This document shows, piece after piece, positions 1 to 64,000 of a DNA stretch of 64,000 bases. This DNA comes from Acidimicrobiales bacterium. GTDB taxonomy: Bacteria > Actinomycetota > Acidimicrobiia > Acidimicrobiales > SZUA-35. Position numbers and translations under genes: made by a program. Numbering within the stretch: position 1 is the first letter of the stretch; the number at the start of each line of letters is the position of its first letter. The notes beneath the pieces were generated by a model. It had not been told where the DNA came from, made no database searches, and saw only the letters and a list, made by a program, of their open reading frames with translations. The stretch spans positions 1 to 64,000 of the forward strand of contig JANQPB010000027.1 in assembly GCA_028285495.1 (NCBI GenBank), given 5' to 3'.

Positions 1-117
1 AGCTGCGGTCGCAGCTGCGGTGACAGTCCAGCCGTCGTGTCGAACTCGACGACACAACAGTTGCCGCTGGTACGGGGTCAGACGGGCATTACCGTGGAGT
101 TTCACGGGTCTCCTTGA
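1..117 (+). CDS. possible 3' end of a gene entering from the left edge
   Basis: One frame is open from the first base to a TGA at 115-117, giving a 38-residue C-terminal stretch with no recognisable domain. The stop codon lies inside the left arm of a perfect inverted repeat, as expected if a gene ends at a terminator. The piece is short and unidentified, so it may be chance. Confidence 0.25.
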   Translation, partial: SCGRSCGDSPAVVSNSTTQQLPLVRGQTGITVEFHGSP

Positions 118-158
118 GATGAGAGTGGCTTCAGCACCCTCAAGTCTCAAGGAGACCC
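106..158. terminator. 14-bp perfect inverted repeat, probable terminator or element end
   Basis: GGGTCTCCTTGAGA at 106-119 is exactly complementary to TCTCAAGGAGACCC at 145-158, with a 25-base loop. No T-run follows. It may terminate a gene entering from the left. A second reading is the remnant end of a mobile element, because the stretch is less GC-rich than its surroundings, but no transposase is visible. Confidence 0.45.
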
Positions 159-186
159 ACCTGACGAACGTGGATGGGATCTACAC

Positions 187-747
187 CTAGGCGTCTCCCG
201 GCCCTTCCTGGCCGGCCGCACCCAACCGGGTGCTGCGGGCGCCGACGTGCAGCGGATCGCGGGCGACCCCGATGGCCGAGACACCGATGCCGTAGCTGTG
301 GATCGTCTCGTTCGGCGTGACCCTCAGATAGCAGCCGTCCGGCTCGTCGAGCTCGCCGTGGCTGGCGATCGCCTTCAGCCGACCGGCATCGAGCAGGGCG
401 ACGATCTCGGGATCGTCCATGGCCAGGACCTCACCCCGGCCCTGGAACTGGATCGTGAAGGGCGGGCCGACGGGGAGCTTGCGCACCGGAACGACCACGC
501 CGATCCGGCCGTCGGCGGCGACGTTGCGGGCCTTCCGGCTCGACCGCATCGTGTGGGTGTAGAGCACCGGTCCGCTCTCGGTGTCGACGACGACGTACTG
601 GACGCCGGCGGCGTGGGGGAAGCCGGCGGGTGACACCGTCGATAGGACGGCGAAGGATCGGCCGTGCAGCGCCTTCAGGAGGCGGGCCTCCTGGGCGGCG
701 TCGATCTGGGGGCTCGGGGTCTGGATTGGGGCTGTGGTTCCGTTCAT
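187..747 (-). CDS. pyridoxamine 5'-phosphate oxidase-like flavin-binding protein
   Basis: This 186-residue protein resembles the split-barrel flavin-binding family (pyridoxamine 5'-phosphate oxidase/F420-dependent reductase-like). The N-terminal half has the pattern of that fold: a variable first helix, a strand ending FAVLSTVSPAGFPHA, then YVVVDTESGPVLYTHT and a basic SSRKARN segment of the kind that contacts the flavin phosphate. The ATG at 747 is chosen because the conserved fold begins about 25 residues later; an upstream extension would run through the neighbour's promoter. A CAGAGT hexamer lies 7 bases before the ATG. It is divergent from an AraC-type regulator across a 112-bp gap carrying a perfect palindromic site, so the two are probably regulator and target. 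The substrate and whether FMN or F420 is bound cannot be told from sequence. Confidence 0.75.
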   Translation of the reverse strand: MNGTTAPIQTPSPQIDAAQEARLLKALHGRSFAVLSTVSPAGFPHAAGVQYVVVDTESGPVLYTHTMRSSRKARNVAADGRIGVVVPVRKLPVGPPFTIQFQGRGEVLAMDDPEIVALLDAGRLKAIASHGELDEPDGCYLRVTPNETIHSYGIGVSAIGVARDPLHVGARSTRLGAAGQEGPGDA

Positions 748-804
748 GGGCCCCACTCTGAACGCATCCGTCTGTACCGTCCATGACTGGGGCGGCCCGA
801 TCCT

Positions 805-838
805 TGCTCGATCGTCCAGACGGGTGGACGATCGAGCA
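805..838. promoter_or_regulatory. perfect 14-bp inverted repeat, probable AraC operator
   Basis: TGCTCGATCGTCCA at 805-818 and TGGACGATCGAGCA at 825-838 are exact reverse complements separated by 6 bases. The repeat lies in the 112-bp gap between divergent genes, 22 bp upstream of the AraC-family regulator start. That position suits an autoregulatory operator that also controls the flavoprotein gene. The operator role is inferred; the symmetry is seen directly. Confidence 0.75.
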
Positions 839-859
839 GTAAGGGGCCATCCTGGACCC

Positions 860-1912
860 ATGGCCGCCACGATCGCCCCGCTCCAGGACCCGGCCGCCTC
901 GCCGACCCTCGACTCGCCGCTCGGCCAGGCGCTGCGCAAGGTCCGGCTGACGGGCGTCTTCTACTGCCCGTCGACGTTGACCGAGCCGTGGGGGCTCTCC
1001 CTGCCCCCGATGACCGACTGCGTCTGGTTCCACATCGTCACGTCCGGCTCGTGCACGTTCGAGTCGGCCGACGGCACCCGCAGCACGATCCGGGCCGGCG
1101 ACCTCGTGCTGGTCCCGCACGGCGAAGGCCACCGGGCCTGGGGCCGGGCCGAGGCGCCGACGCCGTCGGTCCTCGATCTCCCCCACGACGAGCTGACCGA
1201 GACGTTCGGCCTGCTCCGTCACGGCGGCTCGACCGGTGGCCATGCTGACGACGCGGCCGCGGCCGCCGAGCCCGAGGTCACCGAGGTGATCTGCGGGGGC
1301 GTCCGCCTCGACCACCCGGCGGCCCGACGGCTGGCCGCCGCGCTCCCGCCGCTGATCCACGTGGTCGGCGATCGGATGGCCCGGTCCGACTGGCTGCGGG
1401 CCACGCTCGACCTCATCGGCGACGAGAGCCGGCACGTGCGACCCGGCGGCGACGCCGTGGTCAGCCGGCTGTGCGACATCATCGTCATGCAGGCGTTGCG
1501 GACCTGGATCGAGTCCGACCCGTCGGCCCGGCAGGGCTGGCTCGGCGCCCTGCACGACCCCCAGATCGGCACCGCCATGGCCAGGATCCACGCCGGGCCC
1601 GAGCACCCATGGACCGTCGGCGCGCTGGCCGACGAGGTGGCGATGTCGCGCTCGGCCTTCGCCGCCCGGTTCACCGAGCTCGTCGGCGAACCGGCGATGC
1701 GCTACGTCACCGGCTACCGGATGGAGGTGGCCCGCAACCTGCTGGAAGCGGGCGGGACGACGGTGGCGGCGGTTGGCCGGGCGGTCGGCTACGACAGCGA
1801 GGCCGCGTTCAGCCGGGCCTTCACCCGCACGGTCGGTCGGTCGCCGAGTCGCTACCGGGCGGCCGCACTCGGCGGAGCGGCCGGCAGCCCCGGAACCGTC
1901 GGCGGGGGCTAA
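860..1912 (+). CDS. AraC-family transcriptional regulator with cupin sensor domain
   Basis: This 350-residue protein has the two-domain layout of cupin-type AraC regulators. The N-terminal half (about residues 20-200) is a cupin-like ligand domain: CVWFHIVTSGSCTF, a turn, then AGDLVLVPHGEGHRAWG. The C-terminal 100 residues carry a double helix-turn-helix: WTVGALADEVAMSRSAFAARF and VGRAVGYDSEAAFSRAFTRTVG, the standard AraC signature ending in SPSRYR. Start chosen at the ATG after which the cupin begins; longer forms run into the divergent gene. It probably binds the palindrome at 805-838 and controls the flavoprotein gene opposite. A three-gene ABC exporter follows 40 bp downstream on the same strand and may be a second target. 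The inducing ligand is unknown. Confidence 0.88.
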   Translation: MAATIAPLQDPAASPTLDSPLGQALRKVRLTGVFYCPSTLTEPWGLSLPPMTDCVWFHIVTSGSCTFESADGTRSTIRAGDLVLVPHGEGHRAWGRAEAPTPSVLDLPHDELTETFGLLRHGGSTGGHADDAAAAAEPEVTEVICGGVRLDHPAARRLAAALPPLIHVVGDRMARSDWLRATLDLIGDESRHVRPGGDAVVSRLCDIIVMQALRTWIESDPSARQGWLGALHDPQIGTAMARIHAGPEHPWTVGALADEVAMSRSAFAARFTELVGEPAMRYVTGYRMEVARNLLEAGGTTVAAVGRAVGYDSEAAFSRAFTRTVGRSPSRYRAAALGGAAGSPGTVGGG

Positions 1913-1952
1913 TTCGCCGACGTCGCGCCCCGGGTGTGGCATCAATGAGGGC

Positions 1953-2933
1953 ATGACCATCGACCGCCACGAACCGACGCCCGCCATCGTGGCCGAGGGC
2001 CTGCGCCGCACGTTCCATCGCGGCCGGGGAGCCGATCGGCAGGTGGTGGAGGCGGTGGTCGGGATCGACCTCGTGGTCGGGCGGGGTGAGCGGGTGGCCT
2101 TCATCGGACCGAACGGAGCGGGCAAGTCGACGTCGATCAAGATGCTCACCGGCATCCTCCACCCGACGGCCGGCTCGGCTGCGGTGCTGGGCCACGTTCC
2201 GTGGACCGACCGCCGGCGGCTGACCAGACGGATCGGCACCCTCTTCGGCCAGCGCTCGCAGCTGTGGTCGGAGCTGGCCCCACGCTCGTCGTTCGAGATG
2301 CTGGCGGCCATCTTCGGGATCGGGCGCCGGCGCCTCGGCGACCGGATCGAGGAGCTGGTCGAGCTGCTCGACCTCGGCGAGCTGATCGACCAGCCGGTCA
2401 GGACCCAGTCGCTCGGCCAGCGGATGCGGTGCGAGCTGGCGGCCACGATGCTGCACGAGCCCGACCTGCTGTTCCTCGACGAGCCGACGATCGGGCTCGA
2501 CCTGCTGGCCAAGCAGCGCTTCCGCGAGGTGCTCGTCCGGCTCAACGACGAGCTCGGCGTCACGGTCTTCCTCACCAGCCACGACGTGGCCGACGTCGAG
2601 CACGTCGCCGACCGCGCCGTCGTCGTCAACCACGGCCGCATCATCGCCGACGCCCCGGTCGACGACCTGCGACGGTCGGTGCTGGCGGTCAAGCGGGTCC
2701 GCGTCGGCATCGAGCACGGCCACGCCGCCGACCCGGTGCTCGACCTCGGCCTGCCCGGCGTCCTGGCCGAGCCGATCTCGCCGTCGCTCGTCCGGTTCGA
2801 GGTCGACACCAACCAGACGCCGATCCGGCGCGTCCTCGACACGGTCCTGGCCGCAGTGCCAGTGGCCGACCTCTCGGTCGTCGATCCGCCGCTCGAGCAC
2901 GTCATCGCCGACATCTACGAGCAGCCCCGATGA
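1953..2933 (+). CDS. ABC-2 type exporter, ATP-binding protein
   Basis: This 326-residue ATPase has Walker A GPNGAGKST near residue 53, a variant signature SLGQRMR in place of LSGGQ, Walker B LLFLDEPTIGLD and the switch histidine in LTSHD. The Q-loop and signature pattern match the COG4586 family of uncharacterised ABC-2 exporters, whose members sit with two six-helix permeases exactly as here. The C-terminal 90 residues form the accessory domain typical of that family. ATG 1953 is preferred because ATCAAT lies 6 bases upstream. The stop overlaps the next start by four bases, so the three genes are translationally coupled. The exported substrate is unknown; one cyanobacterial homologous system exports viologens. 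Confidence 0.9.
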   Translation: MTIDRHEPTPAIVAEGLRRTFHRGRGADRQVVEAVVGIDLVVGRGERVAFIGPNGAGKSTSIKMLTGILHPTAGSAAVLGHVPWTDRRRLTRRIGTLFGQRSQLWSELAPRSSFEMLAAIFGIGRRRLGDRIEELVELLDLGELIDQPVRTQSLGQRMRCELAATMLHEPDLLFLDEPTIGLDLLAKQRFREVLVRLNDELGVTVFLTSHDVADVEHVADRAVVVNHGRIIADAPVDDLRRSVLAVKRVRVGIEHGHAADPVLDLGLPGVLAEPISPSLVRFEVDTNQTPIRRVLDTVLAAVPVADLSVVDPPLEHVIADIYEQPR

Positions 2934-3742
2934 GGGCCCCGGCCCGAGCGGAGGGCGCCATCGGCTGGCTCGGCCCCACCGCCGCCGCGGCGAGGCTCGG
3001 GGCCAGGCGGGCGGGGGCACAACCGGGCGGTCTGGCCTTCGCCGCCGTCTTCTACCTGATGGTGACCTCGGTGCTGGCGGGGCTGTGGGCGACGGCGGCC
3101 GACGCGGCGGGAGGCGACATCGTCGGCTACAGCGCCGTCGCCCTCGTGTGGTACATCGCCGCGTCCGAGTCGGCGGTCCTGGCGCTGCCCCAACGGCTGA
3201 TCGAGGACGTCGGCATCGACATCGACGACGGCATCGAGGCCGAGCTGCTTCGACCGACCCCGTTGATCGTGGTCCGGCTCGCCGCCGAGGTCGGTGGGAT
3301 GTTGCCCCGGCTCGGCGCCTGCGTGGCCGTCGGCGTCGTCCTGGCCCGCATCATCGGCGGCCCGGCCCCCGACCCGGCCGCCCTGGCCATCGCCTTCCCG
3401 TCCCTGCTGCTCGCCGTCACGGTCAACCTGGCCGCCCAGTACGCCTTCGCCGGGGCCGCCTTCTGGCTCCGGGACGTCCGCAGCGCCTGGTTCCTCTACC
3501 AGAAGCTCGTGTTCGTGCTCGGAGGGATGCTCTTGCCGCTCGAGGTGCTGCCCCGGTGGTTGGAGCTGACGGCCAAGGCGCTGCCGTTCTCGGCCATGGC
3601 CTACGCACCGGCCCGCCTCGCGTCCGGCCACCTCGAGCCTGAGCTGCTCGTCATCCAGTCCGGCTGGCTCGCCGCAGCCATCGTCGGCACCGCCGCCGTC
3701 TACCGGGCCGGCGAGCGCCACCAGATCAGGACCGGCGCATGA
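2930..3742 (+). CDS. ABC-2 type exporter permease, first subunit
   Basis: This 270-residue membrane protein has about six predicted transmembrane helices, beginning near residue 35 (LAFAAVFYLMVTSVLAGLW). It belongs to the ABC-2 permease type paired with COG4586 ATPases. Typical features are the conserved DIDDGIEAELLRPTP segment after the second helix, which precedes the cytoplasmic coupling region, and a WFLYQKLVFVLGGMLLPLEVLP segment near residue 190. The start ATG overlaps the ATPase stop (ATGA), and its own stop overlaps the next gene, so the three are one transcription and translation unit. Confidence 0.85.
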   Translation: MRAPARAEGAIGWLGPTAAAARLGARRAGAQPGGLAFAAVFYLMVTSVLAGLWATAADAAGGDIVGYSAVALVWYIAASESAVLALPQRLIEDVGIDIDDGIEAELLRPTPLIVVRLAAEVGGMLPRLGACVAVGVVLARIIGGPAPDPAALAIAFPSLLLAVTVNLAAQYAFAGAAFWLRDVRSAWFLYQKLVFVLGGMLLPLEVLPRWLELTAKALPFSAMAYAPARLASGHLEPELLVIQSGWLAAAIVGTAAVYRAGERHQIRTGA

Positions 3743-4638
3743 CCGTCTCCCGAGACGCCCGAGCCAACGGTCGAGACGCCGTCGACCGAGGCGACGACGA
3801 GCCACCGCCATCGGCGGCCGAGGCCGGGTCGGACCGACCCGAACCCCCGGATCCCGCACCGGTGCCCGTGTGGCGGGTACTTGCTGCGACCTCGACGTCG
3901 GCCTGGCGGGAGGCGCTGGCCAACCGAGCCGGGTTCTGGAGCCAGATCGCGATCATGATCGTCAACGACGTCGTGTGGGTGGTGTTCTGGTTCCTCTTCT
4001 TCGACCGGGTCGGGGCGGTCCGGGGCTGGGACCTCGATCGGCTCGTCGTCCTGTTCGCGGTGCTCACGACCTCGGCCGGGATCGTGCTCGGACTGCTCAA
4101 CAACGCCAGGCGGACCGGCCAGCTGGCCGCCACCGGCGCACTCGACGCCGCCCTGGCCCTGCCCGTCAGTCCCCTCGCCTACCTGTTGGTTCGCCGGGTC
4201 GAGCCGGTCAACGTCGGCGACCTGTTCTTCGGCCTCGGCCTGTTCGTGGCCCTCGGCGACCCGACCCCGACCCGGGTCGCCGTCTTCGCCTACGGCGTGG
4301 CCTGCGCCGTCCTGATCCTCACCGGGTTCCTCGTGCTCGTCGGGTCGCTCAGCTTCTGGGCCGGGCGGAGCGACGCCGGTGACCTCGGCTTCCACGCGCT
4401 GCTGCTGTTCTCCAACTACCCGGTCGACATCTTCGGCGGCGCCACCCGCGTCTTCCTCTATGCGGTCATCCCGGCCGGCTTCGTCTCGTCGGCGCCGGCC
4501 CGCCTGGTCGACGACTTCGACGTCCGGTTGGCGCTCGGCACCGGCGCCGTCGCCGTCGCGGTGGCGGCAGCCGGGGCGACGGCGTTCACCGTCGGCCTCC
4601 GCCGCTACACCTCGGGCGCCACCTGGACCCGGGCCTAG
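3739..4638 (+). CDS. ABC-2 type exporter permease, second subunit
   Basis: This 299-residue protein has a long charged N-terminal extension (about 45 residues rich in Arg, Asp, Pro) followed by six predicted membrane helices, starting with WSQIAIMIVNDVVWVVFWF. It matches the second permease of COG4586/4587/3694-type exporters, including the conserved FFDRVGAVRGWD loop and the LLLFSNYPVDIFGG motif near residue 230. It ends 13 bp from the convergent MttB-family gene. With the two genes before it, it should form a heteromeric exporter in the cytoplasmic membrane. The long N-terminal tail could be an over-extended start, but the four-base overlap with the previous gene supports ATG 3739. Confidence 0.85.
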   Translation: MTVSRDARANGRDAVDRGDDEPPPSAAEAGSDRPEPPDPAPVPVWRVLAATSTSAWREALANRAGFWSQIAIMIVNDVVWVVFWFLFFDRVGAVRGWDLDRLVVLFAVLTTSAGIVLGLLNNARRTGQLAATGALDAALALPVSPLAYLLVRRVEPVNVGDLFFGLGLFVALGDPTPTRVAVFAYGVACAVLILTGFLVLVGSLSFWAGRSDAGDLGFHALLLFSNYPVDIFGGATRVFLYAVIPAGFVSSAPARLVDDFDVRLALGTGAVAVAVAAAGATAFTVGLRRYTSGATWTRA

Positions 4639-4651
4639 ACATCCGCCCGCC

Positions 4652-6184
4652 TCAGCGCTCGAGCCGGATGTCGAAGCGGTCCCGGATGGCGGCGTCGACG
4701 GCAGGCGGGATGTGGGCCGGGTGGTGCTCGGCCAGAGCGGCGACGACGTAGTCGTTGGCCCGGTCGACGGCGGTGGCGGCCCCGGCGTCGATCCAGTCAT
4801 CGGGGCTGAGGCGGTCACCGACCCTGGGGTAGGTGTACTCGGACTGCATGAGGGCCAGCGTCTGGTCGTTGCCGAGGAAGTGGCCGGGTCCATCGACCAC
4901 CTGGCGGATCACCTCGCCCGAGAGGGTCTCGGCCGTGACCTCGATGCCCCGGATCGAGCGGTTGATGGCCCCGAGCATGTCGTTGTCGACGACCATCGCC
5001 TCGAGCGAGAAGGCCAGGATCGATGCCAGCATCCCGGCCGACTCGTAGACGAGATTGGCCCCGGCCTGCCCGGCCAGGCTGACCGTCAGCGCCTTCTCGT
5101 GACCGGCCTGCATGTCCGGCAGCTTCGAGTCGCTCATGCCGGCCGCCACGCCGGACGGCAGGCCGAGCCAGTTGGCCAGCTGGGCCGCTGCGGCGTTCAT
5201 CACCGCCTCCTCGCCGCTGCCGCCACTCATGGCCCCGGTCCGGAGGTCCGACACGAACGGCCAGAGTCCCATCACGCAGGGATGGCCGGGGGCGAGCAGG
5301 TTGACCGTGGTCAGCCCGGCCAGGCACTCGGCCAGGGCCTGGGTCAGCGAGCCGGCGAGCGCCGCCGGCGAGGTGGCGCCGGCCTGGCCGGCCGACAGCA
5401 GGCAGACCGGCATCCCGGCCAGGACCTGGGCCACCAGGACCTCGGCCGACTCCTCGGCGAACCGGAGCGGCGGCACGACGAACGTGTTGTTGGCCAGCAG
5501 GAACGGTCGCTCGGCGAACCGTCCCGGCCGGCCGAGGATGTGGTCGAACATCTCGACCGAATCGGTGACGGCTTCGGCGCTGAAGTAGGCGCTCCCGACC
5601 GGCTTGGTCGTGCCGGCGACGGTGGCGTAGACGGTGTTGATGTCGAGCAGGTAGGGATCGTCGAGCTCGCGAGCGACGACCGGGCGCACGAAGAAGTGGA
5701 GGTGCTCGAGGGTGTCGTAGAGCCGGCTGATGTCGTGGAGGTCGGCCAGCGTCGAGTCCCGGAAGCGACTGGTCTCGTGATCGAGCACCGAGAGGGCGGC
5801 CCCGCCCGTGCCGAAGTAGACCTTGTCCGCCGAGACGTCGAGGCTCTTCGACTCGTCGAGCGCGTGCCAGGTGAACCCGCCGGCCGCCGTCTCGACCGCC
5901 CGCTCGACGACCGACCTGGGGTAGCGGAGGCGTCCGTGCTCGTCGACCCGGCCGCCGGCCGCGGTGACCACCTCGACGAAGGTCGGGATGGCCGAGGCCA
6001 TGCCGATGTCCTCGAGCAGGTCGAGGGCGGTCTCGTAGATCGCGGTCATGTCCGACTCGGTCAGGGGCCGGTAGGCGCCACCGGCCAGGCCCGGCCGGAC
6101 GGCGCCGCCGTCGACCCTGGCCTGTCGCTCGGCCAACCGGGCCGCACGGCCGCCGGCTCGCCGGCGGGATCCTGCCTCGCGCAT
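4652..6184 (-). CDS. MttB-family (trimethylamine methyltransferase-like) protein, non-pyrrolysine
   Basis: This 510-residue protein belongs to the MttB superfamily (COG5598): a TIM-barrel enzyme that moves a methyl group from a quaternary or tertiary amine to a corrinoid protein. The family pattern is visible in LTESDMTAIYETALDLLEDIGM at the N-terminus, FGTGGAALSVLD, and LLAPGHPCVMGLWPFVSDLRTGAMSGGSGEEA in the core. No in-frame TAG interrupts it, so it is one of the non-pyrrolysine members; characterised relatives act on glycine betaine or similar compounds. Length is normal. TACCGT sits 6 bases before the ATG, supporting this start and a leaderless transcript. No corrinoid protein gene is adjacent, so a complete methyl-transfer operon is not shown here. 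Confidence 0.82.
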   Translation of the reverse strand: MREAGSRRRAGGRAARLAERQARVDGGAVRPGLAGGAYRPLTESDMTAIYETALDLLEDIGMASAIPTFVEVVTAAGGRVDEHGRLRYPRSVVERAVETAAGGFTWHALDESKSLDVSADKVYFGTGGAALSVLDHETSRFRDSTLADLHDISRLYDTLEHLHFFVRPVVARELDDPYLLDINTVYATVAGTTKPVGSAYFSAEAVTDSVEMFDHILGRPGRFAERPFLLANNTFVVPPLRFAEESAEVLVAQVLAGMPVCLLSAGQAGATSPAALAGSLTQALAECLAGLTTVNLLAPGHPCVMGLWPFVSDLRTGAMSGGSGEEAVMNAAAAQLANWLGLPSGVAAGMSDSKLPDMQAGHEKALTVSLAGQAGANLVYESAGMLASILAFSLEAMVVDNDMLGAINRSIRGIEVTAETLSGEVIRQVVDGPGHFLGNDQTLALMQSEYTYPRVGDRLSPDDWIDAGAATAVDRANDYVVAALAEHHPAHIPPAVDAAIRDRFDIRLER

Positions 6185-6337
6185 CTCGGAACGGTAGCAC
6201 CGGCCGATCGGCCGGCCGGACTTCCCGAGGCTGGCGTGCCGGCGAGCGGCGGGTCAAGATCGGGGGTGGGCCGGTCGATATCCCCTGACACGTGCGTCGA
6301 GCGGCGCCCGCCCGTCGATCAGGAGGTCGAAGGTCCA

Positions 6338-6513
6338 TGAAGCAGTCCGCCTGCGGTGACGTCGTGCCCGGTTGCGATGCCACCCTCGTGTGCTCCCCGG
6401 AGGAGGAGATCATGGCCCTGGTGCCCTCACCCGCTGCCGCCGATCACGGCCGGACCGAGATCCCGACCGAGCTGGTCGACCGCGTCGTCGGCCACATCCC
6501 CCGGGTTGGCTGA
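6338..6513 (+). CDS. DUF1059 small protein
   Basis: This 58-residue protein matches the DUF1059 family: MKQSACGDVVPGCDATLVC, an acidic EEEI segment, then DHGRTEIPTELVDRV. Three cysteines (residues 6, 13, 19) and a conserved His hint at metal binding, but the function is not known. A strong Shine-Dalgarno AGGAGGT lies 9 bases upstream, unlike the leaderless starts common in this window. Its last eight bases overlap the first possible start of the EAL gene, which suggests coupled translation. Confidence 0.8.
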
Positions 6514-7450
6514 CGTCGCCGCCGAGTCGCTGGCCCCGGCCGGGCCCCCGGCCGAGCTGGTCGAGCGGGCGACGGCCGGTCACGGGCTGCGTTCGGTCGT
6601 GCAGCCGATCGTCGACCTCAGCCGGTTGACGATCGTCGGGTACGAGTCGCTGACGCGCTTCGACGCCGTCGACGGCCACAGCTTCGGGCCCGATCGGTGG
6701 TTCGGTGCGGCCAACGCGCTCGGCATCGGGGCCCGCCTCGACGCCGCGGCGATCGACCTGGCGCTGACCCGCAGGCCCGACCTCCCCCCGAACTGCTTCC
6801 TCACCGTCAACGTCGACCCCGACTCCCTGCTCGACGCCATCGTGCTCCAGGCGTTCGCCGGCCACGGCCACCTCGGTGGCGTCGTGATCGAGCTGACCGA
6901 GCACCGACCCTGGAGCTGGGCTGCGGTCCAGCCCGCCGTCGACCGGCTGCGGGCCGCCGGCGCCCGATTCGCCGTCGACGACGCCGGCGCGGGCCACTCC
7001 GGTCTCCAGCAGGTACTCGACCTTCGCCCGTCGATCATCAAGCTCGACCGCTCGCTCATCGCGGGCATCGACCGTGACGAGGCCAAGGTCGCCCTCGTCG
7101 AGATGCTCGGGCTCTTCGCCAGCCGGATCGATGCCTGGGTCCTGGCCGAGGGGCTGGAGACGGAGGCCGAGATGGCGCGGATCATGGCCCTCGAGGTGCC
7201 GCTGGCCCAGGGCTACTACCTCGGTCGGCCGGAACCGACCTGGGCGGTGCTCGACCCCGCCGTCGTTGCCGACCTGCGGGAACGGGTCCGACCGGACCGC
7301 AACACCCTGTTCCGGCTGATCGAGCCGGTGGCCCCGATCGACGCCGATGCCGACGCGGCGATGGTCTGGTCGGACGGCTCGGACCCGTGGCTCCCGGTCG
7401 TCGACGCCGACGGCCGACCGACGGGTCTGGTCGACGGTGAGGCGCGCTGA
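6506..7450 (+). CDS. EAL-domain cyclic-di-GMP phosphodiesterase, probably frameshifted before its second CBS repeat
   Basis: The 314-residue product carries a full EAL domain. Key motifs are YESLTR (EAL variant), NVDPDSL, ELTEH, FAVDDAGAG (DDFGTG variant), IKLDRSL, AEGLET and AQGYYLG. The usual metal and substrate residues (Glu, Asn, Glu, Asp-Asp, Lys, Glu, Gln) are all present, so c-di-GMP hydrolysis is plausible. After the EAL domain comes one CBS half (DPWLPVVDADGRPTGLV), then a TGA. The missing CBS half follows at once in the -1 frame. The start is uncertain: TTG 6506 overlaps the DUF1059 stop and is the first plausible codon; longer readings give an out-of-frame-looking Arg/Ser/Pro stretch. 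Confidence 0.72.
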   Translation: MADVAAESLAPAGPPAELVERATAGHGLRSVVQPIVDLSRLTIVGYESLTRFDAVDGHSFGPDRWFGAANALGIGARLDAAAIDLALTRRPDLPPNCFLTVNVDPDSLLDAIVLQAFAGHGHLGGVVIELTEHRPWSWAAVQPAVDRLRAAGARFAVDDAGAGHSGLQQVLDLRPSIIKLDRSLIAGIDRDEAKVALVEMLGLFASRIDAWVLAEGLETEAEMARIMALEVPLAQGYYLGRPEPTWAVLDPAVVADLRERVRPDRNTLFRLIEPVAPIDADADAAMVWSDGSDPWLPVVDADGRPTGLVDGEAR

Positions 7451-7650
7451 CCGGAGAGCTCAAGCCCGGCCTGGTGGCCAACGTGCACACCGACCCGGTC
7501 GACGTCGCTCGCCGGATCGCCACGGGCGCGACCGAGCCGGGGCGCCCGGTCATCGTCACCGACAACGCCGGTCGCTACGTCGGCCTGATCACGCTGCGAC
7601 GGTTGCTGAGCGACGTGGCCGACCGGACGGTCCGGGCACCGACCGGCTGA
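7441..7650 (+). pseudogene. displaced second CBS half of the EAL protein
   Basis: This frame, shifted by one base relative to the EAL gene, encodes GELKPGLVANVHTDPVDVARR, then a strand-turn-strand RPVIVTDNAGRYVGLITLRRLL. That is the second half of a CBS pair and continues the first half that ends just before 7450. Removing or adding one base near 7441-7450 (a GCGCGC run) would fuse the two. It could be a real mutation, a sequence error, or a programmed -1 shift. GTG 7474 could start it separately, but there is no good ribosome site. Confidence 0.6.
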
Positions 7651-7721
7651 GTCCGGGCGGCGGGGTCGACCGGCTGAGTCCGGGCGGCCGGGTCGTCCGA
7701 CTGAGTCCGGGCGGCGGGGTC
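7641..7721. repeat. three 27-bp tandem repeats
   Basis: A 27-base unit beginning GACCGGCTGAGTCC is present at 7641-7667, 7668-7694 and 7695-7721 with few changes, and a partial fourth unit follows. The unit is a multiple of three and contains the stop codon of the CBS frame (TGA) in each copy. It fills the gap between the EAL-CBS gene and the convergent membrane protein gene. Confidence 0.85.
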
Positions 7722-7744
7722 GACCGGCCGGGCCCGCCGGCGGG

Positions 7745-8326
7745 TCAGCGCCAGAGGTGCTCCGGCGCGGCTGCGATCGCAGCGACGATCGCCTCGACGT
7801 CGGCCTCGGCCGCCCCAACCCGTCCGATGCGGTCGGCCAGCTCGCCGTCACCGGCCGCAGCGAGCAGGCTCGCCAGGTCCCCACCGGGGAGGGCGACCGA
7901 CATCGTGCCCCGGGCCCGGTCCCGATGGATCCACAGGTCGATGCAGCCATCGGGCGGACGGGGCGCCTCGTAGAGGAACGTCTCGTTGCGCTCGCGCCGG
8001 GCCCGACAGGGGCCCGAGGCGCCGTTGTAGGCGAAGCCCCGCGCCGCGAGCGGCGGATCGAGCCGAGTCCGCAGCTGCCGCTCGAACTCGGCGTCGACCG
8101 GGAGCGTGACCCGCTCGTCGTGCTCCTGGACCACGGCGATGGCGACCCAGGTCGCCACTGCCGCAGGCACGCCGATCACCGGGGGGATCCCGATCGCCGC
8201 CAGCGCCACGGCCGAGGCGACGCCGGCGACGCCGACCGCGAGCACCCGGTAGACGGACGGCACCAGGTCCTCCCACAAGAAGAACCACCGGTGGATCGGG
8301 CGGAGCCAGATCGGGGCGGAGGTCAC
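7745..8326 (-). CDS. hypothetical membrane protein
   Basis: A 193-residue protein I cannot assign to a family. Two hydrophobic helices lie at about residues 25-70 (VYRVLAVGVAGVASAVALAA and VIGVPAAVATWVAIAVV), followed by a soluble domain of about 120 residues with several charged segments. The GTG start overlaps the stop of the HIT gene upstream by four bases (GTGA), so it is co-translated with it. It is convergent with the EAL gene across the tandem repeats. Confidence 0.65.
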   Translation of the reverse strand: MTSAPIWLRPIHRWFFLWEDLVPSVYRVLAVGVAGVASAVALAAIGIPPVIGVPAAVATWVAIAVVQEHDERVTLPVDAEFERQLRTRLDPPLAARGFAYNGASGPCRARRERNETFLYEAPRPPDGCIDLWIHRDRARGTMSVALPGGDLASLLAAAGDGELADRIGRVGAAEADVEAIVAAIAAAPEHLWR

Positions 8327-8784
8327 CGTCGGTCGACGGCGAGGGCTACGCGGAGATCAGCGGCGAGCTCGTCCATCCGCTCACGACCGACCGGTTCGCC
8401 GACCCCGTCGCCGATCAGGCGGAACACGTTCGGGCCGATGGCGCCGACCGGGTGGTCGGCGGCCCGGGGGATCAGGTGGACGTGCACGTGACGATGGTCC
8501 GGGTGCTCGGCGAACTGGGCGAGGTAGGTCTTGGCACAACCGGTCACCTCGTGGAGGGCGAGGGACACCCGCCGTATCAGCGGCCCGAGCTCGTCGGCCT
8601 CGGCGTCGGTGAGCTCGGCGAGCGCGGTCAGGTGACGGCGGGCGACGAGCACGAGCCAGCCCTCGAGCGCCGAGTTGTAGGAGTGCACGACGTCCCACCC
8701 CGGCGTTCGCATGATCGAGTCCCACGGCGGCGCCGTGCCCTCGTCCCGCCGCTCGACGAGGGCGCAGGTCTTGCAGTCGGTCAT
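8323..8784 (-). CDS. HIT-family protein (histidine-triad nucleotide hydrolase)
   Basis: This 153-residue protein has the histidine triad HVHVHLIPR near residue 115, the catalytic signature of HIT nucleotide-binding hydrolases. The N-terminal CKTCALVERR with paired cysteines resembles the start of HIT proteins that bind zinc. Substrates are probably purine nucleoside phosphoramidates or dinucleoside polyphosphates, as in the family; nothing narrows it. CAGACT lies 6 bases before the ATG, a likely leaderless start. It is divergent from the aminotransferase gene with a 99-bp gap and is coupled to the membrane protein gene downstream. Confidence 0.85.
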   Translation of the reverse strand: MTDCKTCALVERRDEGTAPPWDSIMRTPGWDVVHSYNSALEGWLVLVARRHLTALAELTDAEADELGPLIRRVSLALHEVTGCAKTYLAQFAEHPDHRHVHVHLIPRAADHPVGAIGPNVFRLIGDGVGEPVGRERMDELAADLRVALAVDRR

Positions 8785-8883
8785 GCCCCGAGTCTGCCAG
8801 CGGCCGGCGCCACGGGCACGGGTGTGGTGGCGTCCCCCGACCCGGGCCGGCGCCGATGGAGCCGGCCGGTACCCTCGGACCCG

Positions 8884-10056
8884 GTGGCCACCTGGAGACT
8901 CGATCCCGACGTCGTGCACCTGAACCACGGCTCGTTCGGGGCCTGCCCGGTCGAGGTGCTCGACCTGCAGCACGAGCTGCGAACCGAGATGGAGGCCAAC
9001 CCGGTCGCCTTCATGCTGCGCCGCTACCAGCCGGCGCTCGAGGAGAACCGGGCGGCGATCGCGTCCTTCGTCGGCGCCGACCCGGCCGGGCTCGTCTTCG
9101 TGCCGAACGCGACCTACGGCGTGAACTCGGCCCTCCGATCCGTCGAGGGGCGGCTGGCCCCCGGCGACGAACTGGTGATCACCTCCCACACCTACAACGC
9201 GTGCCGGAACGCGGTGGCCGACACCGCGATGCGGACCGGGGCCCGGATGGTCGTGGCCGACGTCCCGTTCCCAATCGCCGATGCCGATCAGGTGGTGTCG
9301 GCCGTCGCCGATGTCCTGACCGACCGCACCGCATTGCTCGTCGTCGACCACGTGACGTCGCCGACCGGGCTGAGGCTCCCGATCGAGGCGATCCTCGCCG
9401 CCGTCGACCCCGCGGTGATCGTGATCGTCGACGGGGCCCACGCCCCCGGGATGATCGAGGTCGACCTGTCGACGCTCGGCGCCGCGTTCTACACCGCCAA
9501 CTGCCACAAGTGGGTGTGTGCCCCCAAGGGAGCGGCGATCCTCTGGGTGGCCGAGCCCTTCCGCTCGACCGCCGTGGCCGCCTCGATCAGCCACGGCTAC
9601 AACGACGGCTGGCCCGGCAGCGGCAGCCGGTTCCACGCCCAGTTCGACTGGACCGGCACCGACGACCCCACCGCCAGGCTCTGCGTCGGTCTGGCCATCG
9701 AGGTGCTGGGATCACACCGCCCCGACGGCTGGCCCGGGGTCCGGTCGTCGAACCGGGAGCTGGCCCTGGCCGGCCGGCGAATCGTCCTGGATGCCGTCGG
9801 CACCCCGACGCCGGCCCCGGACGCCATGATCGGCTCGATCGCCTCGGTGCCGATCCCACCGGAGCGGGAGCCGAGCGAGAGCATCTTCGATCCGCTGACG
9901 ACGGCCCTCCATGCCGAGTGGTCGATCGAGGTGCCGGTGTTCGCCTGGCCCGAGTCGCCCCGCCGGCTGCTCCGGATCTCGGCCCAGCAGTACAACACGA
10001 TCGACGACTACCACGAGCTGGCCACCGCTCTCGCCGCCGAGCTCGGCCGGACCTGA
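8884..10056 (+). CDS. class-V aminotransferase (isopenicillin-N epimerase-like)
   Basis: This 390-residue PLP enzyme of fold type I begins with LDPDVVHLNHGSFGACP, the hallmark of the isopenicillin-N-epimerase/cysteine-desulfurase-like branch. The cofactor-binding aspartate is in IVDGAHAPG, and the Schiff-base lysine is in TANCHKWVCAPKG. The C-terminal small domain ends with LLRISAQQYNTIDDY, also typical. Length is normal. GTG 8884 is chosen because the conserved fold starts 10 residues in and TACCCT lies 8 bases upstream. The substrate is not evident: relatives include epimerases, desulfurases and cyclising enzymes. No neighbouring pathway gene helps. Confidence 0.85.
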   Translation: MATWRLDPDVVHLNHGSFGACPVEVLDLQHELRTEMEANPVAFMLRRYQPALEENRAAIASFVGADPAGLVFVPNATYGVNSALRSVEGRLAPGDELVITSHTYNACRNAVADTAMRTGARMVVADVPFPIADADQVVSAVADVLTDRTALLVVDHVTSPTGLRLPIEAILAAVDPAVIVIVDGAHAPGMIEVDLSTLGAAFYTANCHKWVCAPKGAAILWVAEPFRSTAVAASISHGYNDGWPGSGSRFHAQFDWTGTDDPTARLCVGLAIEVLGSHRPDGWPGVRSSNRELALAGRRIVLDAVGTPTPAPDAMIGSIASVPIPPEREPSESIFDPLTTALHAEWSIEVPVFAWPESPRRLLRISAQQYNTIDDYHELATALAAELGRT

Positions 10057-10150
10057 TCGCCGAACACTCCCGTCGGAGTAGGAGCCGTCGACCAACGGCG
10101 CCCGTCCCTCGATGCCATCGCCGGCCGATCCGGTCAGAATGGGCCGAACC

Positions 10151-11362
10151 ATGACCGGCTCGGCCCTCTCCCCACCCGACCGGGCGACCAGGCGCCGCAT
10201 CGCCCTCGCCCTGATGGTCGCCGTCTCGTTGCTCGTCGGCGTCGCCGCCCTGGTCTTCGACGTCGAGGACGACGGCATCGATCCGACCGTCGCCGACGTC
10301 GTGCTCGTCGGCGCCGCCAGCGCCGCCCTCTCGCTGTGCTGGCGAGCGCCCGTCGCGGTGCTGGCCGCCGTGGTCGCGCTCCGGCTCGCCCTGCTGGCGA
10401 CCAGCGGCTCCGAGATCGCGCTGATCCCGGCCGTCGGGTTCGCCTTCTACGTCGTCGGCCAGGTCATCGACCGCCGCCGTGCGCTCGCACTGGCCGTGGT
10501 CAGCGTCGTCGCCTCGGTGACGCTGGTGATGACCGGGTCCGACGGCGAGTCACTCGGCGAGGAGCTGCCGTCCGAGGCTGGCGTCGCGTTGCTGCCGGCG
10601 GCGCTCGGCGACGCCGCACGCAGCCGGCGGGACCGGGTCGAGGCGCTGGTCGAGGCGGAGGCCGAGGCCCGGGTCCAGGCCGAGCGGCTGCGGATCGCCC
10701 GCGACCTGCACGACGTCGTGGCCCACTCGCTCGCGACCATCGCCGTCCAGTCCGGGGTGGCCGCCCACAACCTCGGCGACACCGACCCGGACGATCCGGT
10801 CCGCTCGGCGCTGGAACGGATCAATGCGACCGGCAAGCGATCGTTGGAGGAGCTGCGGGTGATGGTCGGGGTGCTGCGATCCACCGACGACGCGCCGCTG
10901 CGCCCGACCCCGAGCGACCCCGACGACTTCGGCGACCTCGCCGATGCCGCGTCGTCGGTCGGCATCCCGCTCACCCTGGACCAACGGGGCGGCTTCCCCG
11001 ACCACGCCAGCGAGGCCGCGATCGTCGCCGTGCATCGCATCGCCCAGGAGGCGCTGACCAACGTCGCCCGCCACGCCGGGCCGGTCCCGGTCACGATCGA
11101 CGTGCGCCACCGCGAGGACCACGTCGAGATCCGGATCGTCAACGCGACGTCGGGGCAGGGGTCGGCCGCGGACTCGACCGGTGTCGGCATCATCGGGATG
11201 CGGGAGCGGGCCGAGTCGCTCGGGGGGACGGTCGAGGCGACCACGCTGCCCGGTGGCGGCTTCGACGTGCAGGCCACGCTCCCCTATGCACCCCGTCGGC
11301 CGGACCGACCCGACCGCTCACCATCGCCGGCGCCGTCGCCACCATCGGGGCCATCGCCATGA
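10151..11362 (+). CDS. NarL-type sensor histidine kinase
   Basis: This 403-residue membrane kinase has about four or five N-terminal helices (residues 20-150) and no large extracellular domain. A HisKA_3 dimerisation domain follows with the phosphoacceptor in RIARDLHDVVAHSL. The ATPase domain has an N-box RIAQEALTNVARHA and a G-box GVGIIGMRERAESLGG. The stop overlaps the start of the response regulator by four bases. The family is the actinobacterial DesK/LiaS-like group; the stimulus is unknown but is probably sensed in or near the membrane. The C-terminus has a Pro/Ser-rich tail. Confidence 0.9.
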   Translation: MTGSALSPPDRATRRRIALALMVAVSLLVGVAALVFDVEDDGIDPTVADVVLVGAASAALSLCWRAPVAVLAAVVALRLALLATSGSEIALIPAVGFAFYVVGQVIDRRRALALAVVSVVASVTLVMTGSDGESLGEELPSEAGVALLPAALGDAARSRRDRVEALVEAEAEARVQAERLRIARDLHDVVAHSLATIAVQSGVAAHNLGDTDPDDPVRSALERINATGKRSLEELRVMVGVLRSTDDAPLRPTPSDPDDFGDLADAASSVGIPLTLDQRGGFPDHASEAAIVAVHRIAQEALTNVARHAGPVPVTIDVRHREDHVEIRIVNATSGQGSAADSTGVGIIGMRERAESLGGTVEATTLPGGGFDVQATLPYAPRRPDRPDRSPSPAPSPPSGPSP

Positions 11363-12036
11363 TCCGCGTCCTGATCGCCGACGACCACGAGCTCATCCGG
11401 TTCGGATTCGCCGAGCTGGTCGGCGCCACGGACGACATGACCGTCGTCGGGCAGGCCGCCACCGGCGGCGAGGCCGTCCTGCTGGCCAGGGCGGCGACGC
11501 CGGACGTCGTGCTGATGGACATCCGCATGCCCGACCTCGACGGCATCGAGGCCACCAGACGCATCACCTCCGACCCTCGCCTCGCCGACACCCATGTGCT
11601 CGTGCTGACGACGTTCGACCTCGACCAGTACGTGTACGGAGCGCTCGAGGCCGGCGCATCGGGCTTCCTGCTCAAGGACGTCGCCCCCGCCAAACTGCTC
11701 GAGGCGATTCGGGTGGTGGCGGCGGGCGATGCGCTCATCGCCCCGTCGATCACCCGGCGCCTGATCGCCGACTTCACCGCCAGACCCGATCCGACGACGG
11801 CGGTCGAGCTGGAGCCGCTGACCGACCGGGAACGGGACGTGCTGGCGGCGGTCGGCCGGGGCCGCTCCAACGACGAGATCGCCACCGAGCTGTTCATCAG
11901 CCCGCTCACGGCCAAGACCCACGTCAGCCGGCTCCGCAGCAAGCTCAACGCGCGGGACCGGGCCCAGCTCGTGGTGATCGCCTACCGGACCGGGTTGGTC
12001 GCACCGACCGACACCGACGACGATGCCGTTCGATGA
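11359..12036 (+). CDS. NarL/LuxR-type response regulator
   Basis: This 225-residue protein has a receiver domain with acidic pocket ADDHE near residue 8, phosphoacceptor aspartate in VVLMDIRMPDLDG, and the switch Thr/Lys in LTTFD and LKDVAP. A LuxR-type helix-turn-helix follows: LTDRERDVLAAVGRGRSNDEIA then ISPLTAKTHVSRLRSKL. It is the partner of the kinase encoded just upstream (ATGA overlap). Targets are unknown. The 217 bp to the next gene hold no further gene. Confidence 0.92.
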   Translation: MIRVLIADDHELIRFGFAELVGATDDMTVVGQAATGGEAVLLARAATPDVVLMDIRMPDLDGIEATRRITSDPRLADTHVLVLTTFDLDQYVYGALEAGASGFLLKDVAPAKLLEAIRVVAAGDALIAPSITRRLIADFTARPDPTTAVELEPLTDRERDVLAAVGRGRSNDEIATELFISPLTAKTHVSRLRSKLNARDRAQLVVIAYRTGLVAPTDTDDDAVR

Positions 12037-12240
12037 CGCCATCCGGCCGGCCGGTTCGGCGTCCCCCGGCTGGATCGGGCCGGCCGGCCTCGGCGAGCCG
12101 GTCGATCCAGGCGATCTCGTCGAGCCGGAGGTGTGATCGGTCGCATCCGGACCATCGGACGGCGACGGCTCGGTGCCCATGGAGCGGCCCGGTTCACCAC
12201 CGACGGAGGTCCGATGGCGAAGCCGACCCGGCACGGCCGT

Positions 12241-12246
12241 TATGCT
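12241..12246 (+). promoter_or_regulatory. -10 hexamer TATGCT, leaderless start
   Basis: TATGCT ends 7 bases before ATG 12254, so transcription should begin at or next to the start codon. This favours ATG 12254 over the in-frame ATG 12242, which overlaps the hexamer itself. Confidence 0.6.
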
Positions 12247-12253
12247 CCCCGTC

Positions 12254-13414
12254 ATGCACGAGCTCATCGCGGCCGCTCCGATCTCCACCGACGGAGGTGG
12301 CTCCGGCTCGCTCACCCTGCTCATCGTCTACATCACCCTGGCGATCGGCGTGTCGTTCCTCTGCTCGATCATGGAGGCGGTGCTGCTCAGCGTGTCGCCG
12401 GCCTACATCGGTGCGCTCGAGGTCAGGAAGCCGGACGCCGCCCAGCGCCTGCGGGAGCTGAAGAGCGACGTCGACCGGCCCCTCGCCGCCATCCTCACCC
12501 TGAACACGGTCGCCCACACGATCGGTGCGGCCGGTGCCGGGGCCGAGGCGGCGGCCTATTTCGGCAACGGGGCGATCGGGGTGTTCTCCGCGCTGCTGAC
12601 CCTCGCCATCCTCGTGCTGAGCGAGATCATCCCGAAGACCCTCGGGGCCGTCTACTGGCGTGGCCTCGCCCCCCTGGTCAGCCGGTTGTTGAAGCCGCTC
12701 ATCTACCTGCTGTACCCGCTCGTCCTCATGTCGCAGTGGTTCGCCAAGCTGATGACCCGAGGCGAGACCGGCGGCGACGTCAGCCGGGAGGAGCTGGCGG
12801 CGATGGCCGACATCGGCGCCGAGGAGGGCGTGTTCGGCGACGGCGAGGCCAGGCTGTTCAAGAGCCTGCTGCGGTTCGAGAGCCTCCGGGTGTCCGACGT
12901 GATGACGCCCCGGACGGTGGTCGTCGCCTTCCCGGAGACGGCGACCGTCGACGAGCTCGTCGAGGCCAAGCGCCCGTTCTCCCGCTATCCCGTGTACGCC
13001 TCCAACCGCGACGACATCACCGGCTACGTGCTGTTGAGCGCAGCGCTGGCCGAGGTGGCCGACGACAAGCACGACACCCCGCTCGGCGACCTCCGGCGGG
13101 AGTTGATGGCCGTCCCCGAGAGCCGCTCGCTGCTCGAGCTGTTCGAGGACCTGGTCGAGGGCGGTGAGCACATCACGCTCGTCGTCGACGAGTACGGCGG
13201 GACGGCCGGCATCGCCACCCTCGAGGACGTCATCGAGACGCTGATCGGCTCCGAGATCACCGACGAGACCGACACGACCGAGGACATGCAGGTCCTGGCC
13301 AGGAACCGTTGGCGGGCCCGGGCGTCGCAGCTCGGCCTGCTCGACCCGAACGAGCGCGACGCTGCGATCCGCTACGGCCTCACCGGCGGTGAGCCACCCC
13401 ACACCGAGTCCTGA
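12254..13414 (+). CDS. CNNM/CorC-type membrane protein with CBS pair (DUF21)
   Basis: This 386-residue protein has an N-terminal DUF21 membrane domain of about three or four helices (residues 15-150, including the conserved LSEIIPKTLG near residue 120), then a CBS pair (RVSDVMTPRTVVVAF and the VVDEYGGTAGIATLEDVIETLIG motif at the end). This is the HlyC/CorC (CNNM) family implicated in magnesium and cobalt transport. The usual C-terminal CorC_HlyC domain is absent: the protein ends soon after the second CBS, which is a known shorter type. The leaderless -10 at 12241 sets the start. A hairpin overlaps the stop. Confidence 0.87.
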   Translation: MHELIAAAPISTDGGGSGSLTLLIVYITLAIGVSFLCSIMEAVLLSVSPAYIGALEVRKPDAAQRLRELKSDVDRPLAAILTLNTVAHTIGAAGAGAEAAAYFGNGAIGVFSALLTLAILVLSEIIPKTLGAVYWRGLAPLVSRLLKPLIYLLYPLVLMSQWFAKLMTRGETGGDVSREELAAMADIGAEEGVFGDGEARLFKSLLRFESLRVSDVMTPRTVVVAFPETATVDELVEAKRPFSRYPVYASNRDDITGYVLLSAALAEVADDKHDTPLGDLRRELMAVPESRSLLELFEDLVEGGEHITLVVDEYGGTAGIATLEDVIETLIGSEITDETDTTEDMQVLARNRWRARASQLGLLDPNERDAAIRYGLTGGEPPHTES

Positions 13415-13434
13415 CCCGGCGGCGGCGGGGTCAG
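13411..13434 (+). terminator. hairpin at the end of the CNNM/CorC gene
   Basis: CTGACCC at 13411-13417 pairs with GGGTCAG at 13428-13434 across a 10-base loop. The stem includes the stop codon region of the gene. There is no T-run, as is common for terminators in GC-rich actinobacteria. Confidence 0.4.
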
Positions 13435-13720
13435 GGGCCCGCCGACGTTGCGGCAGCCGGCCCGCCACCCCGTTCGGCCAGTCGGGTGCGGACGCAGCTG
13501 GCTCCAGACCATCCCGGCCCGCCGGTCGAGCCCGATCTTCGTCCCGTGCTCAGCGGCCTCATGACGCTGACCGTCTCGGGCAACTCCACGGCCGCGAACC
13601 CCGGCGTCGAGGGTGACGTCGTCGGCAACTGACGGTCGGCCTCCGCCTCGTCGTTGGCGTCCAGCCCGTCAACGGAAAGAGCCGACCCTTCCGGATCGGC
13701 TCCTGCACGGACTGTTCGTT
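13435..13720. other. intergenic stretch, no confident gene
   Basis: No convincing gene is seen. A 48-codon frame from GTG 13486 to TGA 13632 (plus strand) has fairly protein-like composition, but it has no homologue I recognise and no ribosome site. The right end holds the terminator of the tRNA gene. Confidence 0.5.
13676..13702 (-). terminator. terminator of the initiator tRNA gene
   Basis: On the minus strand GAGCCGATCC (13702-13693), loop GGAA and GGGTCGGCTC (13688-13679) form a 10-bp stem with one G-T pair, followed by TTT. It begins 18 bases past the tRNA 3' end. Confidence 0.7.
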
Positions 13721-13797
<77 letters not shown>

Positions 13798-13853
13798 CTG
13801 AGGTGGCTACCCACGGTAACCGTGCGCCGGCTGGTTCCCAACCCGCCGAGCGA

Positions 13854-14417
13854 TCAGACCGTCGGATCTCGTCCGACGAGCGCGAGGTAGCGGCTGACGA
13901 TGTCGGCGTCGTCGCCGACGTCGACCGGGTCCGGCGCCACCAGCTCCCGCTTGGCCAGCGACGGGCGCATCGCGGAGATCGTGTCGAACGAGCGCTGGGC
14001 CAGCTCGGGGTCGAGGTGGGCCGGCTGACCGGTTGCGGTCGCAACGTCCCAGGCGTGGGTGAGCGGGTCCCACTGCACGACGGCGATCAGCTCGTCGACG
14101 GTCATCTCGCCGAACCAGAAACGTCCGTGCTGCTGCAGACGGCCGGGGCGGTCGAGCGCCTCGAGCACCTCGTCGCGACCACTGGCCCACAGTGCGAGCG
14201 GATCGCTCCGCTCCTCCGGCTCCATCGGCCGAGCCATCGTCCCCGTGCGGACGGTCTCGGCCAGCCCCCGCAACACCCCGACCTGGTGGGCGACGACGTC
14301 GCGAGCCGACCACCCCTCACACGGTGACGCCTCGTCCCACCGGCCCTCGTCGACTCGGCGGACGACGGCGTCCATGCCGTAGACGGCCTTGGTGAAGTAC
14401 CGCAGGTTCTCGCTCAT
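13854..14417 (-). CDS. maleylpyruvate isomerase/DinB-like (TIGR03086-type) protein
   Basis: This 187-residue protein matches the actinobacterial DinB/mycothiol-dependent maleylpyruvate isomerase N-terminal fold, a four-helix bundle. Motifs are GRWDEASPCEGWSARDVVAHQVGVLRG near residue 20, where the His of VVAHQ is a metal ligand, and the later DPLTHAWDVATATGQP with the second conserved His. Members bind a divalent metal and often use mycothiol; the specific role is unknown. TATGGT lies 8 bases upstream of the ATG. The 56-bp gap to the tRNA gene upstream of its stop contains nothing else. Confidence 0.8.
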   Translation of the reverse strand: MSENLRYFTKAVYGMDAVVRRVDEGRWDEASPCEGWSARDVVAHQVGVLRGLAETVRTGTMARPMEPEERSDPLALWASGRDEVLEALDRPGRLQQHGRFWFGEMTVDELIAVVQWDPLTHAWDVATATGQPAHLDPELAQRSFDTISAMRPSLAKRELVAPDPVDVGDDADIVSRYLALVGRDPTV

Positions 14418-14741
14418 GGCGGCCGACCATAGTGTCGCCGGCCGGTCGGGCGCCTGCCCGAGGCGGGGCCGAGATCCGAAAGGGTGCCCGCCGCTGCGGA
14501 CACCCTTTCCGCACCCCTTCGTGTCCGGTGGCCATTCTCCCCGCGGCCAACCGGTGTGTGAACTCGCCCCTGCGACGGAGTCGCCCCATCGCGCCGCAGG
14601 GTGTAGCCGTCGCAGCGCTAGGTTTCTGCGACGACCACACCCGGGGGCGGCCTCCCGTCGGGATTGTGGGAACCGACGGGAGAAGGTCCCCAAGCTTCGA
14701 ACACGGCGGAAGGGAACGAAGCGTGCGGGGACCGAGAGCGA
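14418..14741. other. intergenic stretch with three hairpin-forming inverted repeats
   Basis: No gene is supported. Perfect inverted repeats are GAAAGGGTG at 14478-14486 with CACCCTTTC at 14501-14509, CGTCGCAG at 14608-14615 with CTGCGACG at 14626-14633, and CTCCCGTCGG at 14652-14661 with CCGACGGGAG at 14673-14682. The last lies 60 bp past the small ORF on the minus strand and may be its terminator. Confidence 0.55.
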
Positions 14742-14840
14742 CTAACCGAGGAAGGTCTGGCCGGCGACGAAGACGCTCGGGAAGGCGACGCTGCCAGCGG
14801 CAGCGGCGGACGAGATGAGGACAAAGAGGCGGCGAGACAT
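14742..14840 (-). CDS. 32-residue hydrophobic peptide, unknown
   Basis: The minus strand reads ATG, Arg-Arg at residues 3-4, then an almost uninterrupted hydrophobic and Ala/Ser/Gly-rich stretch (LFVLISSAAAAGSVAFPSVF) and a TAG after residue 32. A GGGAG ribosome site lies 9 bases upstream. It looks like a membrane-inserted or secreted peptide. It lies 218 bp downstream of the SARP-AAA regulator gene on the same strand; those 218 bp hold no recognisable gene. It is an AT-richer patch than its surroundings. No homologue is recognised and the short length leaves room for chance. Confidence 0.4.
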   Translation of the reverse strand: MSRRLFVLISSAAAAGSVAFPSVFVAGQTFLG

Positions 14841-15058
14841 TATGATTTACTCCCTAGTCGAGTCTCTGGCACATCGAACCGCTGGCCCAAAGCTGCAGCT
14901 CGATGTCTAACTAGCCCCCACCTTGTCTCCCCGGTCTCTCTCGATTGACTCGATCATCTCGATCTTCGAGGACAGGCCATGGGGACAGGACGCCGATAAG
15001 CGCCCTGACCAGGGTTTTCTCGCGCTGGGACAAGGTCCAATTTCTTTGGCTGATGGCC

Positions 15059-18000
15059 TCACATCGAGCGTCGCGTCCGCAGGGTGCGGCCCGTGGCCCG
15101 AAGGTCGGCCAGGTCGCGCTTGATGGTGCGCTCGCTCACCGACAGGGCGACGGCGAGGTCGGAGACCCGAGTCGAGGCGCCCTGGGCCTCCGCCTCGTCG
15201 ACCAGGCGGGTCAATCGGCGACGCCGGCGACGGGCCGCAGTGTCCTCGTCCCAGTCGATCGGCTCCGAGACCGTCCACGTCACATCGACGAGATCGGCTT
15301 GGCGGAGCGGACGACCGATCGGGGCCTCGGAGCGCGGTAGCGCAACCCGAACCGTCTTGGTGAAGTTCCGCTCGTACTGCTCGGCGATCTGCACGTGCTC
15401 GGGGATCGAGCTCCGCGCCCGGGCGGCCACGTCGGCCGGGAGGGCCTGGAGGCTGACCTCCTGGAGGTCGTTGGCCAGCCGGTACTGATCGGCGGCCTCT
15501 GCGGTCCGTCCGAGGTCTTCGAGCACCATGGCACACAGCCATGCGGTGACGTGGGCCAGGTCGTGGCCGGCCCGGTTGGTGGCGAGGGCCCGGTCGACGC
15601 TGGTCTCGGCGGTGCGGCGGTCGTCGTCGTCCATCGCCAGCCGGGCCCGATGGGCCAGCACGTTCGGCAGGATGCTGTCGAGCCCGTACCGGTCGCCGAG
15701 CTCGAGCACGCGGTCGAGGTGGTCGGCGGCCGAGCGGCGATCGTCCGCATCGCCATCGAGCTCGGCCAGCACCCGGCGCACGTCGACCTCGCCGGAGACG
15801 TCGCCGGTCGACGTGGTCCGGTCGAGCAGGCCGTTCAACCGGCGGCGGGCCAGCCGGCGCCGCCCGTGGCGGCGATCGATGCTCGACAGGGTGACCATCG
15901 CCCTCGCCTCGGTCGGCTCGTCGCCGACCGACCGGAAGTAGACCGCAGCAGACGAGGCGAGGCTGGCCGCCTCGGCGTCGTTGCCGAGCAGGCGGTGGTT
16001 GAGGTCGGCGAGGTTCGACTTCACGACGGCCTCGGCCCGCCCGTAGTCGAGCGACCCGAGGATCTCGTTCGCCCTGGCGTAGAGCTCGAGGGCCTGACCG
16101 CCGTGGCCCTGCGATGCGTGCAGCGCAGCCAGATTGACGAGGTTCGCCCCCTCGCCCCAGCGGTAGCCGATCGACTCGCTGAGGCTCAGGGCCTCGGCGA
16201 AGGAGCGCTCGGCCACGTCGTAGTTCCCGAGGCGGACCTCGGCGACGGCCAGGTAGTTGATCGCCTCGATCCTGGCCCGGGCGTCGCCGATGGCGTCCGC
16301 CTCCTCCGCCGCCCGCTCGAGGTGGACCTTGCCCTCGTCTGGTCGGAGCAGGTCGACCAGCGCCTTGCCCCGCGTCGTCTCGGCCCCGATGCGATCGGCC
16401 CCGCCGGCGGCCAGCCCGAGCGCCTCGTCCGCGGCCTCGAGCGTCCCCTCGAGATCGCCGGCCCGGTACCGGGCCAGGGCGATGACGTTGAGCAGCCCGG
16501 TGTAGGCCAGCCCGGCGTCGCGGGCCCGGGCGACCGCGGCCTCGGCCGTGCGGACCGCCTCGTCCGGCTCGTCGGTGTTGACCAGCAACCAGGCCTCGCG
16601 TTCCGCCAGCTCGATCTCGATCGTCAGGTCGAGGTCGAGCTCGCGGAGGCCCTTCAGCAACATCGCCTGCTCGGTTCGGCGGCCGAGCACATCGAGGGTG
16701 GCCTCGTAGACGAGGAGATCGGCGGCCCGGTCGGCCAGCCCGAGACCGAGCTCCTGGGCGGCGTCGTCGGCCTGGCCGAAGTGGTCGGCCGCCGTCCGGT
16801 AGGCGTTGACGGCGAGCGCCTCGCGGGCGGCGCCGAGGTGCCACCGGTGCGTTGCGGCCATGTCGTCTGCCAGTCTGGCGTGGTGGGCCAGCCGGGCCAG
16901 GGGCGGGTCGTCCAGGTCCTCGAGCGCCCGGTGGATCGCCCGGTGCAGCTGCCGTCGTCGGGCCACCGGCATCCCGTCGTAGACCATGCGCCTCGGTTGG
17001 TCGTGGGCGAAGCGGCAGCGCCCGTCGTCGCCGTCGACCACGAAACCGAGCGAGGTGGTGCGGGACAACGCCTCGACCGCCCGCACCCGCTCGAGGCCCG
17101 TGATCTCGGCCACCAGGGTCGGCGACACCGGTTCGGCCACCGCGGCCAGGATCTCGAGTGCCGTGCGGCCGTCGTCGTCGAGCGATGCCAGCCGGCTCTC
17201 CAGCGACCGGGTCACCACCGACGGCAGGCTCGGACCGGAGCCGTCGCCGTCGTCGACGGGGGCGAGGATCGACGACGGGTCCCTGGCCGACTCGAGCGCG
17301 TGCAGCGGGTTGCCGCCGGTCAGGTCGGCGACCTGGCTCAGCACCGGTTCGGGCAGCGCCCCCGGACCGAGGTGGGAGGCCACGAGCTCCCGCACCTCGG
17401 ACGGGTTCAGCGGCCCGAGCATGAGCCGGCTGGCGAACGAGTAGGCCTCGAGCCGACCGATCCCGGTCCACACGGCGTCGGTCTGCTCGGCCTCGAAGCG
17501 CCGATAGCTCAGGCAGAGCAGCACGCCGCTGCGAGCCAGCCGGCCGCCGAGCTGCACGAGCACCTGCATCGAGTCCTCGTCGCTCCAGTGCACGTCCTCG
17601 AGCACGATGAGCGTCGGACCGAGCCCGCCCTGGGCCAGGATGACGCGGGCCAGGGCCTCGCTCATCCGCGTCGGCTCTTCGTTGGGGCGAAGCGGCTGAC
17701 TCGGCACCAGCCCGCCGGTCAGCCGCGAGATGCCGGGGAGCACCTCGGACGCCTTCTGCAGCCAGACCGACTCGACGACCTCGGCCAGGTGCTCACCCCG
17801 GAGCCCGGCGACGGCCGGTTCGAGCACCTCGGTGAGCGCCTGGTACGGCTGCATGCGACTGAGCTCGGTGTGGCCGGCGTGCACCACCCGGACGCCGCGC
17901 CAGTCGGCGGCCTCCATCAGCTCACGGATCAGGCGGGTCTTGCCGATCCCGGGGTCGCCCTCGACCAGGATCGCCCCACCCTGGCCGCTCAGCAGCTCGT

Positions 18001-18871
18001 CGACCCGGCCGAGCATCACCGCCATCTCCTGCCGGCGGCCGACGAGGGCGCCGCCCTCGGTCCGGTCGGTCCGGTAGGCAGCGGCGGTCGTCGGGGCGTC
18101 GGAGCGGATCCGCTCGAGGAGCTCGAGCGTCTCGGCCGACGGCTCGACGCCGAGCTCCAGTTGCAGCTCGCGGCGGCAGATCTCGAACTGGCGCTCGGCC
18201 GCCGGGGCCTGGTCGAGGAGTGCATGGAGCCGCATCACCTCCCGGTGCAGGTCTTCGCGCAGCGGTTCCTGCTCGACGAGGATGTGGGCGAACTGGAGCG
18301 CGATCTCGTGCTGGGAGCGCGACTTGTAGAGGTCGATCAGGTGTGAGAGGGCGGTGTGGTAGCGCTCGCGGATCCGGTTGCGCTCCGGCTCGATCCACTC
18401 GTGGTAATGGCCGGCGAGGAAGTCGCCGGGGTAGGACGTGACGACGTCGGCCAACCGGTCGGTCAGCACGCCCCGGACCTGCCGGCTGCGCAGCTCGCGC
18501 TCGAAGTCGATCAGCTTGGCCTCGAACTCCTCGGCATCGACCTCGATCCGGCCGGGACTGGCGAACTGGATCGAGCTCGAGGTGACCGTCAACAGGTCGG
18601 GCAGGCCGGCCTCGCCCAGCCCGCGCTTGATCTGCCAGAGGCAGTTGCTGAGCCGCTTCCTGGCCCGGTCCTCGGAGAACTCCGACCAGAATCGGCCGGC
18701 CAGCAGGTCGCGGGTCTGGGGTCGGTGACGGTGGACGATGAGGTACGCCAGCAGCGAGACGGCCTGCGGCGGGAACGAGGAGACCTCGTTCCGGCCAACG
18801 CGGAGACTGAAGCCGCCGAGCAGCCGGACCGAGGTGGTTTCGGTCGGCACCCCCTCAACAGTAATCAACAA
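15059..18871 (-). CDS. SARP/BTAD transcriptional regulator with AAA ATPase, TPR repeats and C-terminal HTH
   Basis: This 1270-residue regulator opens with an OmpR-like DNA-binding domain (VRLLGGFSLRVG, RFWSEFSEDRARKRLSNCLWQIKR) followed by the bacterial transcriptional activation domain (to about residue 255, ending ELQLELGVEPSAET). A STAND-type ATPase follows with Walker A GDPGIGKT at 305-312 and VLEDVHWSDEDS. The middle and C-terminal halves are TPR-like helices. The last 60 residues form a second helix-turn-helix, VSDLAVALSVSERTIKRDLADL, which is unusual for this class. TTG 18871 is the first possible start; GTG 18850 eight codons in is an alternative. Such proteins usually activate specialised metabolism genes, but no cluster is visible next to it. 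Confidence 0.85.
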   Translation of the reverse strand: MLITVEGVPTETTSVRLLGGFSLRVGRNEVSSFPPQAVSLLAYLIVHRHRPQTRDLLAGRFWSEFSEDRARKRLSNCLWQIKRGLGEAGLPDLLTVTSSSIQFASPGRIEVDAEEFEAKLIDFERELRSRQVRGVLTDRLADVVTSYPGDFLAGHYHEWIEPERNRIRERYHTALSHLIDLYKSRSQHEIALQFAHILVEQEPLREDLHREVMRLHALLDQAPAAERQFEICRRELQLELGVEPSAETLELLERIRSDAPTTAAAYRTDRTEGGALVGRRQEMAVMLGRVDELLSGQGGAILVEGDPGIGKTRLIRELMEAADWRGVRVVHAGHTELSRMQPYQALTEVLEPAVAGLRGEHLAEVVESVWLQKASEVLPGISRLTGGLVPSQPLRPNEEPTRMSEALARVILAQGGLGPTLIVLEDVHWSDEDSMQVLVQLGGRLARSGVLLCLSYRRFEAEQTDAVWTGIGRLEAYSFASRLMLGPLNPSEVRELVASHLGPGALPEPVLSQVADLTGGNPLHALESARDPSSILAPVDDGDGSGPSLPSVVTRSLESRLASLDDDGRTALEILAAVAEPVSPTLVAEITGLERVRAVEALSRTTSLGFVVDGDDGRCRFAHDQPRRMVYDGMPVARRRQLHRAIHRALEDLDDPPLARLAHHARLADDMAATHRWHLGAAREALAVNAYRTAADHFGQADDAAQELGLGLADRAADLLVYEATLDVLGRRTEQAMLLKGLRELDLDLTIEIELAEREAWLLVNTDEPDEAVRTAEAAVARARDAGLAYTGLLNVIALARYRAGDLEGTLEAADEALGLAAGGADRIGAETTRGKALVDLLRPDEGKVHLERAAEEADAIGDARARIEAINYLAVAEVRLGNYDVAERSFAEALSLSESIGYRWGEGANLVNLAALHASQGHGGQALELYARANEILGSLDYGRAEAVVKSNLADLNHRLLGNDAEAASLASSAAVYFRSVGDEPTEARAMVTLSSIDRRHGRRRLARRRLNGLLDRTTSTGDVSGEVDVRRVLAELDGDADDRRSAADHLDRVLELGDRYGLDSILPNVLAHRARLAMDDDDRRTAETSVDRALATNRAGHDLAHVTAWLCAMVLEDLGRTAEAADQYRLANDLQEVSLQALPADVAARARSSIPEHVQIAEQYERNFTKTVRVALPRSEAPIGRPLRQADLVDVTWTVSEPIDWDEDTAARRRRRRLTRLVDEAEAQGASTRVSDLAVALSVSERTIKRDLADLRATGRTLRTRRSM

Positions 18872-18946
18872 CGAGCGACCGCGACATCGTCGGGCCGCCG
18901 ATCACCGGTTTGCATGGCCGTCGCCGGCCGACCGATGGGTACCGGC

Positions 18947-18988
18947 CCGAAGGCGAACTCGGGGTCCCGGTGCTCCGCACCGGGACAC
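18947..18988. repeat. dispersed hairpin repeat, copy B
   Basis: This 42-bp sequence is identical to 19047-19088. It contains the perfect stem TCCCGGTGC-TCC-GCACCGGGA. It stands alone between the SARP gene and msrA, exactly 100 bp from its twin. Confidence 0.85.
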
Positions 18989-19046
18989 CCAGACCCGCGC
19001 CACCACACCGACCTCCAGCACACACCGCCACAGCCGACGACGTTCG

Positions 19047-19088
19047 CCGAAGGCGAACTCGGGGTCCCGGTGCTCCGCACCGGGACAC
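19047..19088. repeat. dispersed hairpin repeat, copy A, at the msrA stop
   Basis: Identical to 18947-18988. Here it starts at the msrA stop codon on the minus strand, giving the stem GTCCCGGTGC-GGA-GCACCGGGAC, then a second small hairpin GTTCGCC-TTC-GGCGAAC. It probably acts as the msrA terminator. Confidence 0.85.
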
Positions 19089-19739
19089 TCAGGCCGGCGC
19101 GCCCTGGTACGGAACCTGGCAGAACCCGTGGTTGCAGTAGCCGCGGGGGTTCTTGGCCAGGTACTGCTGGTGGTAGTCCTCGGCGTAGTAGAAGCCGGTC
19201 GACGGGGCGATCTCGGTGGTGATCTCGCCGAAGCCGCCGGCCGTCAGGTCGGCCTGGTAGGCATCGAAGCTCGCCTTCGCCGCCGCCAGTTGCTCGTCGG
19301 TGGTGGTGTAGATCGCCGAGCGGTACTGGGTGCCGATGTCGTTTCCCTGACCCATGTACTGGGTCGGGTCGTGGTTCTCCCAGAAGATCTTGAACAGCTG
19401 GGCGAGCTCGACCTCGGCCGGGTCGTACACCACGAGCACGGCCTCGGTGTGGCCGGTCATCCCGGTGCACGTCTCTTCGTAGGTCGGGTTCGGGGTGGTG
19501 CCGCCGGCGTAGATCGCGGCGGTGGTGTAGACGCCGGACTGTTCCCAGAAGAGGCGCTCGGCCCCCCAGAAGCAGCCCATGCCGAACAGGATCGTCTCCA
19601 TGCCCTCGGGGAACGGGCCGACGAGCGGCTTGCCGTTCACGTAGTGGGTTGCCGGCACCGGCACCGGGGTGTCGCGCCCTGGCAGCGTGTCCTCCGGTGC
19701 GGGGACCTGGAGGTTGCGAGGATCGATGCGTCGGAACAT
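19089..19739 (-). CDS. msrA: peptide-methionine (S)-S-oxide reductase
   Basis: This 216-residue MsrA has the catalytic GCFWGAER motif near residue 55, the conserved [23 protein letters not shown] and the [21 protein letters not shown] segment. It repairs oxidised methionine, reducing the S-sulfoxide. The C-terminal NHGFCQVPY supplies a recycling cysteine beside YCN. The first 45 residues, with a Val/Pro-rich stretch, extend the usual core but lack a signal peptide. TAGACT 6 bases before ATG 19739 supports this start and a leaderless transcript. A hairpin repeat follows the stop immediately. Confidence 0.95.
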
Positions 19740-19745
19740 GATCCC

Positions 19746-19751
19746 AGTCTA
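19746..19751 (-). promoter_or_regulatory. -10 hexamer TAGACT, leaderless msrA
   Basis: On the minus strand TAGACT ends 6 bases before ATG 19739, placing the expected transcription start at the start codon. Confidence 0.6.
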
Positions 19752-19816
19752 CCGGCGGCCACCAACCCGGCCCGAACCGCGCCGTCCGGGCGCGGCTCTC
19801 CCCCGGGTCGGTCGCA

Positions 19817-22780
19817 TCAGGTCTCGGCCGAGACCTGACTCGACGTCGGGCCGCCCTGTCCCCCGAGCAGTTCCTGGGCCGCCTGCAGGGCGGCACGGCC
19901 CCTGGCCCGCAGCTCGGCCGCCTCCTCCTCGAGACCGTTGCGCTCGGCCCGGTCGGCCTCCTCGAAGAAGCCGTCGGCCTCGGCGATCAGCTCGACGACC
20001 GACAGGCCGGACGGATCGAACGGGGTGTCGGTGTCGGTGCCCTCGTCGGTGGTCGCACCGCCGTCGGTGGCCGCGCCGTCTTCGGCCGCTGCCGCGTCGT
20101 CGGTGGTGGCGTCGGTCGCCGTCGAGGCGGCGGACGGCGCTCCGACGATCCCCTGGATGGCCTCGTCGATGCTGCGACCCATGAAGATCCGGTTGTCGTT
20201 GACGGCGATCACCCGTTGGAGCTCGGGCACCGCGGTGGCGCTGTTCGATTCGACGTAGACCGGTCGCACGTAGACGATCGTGTCGTCGAGCAGCACGACG
20301 CTCATCTCGCCGAACTCGACCCGCGCCCCCGCCTTCTCCCGGATGAACTCGGTGAGGTCCTCGCTCTTGCGGATCTCGGAGTGCACGAGGTTGGGCGCCG
20401 CGACCACACCGCCGGGCAGCCGGACCATCACGAGCTGTCCGTAGTTCTCGGGATCGGACCGGGCCATCATGATGCCGGTCAGCTCAGGACGCTCGGTACT
20501 GGACCCGCCGGACCCGCCCCGCGGCACGAAGGCCCGCTGGAGCACGAACTCCGACTCGTCCTCGCCCGGGACGCGGGCCATGAGGTACTGAGGCCGCATC
20601 GAACCGGCCGCCGCAGCGTCGATCTCCTGCTCGCCGGCCTCGATCCGGGGCTGGGTGGCCACCGACCAGGCCAGTGCGCCCTCGATGAACTGCCTGGCGT
20701 TGCCGACGACGTAGCTCGACCACATGTCGGTCTGGACCGTGAAGATGTCCTCGGGGTAGCGCAGGTGCTCCCGGAGCGAGTCGGGGATCTCGTCACCGGA
20801 CGTGAACAGGTCAGGGAAGGCCTCCGACCAGGCGGCGATCACGGGATCGTCCTCGTCGATCACGTACATGGTGACCTCGCCGTTGTAGGCGTCGACGACG
20901 GCCTTCACCGAGTTGCGGACGTAGTTGTAGCCACCGCCGAGCTGGCCACCGACACCGGTCTGGACCGACTGCGAGTAGGGGAAGTCGGAGGTGGTGGTGT
21001 AGGCGTCGATCACCCAGAAGACCCCACCGTCGACCAGCACCGGATACGGGTTCTGGTCGAAGCGGAGGAACGGGGCGAGTAGGCGGACCCGATCCTCGAT
21101 GTCGCGGTTGTAGATCACCCGGCTGTCGTCGATCACGTTGCGGGAGATCAGGGGGTCTGGCTCGCGGAACCGCAGCGAGAAGGCGAGCCGGCGGGTCAGC
21201 GACCCCATTGGCACGCCGCCCTCGCCGGTGTAGCGGTACTCGACGGACTCGTTGGTCGCCGTCTGGAAGTCGAGCTCGTCGCGTTGGGCGGCCACGATGG
21301 CGTACCCGCCGAAGTCCTCGCCGTAGTAGATGCGCGGCTGGTCGAGGGACAGGTCGAGATCGTCCTCGATGTCGACGTCGCCCTGCTCGACGTTGCCGAG
21401 GCCGCTGATCAGGAAGTCGAGCGCCCTCGACTCGCCGAGGACGGGCCCGGAGTCGTAGGCCTTGGCCATCGCCACGCCGTTGCCGTGGGTGAAGATGACG
21501 TGCTCGCGCTCCCACGACTCGTCGATGGCGCCGTCGTTGAGTCCACGGACGGAGAGGACGACGGGTCTGGTCTCGCCACCGATCTCGTAGCGGTCGACGT
21601 CGAGGGTCGGGGAGAACTGGTAGAACTGCCTGGCCGCCTCGTTGCGGGTGACCTCCTCGCTGGCGAGGTCGGGGTCGACCACCGGCACGTTGTTGAGCAC
21701 GTCGGCGTACTCGGTGACCTCTTCGGCGTTCAGGCCCCGCTCGTAGTCGAACTGGACCGATTGCACGCTGCTCTCGTCGAGCCCGTAGGCGAAGCGAGTC
21801 GCCTCGATGTTGCGCTCGACGAACTCGGCCTCCCGCTCCGACTGCTCGGGCTCGATCCGGATGCGCTGGTAGGCGAGCGGGAAGATCCCGCCGATGACGA
21901 AGTGGCTGACCAGCCAGATGCCGATGGCGACCGCAGGCAGGCCCCAACCGGCCCGGCGCACGTTGGCGACGAACAGGGCGGCGCAGAACAGCGAGATCAG
22001 GGCCAGCAGCTCGAGGGCGGGGAGCTGGATGTTAACGTCGGTGGCCAGGGCGCCGTCGTAGGCGCCGCGGGTCGAGGTGACCAGGTGGAAGCGATCGATG
22101 TAGTAGGCGGCGGCCCGGAGGAGCGCGAGCACGGCCAGGAGGATGGAGATGTGGAACTTGGCCGCCGGCGTGACCCGCTCGCTCGACGCGGCCGCAGCGC
22201 GGATGCCGCCGTTGAGGTAGTGGGCGACGGCCACCACGATCAGGGTGAGGACGAGGGCGGCAAAGAACCAGTCGACGACGAAGGTCCAGAACGGGAGCCG
22301 GAAGACGTAGAAGCCGACGTCGCGGCCGAACTGGGGATCGGTGATGCCGAAGTCGCCGCCGTTGCGGAACAGCAGCCACGTCTGCCACTGGGCCGACGTG
22401 TTGGCCCCGGCGATCAGGCCGAACAGGGCGGCGACCCCGAAGCGCACCTTGCCGGCGTGCGTTCCGACGACGGCGTGGTAGCGCTCGACCAGGTCCTCCT
22501 CGGGTGAGTCTGGCCGGAACTCGGGTTTGATCCGGTCGGCGAGGAAGAGGTTGCCCCAGAGCAGGGCGAAGAACAGCAGCGAGAACACCGCGGCCAGGAG
22601 CAGGCGGGTTCCGAGGGTGGTGGTCCAGACCTGCCCGAATCCGAGATTGTCGTACCACAGCCAGTCGGTGTAGAAGCTGGCCACGCCGTTCGCAGACAGG
22701 AACAGCACGAACAGCGCCGCAACCACGACCAGGGCCACGATTCGGAGGCGGGAGGTCCTCGGGGTCCGGAGGGTTCGCAT
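19817..22780 (-). CDS. UPF0182 family integral membrane protein
   Basis: This 987-residue protein is a full-length member of the UPF0182 family, widespread in actinobacteria and cyanobacteria. It has about seven helices in residues 10-310, including the N-terminal RLRIVALVVVAALFVLFLSA and the family's conserved FYTDWLWYDNLGFGQVWTT just after it. A large extracytoplasmic domain follows, then an acidic low-complexity C-terminal tail rich in Thr/Asp/Glu (after about residue 880). The function is unknown. It is followed by the msrA gene on the same strand (77-bp gap) and preceded by the DivIVA protein gene (75 bp). Confidence 0.92.
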   Translation of the reverse strand: MRTLRTPRTSRLRIVALVVVAALFVLFLSANGVASFYTDWLWYDNLGFGQVWTTTLGTRLLLAAVFSLLFFALLWGNLFLADRIKPEFRPDSPEEDLVERYHAVVGTHAGKVRFGVAALFGLIAGANTSAQWQTWLLFRNGGDFGITDPQFGRDVGFYVFRLPFWTFVVDWFFAALVLTLIVVAVAHYLNGGIRAAAASSERVTPAAKFHISILLAVLALLRAAAYYIDRFHLVTSTRGAYDGALATDVNIQLPALELLALISLFCAALFVANVRRAGWGLPAVAIGIWLVSHFVIGGIFPLAYQRIRIEPEQSEREAEFVERNIEATRFAYGLDESSVQSVQFDYERGLNAEEVTEYADVLNNVPVVDPDLASEEVTRNEAARQFYQFSPTLDVDRYEIGGETRPVVLSVRGLNDGAIDESWEREHVIFTHGNGVAMAKAYDSGPVLGESRALDFLISGLGNVEQGDVDIEDDLDLSLDQPRIYYGEDFGGYAIVAAQRDELDFQTATNESVEYRYTGEGGVPMGSLTRRLAFSLRFREPDPLISRNVIDDSRVIYNRDIEDRVRLLAPFLRFDQNPYPVLVDGGVFWVIDAYTTTSDFPYSQSVQTGVGGQLGGGYNYVRNSVKAVVDAYNGEVTMYVIDEDDPVIAAWSEAFPDLFTSGDEIPDSLREHLRYPEDIFTVQTDMWSSYVVGNARQFIEGALAWSVATQPRIEAGEQEIDAAAAGSMRPQYLMARVPGEDESEFVLQRAFVPRGGSGGSSTERPELTGIMMARSDPENYGQLVMVRLPGGVVAAPNLVHSEIRKSEDLTEFIREKAGARVEFGEMSVVLLDDTIVYVRPVYVESNSATAVPELQRVIAVNDNRIFMGRSIDEAIQGIVGAPSAASTATDATTDDAAAAEDGAATDGGATTDEGTDTDTPFDPSGLSVVELIAEADGFFEEADRAERNGLEEEAAELRARGRAALQAAQELLGGQGGPTSSQVSAET

Positions 22781-22855
22781 CTCGCTATGAATCGTACCGC
22801 CGCCGACCCCGCTGGCGTGGGTCGGGCGCCGGGAACGACGCTCAGCGGCCGGTGG

Positions 22856-25099
22856 TCACGGGCCGACGACCAGGCAGCGGCAGCCGGGCAGCGACAGCGG
22901 CCTGACGTGGCCGCTCGGGAACGGCTCGCCCTTGACGAGCCCGGTCCGGTCGCGGTTGACCTCGCACACGGGGTCGGGATCGGTGCGGGGGTCGACGTGC
23001 CACACGACGGGGGCGCCGTCGTCGATCGAGTCGTAGAGGCCGACGGCGAACGCCTCGTTGAGGGCGTCGGTGACGAGATCGGGGAGGCCGAGGTTGCGGA
23101 AGTCGCGGTAGCCGGAGCGGATCGGTTCGAGGATCCGCTCGCGGTCGCGGTGGTCGGCCTCGACGATGGCCTGGCTCGTCGGGGTCCTGACCCGGTCGAC
23201 GACGTAGGCGGCCAGCTGGTCGACGAGGTTGTCGAGCGAGGCCGGCGCCGGCTGGTCGAGGCCGCCGGCCCGAGCCCCGGCGGCGGCGATGTCGGACAGG
23301 CCGCGGCGGAGCGGACCGAGGTAGTGCTCGATCTGCTCGTCGACCGGCCGGAGCTCGTCGACGGTGATGTCGCCCCTTCCCTGCCGCAGCCGGTCGAGCA
23401 CGTCGCTCTGGTCGTCGTTGAGGGCCCGGCGGAGCTGGCGCTTGAGGTTGGCCCCGGCCCGGGTCACCGCCACGTCGCGGGCGGAGAACCAGGCCGGCAG
23501 CTTGCCGGACGGTGGCTGGTCGAGCAGCAGGTCACCCTGGGTCCGACTGCTGCCGCGGCCATCGAGCCGTCCGGCGACGGTGGTCACGATGTCGGTCGGG
23601 TCGGTCGGCTCGTCGACGAGGACGCCGACCGCGCTCGTGCCGTCGGCGTGGCTGGTCGACCCGGGAGCGTCGTCGCCGGCTCGGCCGCGGTGGTGCCCGT
23701 TCGCGTGACCGTTGCCCGCCGCCGCAGTGTCGCCGTCGTCGAGCACGATGGTGCTGAACCCCTCGACCAGCGAGAGCGACGATCCGTCGGGCGGCACCGC
23801 GTTGAGCTGGTCGTCGGACTCGGGACCGTCGAGGTCGACGTCGCGCAGGTCGATCAGCTCGTCGTCGTCGAGCGCCGACAGGCGATCGGGCTCCGCGTCG
23901 AGGCCGAGCTCGAGCTCCAGCTCGGTGAGCTCGGGGTCGTCGTCGGCCGCGGTCGCCCGGTCGAGGGAGTCGATGTCGAACACGCCGGCCGATTCGGGGG
24001 CGTCGACCGGGGCATCGGTCACGTCCGATCCGGTGTCGAGCACCTCGGGGTCGACGGCGGGCAGCTCCTCGGTCGGTTCGTCGACCGTCGATCGGCGAGG
24101 GCCGGGGTCGGTCGGCGCCCGCTCGGCGACCTCGGTCGGCGCGATGCCGGCGGTCCCGGCGTCCAGGCGATCGATCAGCCTGGCCACCTCGTCGCCATCG
24201 ACCTCGACCGCGGCGCCGTCGCTGCGCTCGTTCCCCTCGGAGGTGGCGCCGGCCAAGTCGTCGCCGAGGTCGTCGAGCTCCGACCGGGCCACGGCGAGCG
24301 ACAGCGCCAGGCGGTCCCGTGCCTCGACGAGGCGGTCGACGTCGGCCTGGGCGGCCCGCCGGTCGGCGACCAGCTCGGCCACCACCTGGTGACGAAGCGC
24401 CTCGGCGTCGGCCACGATCTGGCGGGCCCGCTCCTGGGCCCCGGTCTGCTCGGCCTCGGCCTGGCGCTCGGCGTCGGCCAGGATCCTGGCCGACTCCTCG
24501 GCGACGGCCGCCCGGTGCTCCTCGGCCTCGGTGGTGATCCGGTCGGCCGATCGCTCGGCCTGCTCGGTGAGCTCGTCGATCGCGGCCTCGGCCTCGGCCT
24601 GCCGGTCGGCGACGAGGCGCTTGGCCTGGCGACGGGCCTCGGTCAGCTCCTTCTTCGACTCGTTCTTGAGCGTGGCCGCCTGGTTCTCGGCCCGCTTGAG
24701 GATGTCGGCCGCCGCCGACCTGGCGGACTCGAGCACCCGGGCCGTCTCCTGCCCGAGCAGCTCGATGGCCCGGTGCTCGTCGAACTCGACCGCCTCGGAC
24801 CGTTGCCGCGACCCCTGATCGGCCTCGTCGACCGAGCGCTGGACCAGCTCGGTCTCCAGCTCCCGGATCTCGTCCTGGAGGGCGGCGACCTCACCCTCCA
24901 GCTCCTCGATCCGGTCGTCGTCGGCTTCCCTGGTCTCGAGCGCGTCGAGATCGTCGAAGGCCTGATGGTGCTCGAGGGCGGCGGCCAGTCGGCTCAGATA
25001 GCGGCGGACGGCGTCCTGGTCGTAGCCCCGGAAGGCCGTCGGGAACACCGTTCGGGCGATTTCGGTCGGAGCGAACTCGTGATCACTCTGCAGGGCCAT
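22856..25099 (-). CDS. DivIVA-domain coiled-coil protein with phage MuF-like C-terminal tail
   Basis: This 747-residue protein begins with a DivIVA-like domain (EIARTVFPTAFRGYDQDAVRRYL, residues 13-35), followed by a long Glu/Arg/Ala coiled coil to about residue 265 and an acidic, low-complexity linker (about 290-490). The last 230 residues are globular and end with the Cys motif seen in phage head-morphogenesis MuF/gp7 proteins: VWHVDPRTDPDPVC (C712), GEPFPSGHVRPLSLPGCRC (C740, C742). DivIVA domains usually localise proteins to curved membrane or poles; MuF tails are packaging or toxin-delivery adaptors. Their combination in one protein is unusual. TAGCAT 6 bases before the ATG supports the start. 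The functional reading is inference. Confidence 0.75.
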   Translation of the reverse strand: MALQSDHEFAPTEIARTVFPTAFRGYDQDAVRRYLSRLAAALEHHQAFDDLDALETREADDDRIEELEGEVAALQDEIRELETELVQRSVDEADQGSRQRSEAVEFDEHRAIELLGQETARVLESARSAAADILKRAENQAATLKNESKKELTEARRQAKRLVADRQAEAEAAIDELTEQAERSADRITTEAEEHRAAVAEESARILADAERQAEAEQTGAQERARQIVADAEALRHQVVAELVADRRAAQADVDRLVEARDRLALSLAVARSELDDLGDDLAGATSEGNERSDGAAVEVDGDEVARLIDRLDAGTAGIAPTEVAERAPTDPGPRRSTVDEPTEELPAVDPEVLDTGSDVTDAPVDAPESAGVFDIDSLDRATAADDDPELTELELELGLDAEPDRLSALDDDELIDLRDVDLDGPESDDQLNAVPPDGSSLSLVEGFSTIVLDDGDTAAAGNGHANGHHRGRAGDDAPGSTSHADGTSAVGVLVDEPTDPTDIVTTVAGRLDGRGSSRTQGDLLLDQPPSGKLPAWFSARDVAVTRAGANLKRQLRRALNDDQSDVLDRLRQGRGDITVDELRPVDEQIEHYLGPLRRGLSDIAAAGARAGGLDQPAPASLDNLVDQLAAYVVDRVRTPTSQAIVEADHRDRERILEPIRSGYRDFRNLGLPDLVTDALNEAFAVGLYDSIDDGAPVVWHVDPRTDPDPVCEVNRDRTGLVKGEPFPSGHVRPLSLPGCRCLVVGP

Positions 25100-25105
25100 G
25101 ACCGA

Positions 25106-25111
25106 ATGCTA
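25106..25111 (-). promoter_or_regulatory. -10 hexamer TAGCAT, leaderless DivIVA-protein gene
   Basis: On the minus strand TAGCAT ends 6 bases before ATG 25099. Confidence 0.55.
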
Positions 25112-25215
25112 CGACGACCGCGCGCGCAGGTGTTCGACCTGGGCGGTGTCGCCCGGTCGTCGCCCGGTCGCCGCCCGGCTGCGGCGGCCGTGGTCGGCCT
25201 GGCGCGGGCCGGCCG

Positions 25216-25255
25216 CCGGAGGCGAGACTCGACCTCCGGTGCGGCGCACCGGAGA
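25216..25255. repeat. dispersed hairpin repeat, copy C
   Basis: On the minus strand, three bases after the PDZ-protease stop, the stem CTCCGGTGC-GCC-GCACCGGAG is followed by CGAGTCTCGCCTCCGGCG, matching the architecture and flank of the copies near msrA. The C-G to T-A exchange in the stem is compensated on both sides. Confidence 0.7.
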
Positions 25256-25257
25256 CA

Positions 25258-26598
25258 TCAACCGCTGGCCGCGGGGTTGAGCGCAGCGAACTCCTCCACC
25301 GCGCCGACGTCGCCGCCGAGCTCGCCCAGGGCGGACAACGCGTCGTCGAGGTTGTCGACCGGGACGATCGTGAGGTGGTCGCCGGCCCGGTCCATGATGG
25401 CGTCGAGCTCGTCGGAACCGAGGCCGGCTGGGACGATGAAGACGTCGACGCCGAGGTCGCGCACGGCGGCGGTCTTCTGCAGGACGCCGCCGACCCGGCC
25501 GACCGAGCCGTCGGCCTGGATCGTCCCCGTGACCGCCACCTTGGACCCCCCGGTCAGCTCGCCCTCGGTCAGCTGATCGAGCACCGCCAGGGTGAAGGCC
25601 AGGCCGGCGGACGGCCCACCGACCGACCCCGAGTCGATCTCGACCGTGAAGTCGAGGCCGGTGCCGTAGCGGACCCGGTCGGCCGGCTCGATCCCGAGGA
25701 AGCCGGCCCCCGGGTTCTCGGGGTTCTCGGCCAGGGCGACCACGATCGTCTCGCTCTCGCCCGAGGTCAGGTCTTCGACCGTCAGCTCGATCTCGTCGCC
25801 GGGCGCCTGCGAACCGAGGATCTCGACCAGGGTCGCGGTGGCGACCGTCGCCTGCCCGTCGATGGCGACGATCGTGTCACCCAGCTCGAGCGCCGCTTCG
25901 GCCGGGGTGTCCGGCACGAGCCGGTGGACGACGACGCCGTCGGTGGTGATGGCGTCGTAGCCGAGCTGCTCGAGGGCCACCGCCACCGCGACCTGCTTCG
26001 AATCGCTCATCAGCGACAGGTTGAACTGGCGGTTCTCCTCGGGCGTGCGGTCGCCGAGGATGTCCTCCTCCGGCACCACGGTGGCGTCGTCGTCGAACCC
26101 GAGCCACAGGTACTCCCACACGTTGGGGCGCTGGCGGACCCGGACCGTGGTGAACAGGACCTCGCCGTCACTCGGGTACTCGTCGACCCCGGCCACCTCG
26201 AGCAGCGGCTCGGTGTCTCGGGCCGTGCCGGGCACGAGGGCGACGTACGGCACCTCGATCAGCAGGCCGGTGGCGATGCCGATGGCGACGACGCCGGCCA
26301 GGCCGCCGGCGAGCCAGCGACGGACGTTCCTGGGCGGATCGGGCGACGGCCCCGTCGACGCGGCTGGGGTCGTCGTGATCGCCGGCGGGCTGGGGCGAAC
26401 CGGCGGCGGCGCTCCCGGCGGGTCGTCCTGCTGCCAGCCGGCCCAGCTGGCGACCCAGGCGTCCTGTTGGGCCTGGGCCGGCGACACCGGGGCGACGTCC
26501 GGACCCGACCCGTCGACCGACGTCCGACGGCGACGCCAACGCGACCACGACCCCCTGGGGTCCGGTGGTTCGGTTAGGCTGTCGGCGTCGGATTCCAT
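25258..26598 (-). CDS. membrane-anchored PDZ-Lon serine protease (YlbL-like)
   Basis: This 446-residue protein has a Pro-rich cytoplasmic N-terminus, one membrane helix at about 94-113 (WLAGGLAGVVAIGIATGLLI), a PDZ domain (residues 205-290, with VVVHRLVPDTPAEAALELGD) and a C-terminal Lon-type protease domain. The catalytic serine is in GSVGGPSAGLAFTLAVLDQL and the lysine in TGTIQADGSVGRVGGVLQKT, the Ser-Lys dyad of Lon proteases. Family proteins of this shape act outside the membrane on secreted or membrane proteins. The upstream leader has TAGTCT and an AGGAGGG ribosome site. It is divergent from the small membrane protein gene at 26667. Confidence 0.92.
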   Translation of the reverse strand: MESDADSLTEPPDPRGSWSRWRRRRTSVDGSGPDVAPVSPAQAQQDAWVASWAGWQQDDPPGAPPPVRPSPPAITTTPAASTGPSPDPPRNVRRWLAGGLAGVVAIGIATGLLIEVPYVALVPGTARDTEPLLEVAGVDEYPSDGEVLFTTVRVRQRPNVWEYLWLGFDDDATVVPEEDILGDRTPEENRQFNLSLMSDSKQVAVAVALEQLGYDAITTDGVVVHRLVPDTPAEAALELGDTIVAIDGQATVATATLVEILGSQAPGDEIELTVEDLTSGESETIVVALAENPENPGAGFLGIEPADRVRYGTGLDFTVEIDSGSVGGPSAGLAFTLAVLDQLTEGELTGGSKVAVTGTIQADGSVGRVGGVLQKTAAVRDLGVDVFIVPAGLGSDELDAIMDRAGDHLTIVPVDNLDDALSALGELGGDVGAVEEFAALNPAASG

Positions 26599-26666
26599 CG
26601 CCCTCCTGTCGGACAGAGTGGCACCGAGACTATGCAGTTCCCCCGAAAGACGAGGAAAAGCCGTTG

Positions 26667-26864
26667 ATGGCGCCTGCCGGGCAGCCCTCCGCCGTCGGGG
26701 GCCGCCGACCGAAGACCAGGATACGGATCCCGCTGTGGCGGCGCATCACCGCCCTTTTCTCGTTGGCGTTCCTGTCGGTCATCGGCGGCGTCATCCTGGC
26801 CGCCGTGCTCGGCGGGGCCGCCCTCCTGCTGCTGTTCCTGCTCGAGCGGGCCATCGCAACCTGA
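26667..26864 (+). CDS. small single-helix membrane protein
   Basis: A 65-residue protein with a basic N-terminus (RRPKTRIRIPLWRR) and one strongly hydrophobic helix of about 30 residues reaching almost to the C-terminus. A GAGGAAAAG stretch about 6 bases before the ATG serves as ribosome site. No family is recognised. It is divergent from the Lon-type protease gene and ends at a strong terminator. The hydrophobic half makes a real product likely. Confidence 0.6.
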   Translation: MAPAGQPSAVGGRRPKTRIRIPLWRRITALFSLAFLSVIGGVILAAVLGGAALLLLFLLERAIAT

Positions 26865-26920
26865 CGTCGCCCGGCCGAGACGCAGCGGCGGCGCCGGTCG
26901 ACCGCGGCCGTTGACGCGCA

Positions 26921-26950
26921 ACGAGGCCCCGGCCGAAACCGGGGCCTCGT
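26921..26950. terminator. strong bidirectional hairpin
   Basis: ACGAGGCCCCGG at 26921-26932 and CCGGGGCCTCGT at 26939-26950 form a perfect 12-bp stem with a 6-base loop CCGAAA. It lies between the convergent gene ends at 26864 and 26985, so it can serve both. Confidence 0.8.
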
Positions 26951-26984
26951 CGATGCGAACCAGGCCGGACCTCCCAGCCGAGGC

Positions 26985-27392
26985 CTAGCGGCCGAAGAGG
27001 CCCTTCTTGGCCGCGCCGGCCTCGGCCTTGGCCTGCCCGTCGTCGTACTGGTCGACGACGTCGATGACCTCGTCGACGAGGTCGATCGTCTCGCCGTTCT
27101 CACCGACGGGCGTCGGCGGTGTCATGTTGAGCGGGCCGGCGGCCTCGGCCTCCGGCAGCTGCGCCGGCTGAGGGCCGCCGAGAACGGTCGGGGCCATGCC
27201 GGCCGCCGACAGCTCGACCCGGTAGTAGGGCCGATACTCGAACACGACCTCCTCGAGGCGGAAGATGCGGGCGTGCTCGACCCCATCGTCGTTGCGCATC
27301 TGCTCGACGAAGCCGATGGCCTCGTGGATGTCGTCGGTCTGGTGGTAGCCGGGCTTGCCATCGGCACCCCGGTAGATGACCATGTGGGACAC
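26985..27392 (-). CDS. conserved hypothetical protein, 135 residues
   Basis: I do not recognise a named family. The N-terminal half is well structured (HMVIYRGADGKPGYHQT, FVEQMRNDDGVEHARIFRL, YRPYYRVEL) and could be a small alpha/beta domain; the C-terminal half is acidic and ends with a Lys-rich KKGLFGR. GTG 27392 is chosen because AGGAG lies 6 bases upstream; ATG 27383 is the alternative three codons in. The gap to the HEAT-repeat gene on the opposite strand (27393-27635) is unusually AT-rich for this window and should contain both promoters. Confidence 0.7.
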   Translation of the reverse strand: MSHMVIYRGADGKPGYHQTDDIHEAIGFVEQMRNDDGVEHARIFRLEEVVFEYRPYYRVELSAAGMAPTVLGGPQPAQLPEAEAAGPLNMTPPTPVGENGETIDLVDEVIDVVDQYDDGQAKAEAGAAKKGLFGR

Positions 27393-27635
27393 GGTTTGCT
27401 CCTGTTTCTCGCCCTGGGGGCTGGGTCTCGTCCAAGCCGGATCGGCTGTCGACGGCCCGGCGGTCCTGTTGTCGCTACCGCCGGTGTCGACCGTGATCGG
27501 CTCCGTCGGTCTTGCCTGGTTCCGCCACGATCGGTACGGGACACGGGGACCCGACCCACCACCACGACACAGCATCCCAGATTTCTCCGCCCAAGAAAAG
27601 TAACAATTTTGACACATATTTGTCGCACCATCGCG

Positions 27636-28241
27636 GTGGCTGGACACGCAGGTGATCACGAGACCGTGCGCGAGGGGCTCGGTCACGAGCTGCCCGAGGC
27701 CCGGGCCACCGCGCTCGGGGCTGCGGCCCGGCTCGGACTGCTCGACGCCGCGACGCTGCGGCCGTTCCTGACCGATCCGGCTGCGGAGGTCCGCCACCGG
27801 GCCGTCGAGCTGGCGGCCAGGATCCCGGACGGGGCGGCGCTGAGCGACGACCTGGTCGGTCTGCTGGCCGACCGGGAGCTGGCCGAGGTGACGGCCTTCG
27901 CCATCGGCGAGCTCGACCTCGACGAGGACGCCAGGAACCGGGCCGTCGTCGCCCTCGGGACCCAAGCGACGAGCCACGACGACGCCCTGAGCCGCGAGTC
28001 GGCGGTTGCCGCCCTCGGCGCGCTCGGGGCGGGGCTGCCCCACATCCTGGCCGCGACCGACGACGTGGCCGCGGTCAGACGGCGGGCGGTGCTGGCCCTG
28101 GCGCCGTTCGACGGACCCGAGGTCGAGGGGGCCCTGCAGCGGGCGCTGGACGACCGGGACTGGCAGGTCCGCCAGGCGGCCGAGGACCTGCTCGGCCCGG
28201 CGCACGACACCGGCGATCGATCGGCCGACGGCCCGGCCTGA
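27636..28241 (+). CDS. HEAT-repeat protein
   Basis: This 201-residue protein is built of four to five HEAT/PBS-lyase-like helical repeats: LPEARATALGAAARLGLLD, AEVRHRAVELAARIPD, AVRRRAVLALAPFDGP and WQVRQAAEDLLG. The family acts as a protein-binding scaffold; no enzyme motif is seen. The start is uncertain: GTG 27636 is taken, TTG 27609 is possible, and neither has a ribosome site. It is convergent with the MreB-like gene (18 bp apart). Confidence 0.72.
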   Translation: MAGHAGDHETVREGLGHELPEARATALGAAARLGLLDAATLRPFLTDPAAEVRHRAVELAARIPDGAALSDDLVGLLADRELAEVTAFAIGELDLDEDARNRAVVALGTQATSHDDALSRESAVAALGALGAGLPHILAATDDVAAVRRRAVLALAPFDGPEVEGALQRALDDRDWQVRQAAEDLLGPAHDTGDRSADGPA

Positions 28242-28259
28242 GGTCGGCCAGCGCCGGGC

Positions 28260-29291
28260 TCAGCGCGCCTCGGGACCGTCGACCGGGACCGGGGCCGGCG
28301 CGGCCGGCAGGCCGTCGAGGAACACCTCGGCCGGGCCGTCGAAGCCACCGAGCAGACGGGCCGCGCCCCGGACCGTCACCGCCTCGGGGTCGACCACCGG
28401 ATGGATCGGGAGACGGCAGGCCTCGCCGATGCGCGCCGCCAAGCCGTCGAGCTGGGCGACGCCGCCGACCAGGTGCACCCCGCCGGCGGTCAGGTCGGCC
28501 GCGATCTCGGGAGGCGCCCAGCCGGCGCAGGCGACGACAACGTCGACCAGCGAGCGGATCGGCTCGTCGAGTGCGTCGAGCACCTCCTGGCGGTCGAGCC
28601 GGGCGACGGCGGACGAGCTGGCCGTCCGGCCCCGCACGGTCACGGGCCACGCCTCGGCCCCGGCGGCGAGCGCCCGCTTCACCCGCTCGGCGGTCGACCG
28701 ATCGATGACGACGCCGTGCCGCCGGTCGACCAGGGCCTGGATCTCCCGGTCGAGGTCGAGGCCCCCGATGGGTCGCCACTCGAGCGCCACCACCCCGCCG
28801 AGCGACAGGACCGCCGCCTCCGTCGTCCCGGCGCCGACATCGACCACGAGCGAGCCGACCGGCTGCTCGACGGGGAGCCGGCAGCCGACGGCGGCGGCCA
28901 TCGTGTGGCCGACCAGTCGGGAAGCGAGCACGCCGCCGGCGGCCAGCGCATCGACCACCGCCCGCTGCTCGAGCGGCGTCATGAACGAGGGAACCGCGAC
29001 CACCGCCCGGACCCGGTGACGGCGCCGGACGCCGGCCCGGCGCAGCATCGCCCGGATCAGCTCCCTGGCCGCGGCCGCATCGAGCACGGAGCCGGGACCG
29101 AACGGCCGGACGGTCTGCAGCCGATCGTGGGTCCGGCCGACCATTCGCTCGGCCTCACGCCCGATGGCGACGACCTCGCCGGTGTCGGACAACCGGGCCA
29201 CGACCGCCGGCTCGGTCACGACGACCGACTCCCGCCTGGCCAGGACCGAGATGTTGGCCGTGCCGAGATCGATGGCCAGATCGCGACGCAC
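28260..29291 (-). CDS. MreB-like bacterial actin
   Basis: This 343-residue protein has the actin-fold nucleotide motifs of MreB: phosphate-1 DLAIDLGTANISV at the N-terminus, phosphate-2 VVDVGAGTTEAAV, and the adenosine motif VHLVGGVAQLDGL. VVAVPSFMTPLEQRAVVDA is also MreB-like. Length is normal for MreB. Divergence in the middle and the absence of mreC, mreD or rodA neighbours make it a paralog, not the primary cell-shape gene. It follows the moaE-like gene by 18 bp on the same strand, so the two may be co-transcribed. The start codon is GTG. Confidence 0.82.
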   Translation of the reverse strand: MRRDLAIDLGTANISVLARRESVVVTEPAVVARLSDTGEVVAIGREAERMVGRTHDRLQTVRPFGPGSVLDAAAARELIRAMLRRAGVRRRHRVRAVVAVPSFMTPLEQRAVVDALAAGGVLASRLVGHTMAAAVGCRLPVEQPVGSLVVDVGAGTTEAAVLSLGGVVALEWRPIGGLDLDREIQALVDRRHGVVIDRSTAERVKRALAAGAEAWPVTVRGRTASSSAVARLDRQEVLDALDEPIRSLVDVVVACAGWAPPEIAADLTAGGVHLVGGVAQLDGLAARIGEACRLPIHPVVDPEAVTVRGAARLLGGFDGPAEVFLDGLPAAPAPVPVDGPEAR

Positions 29292-29309
29292 GGCTCGGGG
29301 GTCGGACCG

Positions 29310-29846
29310 CTACGAGCCGGCCGGCTCGTCCTGCGGTCCGGCGTCGACGCCGGTCCCGACGTCGACGATGTGCTGGGCCTCGCGGCCCCAGCTCGTGCCC
29401 TCGGACCAGTCCTCGCGCTTCCAGATGGGCACGGTGGCCTTCAAGGTGTCGATCCCGAAGCGGGCGGCCTCGAACGCCTCGGCCCGGTGGGGGGCGGACA
29501 CGGCGACGATGACCGCGGCCTCGGTCAGCGGCACCTCACCGACGCGGTGCAGGAGCACGATCCGACCGAGCTCGGGCCAGCGCTGGCGGGCGGCGGCCGC
29601 GATCTCGTCGAGCCGGGGAACGACCTGCTCCTCGTACGCCTCGTAGTCGAGCCGGGTCACGTCGGACCGGCCGACCGAGTGGTCCCGGGCGGTTCCGGTG
29701 AAGACGACGACGCCGCCGCAGTGCGGCCGCACCACCCAGGCCGACGCCGCCTCGACGGGAAGCGGCCCGTCGGCCAGGCCGGTCCAGTCGTCGCCGTCCG
29801 GCGGTTCCAGGGTCGGAGGAGCATCGGGGGATGACGTCGCGGCCAC
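29310..29846 (-). CDS. moaE: molybdopterin synthase catalytic subunit MoaE
   Basis: This 178-residue protein has the MoaE fold: VVVFTGTARDHSVGR near residue 46, LDYEAYEEQV, IVLLHRVGEVPLTEAAVIVAVSAPHR and the catalytic lysines in IDTLKATVPIWKRE. Together with MoaD it inserts sulfur into cyclic pyranopterin monophosphate to make molybdopterin. No MoaD gene is adjacent. The start is GTG 29846, supported by TACGAT exactly 6 bases upstream. It is divergent from the HtrA-like gene. Confidence 0.92.
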   Translation of the reverse strand: MAATSSPDAPPTLEPPDGDDWTGLADGPLPVEAASAWVVRPHCGGVVVFTGTARDHSVGRSDVTRLDYEAYEEQVVPRLDEIAAAARQRWPELGRIVLLHRVGEVPLTEAAVIVAVSAPHRAEAFEAARFGIDTLKATVPIWKREDWSEGTSWGREAQHIVDVGTGVDAGPQDEPAGS

Positions 29847-29852
29847 ACGACC

Positions 29853-29858
29853 ATCGTA
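29853..29858 (-). promoter_or_regulatory. -10 hexamer TACGAT, leaderless moaE
   Basis: On the minus strand TACGAT ends 6 bases before GTG 29846. Confidence 0.55.
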
Positions 29859-29944
29859 GGGCCGCCCGCCACGGTCCTGGTGAAAATCGGGGCCCGGCGA
29901 GGCGGCGAGGGCCGGGGCGATCGCGACGGTTCGAAACCACCTTG

Positions 29945-29950
29945 TAGTCT
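29945..29950 (+). promoter_or_regulatory. -10 hexamer TAGTCT, leaderless HtrA-like gene
   Basis: TAGTCT ends 6 bases before GTG 29957. Confidence 0.55.
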
Positions 29951-29956
29951 TACGGC

Positions 29957-31615
29957 GTGTGGCACGACGACCCTGGTGACGAGGGCGAGGACGGGCCGGC
30001 GCACCGTGCGGTCCCCGATCCCTCGGCCCGCCATTGGCGCCACCCGTCCGAGTTGCGGAACCAGCACGCGCTCCCCCTTCCCGAACCGTCGCCGGTGGTC
30101 GCTGGCGGCCGGTTCGACTCGCCCCTGTGGCCGGTCCTCGCCCTCGGCGGGGTCCTGGCCCTCGCCGCCATCGGGGTCCTCGGGTTCCAGACCGGCCTGC
30201 GCAGCCGAACCGGCGTCGATGCCGGCACCGCCGCTCCGCTGCTCCCCGACGATGCGATCGACGCCCGCCTGCCGGTGCCGACGCCGATCGTCGGCCCGGG
30301 GGCGACCACGGTCCCGTCGACCACCACCACCATCCGTTGGTCGTTGCCGCCGACGACCAACGAGCTGCCGGCGGTCGGGCCGGCCACCTCGTGGGGTACC
30401 GCCGCCTCGGACCTGGCCGAGGTCGTGCCCCCCGTCCGGGCGCAGAACGCCCCGGCGTACGGCCTCTACCCGACCCCCGGCCAGAGCGACCAGCGCCTCG
30501 GGTCGTTCGTTGCCGTCGACGACCTCGTCCTGACCAGCGCCTCGGCCGTCGGCGACCTCGACGTGGTCTGGCTCCGGGTCGAGCGGAACTGGGTCGAGGC
30601 CGGTGTGGTCGGCATCGACCCGATGACCGATCTGGCGGTGTTGCAGCCGAGCGAACCGGACGTGTCGCTGCCGTGGTTGTCGGCCGCGGCCGAGCCGATC
30701 CGCCCAGGCCGGCCGGTCATGGTCGGCTACGGCGACGCCGGTCCGCCGGAGGAGACCGCCGCCACCGACCGCCTGCTCGACGAACGCGGGGCGGTCGCCG
30801 CCGGCGGTGACCGGACCGGCGCCGATGCGGACGTCGCTGACCCCGACGGGGGCGCCGGCGACGCGACGACCGACGACGGGACCACCGGCGACGGGACCAC
30901 CGGCGGCGATGGCATCGATGGCGACGACGCCGACGCCGCCGAACCGGGCGACGAGCCGACCGACGATGGTCCGACCGACGACGGCGAGAACGACGACGGC
31001 GACGAGTCCATCGAGACGGCGGAGGCCCGATCGGAGCGGGCGGCTGTCGAGGCCGAGCGCTCGGCCTCGCGGCAGCGTCGAGCTGACCACGAATGGGCCG
31101 GGGCCAGCGATCGTCGCGGCCTCGTCTACTCGACCACCGATCCCGTGACGACGGCTGACAACCGGCGGGTCCACCACTCGATCATGGCCGTCATCGACCC
31201 CCGGCCGGGCGATGCCGGTGGCCCGCTCCGCAACCGCCGGGGTGAGCTGGTCGGCCTCGTGGTCGCCGGCGATGCCCCGCAGGTGGCCGCCGTCCCGATC
31301 GATCGGGCCATCGCCGCGGCCCGGTCCCTGCTCGAGTTCGGCAACGGTGACCCGGCGTGGCTCGGCGTCGAGATCCAGCCGTCGACCGATGGGCGCGGCC
31401 TGCTGGTCGCAGCCGTGGCCGAAGCCAGCTCGGGCCCGCTGCGACCGGGTGACGTGATCGTCGCCGTCGACAACACCCCCGCCAGCCACCCGGACCGGGT
31501 CGGGTTCGCAGCCAGGGAGGCCGGCCCCGGCGGCCAGCTGCTGCTGACGTTCGACCGCGACGGGAGACGCTGGACCGTGGCCGTCGAGGTCGGCACCCAC
31601 CCGGCCGCGCCCTGA
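29957..31615 (+). CDS. HtrA-like trypsin-fold/PDZ membrane protein lacking catalytic residues
   Basis: This 552-residue protein has a cytoplasmic N-terminus, one membrane helix at about 57-78, a trypsin-like domain (about 165-450) and a C-terminal PDZ domain (about 463-545, LGVEIQPS and GPLRPGDVIVAVDNTP). The family's VLTNNHVV is VLTSASAV here (His to Ser196), TDLAVL keeps the Asp (D225), and GNSGGPL is GDAGGPL (Ser to Ala420). Two of three catalytic residues are lost, so it should not cleave peptides. Between the Asp and Ser positions lies an insert of about 100 residues, very acidic (Asp/Thr/Gly-rich). A role as an inactive sensor or chaperone outside the membrane is inference. Confidence 0.85.
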   Translation: MWHDDPGDEGEDGPAHRAVPDPSARHWRHPSELRNQHALPLPEPSPVVAGGRFDSPLWPVLALGGVLALAAIGVLGFQTGLRSRTGVDAGTAAPLLPDDAIDARLPVPTPIVGPGATTVPSTTTTIRWSLPPTTNELPAVGPATSWGTAASDLAEVVPPVRAQNAPAYGLYPTPGQSDQRLGSFVAVDDLVLTSASAVGDLDVVWLRVERNWVEAGVVGIDPMTDLAVLQPSEPDVSLPWLSAAAEPIRPGRPVMVGYGDAGPPEETAATDRLLDERGAVAAGGDRTGADADVADPDGGAGDATTDDGTTGDGTTGGDGIDGDDADAAEPGDEPTDDGPTDDGENDDGDESIETAEARSERAAVEAERSASRQRRADHEWAGASDRRGLVYSTTDPVTTADNRRVHHSIMAVIDPRPGDAGGPLRNRRGELVGLVVAGDAPQVAAVPIDRAIAAARSLLEFGNGDPAWLGVEIQPSTDGRGLLVAAVAEASSGPLRPGDVIVAVDNTPASHPDRVGFAAREAGPGGQLLLTFDRDGRRWTVAVEVGTHPAAP

Positions 31616-31762
31616 CCGTCGGGCCGCTCGACCGGGCGTCACGGGGCCCGCACCGGCCGCAGCCGGCGATCGACCCGCCGATCGACCCTGGTCTGGCGAC
31701 GACCGAGCCGGGCGGCGATGCGACAACGACCCGGGCGGTGGTCCGGCGGCGCCGGCCGTGGT

Positions 31763-32833
31763 TCAGCGACGCCAGCGGGCGGCCGAGCCTCGCACGGCCA
31801 GCCAGGCGCCACCGAGCGCAGCCGCCCCGATCGCCGAGGCGGCGCCGAGGGCGATCTCCTGGCGGCGGCGGCCACTGACCAAACCGAGCAGCGGCGGCGG
31901 CGTGCCGGCCACCCAGGCCTCGGCGTTGGTGAACTGCGGGACCCAACCCTCGGCCCGGAGGCGGTCGTTGGCGACGACCCACGACCAGGTGACGTACGGC
32001 TCGAGCCCGTCGAGCAGTCGCCGGTCGGCCACCGCCTTGGCCGCCCGCAACGGCACCCGGGACAGTCGGGGGTGGATCCGGATCGACGCCTCGCCCCGGA
32101 GCGCCCGGAACTCGTCGTTGCCGATCCAGCCGTCCGGGGCGACGTTGTAGGGGCCGTCGAGACGGGCCAGGCCGGCCAGCGCCAGCGCCGCCGCCAGGTC
32201 GTCGTGGTGGAGGAACTGGACCGGCGGGTCGACCTGCTCGGCCCTGACCGCGGCGGCGGCCCGCAGCGCCGAGCCGATCCAGCTCGAGTCGCCCTCGGAG
32301 AGGGCGGCCACCGGTCGGAGGATGGCCAGGCCGGCGCCGTTCTGGGCCGCCCACCGGGCCGCCCGCCCCTCCAGGCTGGCCTTGGCCACGGCGTACCGGA
32401 GCTCGGGAACCGGGGCGATCGGTTGGGCCTCGGTGATCGGCACCGGGTTGTCCGCCCTGGCCCCGTAGACCAGGGCGGACGACGACAGCACCAGGTGCCG
32501 GCAGCGGGCGTCGGTCATGGCGCCGAGCACCCGGTCGAGGATGGCCGTGGCGGCCCGGGGATCGGTCCGCAGCGTGCGGTCGTCGGCCAGGTGGATCACC
32601 GTGTCGACGCCGTCGAAGGCCGGGGTCGGGTCGTCGACCCCGAGGTCGAGTCGGAGCGACTCCACCTCGACCGGCTCCGGCGGCCCGTCGTCGGCCGGGA
32701 AGCTCGGGGCTGGGGGCGACTGGGGGCGGCGGGCGATGGCCACGAGCCGATCGACCGCCGGCTCGTCGATCAGCGCCGTCAGGACGCGACGACCGACCGC
32801 CCCTGACGACCCGGTGACCGCAATCGACGCCAC
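31763..32833 (-). CDS. NAD-dependent epimerase/dehydratase family protein
   Basis: This 356-residue protein belongs to the extended short-chain dehydrogenase superfamily. The N-terminal VTGSSGAVGRRVLTAL is the GxxGxxG dinucleotide-binding motif, with DTVIHLADD next and the conserved LVLSSSALVYG. The active-site YxxxK is at YAVAKASLE. A hydrophobic segment near the C-terminus (EIALGAASAIGAAALGGAWLAV) could anchor it. GTG 32833 is chosen because the fold starts two residues in and because CATCGT lies 6 bases upstream; the 12 codons beyond have no domain character. Substrate is unknown (NAD-binding sugar epimerases and dehydratases are relatives). Confidence 0.82.
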   Translation of the reverse strand: MASIAVTGSSGAVGRRVLTALIDEPAVDRLVAIARRPQSPPAPSFPADDGPPEPVEVESLRLDLGVDDPTPAFDGVDTVIHLADDRTLRTDPRAATAILDRVLGAMTDARCRHLVLSSSALVYGARADNPVPITEAQPIAPVPELRYAVAKASLEGRAARWAAQNGAGLAILRPVAALSEGDSSWIGSALRAAAAVRAEQVDPPVQFLHHDDLAAALALAGLARLDGPYNVAPDGWIGNDEFRALRGEASIRIHPRLSRVPLRAAKAVADRRLLDGLEPYVTWSWVVANDRLRAEGWVPQFTNAEAWVAGTPPPLLGLVSGRRRQEIALGAASAIGAAALGGAWLAVRGSAARWRR

Positions 32834-32850
32834 GGCTCTACGATGCCCTT
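32834..32850. promoter_or_regulatory. 17-bp divergent leaderless promoter region
   Basis: Only 17 bp separate the two GTG start codons. TACGAT (32839-32844, plus) and CATCGT (minus, 32845-32840) overlap by five bases, each with 6 bases to its own start codon. The two promoters therefore share the same -10 DNA, and each -35 region must lie inside the other gene. Confidence 0.6.
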
Positions 32851-34131
32851 GTGAGCAGTGGCAATCCACCCGGCGACTTCCCCTTCTTCGACCTGAGCGG
32901 TCTGCTGGGCGGGCTCGGGGGCCGCGACCCCTGGCAGCAGGCGGCCGAGCTGGCCGCCGCCATCGCCTCGGACCAGGGTGCCGAGCCGAACCTCGATCCG
33001 GTCAAGCGGATGCAGATCGAGGACCTGGCCAGGGTGGCCGAGCTGCAGGTCGGTCAGGCCGTCGGGGTCACCCTGCCACCGGGCACCAGGCCGACGGCGG
33101 TCACCCGCGGCACCTGGGCCAGGCGGAGCGTGGAGGCCTACCGACCGTTCTTCGAGCGCTTCGGCGAGGCCCTGTCGGCCGGCATGGGCCAGGTCGGCCC
33201 GGCAACGGGATCCGACCTCGAGGCGGCGATGACCGGGGGCGACCTCAGCGACCTCACCGGCCAGATGATGGGCCAGATGTTCGCCACGCTCGGCCCGCTG
33301 CTGGTGTCGACGAGCGCCGGTACCCTGCTCGGCCACCTCGGCCAGCAGGCCCTCGGCCAATACGACCTGCCGATCCCCCGCGGCGCCGATGGCGGCGGCT
33401 CCGGGGCGGCCGGGCCCGAGATCCTGGTGGTGCCGTCGTCGATCGACGACGCCGCCGCCGAGTGGGGCGTTCCGGTCGACGAGCTGCGGTTGTGGGTGCT
33501 GCTGCACGAGCTGACCGTGCACGCCGTGATCTCGGTTCCCCACGTCGGTGCCCGCCTCGAGGCGCTGCTGGTCGACTTCGCCTCGGCCTTCCGCCCGAAC
33601 GAGGAGCTGATCTCCGAGCGGTTCGGCTCGATCACCGACCTGAGCCAGCTGCAGGAGCTGTCGGAGTCGCTCAGCGATCCCGACGTCGTCCTCTCGCTGC
33701 TCCGCACGCCGGCCCACGACCTGCTGGTCCCCCAGCTCGACGCCATGGTCGCCACCGTGCTCGGCTATGTCGACCACACGGTGGCCACCCTGGCCGACGG
33801 GCTGATCGGCAGCCACGACACGATCCGGACCCGGTTCCGGCAGCGCTGGATCGACGTCGCCCCGGCCGACCGGTTCATGGAGCGCCTGCTCGGGCTCGAG
33901 ATCGACGAGCACACGCTGGCCCGGGGCGACCGGTTCATCACCGGACTGGTCGAGCGGGCCGGCGACGAGGGCCTCGAGCGGTTGTGGGGCGACGAGCTCG
34001 ACCTGCCGACGGCGGCCGAGGTCGACGCGCCGGGCCTGTGGCTGGCCCGCATCGGCCACGACGGCGACGAGCTGGGCGACGGTGCGTTCGACGTGCCCGA
34101 CGACCTCTCGGGCCTCGACGACACCGAGTAG
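32851..34131 (+). CDS. DUF2342 / zinc-dependent metalloprotease-like protein
   Basis: This 426-residue protein matches the actinobacterial DUF2342 family (TIGR03624-type, annotated as putative hydrolase or coenzyme F420 biosynthesis-associated protein). It is mainly helical, with EPNLDPVKRMQIEDLARVAELQVGQ at the N-terminus and a long Gly/Asp/Met-rich middle. The family's metal site is normally HEXXH; here the segment reads LLHELTVHAVI, so the second His is displaced by one residue. Loss of the zinc site, or a shifted site, is possible. It starts at a leaderless GTG and may be read as an inactive homologue. Confidence 0.75.
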   Translation: MSSGNPPGDFPFFDLSGLLGGLGGRDPWQQAAELAAAIASDQGAEPNLDPVKRMQIEDLARVAELQVGQAVGVTLPPGTRPTAVTRGTWARRSVEAYRPFFERFGEALSAGMGQVGPATGSDLEAAMTGGDLSDLTGQMMGQMFATLGPLLVSTSAGTLLGHLGQQALGQYDLPIPRGADGGGSGAAGPEILVVPSSIDDAAAEWGVPVDELRLWVLLHELTVHAVISVPHVGARLEALLVDFASAFRPNEELISERFGSITDLSQLQELSESLSDPDVVLSLLRTPAHDLLVPQLDAMVATVLGYVDHTVATLADGLIGSHDTIRTRFRQRWIDVAPADRFMERLLGLEIDEHTLARGDRFITGLVERAGDEGLERLWGDELDLPTAAEVDAPGLWLARIGHDGDELGDGAFDVPDDLSGLDDTE

Positions 34132-34173
34132 TCGGCCGGTCAGCTCGCACGCCGCGAACGGGTCTCTGGTCGC

Positions 34174-34188
34174 GAAACCGCCGGTTTC
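34174..34188. terminator. small hairpin between converging genes
   Basis: GAAACC (34174-34179) and GGTTTC (34183-34188) form a 6-bp stem with a 3-base loop between the DUF2342 gene end (34131) and the convergent transporter gene end (34220). It is short and there is no T-run. Confidence 0.3.
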
Positions 34189-34219
34189 CTGCCGGGACCG
34201 CGTCCGGAACCGGATCCGC

Positions 34220-36028
34220 TCAGCTGTCGTCGCCGGACGGGGGCCGGACGACCGGCGGCCGCCGGGGCGGCGCGTCGGTGAAGACCTGCGTCTCGTCCTG
34301 GGGGTCGACCGGTTCGTCGACCGGTCGTGGTCGGCGACGTCGCGGTCGCTCGGCGGTCGGCTCGTCCGCCCCGGGCCGGGGCGTCCGCCCGGTGCGGTCG
34401 CCGGCGCTCGGCTGCGAGGCCCGCGTCGTCGGATCGCCGGCTCGGGGCCGCGGCGCCTCCCTGGTCGGATCCCCGGATCGCGGTCGGCGCATCGGTGTGG
34501 TCGGATCGGTCCGGGACGGCTTGACCGGCTCGATCGCACCGCGGCCGTCGCCCGGGCCCCCGCCGCCCGAGCCGTTCCCGTCGCCGTTGATCCCGCCACC
34601 ACGACGTCCCCGCCCGGGGACCCGGCGCGACAGCGGTCCCGGCAGGGCCCCGGCCAGGCGGTCGAAGCCCTCGTCGACGACCCCGTCCGACACGATGGCC
34701 GCCGGGTTCGGCGTCCGCCCGAACCAGTAGGTGATGGCGACGAAGGCCGCGGTCGTCGCCATCAGGATGTAGCCGACCCTGGCCGGGAGCGGCACGACGA
34801 CCGGCAACAGCGCCCCGAGCACCCAGATCAGCTGGAACCGGCTCTCGTAGCGGCTGAACGTGCGGCCGAGGTTGGCCCGGGGAGCGTCGCGCTGGACGAT
34901 GGCGTCGAAGGCCTGCTTGCCGCCGCCGGCGGCCATGGCGATGGCCGCGGCCATGATGAAGGCCCCGAACAGCCCGGTCGAGACGGCGGCCAGGAGGGCC
35001 AGCCCGGTGAGCGCGATCAGGGCGAAGGCGAGGATCCGCTCCTCGGCCAGGCGGGCCCGGAGCCGGGGCACGCCGCCGTTGCCGACCAGACCGCCGAGCC
35101 CGACCCCGATGAGGGCGACGCCGAAGTGCCAGGGCGGCGCCCCGCCGGTGGTCAGGTCGAGCCGCTCGAGGCCGAGCGATTCCCGGACCCGGTGACCGAC
35201 CTCGACCCCGGCGCTCGTCGGCCCGGGGTCGATCCCGCCCCGGAGGTCGAAGGCGAGGAGCATCGTCACGAACCCGGCGCCGCCCCGCAGGTAGCCCATG
35301 GCGCTGGAGGCGAGCAGGATCCCGGTGCTGCGCAGCTCCTCCCGCTCCTCCTGCTCGGCCGGGCGGGTCGCCACCCGGGTTGCCGGGATCCGGAAGCCGG
35401 CGACCGCGGCGCCGATGAACACGAGCACGCCGAGGCCGAGCACCCACGAGGCCCCGCCGATCGTCAGCAGCGCAACGCCGGGGATGCCGAAGCCGGCGCC
35501 GGCCGCGGCCGACAGGATCGCCAGGCGGGAGTTGGAGCGGACGAGATCGGCCTCGTCGGCCACGGTGGTCGGCACCACCGCGCTCTTGGCCACGGCGTAG
35601 GTCTTGCCCATGACGAGCATGCCGAAGGCCAGCGGGAACAGGGGCCACCGCTGGACGTAGAAGACCAGCGCCGCCATCAGGCACGCCCGCACGACGGCGG
35701 TGCCGATGATCATGAAGCGGTGACCACCTCGCATCCGGTCCATGATCGGGCCGAGGAACGGGGCCACGACCGCAAACGGGGCCAGCGTGAGGATCAGGTA
35801 GGCCCCGACCCGCCAGCGGGCGTCGTTCGGGTCGACATCGAAGAACAGGGAGTCGGCGAGGGCGATCGCCAGGAGGGCGTCGCCGCCGACCGAGAGGGCG
35901 TGGGTCCTGGCCAGGCGCCCGAAGGCCGTCGGCTCACGGAACGCCTCGACCCCGCGACGGTCCCGGTCCCGTCCCCCGGACGCCGGACCGGTCGTCTCGG
36001 GACCGCCCTGCTGCGACGTCCGACTCAC
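34220..36028 (-). CDS. major facilitator superfamily transporter
   Basis: This 602-residue membrane protein has the 12-helix MFS layout over about residues 20-440: the signature loop DRMRGGHRFMIIG after helix 2, and a long central loop between helices 6 and 7. The C-terminal 160 residues are a disordered Gly/Arg/Pro/Asp-rich tail, with no membrane segment. GTG 36028 is chosen because TACCAT lies 8 bases upstream; the next upstream GTG is 12 codons away. It is downstream of the phosphate regulator genes on the same strand (61 bp), so it may belong to that transcription unit. Substrate unknown. Confidence 0.8.
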   Translation of the reverse strand: MSRTSQQGGPETTGPASGGRDRDRRGVEAFREPTAFGRLARTHALSVGGDALLAIALADSLFFDVDPNDARWRVGAYLILTLAPFAVVAPFLGPIMDRMRGGHRFMIIGTAVVRACLMAALVFYVQRWPLFPLAFGMLVMGKTYAVAKSAVVPTTVADEADLVRSNSRLAILSAAAGAGFGIPGVALLTIGGASWVLGLGVLVFIGAAVAGFRIPATRVATRPAEQEEREELRSTGILLASSAMGYLRGGAGFVTMLLAFDLRGGIDPGPTSAGVEVGHRVRESLGLERLDLTTGGAPPWHFGVALIGVGLGGLVGNGGVPRLRARLAEERILAFALIALTGLALLAAVSTGLFGAFIMAAAIAMAAGGGKQAFDAIVQRDAPRANLGRTFSRYESRFQLIWVLGALLPVVVPLPARVGYILMATTAAFVAITYWFGRTPNPAAIVSDGVVDEGFDRLAGALPGPLSRRVPGRGRRGGGINGDGNGSGGGGPGDGRGAIEPVKPSRTDPTTPMRRPRSGDPTREAPRPRAGDPTTRASQPSAGDRTGRTPRPGADEPTAERPRRRRPRPVDEPVDPQDETQVFTDAPPRRPPVVRPPSGDDS

Positions 36029-36088
36029 TGAAGCCGATGGTAGGCCGAGTCGACCCCTCGACACGATCGAGCAGCGGCGGACCGACCG

Positions 36089-36817
36089 CTAGCCCTCGTC
36101 GGCCTGCTGGTACTTGTAGCCGAGGCCCCGGATCGTCACGATCCTGACCGGACTGGACGGATCGTCCTCGATCTTCGACCGGAGCCGCTTGATGTGCACG
36201 TCGAGCGTCTTGGTGTCGCCGACGTAGTCGGAGCCCCAGATCCGGTCGATGAGGATCTCCCTGGTCACCACGCGGCCGGCGTTGGTCATGAGGTGGCTCA
36301 GCAGGCTGAACTCCTTCAGCGGCAGGTCGATCCGCTGGCCCCTGACCTCGACCTCGTGCCGGGCCTGGTCGACCGACACGTCGCCGACCACGATCGCCGG
36401 CTCGACCCCGGGCTCCGGGCCCGCCGGGGCGGTCCCGCCGACGGGGGTTGGCATCGAGCGGCGGACGACGGCCCGCATCCTGGCCACCAGCTCGCGGATC
36501 CGGTAGGGCTTGGTGACGTAGTCGTCGGCTCCGATCTCGAGCCCGACCACGGTGTCGACCTCACCCGACTTGGCGGTGACCATGATGATCGGGACGTCGG
36601 TCCTGGTCCGCAGCTCCCGGCAGACGTCGAGGCCGGAGACCCGCGGCAGCATCAGGTCGAGAAGCACCAGGTCGGGGTCGATGGCGTCGAAGCGGGCCAG
36701 CGCCTCGGCCCCGTCGCGGGCCACCTCGACGTTGAACCCCTCCTTCGGCAGGCCGATCATCAGCGCGTCGATGAAGGCCTCCTCGTCCTCGACCACCAGG
36801 ACCGTCAGCTGCTCCAT
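36089..36817 (-). CDS. OmpR/PhoB-type response regulator of the phosphate locus (RegX3/PhoP-like)
   Basis: This 242-residue regulator has a receiver domain (VEDEE, phosphoacceptor VLLDLMLPRVSGLDV, LTV-Thr/Lys pattern VTAKSG and TKPYRIRELVARM) and a winged helix ending LDVHIKRLRSKIEDDPSSPVRIVTIRGLGYKY. It is the last of the phosphate locus: pstS-pstC-pstA-pstB-phoU-kinase-regulator. Order and pairing match senX3-regX3/phoR-phoP, so it probably binds the PHO-box-like repeat upstream of pstS. 73 bp separate it from the kinase gene. Confidence 0.9.
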   Translation of the reverse strand: MEQLTVLVVEDEEAFIDALMIGLPKEGFNVEVARDGAEALARFDAIDPDLVLLDLMLPRVSGLDVCRELRTRTDVPIIMVTAKSGEVDTVVGLEIGADDYVTKPYRIRELVARMRAVVRRSMPTPVGGTAPAGPEPGVEPAIVVGDVSVDQARHEVEVRGQRIDLPLKEFSLLSHLMTNAGRVVTREILIDRIWGSDYVGDTKTLDVHIKRLRSKIEDDPSSPVRIVTIRGLGYKYQQADEG

Positions 36818-36890
36818 GCCCGACTCCTCAACTCGGCCGCCCGTTGCCCCGCCTCGCCACTCCGTCCGGACGATCGGCGCTCGACGCCCC

Positions 36891-38228
36891 TCATCGCCTC
36901 GCCTGCTCCTCGTCGGTGACCGCGGCCTCGACCGACCCGACGACCTGCCGTTGGGCCACCGAGACCGGTAGGCGGATCGTGAACGTGGAGCCGTGACCCT
37001 CCAGGGAGTCGACGTCGACCGTTCCCCGGTGGTTCAACAGGGCGTGGCGGACGATCGACAGCCCCAAGCCGGTCCCCCCGGTCTCCCGGCTCCGTCCCGA
37101 GTCGACCCGGTAGAACCGCTCGAAGATGCGCTCGAGGTCGCGCTCGGGGATCCCGATCCCGTCGTCGAACACCGACAGCTCGGCCACCTTCTCCTCGGCC
37201 AGCCACCGGGCCTCCCGGTCCGGGGCCGCTCGGTCCTGGCGAGAGCGGGCGCTGTACGAGAGCGTGTCGGCCCCGACCGAGGCCGAGGCCCCGACGATCT
37301 GGCGGACGCGGACCTCGACCGTGCTGTGCCGCTCGGAGTACTTGATGGCGTTGTCGAGCAGGTTGGAAACGGCGGCGACGAGCTGGCCCTGATCACCGTC
37401 GACCAGGACCGGCGCGTCCGAGTTGATCTCGACCTCGACCAGCCGCTGGGCCGCCCGCTCGGCGGTCCGCTCGATGGCCATCGTGGCCACCGAGACCAGG
37501 TCGACGGTCTCGGGGTCGGCGATCGGCCCGGACTCGAGCCGGGACAGGGCCAGCAGGTCCTCGATCGTGTCGGCCAGCCTGGTCGCCTCCCGCTGCATCC
37601 GCCTGGACAGCCGGTTGACGACGTCGGGATCGTCGGTCTCGGCGATCGTCTCGGCCAGCACGCTCATGGCCCCGACGGGGGTGCGGAGCTCGTGGCTGAC
37701 GTTGGCGACGAAGTCGCTGCGGACCCGCAGGTTGTGACGGGCCTCGGTGACGTCCTCGATGACGCCGACGGCCCCGCTTGGCTCGCCGCCGTCGTAGGTC
37801 GGCGAGGCTTGCACGAGGAACGAGCGGGCCGGCGGCCCGTAGACCTCGACGCTCTCCTCGAGCGACAGCCCGACGAGGGCCCCGCCGACCACCCGTTCGA
37901 GGGCCGCCTCGACGAGGGCGTCGCCGTGGCGGCCGGTGGCGTACTCGCGAGCCCGGTGGTTGCGATACACCTCGTCGCCGTCCGGGGCGACGACGACGAC
38001 GCCGAGGCGGAGATCGGCCAGCGCCCGCTCGACGTCGTTGGCGCCGACCTCGGGGGCGGCCGGCTCGGTGGCGACCGGGTCGACCGGTGCCGGTTCGGGC
38101 TCAGGGGCGGTCGCGGCCGCCGCGACCGCCGGCACCGGTTGGCGCGAACGGCGACCGAACCAGAAGCCCGCCAGGGCGGTGATCGCCGCGACGACTGCCC
38201 CGAGGAGCGCTTCCACCAGCCCGCTCAA
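36891..38228 (-). CDS. phosphate-responsive sensor histidine kinase (SenX3/PhoR-like)
   Basis: This 445-residue kinase has an N-terminal membrane helix (residues 5-25), a PAS-like sensor (about 65-165), a HisKA domain with phosphoacceptor in VANVSHELRTPVGAMSVL, then an ATPase domain: N-box VSNLLDNAIKYSE, G1 FDDGIGIP, G2 TGGTGLGLSIVRHA. The stop of phoU overlaps its start (ATGA), so it is translated together with it. In this family phosphate is sensed through the Pst complex and PhoU, not by a direct extracellular domain; the single membrane helix and PAS domain fit this. Confidence 0.9.
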   Translation of the reverse strand: MSGLVEALLGAVVAAITALAGFWFGRRSRQPVPAVAAAATAPEPEPAPVDPVATEPAAPEVGANDVERALADLRLGVVVVAPDGDEVYRNHRAREYATGRHGDALVEAALERVVGGALVGLSLEESVEVYGPPARSFLVQASPTYDGGEPSGAVGVIEDVTEARHNLRVRSDFVANVSHELRTPVGAMSVLAETIAETDDPDVVNRLSRRMQREATRLADTIEDLLALSRLESGPIADPETVDLVSVATMAIERTAERAAQRLVEVEINSDAPVLVDGDQGQLVAAVSNLLDNAIKYSERHSTVEVRVRQIVGASASVGADTLSYSARSRQDRAAPDREARWLAEEKVAELSVFDDGIGIPERDLERIFERFYRVDSGRSRETGGTGLGLSIVRHALLNHRGTVDVDSLEGHGSTFTIRLPVSVAQRQVVGSVEAAVTDEEQARR

Positions 38229-39031
38229 TCATCCGGTCCGTCTGGGGCCGCCGACTCGTCCGGGCCCCCGTTGGCCACGTCGTCCTGCTCGGCGGTGAAC
38301 TCGTGGCGATGGTCGGCCCGCAGCATCCCGTTGTGCTCGGGCATCCAGCCGGTGACCATGTAGTTCACCCGCTCGCCGATGTTGACCGCATGGTCACCGA
38401 TGCGCTCGTAGTACCGGGCGATCAGCGCCAGTTGCACGGCGGCCCGCAGCTCGATGGCGCCGTCGTGGTGGGCCTCGAAGATCGCCTCGACGATGTCCCG
38501 GTTGAGCTCGTCGAGCTCGTCGTCGATGTCGCCGAGGGCCATGGCCAGCGAGGTGTTCTCGTCGGCGAAGGCGTCGATCGACAGTCGCAGCATCTTGTTG
38601 GCCTCGCGGGCCATGGCCGCCAGCACCCCCCGGATCAGGGGTGTGAGGTCGGAGCCGTACATGCGCCTCGCCGCCTTGCAGACGTTGACCATCAGGTCGG
38701 CCGAGCGCTCGATCTCGGCCACCACCTTCATGATCGTCATCAACCGCCGCAGCTCGCCGGCCATCGGCGCCTGGAGGGCGATCAGGTTGAAGCACTGCTG
38801 CTCGATCTCGACCGTCAGTCGATCGATCTCGTCGTCGCCGTCGATCAGGGCCTGGGCGTCGGCCAGGTTGCCCCCGAGCAGGACCTCGGTGCCGCGCGGG
38901 ACCGTCTCGCAGGCCAACGCGCCGAGCCGGATCACCGCCGCCGTGACCTGGTCCAGATCCCGGTGGTAGGCGACGCGGTGCTCGCCCTCGACGGGCTCGG
39001 GGGTGGTGTGCTCTGGCTCGGTCGATGACAT
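38225..39031 (-). CDS. phoU: phosphate signalling protein PhoU
   Basis: This 268-residue protein consists of two three-helix PhoU repeats. Acidic metal-cluster motifs are visible: DDEIDRLTVEIEQQ (residue 67 on) and DDELDELNRDIVEA; YYERIGDHAVNIGERVNYMVTG is the characteristic helix-3 motif. PhoU links the Pst transporter with the sensor kinase to keep the pho regulon off when phosphate is plentiful. It lies between pstB and the kinase gene; the kinase start overlaps its stop. N- and C-terminal acidic tails are longer than usual. Confidence 0.94.
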   Translation of the reverse strand: MSSTEPEHTTPEPVEGEHRVAYHRDLDQVTAAVIRLGALACETVPRGTEVLLGGNLADAQALIDGDDEIDRLTVEIEQQCFNLIALQAPMAGELRRLMTIMKVVAEIERSADLMVNVCKAARRMYGSDLTPLIRGVLAAMAREANKMLRLSIDAFADENTSLAMALGDIDDELDELNRDIVEAIFEAHHDGAIELRAAVQLALIARYYERIGDHAVNIGERVNYMVTGWMPEHNGMLRADHRHEFTAEQDDVANGGPDESAAPDGPDD

Positions 39032-39048
39032 CGGGTCGGGTCCCCCGA

Positions 39049-39924
39049 TCAGCCGAAGCGGCCGGTGACGTAGTTCTCGGTGCGCTCGTCAGACGGGTTG
39101 GAGAAGATCTTCTCGGTCGGGGCGAACTCGACCAGCTGGCCGGTGCGACGGTCGCTCGTGGAGTCGAGCTCGGTGGTGAAGAACCCCGTGTAGTCGCTGA
39201 CCCTGGCCGCCTGTTGCATGTTGTGGGTCACGATCACGATCGAGTACTCGTTCTTCAGCTCCTGCATGAGGTCCTCGATGCGGCCGGTGGCGATCGGGTC
39301 CAGGGCCGAGCACGGCTCGTCCATCAGCAGCACGTCCGGCGTGGTGGCGATGGCCCTGGCGATGCACAGCCGCTGCTGCTGGCCGCCGGAGAGGCCGAGG
39401 GCCGAGTCGTCGAGGCGGTCCTTGACCTCGTCCCAGATGGCGGCCGACCGGAGCGACTTCTCGATGACGTCCGGCCACTCCTTCTTGGGGATGCCGGCGA
39501 TCTTCGGGCCGTAGGTGATGTTCTCGGCGATCGACTTGGGGAACGGGTTGGGCTTCTGGAACACCATGCCGATCCGGCGCCGGACCTCGACGGGGTCGAC
39601 GTCCTCCTCGTAGAGGTCGATCCCGAGATAACGGACCTTGCCCTCCACCCTCGCACCGTCGATCAGGTCGTTCATCCGGTTGAGGGCCCGGAGCACGGTG
39701 GACTTGCCGCAGCCGGACGGACCGATCATGGCCGTGATGTGGTTGTGGTACACGGGCATGTTGACGTCTCGCACGGCCCGGAACGAGCCGTAGTAGACCG
39801 AGACGTCCTCGAGGTCCATGACCATCTGCTTCTCGGGATCGGCGTCGCCCGGGGCGAGGCCGCCCGGGTCGGGCTCGACCGTCACGTCGTCGTTCTCGAT
39901 GGCCACGTCGGAGTCCATGGACAT
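39049..39924 (-). CDS. pstB: phosphate ABC transporter ATP-binding protein PstB
   Basis: This 291-residue ATPase has Walker [11 protein letters not shown]-loop [13 protein letters not shown], the signature [16 protein letters not shown], Walker [13 protein letters not shown] and H-loop [11 protein letters not shown]. The FPKSIAENI and CSALDP patterns are specific for PstB. It energises phosphate import through PstC-PstA. The N-terminus has an additional 30 acidic residues. It is 10 bp after pstA and 17 bp before phoU, clearly operonic. Confidence 0.96.
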
Positions 39925-39934
39925 GTCGTCAACC

Positions 39935-40900
39935 CTAACCTTCGCGCTTGGATTCGAATCGGTTGCGGAGCAGGACGGCGGCGGCGTTGAAGCTCAATAC
40001 CACCAGGAGGAGGATCACGATGGCGGCGGCCGTGACCGGGATCCAGTCGGACCCCGGCTCCTTGGCGTAGCCGGTGATGATGATCGGCATGGCGGTGAAC
40101 CGCTCGCCCAACTGTTCGAGGCCGAAGAAGCCGGTCCGCGAGCCGAGCCGGCCCTGCACGGCCCCGACCAGGATCAGCGGGGCGGCCTCGCCCAGGGCCC
40201 GGGCCAGCGACAGCAGGGTGCCGGTCAGGATGCCGGGGGCGGCGTAGGGCAGGATGTGGCTGCGGATGACCTCGGACTTGGTTGCCCCGACGCCGTACGC
40301 CGCCTCCTTCAGGCTGTCGGGCACCGCCCGAATGGCCTCGGCCGAGGTGATGATGACCACCGGCAGGGCCAGGATGGCCAGCGTGAGCGCACCTGCGGTG
40401 GTCGTCCGGCCGAGCGTGATCTCACGGTCGCCGAGCACGCCGTTGAACAGGCTGACGAACAGCGTGAAGCCGAGGATGCCGTAGACGACCGAGGGGACGC
40501 CGGCCAGGTTCCGGATGTTGATGTCGATGAGGCGGGTCAGCCGGCTGTCGGGGGCGTACTCCTCGAGGTAGACCGCAGCCGCGATCCCGAGCGGGAAGGT
40601 CAGCAGGATCACGGCGACGCCGATCCAGAACGTGCCCCGGAGGCCCTGGAACACACCCGAGGCCTCGGCCGAGCTCCGCTTGGGGCTGGCCAGGAAGTCA
40701 CCGAAGCGTTCGCTGAGCACGGGCCACGAGTCGGTGATGACGTCGAACAGCAGCACACCGAGCACGAACAGGGCGAACAACAGGGCCGCCAGCAGCGAAC
40801 CCTGGAACAGCAGGTTGGGCGTGTTGCGGCCGCCGGAGCGGATCTGGGCCTCGACCCGCTCGGCCGTCTTCTTGTTGAGGATGGGTTCGATCAGCGCCAT
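39935..40900 (-). CDS. pstA: phosphate ABC transporter permease PstA
   Basis: This 321-residue permease has six helices and the PstA hallmark [17 protein letters not shown]-type segment ([20 protein letters not shown]) and the coupling-loop EAA motif [19 protein letters not shown] followed by [26 protein letters not shown]. It forms the channel with PstC. It lies 13 bp after pstC. Confidence 0.95.
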
Positions 40901-40913
40901 GGTCCGATCCTCC

Positions 40914-41900
40914 TCAGTACGCCTGCCGCACTCGGCGGACGAAGCGGTCGGCGATCAGGTTGAGCGTCAGCGTGATCGCGAACAGGACGAAGCCGACGAA
41001 GAAGAGCGAGTTGAATCCGAGCTCGGAGATGGTGCCGTCGGTGCCGGAGGCCTGGCTGGCCATGGCCGCGGTCATCGTCGAGCCTCGCTCGAGCGGGTTG
41101 GTGGTGAACAGCGCCTGGTTGCCGGAGGCGCCGGCGGCCAGGAACACGACCATCGTCTCGCCGATGGCCCGGGAGGTGCCGACGATGAAGGCGGCGACGA
41201 GCCCCGAGATGGCGGCGGGGAGGACCACCGAGAGCGTGGTGCTCATCTTGCGGGCCCCGAGCCCGGCCGAAGCCTCTCGCAGCGAGTTCGGCACCGCCCG
41301 CATGGCGTCCTCGGAGATCGAGGCGACGAGCGGGATGGTCAACAGACCGACCCCGAGCCCGGCGGCCAGCAGGTTCTGCCCCTCGGCGCCGGAGAAGATG
41401 TTCTGCACCAGGTTCGGCGAGATCCAGCGGAGGGCGAAGAAGCCGAGGACGACCGAGGGGATGCCGGCCAGCACCTCCAGGATCGGCTTGAGGATCTTGC
41501 GGACCGTCGAGTTGGCGTACTCGGAGAGATAGACGGCGGCCCCGAGCCCGATCGGGGTCGCCACCGCCATGGCCACGATCGTGACCACGATGCTGCCGAC
41601 CAGCAGCGTCTTGATGTCGAACTCGAAGAAGCGAGGGGCCCACTGGTCGCCCCACAGGGCCCCGAGCCCGACGGCCTCGCCGCCGGCTTCCTCCAGGTCG
41701 ACCTCGGTCGGGTTGACGAGGTGGATGAGGAACTGGCCGGCCCGGAAGATCAGCGAGGCCACGATGGCGATGGTGATGCCGATCGAGGTGAGCGCCGCGC
41801 CGGTCACTGCGTAGCGGATGACCCGTTCCCGGTTGTGGCGACGCCGGTTCCCCGAGAGGATGCCCTCGCCGCCTGCGTCTGGTAGCGCTGTGGTTGTCAT
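40914..41900 (-). CDS. pstC: phosphate ABC transporter permease PstC
   Basis: This 328-residue permease has the PstC hallmarks: ILEVLAGIPSVVLGFFALRWI, the EAA loop PNSLREASAGLGARKMST and IVGTSRAIGETMVVFLAAG. ATG 41900 is chosen because the N-terminal cytoplasmic stretch is short in the family; an upstream in-frame codon would extend into the intercistronic hairpin. A 191-bp gap with a strong hairpin separates it from pstS, the usual arrangement when PstS is made in excess. Confidence 0.95.
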   Translation of the reverse strand: MTTTALPDAGGEGILSGNRRRHNRERVIRYAVTGAALTSIGITIAIVASLIFRAGQFLIHLVNPTEVDLEEAGGEAVGLGALWGDQWAPRFFEFDIKTLLVGSIVVTIVAMAVATPIGLGAAVYLSEYANSTVRKILKPILEVLAGIPSVVLGFFALRWISPNLVQNIFSGAEGQNLLAAGLGVGLLTIPLVASISEDAMRAVPNSLREASAGLGARKMSTTLSVVLPAAISGLVAAFIVGTSRAIGETMVVFLAAGASGNQALFTTNPLERGSTMTAAMASQASGTDGTISELGFNSLFFVGFVLFAITLTLNLIADRFVRRVRQAY

Positions 41901-41940
41901 GAGCCCCGATCCGCTCCGAGTACCGGTTGGTGACGGCTCG

Positions 41941-41986
41941 GGCGGCGGCACCGTGGCCGGTGGGAACCGGTCGTGGTGCCGCCGCC
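41941..41986 (-). terminator. intercistronic hairpin between pstS and pstC
   Basis: GGCGGCGGCACC (41941-41952) pairs perfectly with GGTGCCGCCGCC (41975-41986), and an inner CCGGT-GGGA-ACCGG stem caps it. It lies in the 191-bp pstS-pstC gap. It probably acts as a partial terminator or as an RNA stabiliser, giving more pstS than pstCAB transcript. Confidence 0.7.
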
Positions 41987-42091
41987 TTCGCCGTGTCGAG
42001 CCTGGAGGCGGTCATCCGTTCGGCCATTGTGCAACACCCCGGTTGGAGCGTCGAATGGCTGTCCGGTCTGACCGCCCCGTCGACTCGTTCG

Positions 42092-43219
42092 TTACTTGGC
42101 CGACTCCCAGGCGGCCTGGGCCTCGCCGAGGAGGTCGGCGGGCAGCTCGACGTAGCCCGAGTCACCGAACGCCCGGGTCACGCCCTCGGTGTACCCGTCG
42201 CCGAGGTAGAAGTCGACGTAACCGGCGAGGGCCGGGTTCTCGGCCACCTTGGCGTTGTTGACGTAGATGTAGAGGCCACGGCTGACCGGGTACGAGCCAT
42301 CGGCGATGGTCTCGACGGTCGGCGAGATGCACTCGCCACCCGGCTCGGCGGCGATCTGGATCTCCTTGACCCGGTCGAGGTTCTCCTCCGCGAAGGCGAA
42401 GCCGACCCAGCCGAGGCTGGTGTCCGAACCGGCGATGCCCTCGATGATCACGTTGTCCTGGGCGTTGCCGGCGAAGTCCTGACGGATCAGCTGCTCGTCG
42501 CCCTGCTCTTCCGCAATGCCCTCGAGCACGATCTCGATGAAGCTGTCGTAGGTGCCCGACTCGGTGCCGGGGGCGCTGATGTCGAGCGGTGCGTCCGGGT
42601 ACGGCGCCACGTCCGAGCCGAGGGAGGCGCCGAGATCACTGGCGTCGCTCCAGTTCTCGAAGCCCTCACTCTGGCCACCCAGCAGGGCGTACAGGTCGGC
42701 GAAGCTGAGGCACGACACGGCCTCGTTGGCCGGGTTGGTCATCACGGCGATGCCGTCGAAGGCGATCAGCAGCTCGGTGTACTCGACGCCATTCGCAGCG
42801 CAGGTCTCGGCCTCGGACTCCTTGATCTGGCGGGAGGCATCCGAGATGTCGGTGTCACCGTCGCAGAAGAGGGCGAAGCCGTCACCGGTGCCGGGACCGT
42901 CGACGGTCACGAAGGTGTCCGGGCAGACCTCCTCGTACAACTCGGCGACCTTGGTCGAGATCGGCTCGACGGTCGACGAACCCGAGATGTTGATGTTGCC
43001 GGCCGCACAGGCGCCTGCATCTGCAGGAGCTGCGTCCTCGTCCTCCTCCATGGCGCCGTCGTCGTCGGTGGCGTCGGCGTCGTCGTCCGTGGACTCCTCG
43101 GTCGCCTCGTCGGTGGCGTCACCGGCCTCGGTGTCGTCGTCATCGGACCCGCACGCCGCGGCGACCAGGACCAACGCCAGAAGCAGGCCAAGTAGCTTGG
43201 CCAGACTCGTCGCTTTCAC
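42092..43219 (-). CDS. pstS: phosphate-binding lipoprotein PstS
   Basis: This 375-residue periplasmic-type binding protein has a lipoprotein signal peptide (LLLALVLVAAAC, lipidated Cys at residue 23), an acidic Asp/Glu/Thr linker to about residue 65, then the PstS domain starting with ISGSSTVEPIS, the phosphate-binding turn. Further motifs are GTGDGFALFCDGDTDISDASR and TESGTYDSFIEIVLEG. It captures phosphate for PstCAB. It is the first gene of the operon and has a PHO-box-like repeat 99-120 bp upstream. Confidence 0.95.
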   Translation of the reverse strand: MKATSLAKLLGLLLALVLVAAACGSDDDDTEAGDATDEATEESTDDDADATDDDGAMEEDEDAAPADAGACAAGNINISGSSTVEPISTKVAELYEEVCPDTFVTVDGPGTGDGFALFCDGDTDISDASRQIKESEAETCAANGVEYTELLIAFDGIAVMTNPANEAVSCLSFADLYALLGGQSEGFENWSDASDLGASLGSDVAPYPDAPLDISAPGTESGTYDSFIEIVLEGIAEEQGDEQLIRQDFAGNAQDNVIIEGIAGSDTSLGWVGFAFAEENLDRVKEIQIAAEPGGECISPTVETIADGSYPVSRGLYIYVNNAKVAENPALAGYVDFYLGDGYTEGVTRAFGDSGYVELPADLLGEAQAAWESAK

Positions 43220-43317
43220 AGGAACCTCTCCTCATGGGTTTCCGGACGCACGGGCGTTCCGCACCCGGCATCGCTGTCCCGGTCAACGTAGGGAAGCGAG
43301 GTAGCCGACGAGCCTGA

Positions 43318-43339
43318 CGCAGGTGAACTCCGGGTGAAC
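43318..43339 (-). promoter_or_regulatory. PHO-box-like direct repeat
   Basis: On the minus strand two consecutive 11-base units, GTTCACCCGGA and GTTCACCTGCG, form the direct repeat recognised by PhoP/RegX3-type regulators in actinobacteria (GTTCACC core with 11-bp periodicity). It lies 99-120 bp upstream of pstS. It predicts direct control by the response regulator at 36089-36817. Confidence 0.8.
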
Positions 43340-43478
43340 GGGACCACAAGCTTGGCGAGGTGGGTGCGACACCCGTCACGATTCGACCTGGCGCCTCAAC
43401 GACGCTTGAGCCACCGACGGTGAGCCGATCAACGACCGTTGAGCGAACCGGACCCCCGGGGGGCCTAAGGTGATCGTC

Positions 43479-44210
43479 GTGGCCGCAACGATCGAGCAGC
43501 GGGCCCGCGTCCATGCGGCCCTCGGCGAACCGCATCGCCTGGCGATCGTCGAGGAGCTCGCGACCAGCGACCGGACGTCGTCGGAGCTCGGCCGGCTGCT
43601 GGCCATCCCATCGAACCTCCTCGCCCACCACCTCGATGCCCTGGCCGACGCCGACCTCATCGAGCGGCTGGCCTCCACCGGCGACCGACGACGGCGGTAC
43701 GTCCGGCTCCGCCGGGAGCCGCTGACCGAGCTCGTGCCCGCCGCAACCCACCCCGCCGGCCCGGTGCTGTTCGTCTGCACCAACAACTCGGCCAGGTCGC
43801 CGTTGGCGGCCGCCCTCTGGCAGGCCCGGACCGGGGGTCCGGCCGCCTCGGCCGGCACCCACCCCGCAGCCCGGGTCCACCCTGGCGCGGTCGCGGCCGC
43901 CGGCCGAGCCGGGCTCGACCTGGCCGGCGCCGCCCCCGCTCGCCTCACCGACGACGATGCCGACGGCGCATCGCTGGTCGTCACCGTCTGCGACCAGGCC
44001 CACGAGGAGCTGGCGCCGCCGCCGTCGTGGTGGCACTGGTCGATCCCCGATCCGGTGACCGCCGGCACCGGCGAGGCCTTCGATGCGGTCGTCGGCCACC
44101 TCGAGCACCGGATCGGCGCCATGACCGTCGGCGACGGGCCGCCCCCGTCGACCGGCCCGACCGGGGTCGGGTCGACCGACGACCGGCGCAGCGGCCGGCG
44201 GGGCCGATGA
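43479..44210 (+). CDS. ArsR-type regulator fused to arsenate reductase (LMW phosphatase-type)
   Basis: This 243-residue protein has an N-terminal ArsR winged helix (residues 5-80: LGEPHRLAIVEELATSDRTSSEL then SNLLAHHLDALADADLI) and a C-terminal ArsC domain of the low-molecular-weight phosphatase type (FVCTNNSARSPLAAALW, the CX5R loop; VTVCDQAHEEL). The combination suggests that one protein senses arsenic and reduces arsenate. GTG 43479 is chosen because TAAGGT ends 7 bases before; GTG 43470 is three codons upstream. The stop overlaps the aquaporin start by four bases. The C-terminal tail after about 215 is disordered. Confidence 0.87.
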   Translation: MAATIEQRARVHAALGEPHRLAIVEELATSDRTSSELGRLLAIPSNLLAHHLDALADADLIERLASTGDRRRRYVRLRREPLTELVPAATHPAGPVLFVCTNNSARSPLAAALWQARTGGPAASAGTHPAARVHPGAVAAAGRAGLDLAGAAPARLTDDDADGASLVVTVCDQAHEELAPPPSWWHWSIPDPVTAGTGEAFDAVVGHLEHRIGAMTVGDGPPPSTGPTGVGSTDDRRSGRRGR

Positions 44211-44926
44211 CGGCCGGCCGGTCCGAGCTGGTCGCCGAGTTCGTCGGCACCGCCTTCCTGCTGGCCGGCGTCGTCGGCTCGGGGATCATGGCCGAGCGCC
44301 TGACCGACGACGTCGGGCTCCAGCTCCTGCAGAACGCCATCGCCACCGCCGGCGTGCTCATCGCCCTCATCCTGGCCCTGGGGCCGGCCTCCGGGGCCCA
44401 CTTCAACCCGGCGGTCACGTTGGCCCAGCGCCTGTTCGGCGCCGTCGACACGCCGACGGCCGCCGCCTACATCGCCGTCCAGATCCTCGGCGGTGCGGCC
44501 GGCGTGATCCTGGCCAACCTGATGTTCGACCTGTCGGCGGTGACGTGGTCGACCACCGAGCGCTCGGGCGCCGACCTCCTCCTGGCCGAGGTCGTCGCCA
44601 CGCTCGGCCTGCTGCTGGTCATCTTCGGCGTGGTCCGCTCGGGCAACACCGACGCGGTCGCCTTTGCGGTCGGCTGGTACATCGCCGGCGCCTACTACTT
44701 CACGGCCTCGACCAGCTTCGCCAACCCGGCCGTCACCGTCGCCCGGACGCTGAGCGACACCTTCGCCGGCATCGCGCCCCGATCGGCGCCCGGCTTCGTC
44801 GCGGCCCAGCTCGTGGCCGTGCCGGTTGCCGTCGCCCTCGCCCGGCTCCTCTACCCCGCCGTCGCCGGGGATCCGCCGACGGCTGACGAGACCGGGGCCC
44901 CAGCCGCCGATCCCGTCGATCGCTGA
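44207..44926 (+). CDS. aquaporin/MIP-family channel, probable arsenite efflux (AqpS-like)
   Basis: This 239-residue channel has six predicted helices and both NPA motifs: SGAHFNPAVTLAQ near residue 65 and TSFANPAVTVARTLSD near residue 170. The start overlaps the stop of the ArsR-ArsC fusion (ATGA). This arrangement recalls the Sinorhizobium aqpS operon, where an aquaglyceroporin replaces ArsB and lets arsenite leave the cell down its gradient. The role in arsenite exit is inferred from the neighbour; the fold is seen directly. Confidence 0.88.
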   Translation: MTAGRSELVAEFVGTAFLLAGVVGSGIMAERLTDDVGLQLLQNAIATAGVLIALILALGPASGAHFNPAVTLAQRLFGAVDTPTAAAYIAVQILGGAAGVILANLMFDLSAVTWSTTERSGADLLLAEVVATLGLLLVIFGVVRSGNTDAVAFAVGWYIAGAYYFTASTSFANPAVTVARTLSDTFAGIAPRSAPGFVAAQLVAVPVAVALARLLYPAVAGDPPTADETGAPAADPVDR

Positions 44927-44967
44927 CCCCGCCGGCCGGCGCCCGATGGGCCGGCGGCGCCGTCGCG

Positions 44968-46185
44968 CTACGGCCCGGCCGGGGGCGAGCGGCGGCGGGC
45001 CAGGTACTCCAGGCGCTCGGCCGGCGCCGGATGGGCGGCCAGCAGCTGCGCCAGCCGCGGCGGCTCCAGCTCGGCCCCGGGCCCGAGGTGGAGGCTCAGG
45101 GCGTCGGCCCGATTCAGCACACCGACGGCGTCGACGGCCCCGCCGTCGGCGACCCGTTCCAGGCCCCGCAGCACCCAGGCGACCGGGAGTCGGGCCACCA
45201 GGCCGCCGGCCCCGGCGACGAGCACGGTCAGCGGGAGCGCAGCCGGATCGGCCGGGTCGGCCCCGAGCACGGACCACGGCCAGCCGGTCGGACCGAGGGC
45301 GGCCACCGCACCGACGGCGGCGGCAACGACGAGGGCGCCGAGGCCCAGTTGGATCTCCGGGTGACGGCCGGCGAGGTGGCGCAGCTCGTGGGCCACCACG
45401 AACGAGGCCGCGTCGGGCGTCCGGTCGACGGCTCGGCCATCTGCGGGACCGTCCGGCCCGGCATCGTCGCCGAGGGGAGCGGCGCCGGCGGCCACGACGC
45501 CAGCCGACACCAGGACCCGGCGCTCCGAGCGGTAGCCGAGGGCGCAGGCGTTCAGCCTGGCCGACCGGCCCGGCTCCGCCAGCGCGCCGAACTCGACGAC
45601 GCCGGAGGCCCCGGTTCGGCGAATCAGGCGGTCCCACGACGGCGGCGGATCGACCGGCACGGCTCGGCGGACCTGGGCGCCGGTCGACACGATCCCCACG
45701 ATCATCGAGACGGCGACCGAGCCGAGCACGACCAGCCAGCCACGGGCCGGATCGACCAGCAACGCCAGCACCGACGGACCGATGACGGCGAGCACGAGCG
45801 CCGGCGCGGCCGTCGCGGCGCCCGACGCGGCCACGCTGGGGCGGTCGGCGACGACCAGCTCGACCTGGGGCAACCGGGCCAGCCGCCACCTGACCGCCGG
45901 CTCGGGGAGGCGCACGGCGGCGACGACCACGATCGAGGCGACGAGCGCCCGGAGCCAGGACGAGGCGTCGGTCAGCCGATCGCCGATCGGGCCGATGGTC
46001 AGCACGGCGGCGCCGGCGACGAGCAGCGTCGTCCTGGCGACACCGAGCAGCAGACGGGCTCGACGAACGGGACGGTGCAGCTCGGTCGACCGCGACAGCT
46101 CGTCTGCGGTGAAGTGGTCGGCCGGCCGAGCCGGCGTCGGCCACCAGTGCGACAACCCGGCGGCGGCCGACCGGTGGCCGCTCAC
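44968..46185 (-). CDS. M48-family membrane zinc metalloprotease
   Basis: This 405-residue protein has the M48 motif HELRH at residues 266-270 within SFVVAHELRHLAGRHPE, and a downstream Glu-rich ERVADGGAVDAVG segment that supplies the third ligand (ExxAD). Four to five membrane helices lie around (about 48-65, 78-92, 124-145, 150-168, 280-300, and one after). The N-terminal soluble stretch and membrane layout resemble HtpX/CAAX-protease-like M48 proteins of the cytoplasmic membrane. It overlaps no gene; ppk lies 7 bp upstream on the same strand. Role in membrane-protein quality control is likely but inferred. Confidence 0.85.
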   Translation of the reverse strand: MSGHRSAAAGLSHWWPTPARPADHFTADELSRSTELHRPVRRARLLLGVARTTLLVAGAAVLTIGPIGDRLTDASSWLRALVASIVVVAAVRLPEPAVRWRLARLPQVELVVADRPSVAASGAATAAPALVLAVIGPSVLALLVDPARGWLVVLGSVAVSMIVGIVSTGAQVRRAVPVDPPPSWDRLIRRTGASGVVEFGALAEPGRSARLNACALGYRSERRVLVSAGVVAAGAAPLGDDAGPDGPADGRAVDRTPDAASFVVAHELRHLAGRHPEIQLGLGALVVAAAVGAVAALGPTGWPWSVLGADPADPAALPLTVLVAGAGGLVARLPVAWVLRGLERVADGGAVDAVGVLNRADALSLHLGPGAELEPPRLAQLLAAHPAPAERLEYLARRRSPPAGP

Positions 46186-46192
46186 CCGACGA

Positions 46193-48796
46193 TCACCGAT
46201 CGGGCAGGTAGCCGAGCAGCCGCCGGGCGTGGGGATACGACAGGCGGGCGGCGGCCTCGGCCGGTGTCAGCCACACCATCTCGTCGACCTCCTCGTTCGG
46301 CTCGAACGTGCCGCCGCTCCAGCGGAGCAGCCACCATCGCACGACCTTCTCCCGACCCTCGACGAGGTAGCGGTCCGCCGGGAGCTCCTCGATCACCTCG
46401 CCCCGCTGACCCGACTCCTCCTCGGTCTCGCGGATGGCGCACTCGAGGTCGCTCTCGCCCGGCTCCCGCTTGCCCTTCGGGAAGTCCCAGTCGTCGTAGC
46501 GGGGGCGATGGACGACCAGGACCTCGGGGCCCATGCTCCCCTGCCGGTAGACCAGACAGCCGGCGGCCCGCACGATCCCCTCGGAGCGCGGGGGGCCGGT
46601 GTCGTCGTCTGGGCCGGCGGCAGCGACCGTTGCCGGCGTGCGAGCCGGGGGCAGGCGTCGGCGATCGCCCGAACCGTCGGCTCCGGCCGCGCTCGACGAC
46701 GACGTCTGGCCGGACGCCCGCTCACCGGCCAGGCGCTCGAACTCGTCGTGGGCGTTGAAGGTGCCGTCCAGTCGGCGGTACGTCCCGTCCGGCCCCATCT
46801 CCCAGGCCAGCTCGGTGTCGGCCAGGTTCACCTTCAGGATCTGACGCAACCGGTCCTGGCAGTACTCGTCGTCGACCCGGACCAGCACCTCGACCCGACG
46901 GTCGAGGTTGCGAGGCATGAGATCGGCCGACCCGATGAAGAACCGCTCGGCCCCGTCGCCGTCGTCGGCGCCGGCCGAGCCGCCGTTGGCGAAGTAGAAG
47001 ATGCGGGAGTGCTCCAGGTTGCGACCGACGAGGCTGCGGACCCGGATGTTGTCGGACAGCCCCGGGACGCCGGGCCGGAGACAGCAGATGCCGCGAACGA
47101 TCAGGTCGATCTCGACGCCGGCCTGGCTGGCCTCGTAGAGACGATCGATCAACCGGGCATCGACCAGGCTGTTCATCTTGAAGACGATCCGCCCCGACCC
47201 CTCGGGGGCCGCCATCTCGTTGGCGATCAACCGATCGAAGGGTTGGCGCAGGGTGGTCGGCGCCACCAGCAGGCGCTGGTACTCGATGTCGCGCCCGTAG
47301 CCCGTCAGGTAGTTGAACAGCTGGGTCAGATCGTCGCCGATCGCCCGGTCGGCGGTCAGGATCCCGATGTCCTCGTAGATCCTGGCCGTCTTCGGGTTGT
47401 AGTTGCCGGTGCCGATGTGGCCGTAGCGGCGCACGCCCTCGGGCTCGGCCCGGATGACCAGCAGCGTCTTGGTGTGGATCTTCAGGCCGACGAAGCCGTA
47501 GACCACGTGGACGCCGGCCTCCTCGAGCCGACGGGCCCAGGTGATGTTGGCTTCCTCGTCGAACCGGGCCTTCAGCTCGATCAGCACCGCAACCTGCTTG
47601 CCCCGCTCGGCCGCCTGGATGAGCGAGTCGACGATCGGGCTGTCGCCCGAGGTGCGGTACAGGGTGATCTTGATGGCCAGGACCTGCGGGTCGATGGCCG
47701 CCATCCGCACGAACTCGGTGACCGAGGCCGAGAACGACTCGTAGGGGTGGTGCAACAGCAGGTCGCCCTTGGCCAGGCGGGCGAACAGGTCGCGGCTGGT
47801 CTCCAGGTCGGCCATGCGGCGGGGAACGGCGCCCGGGGTCATCGGTGCCTTCAGGTCGTTGCGATCGACCCCCTGCAGCTCCCAGTAACACGAGGCGTCG
47901 AGCCAGGCCCGGTGGGCGAACAGGTCGTCGCCCTCGAGATCGAGCTCCCGCTGCAGGAGGTCCCGGACCTCCTCCGGCATGTCGTCGCCGATCTCCAGCC
48001 GGATGGCCCGCCCGAATCGGCGACGGCGGAGCTCGAGCTCGACCGCCTCGAGCAGGTCGCCGGCGTCCTCGTCGTCGAGGGCGAGGTCGGCGTTGCGGGT
48101 CACCCGGAAGGGCCAGCCGCCGACGACGGTCATGCCGGGGAACAGCAGGTCGAGATGGGCGGCGATCACCTGCTCGACGGGAACGAACCGGTGGTCCGGC
48201 AGAGCCATGAGCCGGGGCACCGATGGTGGCACCTTGAGCCGGGCGAAGCGGTGCTCGCTCCCCTCGGCGCCGTCGACGAGCACCCCGAGGTTCAGCGACT
48301 GGTTCGAGATGTAGGGAAACGGATGGCCGGGGTCGAAGGCCTGCGGGGTCAGGATCGGGAAGATGTGGCTCTCGAACTCGCCCGTCAGCAGCTTCTGGTC
48401 GGCCTCGGTCAGGTCGTCCCACGAGCACAGGTGGATGCCCTCGTCGGCCAGGGCCGGGAAGAGGTCGTCGGCGACGACCGCATCGAGCCGCTCGATGTTG
48501 GCATCGACCCGGGTCCGGATGGCGGCCAGCTGGGCCAGCGGACTGAGCCCGTCCGGCGGGGTCGACGTCACCCCGCCGGCGACCTGGTCCTTCAGCCCGG
48601 CGACCCGGACCATGAAGAACTCGTCGAGGTTGGTCGCATAGATGGCGCAGAACTTGATGCGCTCGAGCAGGGGCAGCCGGTCGTCCTCGGCCTGGGCCAG
48701 CACCCTGGCGTTGAAGTCGAGCCAGGACAGCTCGCGGTTCAGGTAGGGCGAGGTGGGCGGCTCGCTCGGGTCGATCGTCAGCTCACGTGCCGTCAT
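46193..48796 (-). CDS. ppk1: polyphosphate kinase 1 fused to a C-terminal NUDIX hydrolase domain
   Basis: This 867-residue protein has a full PPK1 (residues 1-about 695): LNRELSWLDFNARVLAQA, the autophosphorylated His in VGLKIHTKTLLVI and the second essential His in RNLEHSRIFYF. After a 40-residue linker a NUDIX domain follows (about 735-867) with the complete NUDIX box in GKREPGESDLECAIRETEEE and SG next. PPK1 makes polyphosphate from ATP reversibly; the NUDIX half resembles actinobacterial MutT1-type enzymes that often neighbour ppk. Fusion suggests co-function, for example removal of damaged nucleotides or diadenosine/nucleoside polyphosphates. It sits close to the pst locus. ATG 48796 is chosen at the PPK1 N-terminus; a GGAAAGA ribosome-like site lies upstream. 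Confidence 0.93.
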   Translation of the reverse strand: MTARELTIDPSEPPTSPYLNRELSWLDFNARVLAQAEDDRLPLLERIKFCAIYATNLDEFFMVRVAGLKDQVAGGVTSTPPDGLSPLAQLAAIRTRVDANIERLDAVVADDLFPALADEGIHLCSWDDLTEADQKLLTGEFESHIFPILTPQAFDPGHPFPYISNQSLNLGVLVDGAEGSEHRFARLKVPPSVPRLMALPDHRFVPVEQVIAAHLDLLFPGMTVVGGWPFRVTRNADLALDDEDAGDLLEAVELELRRRRFGRAIRLEIGDDMPEEVRDLLQRELDLEGDDLFAHRAWLDASCYWELQGVDRNDLKAPMTPGAVPRRMADLETSRDLFARLAKGDLLLHHPYESFSASVTEFVRMAAIDPQVLAIKITLYRTSGDSPIVDSLIQAAERGKQVAVLIELKARFDEEANITWARRLEEAGVHVVYGFVGLKIHTKTLLVIRAEPEGVRRYGHIGTGNYNPKTARIYEDIGILTADRAIGDDLTQLFNYLTGYGRDIEYQRLLVAPTTLRQPFDRLIANEMAAPEGSGRIVFKMNSLVDARLIDRLYEASQAGVEIDLIVRGICCLRPGVPGLSDNIRVRSLVGRNLEHSRIFYFANGGSAGADDGDGAERFFIGSADLMPRNLDRRVEVLVRVDDEYCQDRLRQILKVNLADTELAWEMGPDGTYRRLDGTFNAHDEFERLAGERASGQTSSSSAAGADGSGDRRRLPPARTPATVAAAGPDDDTGPPRSEGIVRAAGCLVYRQGSMGPEVLVVHRPRYDDWDFPKGKREPGESDLECAIRETEEESGQRGEVIEELPADRYLVEGREKVVRWWLLRWSGGTFEPNEEVDEMVWLTPAEAAARLSYPHARRLLGYLPDR

Positions 48797-48962
48797 CTCG
48801 TCTTTCCGTTCCCAGTCCCACGACCGAACAAAGCCGATCGGTTCGATCCATGTCAAGCGCGATCGGGCAAAGGTCCCGGTTGTCCCGCCGCCCTCCCCCA
48901 TCGTCGGCGAGGGGGTGGACCTGAGGCGTGCCCGGCGGCCCGTCCGGCGAGCCAGGACGGCG

Positions 48963-49925
48963 CTAGCCGGGGCCGGCCGACAGCCGATCGGAGGCCAGGA
49001 TCGCGGCCCCGACCGCACCGCCGTCGTCGAGCCGGTGGGCCGGCACCACCTCGACGGCCCCGCGCCCGAAACCGCCGGTGTGATCGGACGCCCGGATGGC
49101 GTCGAGGAAAGGCTCACCGAGCTTGTCGACCACGCCACCGCCGAGCACGACCAGCGACAGGTCGAGCAGGGCCGCGGCGTTGCCGATGACGAGCGCCAGG
49201 GAGTCGGCCGCCTCGTCGAGCAGCTCCCTGACCGTCGGGTCGTCGGCTTCGATCGCAGCGGCCAGGTGGCGGGACTTGATCGGCCCGCTGCCGGCCAGCT
49301 CGTCGAGCAACTCGGTGCCACCAGCCGCCACCCGCCGCCTGACCTCGCCGTCGATGCCGGCCCGACCGGCGTAGGCCTCGAGGTGACCCTCGCCGCCGCA
49401 GCCGCAGGGGCGCCCGCCGGGAACGACCGTCACGTGCCCGATCTCGGCCGCCTTGCCCCGAGGTCCGACGATCAGGTTGCCGTCGAGGATGAGGCCGCCG
49501 CCGACACCGGTGCCGACGAACACGGCCAGCAGGTCGTCGACGCCCCGACCCGATCCGACCCGATGCTCGGCCACCGCCCCGCAGTTGACGTCGTTGGCCA
49601 CCACCACCGGCTTGCCGAGCCGCTTGGCCAGCGTGTCGGCAACGGGAACGGGATGGTCCCAACCGGCGATGTTCGGGCAGCGGTCGACGACGCCGTTCCG
49701 ATCGACGAAGCCGGGCACGCCGACACCGACCGCCCTCGCGGCCTGCCAGTCGTCGAGGCCGATGACCGTCTCGACGATCGTGTCGAGCACGGCGTCAGGC
49801 CCGGCCGGCGTCTTGGCCTTGACCCGACCCTCGGCCCGACCGGTGGCCGGGTCGATCGAGCGGGTCAGGATCTTCGTCCCCCCGAGGTCGACCCCGACGA
49901 CCGGGCCAGGGCCGCCGGACGACAT
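48963..49925 (-). CDS. ROK-family sugar kinase (glucokinase-like)
   Basis: This 320-residue protein begins with VVGVDLGGTKILTRS (phosphate-binding DxGGTK), has VGVGVPGFVDRNGVV, the catalytic-Asp region VVVANDVNCGAVAEH, and VFVGTGVGGGLILDG. The zinc-binding motif of ROK proteins (CxCGxxGCxE) reads CGCGGEGHLEAYAG: the third Cys is His, which can still bind zinc. No DNA-binding domain is present, so it is a kinase and not a ROK repressor. Its ATG shares one base with the stop of the gene upstream (TGATG), so the two are coupled. Confidence 0.9.
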   Translation of the reverse strand: MSSGGPGPVVGVDLGGTKILTRSIDPATGRAEGRVKAKTPAGPDAVLDTIVETVIGLDDWQAARAVGVGVPGFVDRNGVVDRCPNIAGWDHPVPVADTLAKRLGKPVVVANDVNCGAVAEHRVGSGRGVDDLLAVFVGTGVGGGLILDGNLIVGPRGKAAEIGHVTVVPGGRPCGCGGEGHLEAYAGRAGIDGEVRRRVAAGGTELLDELAGSGPIKSRHLAAAIEADDPTVRELLDEAADSLALVIGNAAALLDLSLVVLGGGVVDKLGEPFLDAIRASDHTGGFGRGAVEVVPAHRLDDGGAVGAAILASDRLSAGPG

Positions 49926-50449
49926 CAGGCCTCGGCTGGCACGGTGTCGTCGGCTGGGGCCGTGTCCTCGGCGGGGGCCGTGTCGGCCCGGGCTGTGTCG
50001 TCGGCGGGAGCCGTGTCGTCGGCGGGAGCCGCGTCGCCGGCCGGCGGCGACGCATCGGTGACGTCCGCCCCGGGAGCGTCGACGGGTGCCTGCTCGCCAC
50101 CCTCGTCGACCGCGACCGGCGGCGCCTCGGCCGATTCCGCGGCATCGGCGCCCGGCGGCGGGGCCACGGCGGTGATCGTGCTCTCGGCGTCGCCCTCGCC
50201 GAGGTCCCAGTCGCAGATGATCCGCTCGCGCTCGGCGTCCCGGTTGACCCGCTCGCGGTTGCGGCGGAACTGGGGATCGTGCTTCGGCAGCAGCAGGAGG
50301 CGGGCGTGGACCCGGTTCCAGAAGTCGTCGAGCATCTTCTGGTCGCCGTAGCGGCGGTGCAACTCCCAATGGGGAGCGACCGGCCCGTTGTAGACCAGGA
50401 CGACGTGGGCCACCGGTGGGAGGTCTTCCTCGGGCTCGAAATCAGTCAT
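49925..50449 (-). CDS. hypothetical protein with Ala/Pro/Asp repeat tail
   Basis: This 174-residue protein has a structured N-terminal half of about 85 residues (HVVLVYNGPVAPHWELHRRYG, RLLLLPKHDPQFRRN) that I cannot assign, and a C-terminal half of low complexity ending with repeats of APADDT type encoded by 18-bp units. TAGAAT 8 bases before ATG 50449 supports the start. It is followed directly by the ROK kinase gene (one-base overlap). It is divergent from the WhiB gene at 50586. Confidence 0.65.
   Translation of the reverse strand: MTDFEPEEDLPPVAHVVLVYNGPVAPHWELHRRYGDQKMLDDFWNRVHARLLLLPKHDPQFRRNRERVNRDAERERIICDWDLGEGDAESTITAVAPPPGADAAESAEAPPVAVDEGGEQAPVDAPGADVTDASPPAGDAAPADDTAPADDTARADTAPAEDTAPADDTVPAEA
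49944..50030. repeat. 18-bp tandem repeats inside a coding region
   Basis: Units beginning GTGTCGTCGGCGGGAGCC (plus strand) occur at 49944-49961, 49962-49979, 49995-50012 and 50013-50030, with a 15-base variant at 49980-49994. Two adjacent copies are identical. They encode the Ala-Pro-Asp-Asp-Thr tail of the minus-strand gene. Confidence 0.85.
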
Positions 50450-50585
50450 GGCCAGCGATTCTACTGCCCTGGGGGCCGCTTTTCGGCCTTGGCCGGACGG
50501 GGTGGACCGGCTGCGATGCGGATTTTCTGGGCCATTCGACCCAGTTTCTGGGAACCAAACGCCGGGCCAGGACGTCTTAGTCGGT

Positions 50586-50837
50586 ATGGAGAGCAACTGG
50601 ATGGCGGTGGGCAACTGCGCCGAGGAGCCACCGACCCTGTTCTTCCCCAGCGATGGGGTCGGGGTCGAGGTGGCGAAGAAGATCTGCGAGGACTGCCCCT
50701 CCAAGGAGCCCTGCCTCGAGTACGCCTTGGCCAACCGCATCGATCACGGCGTGTGGGGTGGCACGTCCGAGCGCCAACGGCGCCGTATCCTCAAGGCCCG
50801 CCGCTCCGCCGCCCTCGGTCAGCCCGCCGGGGCGTAG
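50586..50837 (+). CDS. WhiB-family iron-sulfur transcriptional regulator
   Basis: This 83-residue protein has the four WhiB cysteines: NC near residue 11, then CEDC and PC in KKICEDCPSKEPCLEYALA, the iron-sulfur ligands. HGVWGGTSERQRRR is the conserved Gly-Val-Trp-Gly-Gly turn and the basic DNA-binding tail. The short form lacks long extensions. WhiB proteins bind sigma factor region 4 and respond to oxidants or NO. Its 3' end overlaps by 19 bases, tail to tail, the anti-sigma-like gene on the other strand. ATG 50586 is the usual WhiB beginning. Confidence 0.93.
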   Translation: MESNWMAVGNCAEEPPTLFFPSDGVGVEVAKKICEDCPSKEPCLEYALANRIDHGVWGGTSERQRRRILKARRSAALGQPAGA

Positions 50838-51514
50838 CCGAGGTTCGACACCACCGCCTCCGCCAGGTCGGTCGCCCGCTGGCCGAGCGAGCGGCCCTCG
50901 TCGGTGGCGGTCGCCCGCATCGCCTCGTCGAGCTCGTCCGGCCCGAGGCCGATGACCGTCACGATCGAGCCGTCGACCTCGATCACCGAGATGGCCCGTT
51001 CCTCGTCGACCCAGGCCCGCAGATCGCCGAGGCGCCCGAGTCGATCGGCCGGGAGCGCGGACCAGTCGACCCGCCCGTCCTGGACGAAGACCGAGACCGC
51101 CTCGTCGTCCCTGGCGTAGACCGCCTGACGCACGTCCTCGACCGTCACCTCGCCCTCGGACTCGAAGCCGACCGGGAGGTCGAACGGACCGCCATCCAGC
51201 TCGGCCCGATCCTCGGTGCCGGCCAGTCCGGACGACAGGCCGACGGTGGCGGCGAGATCGTGGCGGGCCACCAGGTCCTCGATCTCGGGCACCACCTCGG
51301 CCGGGCGGACGGCATCACCGATGGTCGAGGCCAGGGCGAGGCCCAACGTGAGCAGGCCGAGGGCGGCGAGGGTACGCCCCGCGTTGAGGGGCCGCCGGTC
51401 GACGACCCGATCGATGAACCCGTCCGGGGGCTCGACCGCCGGCAGTCCGCCGAGCAGCTGCCCGACCTCGGCCTCCCACGGCTCCTCGGTGACCGACTCA
51501 CCCGGCGAGGTCAT
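50819..51514 (-). CDS. membrane anti-sigma-factor-like protein
   Basis: This 231-residue protein has an N-terminal cytoplasmic stretch of about 45 residues, one membrane helix (TLAALGLLTLGLALASTI, about 47-64) and an extracytoplasmic domain of about 160 residues. Its start overlaps the stop of the ECF sigma gene by four bases. By position and topology it fits a membrane-bound regulator of that sigma factor. No zinc-binding HxxxCxxC anti-sigma motif is visible, so the name is inference from position. Confidence 0.65.
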   Translation of the reverse strand: MTSPGESVTEEPWEAEVGQLLGGLPAVEPPDGFIDRVVDRRPLNAGRTLAALGLLTLGLALASTIGDAVRPAEVVPEIEDLVARHDLAATVGLSSGLAGTEDRAELDGGPFDLPVGFESEGEVTVEDVRQAVYARDDEAVSVFVQDGRVDWSALPADRLGRLGDLRAWVDEERAISVIEVDGSIVTVIGLGPDELDEAMRATATDEGRSLGQRATDLAEAVVSNLGYAPAG

Positions 51515-52107
51515 GCGCTCAACGCCTCCCGCAGTCGGCCGCGACCACGGTGGATCCGGCTCCGGACGGTCCCGATCGGCGCGCCGACGATGTCGGCGAT
51601 CTCCTCGTAGGAGAACGACAGCACGTCCTTCAGGACGACGGCGACGCGATAGTCGGGCGGCAGGTCGAGCAGCAGGGCCTGGAGATGGTCGGGGAGGTCC
51701 CGGCTGGCCATCTCGGCGTCGACGCCGGGGCTGCCCGCCAGCACCCGGTCGGGCTCGTCCGGCAGGGCGACGGTCGGCCGTCGCTTCTGCTTGCGGACCT
51801 GGTCGAGGAACGTGTTGGTGGTGATGCGGCTGAGCCAGCCCTCGAGATTGCCGGGTTGGTAGGTGTGCAGTCCCCGTCGCACCCGCAACAACACCTCCTG
51901 CACCAGGTCCTGGGCGTCCTGGTGGTTGCCGCACAGCCGGTAGGCCAGGCTGTACAAGAATCGGTCATGGCTCCTGGCCACCTGCTCCCAGGAGGGAACG
52001 GTCGGCCGACCGACGCCGTCGGCACCACCCCGTTTGGCCCGACCGACCCGCCGCCGGAGGCGGGAGCCGGGCGGAGCGGTGACGGCGACGTCGGCCTCAC
52101 CGGACAA
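51511..52107 (-). CDS. ECF RNA polymerase sigma factor
   Basis: This 198-residue sigma-70 family protein has region 2 (YSLAYRLCGNHQDAQDLVQEVLLRV, residues 52-76, and GWLSRITTNTFLDQVRK) and region 4 (LPPDYRVAVVLKDVLSFSYEEIADIVGAPIGTVRSRIHRGRGRLRE, quoted here only by its edges LPPDYRVAVVLKDV and GTVRSRIHRG). It groups with SigE/SigH-like sigma factors of actinobacteria. The TTG at 52107 is the first possible codon; a start closer to region 2 is possible because the first 40 residues are low complexity. It is coupled to the anti-sigma-like gene. Confidence 0.9.
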   Translation of the reverse strand: MSGEADVAVTAPPGSRLRRRVGRAKRGGADGVGRPTVPSWEQVARSHDRFLYSLAYRLCGNHQDAQDLVQEVLLRVRRGLHTYQPGNLEGWLSRITTNTFLDQVRKQKRRPTVALPDEPDRVLAGSPGVDAEMASRDLPDHLQALLLDLPPDYRVAVVLKDVLSFSYEEIADIVGAPIGTVRSRIHRGRGRLREALSA

Positions 52108-52247
52108 CGTCGGCCGCCCTCGGTTGGTTCCCGGCGTGTCGGGGCACGGTGGCCGTGCCCGGACGCGTCACATCCGTGCGGCCACGACGACTCGTGCGTG
52201 ACGCCCCCTCGCGCAAGTCGGCTCGAGCAGCCGGAGCGGGAGACCGA

Positions 52248-52409
52248 TCAGGTCTCCTCGGTCTCCTTCACTCCCTCGTCGAGCCCGGCCTTGAATTCCT
52301 TCTGGGCCTGGCCGAGGCTCCGAGCCAGCTTGGGGATCTGCGTGCTGCCGAAGAGCACCAGCAGAATCGCAACGATGATCAACAGCTCCGTCGGCTTCAG
52401 TCCTGCCAT
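52248..52409 (-). CDS. tatA: twin-arginine translocase subunit TatA/E
   Basis: This 53-residue protein has the TatA signature: a short N-terminus, a membrane helix (LKPTELLIIVAILLVLFGSTQ), the conserved FGxxxxP hinge (FGSTQIPKLARSLG) and an amphipathic helix (QAQKEFKAG) with an acidic tail. It forms the protein-conducting part of the Tat pathway. It is upstream of the ECF sigma gene on the same strand (140-bp gap). TAGACT 6 bases before the ATG gives a leaderless start. Confidence 0.92.
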   Translation of the reverse strand: MAGLKPTELLIIVAILLVLFGSTQIPKLARSLGQAQKEFKAGLDEGVKETEET

Positions 52410-52415
52410 GGGTCC

Positions 52416-52421
52416 AGTCTA
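52416..52421 (-). promoter_or_regulatory. -10 hexamer TAGACT, leaderless tatA
   Basis: On the minus strand TAGACT ends 6 bases before ATG 52409, the same hexamer and spacing as at msrA. Confidence 0.6.
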
Positions 52422-52525
52422 ACGGACACGGGGCCGGTGGGGCCGTCCCCAGGTCGGACGCCGATGGGATGCCGGGGCCCGATCGGCGGTCGACGTTGGC
52501 ACACCCGGGCTTCCGTCCCGTCGAC

Positions 52526-52915
52526 CTAGGCCGACTCGCCGCTCACGGCGACGGGGGCGAGGCCCTGCCGCTCGAGCGCGCGACGACGGCGGATTCGACG
52601 CCGCTCCCGCTCGCTCATGCCGCCCCAGATGCCGAACTTCTCGCCGTTGGCGAGCGCGAACTCGAGGCAGTCGGGGCGGACGACGCAGCCACGGCAGACC
52701 TCCTTGGCCTCCCGGGTCGAGGCGCCCCGCTCGGGGAAGAACAGGTCCGGGTCGACGCCGAGACAGTTGGCGAACTCCTGCCAGCTGGTGTCGAGCATGA
52801 GGTGCTTGCGACCGATGCGGACGGGGGCCTCGGGGGCTCCGGGGGTCGGCTCGACGCTCGGGGCCGGCCCGGTCGTGCCACCTTGGTTTGATGCCGTCAC
52901 GGCGTTGATACTCAC
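52526..52915 (-). CDS. WhiB-family iron-sulfur transcriptional regulator, second copy
   Basis: This 129-residue protein has a Pro/Thr-rich N-terminal extension of about 40 residues, then the WhiB domain: FANCLGVDPDLFFPERGASTREAKEV, CRGCVVRPDCLEFALANGEK with the cysteine ligands, and FGIWGGMSERERRRIRRRRA. It is closer to the WhiB2-type consensus (LFFPE, STREAK) than the copy at 50586. GTG 52915 has a GGGAG ribosome site 5 bases upstream. A 534-bp untranslated region lies upstream. Confidence 0.93.
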   Translation of the reverse strand: MSINAVTASNQGGTTGPAPSVEPTPGAPEAPVRIGRKHLMLDTSWQEFANCLGVDPDLFFPERGASTREAKEVCRGCVVRPDCLEFALANGEKFGIWGGMSERERRRIRRRRALERQGLAPVAVSGESA

Positions 52916-53449
52916 AGTGGCTCCCGACTTCGACTCTCAGACAACCTGTGAATTTGCGCTGATGTAATTACAGCACTGTGATCTTGCCCGTTCCAGAACG
53001 AGAATACAAGCGGAAGCGGCCGATAAATCGTCTGTTCAAGCGGGTCTTTGCATGGCCAGGGAGCCGGCGAGCCCGACGCCCAACGGCCGGTCCCGCCAGC
53101 GTCGGCGACCGACCCGGCGGCCGGACCCTCCAGGGAATCGACCACTCTCCGTGGGATTGGCTACCATGGTGTCGACCCCCGGGCGGCGCCGACGGGACCA
53201 GGGCGCGCCGACGGTCCACCCGATCGGCTCCCTGCCGTGGTACAACTCGGGCTCGGAGTGGTGGCGGGAGTGCCCCATCACTGCCGACGCGCCGCGATCC
53301 AGCGAGTGTCACCTACGGTGGCGGCCCTCGCTCGTCACCATCAGGCCAGGTCCCGACGTCGGCGCGCGGCTGCGACCGCCGTCACCCTCGACATCGGAGC
53401 CGTGGCACCACAACTGTGACATGGGTCACCTTGGGGCGACGGGCGTCGC
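52916..53449. other. long intergenic region upstream of the WhiB gene
   Basis: No gene is supported in these 534 bp. A 10-bp palindrome TGTAATTACA at 52963-52972 lies 48 bp upstream of the WhiB start in an AT-rich patch (52940-53040) that is probably the promoter and a regulator site. The rest is GC-rich with only chance reading frames. Confidence 0.6.
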
Positions 53450-54163
53450 TCAGTCGGCCGCCGGCTCGATGGCGCAGGCGATGACCGACAGCAGGGCGGC
53501 GGAGAACGCCTGCCACGTCCGGCCCCCGATCTCGACCGGCGGAGCGGGCGGGCCGACCCGGTGCCGGAGCGCGTACCCCTCGACCAGGGCGGTGATCGAC
53601 ACCACCAGCTCGTCCATCGAGCGACCGGCCCGAAGGCGATAGTTGCGTCGCTCCATCGCCGCCTGCAGCGCGGCGTCGAGCTCCCACCCCTGGCGGACAT
53701 AGCTGTCACGGAGGGCCTCGGTCACCTCGGGGGGCCGATCGTCGCCCATGGCGTAGAAGCGGAGCACGAGGAAGAACTCCTCCCGACAGATGAAGTAGTC
53801 GTGGTAGAGCTCGGCGATGCGGAGAACGTGCTCCTCGATCGGGTAGTCGGCTTCGCGGATCGCCTGCAGTTCGCCGACCAGGGATTCGAGGCTGGCGTAG
53901 TCGATGCGCTCGGCGATGTACACCTGCAGATCGAGGCGGAAAGCCGCCTGGTTCGGCCAGATCTGGTAGCCCGCGCCGGTCGTATAGCCGAGGCTGTCGA
54001 GCACCAATGACAACCGTTCGTCGCCGTGGATGAGCTCACGGGCGAGGTACATCTCGTACGCTCGCTCGAGGATCACCGTCCTGGTCATGGACTTGGGTCG
54101 ACGGGTCCTGGCGTCGGTCACGATCGCCGCGTTGTCGGCATTCACTTTGCCGCCGCCCCCCAC
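53450..54163 (-). CDS. TetR-like transcriptional regulator
   Basis: This 237-residue protein looks like a TetR-family regulator: an N-terminal helical DNA-binding part (RTVILERAYEMYLARE, LSLVLDSLGYTTGAGYQIWPNQAAFRLDLQVYIAE, quoted only by LDSLGYTTGAGYQIWPN) and a helical ligand domain. GTG 54163 and GTG 54145 are both possible starts; the AT-rich stretch upstream suits a promoter. The helix-turn-helix is divergent from the standard. Function unknown. Confidence 0.65.
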   Translation of the reverse strand: MGGGGKVNADNAAIVTDARTRRPKSMTRTVILERAYEMYLARELIHGDERLSLVLDSLGYTTGAGYQIWPNQAAFRLDLQVYIAERIDYASLESLVGELQAIREADYPIEEHVLRIAELYHDYFICREEFFLVLRFYAMGDDRPPEVTEALRDSYVRQGWELDAALQAAMERRNYRLRAGRSMDELVVSITALVEGYALRHRVGPPAPPVEIGGRTWQAFSAALLSVIACAIEPAAD

Positions 54164-54490
54164 CCTGCTCGGCCTTCTTGTTTGAAATTCATATCAACAC
54201 CGACAACCCGCTTCCCCCCTATCACACCATGGACGATTGAAGAGCCACTTCCCTCGTCCCCTATTCATGACCATCTGCCGGCCGAATTCGGACGCGAGGA
54301 AACAGAACGAGTTGCGAGGGACCAAAATCGGAAGGCCCCGTCAGTGTAGACGATCGTCGCACCGGGGGGAAGATCGGTCGAAAGTGGCCCAAATCAGGGC
54401 CCAGGCCGACCTCGGACGGACCGAACCGCCCAAACGGGCATCGGCGTCACGCCCGGACGCAGGCAGCACCACGACCGCGCGGGCGGGCCG
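54164..54490. other. intergenic stretch of lower GC
   Basis: This 327-bp stretch is distinctly less GC-rich than its neighbours, with AT-rich patches such as TTTGAAATTCATATCAA at 54181-54197, probably the promoter of the TetR-like gene. No gene is supported. Confidence 0.55.
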
Positions 54491-56572
54491 TCAGGAGGCG
54501 CGGCGCCCCCGACCCGACAGCAGTTTGCGCTTGTGCTCGATGAAGTCGACGAGCACATAGTCACCAAGCGTCTGCGGCGTGGTGAAGAAAGCCCGGCCCT
54601 GGTTGAGCGCAGTGATCCGCTCAATGAAGCCGCGGAGTCCGGAATCGGGGTCGAGCATGAACGTGTTGATCGTGATCCCGGCCCGTGTGCATCGGACCAC
54701 CTCGGCCATCGTCTGCTCGACGGTCTCCCTGGCCGGCGGGTAGCTGAAGAAGGGCGTGCCGTCCGGCAACAGATGAGCTGTCGGCTCACCATCGGTGATC
54801 ATGATGATCTGCTTGGTGCCGCTCTCCTTCGCCAACATCGACCGACTCAGTTGGAACGCATGCTGCATGTTGGTGCCGTACACGAAGTCCCAGGACACCT
54901 CGGGGAGATCCGAGGCCTTCAGCTCTTTGGCCACCTCGCTGAAGCTCACGATGCCGAGGTAGTCACGCGGGAACTGGCTCGAGATCAACGAGTGCAGCGC
55001 CATCGCCACCTTCTTGGCCGGCAGGAAGTTGTCTCGCATCGGCATCGACAGCGAGAGGTCGAGCATCAGCACCGTGCTGGAGCGGACCTGGCGCTCGGTC
55101 CGCTCGATCTCGAAGTCGTCCGGGGTGAGGCGGACGGGCGTGCCGCCGCCGGTCCGGCGGATGGCGTTGCCGATCGTCCGCTCGATGTTCAGGTTGAACG
55201 GGTCGCCGAACTCGTACGGCTTGGTGTCGTAGTTTCGCTCGTGGCCGATGCCGGAGGCGTCGATGTCGTGCTTGCCGATCTTGTCGGGCGACAGCTTGGA
55301 GAACAGGTCGCCGAGCGCCTGCTGGCCCAGCCGCCGCAGACCACGGGGGGTCAGCTCGAGGCGACCCTCCTTGTTCTGGATGAGCCCCTGCTCCTCCATC
55401 ATCTTGGCCAGCTCGGACACCCGCTCCAGGCTCTGGGCCGACTCGTCGCCGAGCAGTCGCTTCACCTGCTCGATGTCGACCTCGGCCAACGACTGCGGGG
55501 CCGAGGCCTGACTCAGGAATTGCTCGAGCTGATCCATCTGCCCGAGGTCCTGCATCATCTGCGACGCATCGGCGAAGCCGAGCGGATCGAAGCCCGAGAA
55601 GTCGTAGCTCTGCTGCCAGCCGGCGTCGGGGAACATCTGCTGCAGGTTCTGACCGAGCCGGCTGACCTCGAAGTTGAGGTCCATGTCCTCCATCAGCTGA
55701 TTCGACAACTCCATCAGCTGCTGGCGCTGCTCGGGCGTCATCGAGTTGAGCATCGCCTGCATGGCCGCCATCTGCCTGGCCATGTTCTCGAGCAGCTCGT
55801 CGAGCGACTGGGGGTTGTCGGGGAAGAAGTCGCCGTACTCCTCCATGAACCGCTCGAAGTCGGGCTCCTCGCCGTTGGCCCGCTGCTCGAGCATCCGGTT
55901 CAGCTCGGCCATCATGTCCTTCATGCGGGCCAGGTCCTCGGGCGACACGTTCTCCATCGCCCCGGCCATCTGGTTGAACTGCTGCTCCATCAGCTGCTGG
56001 CGGAGCTTGTCGAGCAGCTCCTCGAACCGCTGCTTGGCCTCGTTCGACTCGAACTCGTAGTTCTGCAGGCCCCGGACCTTGCCGGCCAGGTCGTCGGGGA
56101 GCATGTCGAGCTGCATCTGCTTCGACGCGGTGGTCTCCTTGGCCAGCTCGGCGTTGCGGACCGCCTCGTTCGGGGCCGGATCGCCATCCGAGCCGTCGGA
56201 CCCGTCCGCACCGTCTGCGGCCATGCCGAGCTCCATGTCGGCCAGTGCGGCCCGGTCGTCGAGCGACTGCCGCTCCTGGCCGACGAGGTCGGTCAGCTCG
56301 TCGTTGATCTCGTCGTAGACGCCGCCGAGGTCGTGGTTCTCCAGCCGCTGCTGTCGCTCCTGGCGGAGCTGCTCGAGGATCTCCCGCAGGCCCTGGATCC
56401 GCTCGCCGTTCCGGTCCTCGAAACCCTCCTGCATCAGCCGCCGCAGGGCGGCCATCGGGTCGCCGTGGTACATCAGGTCGTCGGTCAGCTCGGCCAGCAC
56501 ATCGAAGGCGTCGAAGTCGAAGCCCTTCTGCGAGCCGTCCCACCGGGAATACCGAAAACGCTGTCCGACCAT
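54491..56572 (-). CDS. VWA-domain protein (magnesium chelatase D-like)
   Basis: This 693-residue protein has a long Gln/Glu/Met/Leu-rich N-terminal half with coiled-coil character and a C-terminal VWA domain with a perfect MIDAS (DLSLS at 505-509, then the Thr and Asp positions in the later MITDGEP). Such proteins pair with an AAA+ MoxR/ChlI-type ATPase and act in metal insertion or protein remodelling. No AAA gene is seen in this window beside it. TAGCCT 6 bases before the ATG supports the start. The gene opposite is the GH1-like gene. Confidence 0.85.
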   Translation of the reverse strand: MVGQRFRYSRWDGSQKGFDFDAFDVLAELTDDLMYHGDPMAALRRLMQEGFEDRNGERIQGLREILEQLRQERQQRLENHDLGGVYDEINDELTDLVGQERQSLDDRAALADMELGMAADGADGSDGSDGDPAPNEAVRNAELAKETTASKQMQLDMLPDDLAGKVRGLQNYEFESNEAKQRFEELLDKLRQQLMEQQFNQMAGAMENVSPEDLARMKDMMAELNRMLEQRANGEEPDFERFMEEYGDFFPDNPQSLDELLENMARQMAAMQAMLNSMTPEQRQQLMELSNQLMEDMDLNFEVSRLGQNLQQMFPDAGWQQSYDFSGFDPLGFADASQMMQDLGQMDQLEQFLSQASAPQSLAEVDIEQVKRLLGDESAQSLERVSELAKMMEEQGLIQNKEGRLELTPRGLRRLGQQALGDLFSKLSPDKIGKHDIDASGIGHERNYDTKPYEFGDPFNLNIERTIGNAIRRTGGGTPVRLTPDDFEIERTERQVRSSTVLMLDLSLSMPMRDNFLPAKKVAMALHSLISSQFPRDYLGIVSFSEVAKELKASDLPEVSWDFVYGTNMQHAFQLSRSMLAKESGTKQIIMITDGEPTAHLLPDGTPFFSYPPARETVEQTMAEVVRCTRAGITINTFMLDPDSGLRGFIERITALNQGRAFFTTPQTLGDYVLVDFIEHKRKLLSGRGRRAS

Positions 56573-56578
56573 GCATCA

Positions 56579-56584
56579 AGGCTA
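56579..56584 (-). promoter_or_regulatory. -10 hexamer TAGCCT, leaderless VWA gene
   Basis: On the minus strand TAGCCT ends 6 bases before ATG 56572. Confidence 0.55.
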
Positions 56585-56777
56585 GTCGCCGACCCCCGGG
56601 CACACCCCACCGGCTTCGGCGCCGGGCCGACGGCGCCCGACTCCCCGCAGCCGCCGCCCGGCCGGACCACGGTTTGGCAGAGGCCGCTCCTCCACCGGGC
56701 GGCCGGCGATCGGGGCGAGGCCATCGGCGCCGGCGGGGGCCGACCAACCGGCCGGGGTGATGCTCTAGGGTGTGCCG

Positions 56778-58031
56778 GTGAGCAGCGACGCCAGCGCCCC
56801 CAGCTTCGGCCTCGTCGTCACCGCGACCGAGGCCGAGGGCTGCTCCCCCGCCGCCGACTGGAGCCGGTGGATCGCCCGCGGCCGAGCCCCCGATTCCGAC
56901 CGCGGCAGCGCGGCGGTGCCGTTCGCCCGGTCGTGGTCGGACGACCTGGAGCAGCTGGCCGGGCTCGGCGCCACCTCGATCGGGCTCACGCTCGAGTGGG
57001 CCGAGCTGGAGCCGCGGCCGGGCGAGTACCGACCCGAGGCGGTCGAGTTCCGGCGAGACCTGCTCAGGCGGGCCGCCGAGGTCGGCCTGGAGCCCTGGGC
57101 CTACCTAGTCGACCGCACGCTGCCGGGCTGGTTCGCCGACGACGAGGGCGGCTTCGGTGACGAGCGGGCCCGTGGCCTGCTGTGGCCCCGCCACGTCGAC
57201 TGGATCGGCGAGACGTTCGGCGACCTGGTCGCCGGTTGGGTCCCTCAGCGGGAGCCGATCCTGCAAGCGCTCCGGCGCCACTGGCTCGGGACGGCGCCAC
57301 CGGGTCGGGTCGATGCGGTGAAGACGGCCGAGGCGGTTCGCGACGCCGTGCTGGCCGACGGCGAGGCCTGGCGGTTGTTGCGGGGCACCGCACCGGTGGC
57401 GGCCCACCACACCGCCCGGCTGGTCGTTGCCGACGTCGAGGACCAGACCGACGACGAGGCCGCACCCCGGGCCAGGACCCTCGAGCGGTTGATCTGGCGG
57501 CCCTGGATCGGCTCGCTCACCGACGGTCGGCTCCAGGTCGGCGATCTGCCGGAGCGGGCCGTCGACCACCTCCGGGACGCGTTCGACCGGATCGTCGTCC
57601 AGCTGCGGCCGTCGATCCGGGTCGACGGCCGGGGTCGGTGGCGGCACCACCCGGCCGACCGGCCACCGGGGCCGACGGGGCTGGTCGCCTGGCCCGAGGC
57701 CATCGGCGACGCGCTCGGCCGGGTGACCGACGAGCTGGACGGGCGGGTCGTGATCGCCGCCGGCGACCTCGGCGACGTCACCGACGACGGGCGGGCCCGA
57801 CCCGATCACCTGCGGTTGCTGCTCGACCTGGTCGAGGAGCACGCCGTCGCCGGCTGGTGGCAGACCAGCCCGATCGACGGCTATCACTTCGAGCACGGGT
57901 TCGGCCTTCGGCCCGGCCTGATCCGGGCCGACCGGTCGGAGACCGAGGCGGCCAGGACCTACCGGAATGCCGCCGACCGGCCACGAGTTCCCCGGACTCC
58001 CGGTGGCAACGAGGAGGAGGCCCGACCATGA
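56778..58031 (+). CDS. glycoside hydrolase family 1-like protein, probably non-catalytic
   Basis: This 417-residue protein resembles GH1 beta-glucosidases at low similarity: WSDDLEQLAGLGATSIGLTLEWAELEPRPGEY is the conserved beta-alpha entry (quoted here by SIGLTLEWAELEP), GWVPQREP holds the acid/base position (family motif TLNEP, Glu kept), and DGYHFEHGFGLRPGLIRAD corresponds to the C-terminal motif. At the nucleophile site (ENG in the family) the sequence reads AAGDLG, so the second catalytic Glu is absent. The start is GTG 56778, set by TAGGGT 6 bases upstream. The stop overlaps the flavoprotein start (ATGA), tying the two genes together. Confidence 0.68.
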   Translation: MSSDASAPSFGLVVTATEAEGCSPAADWSRWIARGRAPDSDRGSAAVPFARSWSDDLEQLAGLGATSIGLTLEWAELEPRPGEYRPEAVEFRRDLLRRAAEVGLEPWAYLVDRTLPGWFADDEGGFGDERARGLLWPRHVDWIGETFGDLVAGWVPQREPILQALRRHWLGTAPPGRVDAVKTAEAVRDAVLADGEAWRLLRGTAPVAAHHTARLVVADVEDQTDDEAAPRARTLERLIWRPWIGSLTDGRLQVGDLPERAVDHLRDAFDRIVVQLRPSIRVDGRGRWRHHPADRPPGPTGLVAWPEAIGDALGRVTDELDGRVVIAAGDLGDVTDDGRARPDHLRLLLDLVEEHAVAGWWQTSPIDGYHFEHGFGLRPGLIRADRSETEAARTYRNAADRPRVPRTPGGNEEEARP

Positions 58032-59863
58032 CCAATCGACCGGTGAGCGATCGCCCCTCGACCGAGCGGGGCGTCAACGAGGGTTGTTATGACCTGGTCA
58101 TCATCGGCGGGACGGCCGGCGGCCTGTCGGTCGCCATCTCGTCGCAGCGGTCCGGGATCGAGGAGGTCAGGATCGTCGAGCAGGGCTCGACGGTCGCCTT
58201 CCCCGAGCTGGTCCCCGAGAACCGGCTCGACATCGGTTACGGCGAGCGGGCCCTGTCGGTCGAGGTCATCGACCCGTCCGAGCGGGGCGCCGAACCCGAC
58301 CACGACCTCCTCGTCACCACCGACCACCACGCCTACCGGACCCGAGGCGTGCTGGTGGCCCAGCGGGAGACCGACCCGGCGTGGATCCCCCCGATCCCGG
58401 TGCCCGAGTCGGCGCGGGTACACGTCGGCGAGCTGCCCGATCACGTGGCCGACCAGGACATCCTGATCATCGGGACGTCGGACAACGCGGTCGAGCTGGT
58501 GGCCCAGGCCGCCCACCAGGGTGGCGGCGTCGTGCTGGCCGGCGGCGGGATGGATCCCGGTCTGCTGTCGCCGGCCGGCGAGCACATGCTGCGCCGGCTC
58601 GAGCGGGAGCGGCGGGCCACGATCCTCTACCGCTCGGTCCCCGACCAGATCGGTGAGCAGGGCGGCTACCCCCTCGCCTACTTCAACGACCGCCGGACTC
58701 CCGACCTGGAGTTCGACCACGTCGTGTTCGCCACCACCCGCCGCCGGCCGGACGCCGTGCACCAGGTGGTGTCACCGGAGGCGCTGGCCACCGGCCGGGT
58801 GGTCTTCCTCGGCCTGCCGGACGAGGACCCGTCGATCCCGACCGCACCGGGTTGGGCGGTCGGCAACGTCGTGGCCGAGAAGGTCTTCCCCGAGCGCGAG
58901 GTGCCGCCGCCCCGACCGAAGCTGACCCAGCGGGCCAGCCACGCCGGCGCCATCGACGAGCTGCGGGACGAGCACTACAACGCCACGATCACCACCTTCG
59001 AGCCGACCCACTCCGACCTGTGGGTGCTGCGGGTCCGGCCGGACCACGGCGACACCTCCCACCTCCCGGGCCAGTACGCCTCGCTCGGGCTCGGCTACTG
59101 GGAGGAGAGGGTCGACGACGCCGTCGACCTCGGCCTGGACGACCGCTGGACCAAGCTGATCCGCCGCTCGTACTCGATCTCGCACCCGATCTTCGACGAG
59201 CACGGCTACCTGGCCCGCCAGGTCGAGAGCGACGAACTGGAGTTCTACATCGTCCTCGTCCAGCCGACCCCGGACAACGTGCCGGCCCTCACCCCGCGCC
59301 TGGCCCGCAAGCGGCCCGGCGACCGGATCTACCTCGGTCCGAAGGTGGCCGGTCGTTACACGCTGTCCTCGGTCACCGACCCGGGGGCCACGGTGGTGTT
59401 CCTGTCGACCGGGACGGGCGAGGCCCCCCACAACGCCATGATCACCGAGCTGTTCCACAAGGGGCACATGGGGCCGATCGTCTCGGCGGTGACCGTTCGG
59501 CGCTGGGCCGACCTCGGCTACCTCGACAAGCACCGGGAGCTGGAGCGGCGCTACCCGAACTACCGGTACCTGCCGCTCCCGACCCGGGAGTCCGACGTCC
59601 CCAAGCGCTACCTCCAGGACCTGATCACCGACGGCGACCTGGCCGATGCGGTCGGCGGCCAGTTCGAGCCGTCGCGGACCCACGTGTTCCTGTGCGGAAA
59701 CCCGGCGATGATCGGCCTGCCCGAGGAGGTGGAGCAGGACGACGGGACCAAGGCGTCGGCGTTCCCGGAGACCACCGGCGTCGTCGAGCTGCTGTCGGAC
59801 CGGGGGTTCATGCTCGACCGGCGGGGCGAGCCGGGCAACATCCACTACGAGGAGTACTGGTAG
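58028..59863 (+). CDS. double flavoprotein: thioredoxin-reductase-like domain fused to ferredoxin-NADP-reductase-like domain
   Basis: This 611-residue protein has two FAD/NAD modules. Residues about 20-300 resemble the thioredoxin reductase family: LVIIGGTAGGLSVAISS (FAD site) and ILIIGTSDNAVELVAQAA (NAD site), but the CxxC active-site disulfide is missing. Residues about 325-611 resemble ferredoxin-NADP+ reductase: RRSYSISHPI (FAD), VVFLSTGTGEAPHNAMI (NADP), LCGNPAMIG and an aromatic C-terminus EEYW. Together it could pass electrons between a pyridine nucleotide and an unknown acceptor. It overlaps the GH1-like gene by four bases. Confidence 0.8.
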   Translation: MTNRPVSDRPSTERGVNEGCYDLVIIGGTAGGLSVAISSQRSGIEEVRIVEQGSTVAFPELVPENRLDIGYGERALSVEVIDPSERGAEPDHDLLVTTDHHAYRTRGVLVAQRETDPAWIPPIPVPESARVHVGELPDHVADQDILIIGTSDNAVELVAQAAHQGGGVVLAGGGMDPGLLSPAGEHMLRRLERERRATILYRSVPDQIGEQGGYPLAYFNDRRTPDLEFDHVVFATTRRRPDAVHQVVSPEALATGRVVFLGLPDEDPSIPTAPGWAVGNVVAEKVFPEREVPPPRPKLTQRASHAGAIDELRDEHYNATITTFEPTHSDLWVLRVRPDHGDTSHLPGQYASLGLGYWEERVDDAVDLGLDDRWTKLIRRSYSISHPIFDEHGYLARQVESDELEFYIVLVQPTPDNVPALTPRLARKRPGDRIYLGPKVAGRYTLSSVTDPGATVVFLSTGTGEAPHNAMITELFHKGHMGPIVSAVTVRRWADLGYLDKHRELERRYPNYRYLPLPTRESDVPKRYLQDLITDGDLADAVGGQFEPSRTHVFLCGNPAMIGLPEEVEQDDGTKASAFPETTGVVELLSDRGFMLDRRGEPGNIHYEEYW

Positions 59864-59878
59864 GCCGACGCCGCTCGC

Positions 59879-60457
59879 TCAGCCGAGGTCGCGCAGCTCG
59901 CCCGGCGCATCCGGCCGGATGCCGAACGCCTCGATGAACCGCTGCCAGCCGGAGGCCACGGCCAGGGCGGCCCCGAGCTCGAGGATCTGGCCGTCGGTGA
60001 ACTCGGTTCGCAGCTCGCCCGTGAACGCCTCGTCGACCTTCGGCCTCGGACCGGTCAGCACGTCGGCGAGGCGCAGGGCCAGGACCGTCGCTCGTCCGAG
60101 CCGGGCCTCGACCTCGGCGTCGGCCAGGTCGCCGAGAGCCGCCTCGACCATCTCGTCGTCCAGGCTGGTGCGCATCAACGATGCGCTGCGGACGCTGCTT
60201 CAATGCACGCACTGGTTTCGGTGGGCGAGCCGGATCCGGCACAGCTCGACCATGCCCGGATCGAGCGACGAGCGGTCGGTGTAGATGAAGCCGACCCACT
60301 GCAGGAACTGGTCGAGCACCCCGGGCTCGGCGGCCAGCGTGAGGAACAGGTTGTCGTCCTCGTAGGCCTTGTCGAACCAGACCTCGCGCCGGTGGCGCAA
60401 CTCGTCGCTCAGCGTCTCGGGATCGGCCTTCGGCAAGAGCCCGTGCTCGTTGGCCAT
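59879..60457 (-). CDS. probable selenoprotein: carboxymuconolactone decarboxylase/AhpD-like with CxxU motif
   Basis: Read through the in-frame TGA at 60202-60200, this is a 192-residue protein of the CMD/AhpD fold. The family's motif region, usually RLRIAQ..QCxxCxxVR, reads MVELCRIRLAHRNQCVH-U-SSVRSASL: C83, then the TGA codon at position 86, exactly the place of the second redox Cys. The frame stays open and protein-like for 106 codons after the TGA (DDEMVEAALGDLADAEVEARL and GASGW-like ending FIEAFGIRPDAPGEL). A SECIS-like hairpin follows the UGA. I read it as CxxU. Alternatives: a Cys-to-stop mutation with or without reinitiation at ATG 60175. The start is one base from the stop of the M81 gene, so the two are coupled. 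Confidence 0.78.
60157..60194 (-). promoter_or_regulatory. SECIS-like hairpin after the UGA
   Basis: In the mRNA, GCGCAUC (60186-60180), loop GUU (60179-60177) and GAUGCGC (60176-60170) form a perfect 7-bp stem. A lower stem of 5 bp, CGUCC (60194-60190) with GGACG (60061-region equivalent 60161-60157), closes it across an internal loop. The apical G is 20 nt after the UGA, inside the 16-37 nt window reported for bacterial SECIS elements. Confidence 0.75.
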
Positions 60458-60458
60458 G

Positions 60459-62024
60459 TCACGCCTCCTCCAGGGGTGCGGGCCCGTACTCGGGCGTCGG
60501 TTGGCAGTGCGGGTCGAGCGGGAAGATCGGCCGGCGGACGTGCTCGAAGGTGAACAGCGAGTTGTCGCTCGACGTGACGCCGACGCCGTTGCAGGGGATG
60601 TCGCGGACGGAGATGTCGCTGAAGCCGGCCCGGTAGTGGATGCGGGACTTGAGGATCAGGTAGCGGCGCTCGGTCGGCTCGATCCCGAGCGAGCGGAAGC
60701 AGCCGGGGTCCCACGGCTCGACGTTTCGGGAGCAGACGACGACCTCGACGGTCGAGCCGCCGGCGCCGGTCAGCTCGAGCACGCCGCTCGGGCCCATGTC
60801 GGCCTGGGTGCCGCGGCCCATCGGGACGGTCACCGTGAACCGGCCATCGGTCAACGCCGCCACCCGGCCGGTGACCCGAAGCGGCTCGCCCGACCGGCCG
60901 ATGGCGGGCATGTCGACCTTGCCGCCGAGGTCGACCGCGATCGTGGCTCCGACGCCCGCCGCCTCCATCTCGCCGACGACCCCCGGATCGCAGATCCCGA
61001 ACATCGCCACCCGATCGAGCCCCTGGGCCAGCACCTCGGCCAGCACCGCAGTGGTGTCCTGGGTGCCGCCCGATGCGGTGTTGTCGGCGTGGTCGAGCAG
61101 GACGATCGGTCCACCCTGGTCTCGCCCGTCGGTCAGCCCCTTGGCCTCGGCGATCGTCTCGGGCAGCGGGCGGGACTCGAACAGGAACTCCTCCCGCTCG
61201 GCCCAGGCTGCGTCCAGGATCTCGTCCCGGGCCGCCTCGGCCCGAGCCCGGTCGCCGTCGGCGATCGTGAGGACCGACAGTCCGGCGTGCCAGATGTCGG
61301 CCAGGGGGAACCCGCCGAACACCGAGGCCGCCAGCAGCCCCTCCGCCTCGTGGCGCCTGGCCAGCTCGATCAGCGGACCCATCGGCTCGTCGTCGTGACC
61401 CATCCGCAGCGTCTGGGCCAGGATCGGGCGGCTCCCCCAGGCCATCACCGGGTCGATCTCGCCGTCGAGGGCCCGGACGAGCAGCTCGCCGGCGTGGCGG
61501 CCCGCGTCGTACATGTCGAGGTGGGGGTAGGTCTTGTAGCCGACGGCGACCGTGCAGTTGTCGATCATGGCGTCGGTCAGGTTGGCGTGGAGGTCGAGGC
61601 TGACCGTGATCGGCAGGTCCGGGGCGATGCGGCGGAGTCGGGCCAGGAGCGTTCCCTCGCCGTCGTCGGTGGTCTCGGCCACCATCGCCCCGTGGAGGTC
61701 GAGGAAGCAGGCGTCGCAGCCGGCCTCGACGGCGGCGGCGATGGCGTCGGTCATCGTTGCGTAGGCGGCAGCGTCGACCTTGCCGGAGGGGGCGGCGTTG
61801 CCGGCGACCGGGGAGACGATCTCCATGCCCTGCTCGGCGGCCAGATCGAGGAACGCCCCGATCCCGGTGCCGGTCCCGGCGAAGCGCTCGACGACCTCGG
61901 GCCCGGTCGGGACCCCGAACCCGCCGCGGCCGAAGCGTTCGAGCGGGGTCGGGACCGGGGAGAAGGTGTTGGTCTCGTGCTCCATCATGGCGACGACGAC
62001 GCGCCGCCTCCTCTGGCTGGCCAT
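60459..62024 (-). CDS. M81-family metallopeptidase (MlrC-like)
   Basis: This 521-residue protein matches M81/MlrC (microcystinase C family): VVVAMMEHETNTFSP at the N-terminus holds the first metal ligands, DACFLDLHGAMVAETTDDGEG and VSLDLHANLTDAMI the further conserved His/Asp, and the C-terminal domain follows at about residue 300 (LDHADNTASGGTQDTT). Members hydrolyse small peptide-like or amide substrates; microcystin degradation is only one case. CAGACT lies 7 bases before ATG 62024. The selenoprotein gene starts one base after its stop. Confidence 0.88.
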   Translation of the reverse strand: MASQRRRRVVVAMMEHETNTFSPVPTPLERFGRGGFGVPTGPEVVERFAGTGTGIGAFLDLAAEQGMEIVSPVAGNAAPSGKVDAAAYATMTDAIAAAVEAGCDACFLDLHGAMVAETTDDGEGTLLARLRRIAPDLPITVSLDLHANLTDAMIDNCTVAVGYKTYPHLDMYDAGRHAGELLVRALDGEIDPVMAWGSRPILAQTLRMGHDDEPMGPLIELARRHEAEGLLAASVFGGFPLADIWHAGLSVLTIADGDRARAEAARDEILDAAWAEREEFLFESRPLPETIAEAKGLTDGRDQGGPIVLLDHADNTASGGTQDTTAVLAEVLAQGLDRVAMFGICDPGVVGEMEAAGVGATIAVDLGGKVDMPAIGRSGEPLRVTGRVAALTDGRFTVTVPMGRGTQADMGPSGVLELTGAGGSTVEVVVCSRNVEPWDPGCFRSLGIEPTERRYLILKSRIHYRAGFSDISVRDIPCNGVGVTSSDNSLFTFEHVRRPIFPLDPHCQPTPEYGPAPLEEA

Positions 62025-62205
62025 GTCGCTCAGTCTGACGCACGGCGTCATCGTGAGCGATTCTGCCCACGGCACCCGCCGTTCATGTGCGCGCCGGCAA
62101 CCGGACAGCCCGGGGACAGCTCCGCTGACTACCACAAGGAACAACACCCGCGATCACCGGGTGCGATCCGCGCCCGCTCACCCAACCGAGGCCTACGGAG
62201 GCTCC

Positions 62206-64000
62206 ATGCGCACCAACCGCTCTCGGGTGGCGATCATCGCCGCCCTCGTCACCCTGCTCGGCGCGCTCGCCGCCCTGCCCGGCTCGCCGGCGGACGCCGA
62301 TCCGCCGTTCCGCTCGGCCAACTCGGTCTTCGACCACGTGGCCACGTTCGACGTCATCGACGGCAACGGCTCCGGGGTGGCGGAGATCATCGACGCCTCG
62401 GCCGACGGCACGCAGCTCGTCTACACCGACGCCGAGACCGACTCGATCGGCTTCGTCGACATCAGCGACCCGACCGACCCGGTCGGCGCCGGCACCGTCG
62501 ACGTCGGCGGCGAGCCGACCAGCCTGGTCGTCCGCAAGAACCTGGTGATCGTCGGCGTCAACACCTCGCCCGACTTCGTCGACCCGTCCGGCAAGCTCGT
62601 CGTCGTCGGCCGGTTCAACCGCCAGATCATCGCCGAACGCGACCTCGGCGGGCAGCCCGACTCGCTCGCCCTGTCGCCGGACGGCGACTGGCTGGCCGTC
62701 GTGATCGAGAACGAGCGCGACGAAGACCTTGACGACGGGCTGCTTCCCCAGCTCCCCTCCGGCGGCATGAAGATCCTCGACCTCCGCACCGGCAACCCAG
62801 GCAAGTGGCGGATGTTCGACGCCGACCTCTCGCCGGTTGCCGCTGCGGCCCCTGGCGACGGCGACCTCGAGCCCGAGTACGTCGACATCAGCGCCAACAA
62901 CCGAGCCGTGGTCACCTTCCAGGAGAACAACCACCTGGCCGTCGTCAACCTCTTCAACGGTGCCACGCTGGCCAACTTCTCGGCCGGCGAGGTCGAGCTG
63001 TCCGACGTGGACAACGAGGAGGAGGACCTGATCGACCTCGACACCGACCTGGTCAAGCGCCGGGAGCCGGACGCGGTCGCCTGGATCGACAACAACCACT
63101 TCGCCACGGCCAACGAGGGCGACTACGAGGACGAGAACGGCGACGAGGGTGGCTCGCGCGGCTTCACCGTGTTCCACCGTGACGGCACCGTCGTCTTCGA
63201 GTCGGCCGAGTCGTTCGAGCACCTGCTGGTCTCGGCCGGGCACTACAACGAGGGCCGCTCCGAGAACAAGGGCGTCGAGCCGGAGGCGGCCGAGCACGGT
63301 CGCTTCGGCGCCCGCGACCTGCTGTTCATCGGCTCCGAGCGGTCCAATGCGGTCGGCGTGTACGAGGTCGACGATCCTTCGTCGCCCGAGCTGGTGCAGG
63401 TCCTCCCGACCGGGATCGGCCCGGAGGGCATCAAGGCCATCCCGAAGCGGGGCCTGGTCGTCGTGTCGACCGAGGCCGAGGTGACCGACGTCGGCATCCC
63501 GACGATGGTCAACATCTACCAGACGTCGCGCCGGCCGGCGGACTACCCGTTCATCGTGTCCGGCCCCGACGCCGACGGCCTCCCCATCCCGTGGGTCGCG
63601 CTGTCGGGCCTGGCCGGCGACGCAACCGACGCCGACACGGTCTACACGATCAACGACTCGTTCCTGGCCGCCGGCTTCGTCTACACCGTCGACGTGTCGC
63701 AGACCCCGGCGCTGATCACCGATCGACTCGAGGTCACCGGCGCATCGGCCGACCTCGACCTCGAGGGCATCGCCGTCGGACCGGACGGGTCGTTCTGGCT
63801 CGGCAGCGAGGGCAACGCCGGCTCCCGCCCGAACCTCGTGCTCCAGGTCGACGCCGCCACCGGAACCGTCCTGACCGAGATCGAGCTGCCGGCCGACCTG
63901 GTCGACGAGCGCCGGGGCAACGGCATCGAGGGCATCGCCGTGAGCGGCGAGGCCGGGAGTGAGGTCGTGTACGTCGCCATCCAGCGGGCCTGGCCGGACG
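62206..64000 (+). CDS. secreted beta-propeller / esterase-like (choice-of-anchor I-type) protein, cut by window edge
   Basis: At least 598 codons are open to the right edge with no stop. Residues 1-31 are a Sec signal peptide (RVAIIAALVTLLGALAALPGSPADA). The rest has repeated propeller-like strands (SADGTQLVYTDAETDSIGFVDISDP, quoted here by its first 20: SADGTQLVYTDAETDSIGFV). The C-terminal visible part resembles the esterase-like phytase domain: LEGIAVGPDGSFWLGSEGNAGSRPN is quoted as EGIAVGPDGSFWLGSEGNAG. The start ATG has GGAGG 5 bases upstream. It is divergent from the M81 gene. Substrate unknown; a phosphoesterase role would fit the phosphate theme but is inference. Confidence 0.8.
   Translation, partial: MRTNRSRVAIIAALVTLLGALAALPGSPADADPPFRSANSVFDHVATFDVIDGNGSGVAEIIDASADGTQLVYTDAETDSIGFVDISDPTDPVGAGTVDVGGEPTSLVVRKNLVIVGVNTSPDFVDPSGKLVVVGRFNRQIIAERDLGGQPDSLALSPDGDWLAVVIENERDEDLDDGLLPQLPSGGMKILDLRTGNPGKWRMFDADLSPVAAAAPGDGDLEPEYVDISANNRAVVTFQENNHLAVVNLFNGATLANFSAGEVELSDVDNEEEDLIDLDTDLVKRREPDAVAWIDNNHFATANEGDYEDENGDEGGSRGFTVFHRDGTVVFESAESFEHLLVSAGHYNEGRSENKGVEPEAAEHGRFGARDLLFIGSERSNAVGVYEVDDPSSPELVQVLPTGIGPEGIKAIPKRGLVVVSTEAEVTDVGIPTMVNIYQTSRRPADYPFIVSGPDADGLPIPWVALSGLAGDATDADTVYTINDSFLAAGFVYTVDVSQTPALITDRLEVTGASADLDLEGIAVGPDGSFWLGSEGNAGSRPNLVLQVDAATGTVLTEIELPADLVDERRGNGIEGIAVSGEAGSEVVYVAIQRAWPD

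Follow-up and report, generated by a model that had tools for sequence, protein, structure and literature searches.

The split signalling gene found in the window (the whole stretch of DNA analyzed, 64,000 nucleotides from an Acidimicrobiales bacterium) is an ordinary gene in broken form, without evidence for recoding. It is a common EAL-CBS gene, encoding a predicted c-di-GMP phosphodiesterase, in which one small indel-type difference affects a short GC tract of the assembled sequence. If this difference is a sequencing or consensus error, an assumption that we consider to be about an even bet, the cell would make one protein carrying the EAL domain and the complete CBS module, and the organism itself would presumably lack the difference seen in the assembly. 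Pending examination of the reads, a broken EAL-CBS gene is therefore a better annotation than a recoded one.

An EAL-CBS gene spread over two frames

The features discussed here are collected in Table 1. The EAL domain of the first ORF was detected by Pfam with an E value of 4.3e-40 (138-139.5 bits for a curated cut-off of 31.3). All its motifs are kept (YESLTRF, TVNV, IELTEH, VDDAGAG, IKLDR, AEGLET and AQGYY), the reference being the list ExL, N, E, DD, K, E and Q, which we take to be the EAL signature. Across 12 aligned relatives, the columns holding these residues show little or no variation, and the residues were also aligned with those of PA3825. The initial statement that this domain retains the residues needed for c-di-GMP hydrolysis thus appears to hold on the basis of these alignments, and nothing in the sequence argues against such an activity.

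Table 1. Features of the split gene and its surroundings in the window, and single-frame relatives used for comparison
Feature	Coordinates	Strand	Evidence or remark
MttB-family methyltransferase	4652-6184	-	PF06253, E 1.4e-105
DUF1059 small protein gene, 58 aa	6337..6513	+	PF06348, E 2.4e-14, 53.7 bits, cut-off 21.1
First ORF (EAL, linker and first CBS half), 314 aa	6506..7450	+	putative TTG start; TGA 7448-7450
EAL domain match	6566..7231	+	PF00563, 139.5 bits
Sole stretch where a frame change keeps both halves readable	7441..7450	+	stops 7438-7440 and 7448-7450
Second CBS half, -1 frame relative to the EAL ORF	7441..7650	+	Pfam CBS, L040 alignment, coding score
L040, Acidimicrobiales MAG			single frame; 59% identity in the EAL part
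L041, MAG labelled Mycobacteriaceae			single frame
L042, Herbiconiux moechotypicola			single frame

The frame change is confined to ten bases because the frame of the second half has a stop codon just upstream of them and the EAL frame has its own stop at their end; beyond the junction, the second frame remains readable up to its stop at 7648-7650. The GC stretch that had been pointed out at the junction is indeed found there, as a GCGCGC tract (7442-7447) lying within the only workable bases. A -1 change corresponds to the net loss of one base or to the net gain of two.

The second stretch matches the Pfam CBS profile with an E value of 0.0011 and 19.6 bits, under the curated cut-off of 24; for comparison, the corresponding relatives give 28.4 bits (L040), 23.9 bits (L041) and no match (L042). 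It shares 49% identity with residues 309-363 of L040 (E 8e-17). Its codon-usage score (27.8 for 7447-7647 in the second-half frame) lies within the range of 755 genuine 67-codon windows of the host genome (mean 32.6, standard deviation 10.1, 5th percentile 14.8), and the highest score obtained for 1510 off-frame windows is -4.2. The second half is real coding sequence, far beyond chance. Coordinates, coding score and alignment with L040 agree with the original prediction that the EAL ORF is followed at once by the second CBS half in the -1 frame. Codon-usage scoring revealed no sign of decay in this half; therefore, the lesion is either very recent or a consensus error.

The first CBS half did not match the Pfam CBS profile when searched alone. 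It was assigned by alignment with the relatives, by the fold model of L040 and by a weak profile match to MgtE; these three lines of evidence favor the earlier view that this half follows the EAL domain in frame. The two halves, which would be carried by one polypeptide in a CBS pair, sit here in two frames.

The unbroken relative L040 was modelled with AlphaFold2 from 12 aligned sequences (mean pLDDT 87, pTM 0.78), and structural matches place its EAL domain at residues 2-250. Past the linker, the model displays two strand-strand-helix units (about residues 289-310 and 318-371, secondary structure as we read it), as expected for a CBS pair. The family profile also hits a CBS protein of solved structure (positions 312-373, E 6.2e-9) and, weakly, MgtE (positions 256-376, E 2e-4). 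The fold search with the L040 model returned no CBS structure among the matches listed; EAL structures fill this list, so that the search informs on the EAL domain only. Since the junction of the window falls between the two C-terminal units of L040, approximately at residue 308, a product ending at 7447 would, according to the model, retain the EAL domain and lose the second unit.

Relatives at the junction and the search for recoding signals

A scan of genome contigs provided six loci (L040-L045). The EAL domain and the whole C-terminal module are encoded in one frame in all three genome-contig copies that carry both (L040, L041 and L042); L043 has a frame break inside the EAL domain and, its contig being as long as G173:C4 (740245 bases), was counted only once, as G173, L044 ends after the EAL domain and L045 is not a relative. 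An order-level search, done on 298 genomes with a profile built from both halves and three relatives, retrieved 87 of them at E values up to 1e-40, mostly through EAL-only matches. Window excluded, 18 rows extend at least to profile position 368, and each of them crosses the junction (profile position 329) without a change of frame. For G244, the one TGA noted is the terminal stop of the gene. A further row, G159:C12 (profile positions 26-343, with internal stops), was excluded from the copies reaching the C-terminal module. Overall, none of the 21 other copies (18 order-level rows and three genome-contig copies) is broken at the junction of the window, and three are broken elsewhere, once each and each at its own place: near the start of the EAL domain in G241 and within this domain in G173 and G278. 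The corresponding frame-broken loci are L097 for G241, L098 and L043 for G173, and L096 for G278. Judging from these sequences, such scattered breaks look like indels arising by chance, whether real or technical, rather than like a conserved site of recoding.

The original prediction had left three options: a sequence error, a real truncation that might remove nucleotide regulation, or a programmed frameshift. The first two both stand, whereas the last one is disfavored by the single-frame state of all 21 copies, by the heptamers around the junction and by RNA folding. Lineage-specific programmed -1 frameshifting would yield a short and a long product, and the abutting of the two frames within ten bases and the good conservation of both halves could be taken in its favor. 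However, none of the five in-frame heptamers around the junction is a slippery X_XXY_YYZ heptamer, and pseudoknot-free folding revealed no RNA structure beyond that of dinucleotide shuffles in two downstream stretches or in one stretch across the junction (z of -0.03, 0.39 and -0.13 for the three stretches). The other copies do without any frameshift at this place, and we regard this mechanism as very improbable.

Alternatively, the second CBS half could be translated separately, through reinitiation coupled to the stop codon and taking place there or shortly beyond it, and then pair with the first half. A CTG (7447-7449) overlaps the stop as CTGA and a GTG (7474) lies in the right frame 24 bases past this stop, in a host genome that includes gene pairs separated by gaps of 22-26 bases. 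However, this GTG is the first ATG, GTG or TTG codon of the second frame, and starting from it would remove residues that are conserved in the relatives; CTG starts are rare in bacteria, and no relative shows a split at this place. Separate translation is thus very unlikely. Taken as a whole, a lineage-specific non-canonical recoding or reinitiation at the GC tract, giving either phosphodiesterases with a truncated and with a complete CBS module or two pairing pieces, has only a slight chance of being correct.

Sequence error or fresh mutation

The reading that we favor, an error in the sequence of an ordinary EAL-CBS gene, agrees with the single-frame state of all 18 order-level rows and all three genome-contig copies through the junction and with the lack of decay of the second half. 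Furthermore, G241, G173 and G278 are singly broken at other places, as would be expected from random errors, and all four broken genomes, including that of the window, are assembled in at most 45 contigs (45, 40, 10 and 1). Only four of the 12 genomes with exclusively unbroken copies are in this range (1, 1, 1 and 20 contigs), the others having 50-460 contigs. This contrast (one-sided Fisher test, p = 0.038) is post hoc, its threshold being taken from the genome of the window itself, and the link between a low contig number and long-read sequencing is a guess. Cooley and Wright, whose study does not cover MAGs, report assembly artefacts behind many bacterial pseudogenes and advise to check frameshifts on raw reads (PMC11017572), and a study of long-read MAGs describes an excess of frameshifts caused by nanopore errors (PMC8103633).

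The host genome (6.75 Mb in 45 contigs; 71.7% G+C in the sampled stretches) was surveyed for other frame breaks on 464 kb, i.e., the window and 20 stretches of 20 kb that we chose from nine contigs, with a filter based on G+C by codon position to determine the gene strand. This survey, which detected 103 of 120 simulated single-base losses, revealed 60 frame switches on the same strand whose gap does not exceed six bases, 20 of which were flagged as devoid of a nearby start codon. Only the junction of the window could not be explained as a gene pair, the other 19 flagged switches being judged without homology. Among these 19, L077:7309 sits inside a PadR-like frame, L078:12174 separates two proteins, ten look like the normal end of one gene and start of the next, and the seven remaining ones have a start codon at most two bases from the upstream stop; a further frame break may possibly have been missed among them. 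A generally indel-rich assembly is thus unsupported by this survey. In the same 464 kb (window and L076-L095), CTAG and CGCG are under-represented (observed/expected ratios of 0.28 and 0.49), which might reflect restriction or repair.

The absence of general frame breakage in the host assembly argues against an error. Moreover, GCGCGC is rare (65 occurrences in 464 kb) and is also a natural slippage site. A real and very recent frameshift mutation, leaving a 314-aa EAL protein without the second CBS half, perhaps deprived of regulation or stability, and an undecayed remnant, is a serious possibility, which we consider slightly less likely than an error. It would be consistent with the low number of frame breaks elsewhere in the genome, with plausible slippage at the GC tract and with the conservation of the EAL motif residues. 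In addition, the genome contains 17 EAL matches, so that the loss of one of them would be tolerable, and three other copies of the family are broken in other genomes. However, the undecayed state of the second half implies that such a mutation would have to be very young. A search of 12 genomes of the same genus with the second half retrieved the window alone (one of 12), and the best match of the EAL part in this genus has only 36% identity, with GAF-EAL proteins devoid of CBS; therefore, these genomes offer no close orthologue for comparison and no second copy from the species that would confirm a mutation. If the lesion is real, it would provide a small natural experiment on the effect of the CBS module on the EAL enzyme.

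Neighbourhood and related systems

The DUF1059 gene ends with a stop codon overlapping the TTG start of its EAL neighbour, an arrangement suggestive of translational coupling. A motif scan of 17 loci, including the window, found DUF1059-like ORFs in five of them, a minimum given the short flanks (L009, a second copy of the window, was excluded, and L043 and L058 belong to one genome); the identity of the window ORF is supported by Pfam and that of the relatives' ORFs by the motif scan. Besides the window, the five loci are L040, L047 and L049, where the ORF directly precedes the EAL gene, and L054, where it lies downstream; L096, outside this count, also has one downstream. Two papers naming DUF1059 were found in the literature searched. 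The DUF1059 protein and the c-di-GMP phosphodiesterase could possibly form a functional pair. The MttB-family gene adjoins this pair on the opposite strand. At the other side, a 27-bp tandem repeat (7640-7728, 3.3 copies, 90% matches) starts over the end of the split gene and includes its stop codon.

Among the papers listed on EAL and CBS domains and on c-di-GMP in acidimicrobia, none deals with this EAL-CBS protein in its title or in the abstract shown. With EAL-domain c-di-GMP phosphodiesterases (PF00563), the first ORF shares a full-length domain match and the motif residues, as far as can be judged from its sequence. YkuI of Bacillus subtilis (2w27) likewise associates an EAL domain with a C-terminal module; its EAL fold superimposes on the L040 model (Z 23.5, rmsd 3.0, 243 aligned residues), but its C-terminal module is PAS-like, unlike the CBS module considered here. 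Further counterparts come from Acidimicrobiales and other actinobacteria: the EAL-CBS proteins L040, L047, L048, L041 and L042 have the same domain order as the gene of the window but are encoded in one reading frame instead of two.

Follow-up and report, generated by a model that had tools for sequence, protein, structure and literature searches.

A probable selenocysteine-containing AhpD-like protein with a CxxU motif encoded in an Acidimicrobiales genome

The minus strand of a 64,000-nucleotide stretch of DNA from an Acidimicrobiales bacterium (hereafter the window) carries a gene of the CMD/AhpD-like kind which, with a probability that we place at about 0.95, encodes a selenocysteine-containing protein. 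The reading frame opens with ATG, continues through 85 open codons to a TGA at codon 86 and then runs for 106 codons more before it ends at a TGA stop. The internal TGA falls in the context N-Q-C83-V-H-U86, where it replaces the second cysteine of a CxxC motif. Both this placement and the CMD-family character of the 106 codons downstream had been proposed in a first-pass annotation made from the sequence, and both are confirmed: the read-through protein scores 27.8 bits against the Pfam CMD model PF02627 (gathering cut-off 23), with a match that covers residues 47–114 and thus crosses the TGA. In contrast, the genome has 11 other CMD-domain matches, and none of them contains an in-frame stop. 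We infer that residue 86 of this CVHU protein is selenocysteine. Annotation pipelines that do not decode selenocysteine will stop the protein at residue 85 and lose the catalytic residue. The features discussed here are collected in Table 1.

Table 1. Positions in the window of the probable selenoprotein gene and associated features.
Feature	Position	Strand	Evidence
CMD/AhpD-like selenoprotein gene (probable), 192 aa with U86	59879..60457	-	Single frame interrupted by one TGA; CMD match spanning the TGA; AGGAGG 6 nt 5' of the ATG
Probable Sec codon UGA (codon 86), at the U of the C83-V-H-U86 pair	60200..60202	-	TGA in all homologues spanning the site
Cys83 codon, presumed resolving cysteine of CxxU	60209..60211	-	Invariant in the clade alignment
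Putative bacterial SECIS hairpin (stem of 7 bp; loop GUU, its G 20 nt from the UGA)	60170..60186	-	Covariation; stem with loop G in 21/21 sequences tested
M81-family metallopeptidase/MlrC-like gene, directly upstream	60459..62147	-	Pfam PF07364, PF07171

The UGA is conserved in every orthologue found that spans its position. Approximately 85,000 species genomes were scanned with a query that carried cysteine in the place of U86, so that TGA was not favoured. Of the 20 relatives recovered, 18 cover the position of U86, and TGA occupies that column in every one of the 18. They share 47–78% identity with the window protein and come from Acidimicrobiales/Acidimicrobiia, unplaced Actinomycetota, Rokubacteria and one Desulfobacteraceae bacterium, so that the TGA-bearing orthologues represent at least three phyla. 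Further orthologues, identified by independent searches of the genus, family, order, class and the Rokubacteria phylum, have exactly one in-frame TGA in every case in which the match extends across the site. No cysteine orthologue was found among 296 genomes of the class, 396 of the phylum, 80 relatives and 95 from the Rokubacteria phylum, and neither another stop codon nor a frameshift was seen at the U86 site in the orthologues that span it. The sole cysteine-bearing match (L056, motif CRSC) was considered as a cysteine orthologue and rejected as remote (branch 2.17); selA was not found in its genome. No relative was present in viral contigs, and plasmids yielded remote homologues only, at about 30% identity.

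The sequence downstream of the TGA is also maintained. The alignment contains 16 invariant and nine nearly invariant columns after U86, and in close relatives the divergence there is greater at third codon positions than at first and second positions (for example 0.25/0.21/0.57 for L018), while the contrast is weak in remote relatives. The alignment of homologues that the first-pass annotation had called for thus shows that the TGA and the downstream frame are both kept, and its view that a chance stop mutation is hard to credit is borne out by the same codon in every site-spanning relative. That the TGA is a sequencing error, or a chance nonsense mutation that has made a pseudogene of a CxxC gene, has nothing more in its favour than the bare in-frame TGA; it is already refuted by the distribution of that codon across at least three phyla, the lack of a cysteine orthologue, the conservation of downstream residues and the presence of selB in the carrier genomes likewise oppose it, and its probability is close to nil.

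The genome (6.75 Mb in 45 contigs, 98.8% complete) has the full selenocysteine set. The search that had been suggested for selA, selB, selD and tRNA-Sec recovered all four: selA (C8:118396) adjoins selB (C8:117239), and tRNA-Sec, with anticodon TCA, lies on the same contig (C8:164628). Absence of selB and tRNA-Sec had been named beforehand as an outcome contrary to a selenoprotein, as had other stops or frameshifts in homologues; neither occurred. The genomes of the homologues are similarly equipped, selB exceeding its curated cut-off in 17 of the 18. Within the window's own family nearly every genome has selA and the CVHU gene is patchy, from which it follows that the gene depends on the selenocysteine trait and not the reverse. 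We also note that selD of this genome (L039, G000:C34:101680-102603) itself has an in-frame TGA within the sequence HGAGUACKLAP, a UxxK-type site, and that its product is probably a selenoprotein as well.

The UGA is followed, after 13 nt, by the hairpin GCGCAUC-GUU-GAUGCGC, whose loop G is 20 nt from the UGA. Of the stem-loop described in the first-pass annotation, the perfect 7-bp stem, the GUU loop and the spacing of the G stand; relatives do not keep the closing lower stem. We examined the hairpin geometry by requiring a stem of at least 7 bp, a G as the first or second nucleotide of the loop and the right distance from the UGA. All of the sequences tested have this arrangement, which is matched by 1.3% of synonymous shuffles of the window sequence and by 0–8% of those of the relatives. 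The stem also covaries. Among 12 distinct sequences in the same register all 84 cells are paired (84/84, 100%), and two of the pairs have changed in a compensatory way (GC to UA or UG, and CG to UA). Covariation scores 0.271, compared with 0.133 for shuffled alignments, and none of 500 shuffles reaches that value; versions slid along the sequence score at most 0.024. Other relatives keep the stem in a shifted register, with loops of 4–6 nt. The Rokubacterial hairpin lies about 3 nt later and has weaker support from shuffles (p 0.04–0.08).

The folding of the RNA, which had been proposed as a check, was uninformative as regards energy. The folding energy of the hairpin region is ordinary among synonymous shuffles (p 0.32), and the evidence for the hairpin therefore comes from its geometry and its covariation in relatives. 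A scan of the region against Rfam matched no family. The hairpin has the form of a bacterial SECIS, and it would be expected to bind SelB.

These observations also bear on the proposal that two proteins are made, the UGA being a true stop and the C-terminal half being translated separately from a TTG at codon 94. A 99-residue open reading frame with a start at position 60178 is compatible with this, but TGA is the stop in every case, with neither TAA nor TAG observed, it always occupies the second cysteine position of CxxC, and a covarying hairpin follows it. The split would furthermore cut through the two-helix active-site motif, and the genome possesses the full selenocysteine machinery. We regard separate translation as very improbable.

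The structure predicted for the selenoprotein places it with the AhpD-like enzymes. The AlphaFold2 model, calculated on the alignment, is all-helical with a mean pLDDT of 83.5, and is weak just after U86 (pLDDT below 50 at residues 91–95). The best matches found by Foldseek in the PDB are the AhpD-core structures 2prr and 3c1l, with TM scores of about 0.7–0.8, consistent with an AhpD-core fold; other solved matches include 2pfx and 6k40, which are 'peroxidase-related' AhpD cores, and the debrominase Bmp8. The profile match to 2prr (E 3.5e-14) aligns CxxU on CxxC, as does the match to 2ijc.

In M. tuberculosis AhpD a proton relay is formed by Glu118, Cys130, His132, Cys133 and His137 (PMC3141380). 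By spacing and alignment the counterparts in the window protein are E71, C83, H85, U86 and R90. The first four of these are invariant in the clade, and the last relay histidine is replaced by arginine (lysine in two sequences). The five-residue relay (Glu, Cys, His/Tyr, Cys, His) is accordingly interrupted at Arg90. A selenolate should need no deprotonating base, which could account for the arginine. Across nine genomes that decode selenocysteine (loci L087-L176), CxxC-type CMD proteins have histidine at +3 or +4 in 14 of 15 cases, whereas the CxxU-type proteins have arginine or asparagine at +4 in 23 of 31; the Fisher p of 2e-6 for this contrast is overstated since the rows are related.

We propose the following mechanism. 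SelB with Sec-tRNA, positioned by the hairpin 3' of the UGA, would insert selenocysteine at residue 86; the evidence strongly supports this step. The mature protein is predicted to have an all-α AhpD-like fold bearing a thioredoxin-like C83-V-H-U86 pair, in which U86 and C83 correspond to Cys133 and Cys130, respectively, of M. tuberculosis AhpD. The U86 selenolate would then most likely reduce a hydroperoxide, another oxidised or halogenated electrophile, or the disulfide of a partner. C83 could resolve the intermediate to a selenenylsulfide, which a cellular thiol system would re-reduce. The presence of Arg90 in the place of His137 would suit a nucleophile that is ionised at neutral pH, with charge stabilisation rather than deprotonation as its role. 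The likeliest function seems to be that of a hydroperoxide reductase working through a selenol, or of a selenol-based adaptor for disulfides. Whether the protein is a peroxidase in particular is, in our estimate, an even question, and given the missing relay histidine and the poorly modelled stretch after U86 peroxidase activity may have been replaced by other redox chemistry.

One version of such chemistry is that selenocysteine is inserted but the product is a reductive dehalogenase-like or disulfide-adaptor selenoprotein and not a peroxidase; Bmp8, an AhpD-fold debrominase, offers a comparison. This alternative differs in chemistry only and otherwise overlaps the explanation given above. 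Bmp8 (PDB entries 6ohi and 6ohj) is present among both the structural and the profile matches, and the relay histidine that is invariant in AhpD is arginine here; against this, no substrate-pocket evidence accompanies the proposal, the closest structures are peroxidase-related AhpD cores, and the gene has no conserved partner. We consider it unlikely, if well short of implausible.

The genes around the probable selenoprotein gene give no functional hint. A single nucleotide separates the stop of the MlrC-like gene from the ATG of the selenoprotein gene, and the two could possibly form one operon, but outside the genus the neighbourhood comparison found no conserved neighbour, and the MlrC-like gene accompanies the selenoprotein gene in one congener only (L017, with a gap). 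The convergent downstream region (window 57182-59863, plus strand) codes for an oxidoreductase that matches Pyr_redox_3 and NAD_binding_1 and is also beside the selenoprotein gene in L017; this enzyme might possibly serve as electron donor.

Selenoproteins of the CxxU kind are not new in this superfamily. AhpD-like and CMD-like examples have been catalogued since the Sargasso Sea study of 2005 (PMC1088965), in the GOS survey (PMC2398784) and in Table 1 of a 2026 review (PMC13188914), where MCB9421940.1 and MBW1767730.1 represent the AhpD-like and the CMD-like kinds; the first-pass annotation had likewise stated that AhpD-like selenoproteins are reported from other bacteria. The Sargasso/GOS AhpD-like (COG2128/TIGR01926) and CMD selenoproteins resemble the window protein in superfamily, in selenocysteine as the second residue of CxxU and in a hairpin after the UGA. 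The window protein nevertheless falls outside TIGR01926 (35.9 bits against a cut-off of 81.8), and cysteine homologues are plentiful in the GOS families, with 902 and 207 counted (PMC2398784), whereas none was seen for the CVHU clade. Two related CMD families of NCBIfam detect it with low scores and do not include it: it reaches 28 of the 310 bits required by NF053654 'YciW-related (seleno)protein' and 18.3 of the 175 required by NF041238 'AhpD-related (seleno)protein CFYUT'. No NCBIfam cut-off is reached by the clade among the matches listed. With 2prr and P. aeruginosa PA0269 (2ijc/2o4d) it shares the fold, the active-site alignment and the positions of the glutamate and of CxxC, but these proteins have cysteine, and a relay histidine four residues on, where the window protein has selenocysteine and arginine. 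M. tuberculosis AhpD (Cys-Ser-His-Cys) has the C-x-H-(C/U) motif and the glutamate 12 residues before it in common with the window protein (PMC3141380), and differs in having His137 at the position of Arg90.

The CVHU clade is well supported in the tree (100/99, stem 1.34). One Rokubacterial sequence (L065) groups with the Acidimicrobial sequences (100/96), and the remaining Rokubacterial sequences group with the Desulfobacteraceae sequence and one from Actinomycetota (88/73), a placement which suggests lateral movement with the selenocysteine codon intact. A search of open-licence papers, which is weak evidence of novelty, found none joining selenoproteins with Acidimicrobi- names. In our view the clade is a new, unnamed subfamily of the known CxxU kind, the older families having been compared by score and description rather than sequence by sequence.

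Related genes are numerous in other genomes. Four of the Rokubacteria phylum (G782, G786, G803 and G014; loci L117-L148) each contain 6–8 CMD genes with TGA at the second cysteine of CxxC, the motifs being CRYU, CTSU, CFDU, CFTU, CATU, CAYU, CEFU and CPFU, together with NTHU, which is without the first cysteine. These genes are a paralogue radiation for which we found no description in the literature, again with the weak force that a search of open-licence papers has as evidence of novelty. A genome from the window's own family (G328) adds three Sec-type CMD genes (CPTU, CHYU and CGLU; L129, L138 and L144), none of which turned up in the window genome.

We tentatively suggest, as a reading somewhat short of even odds, that selenium is obligate for the CVHU clade, as a branch of the CMD superfamily with no cysteine form and with arginine for the relay histidine, that the clade has moved among Rokubacteria, Acidimicrobiia and Desulfobacterota with its selenocysteine codon, and that it is one part of the large, undescribed Rokubacterial radiation (6–8 genes per genome by PF02627), with a distinct selenolate chemistry. 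The finding further suggests that uncultured Rokubacteria and Acidimicrobiales make heavy use of selenoproteins. The exchange of histidine for arginine that often accompanies selenocysteine in the CMD superfamily provides a testable idea of how an active site adapts to a selenolate, and a clade that seemingly never uses cysteine would offer a clean system in which to ask why an enzyme needs selenium.
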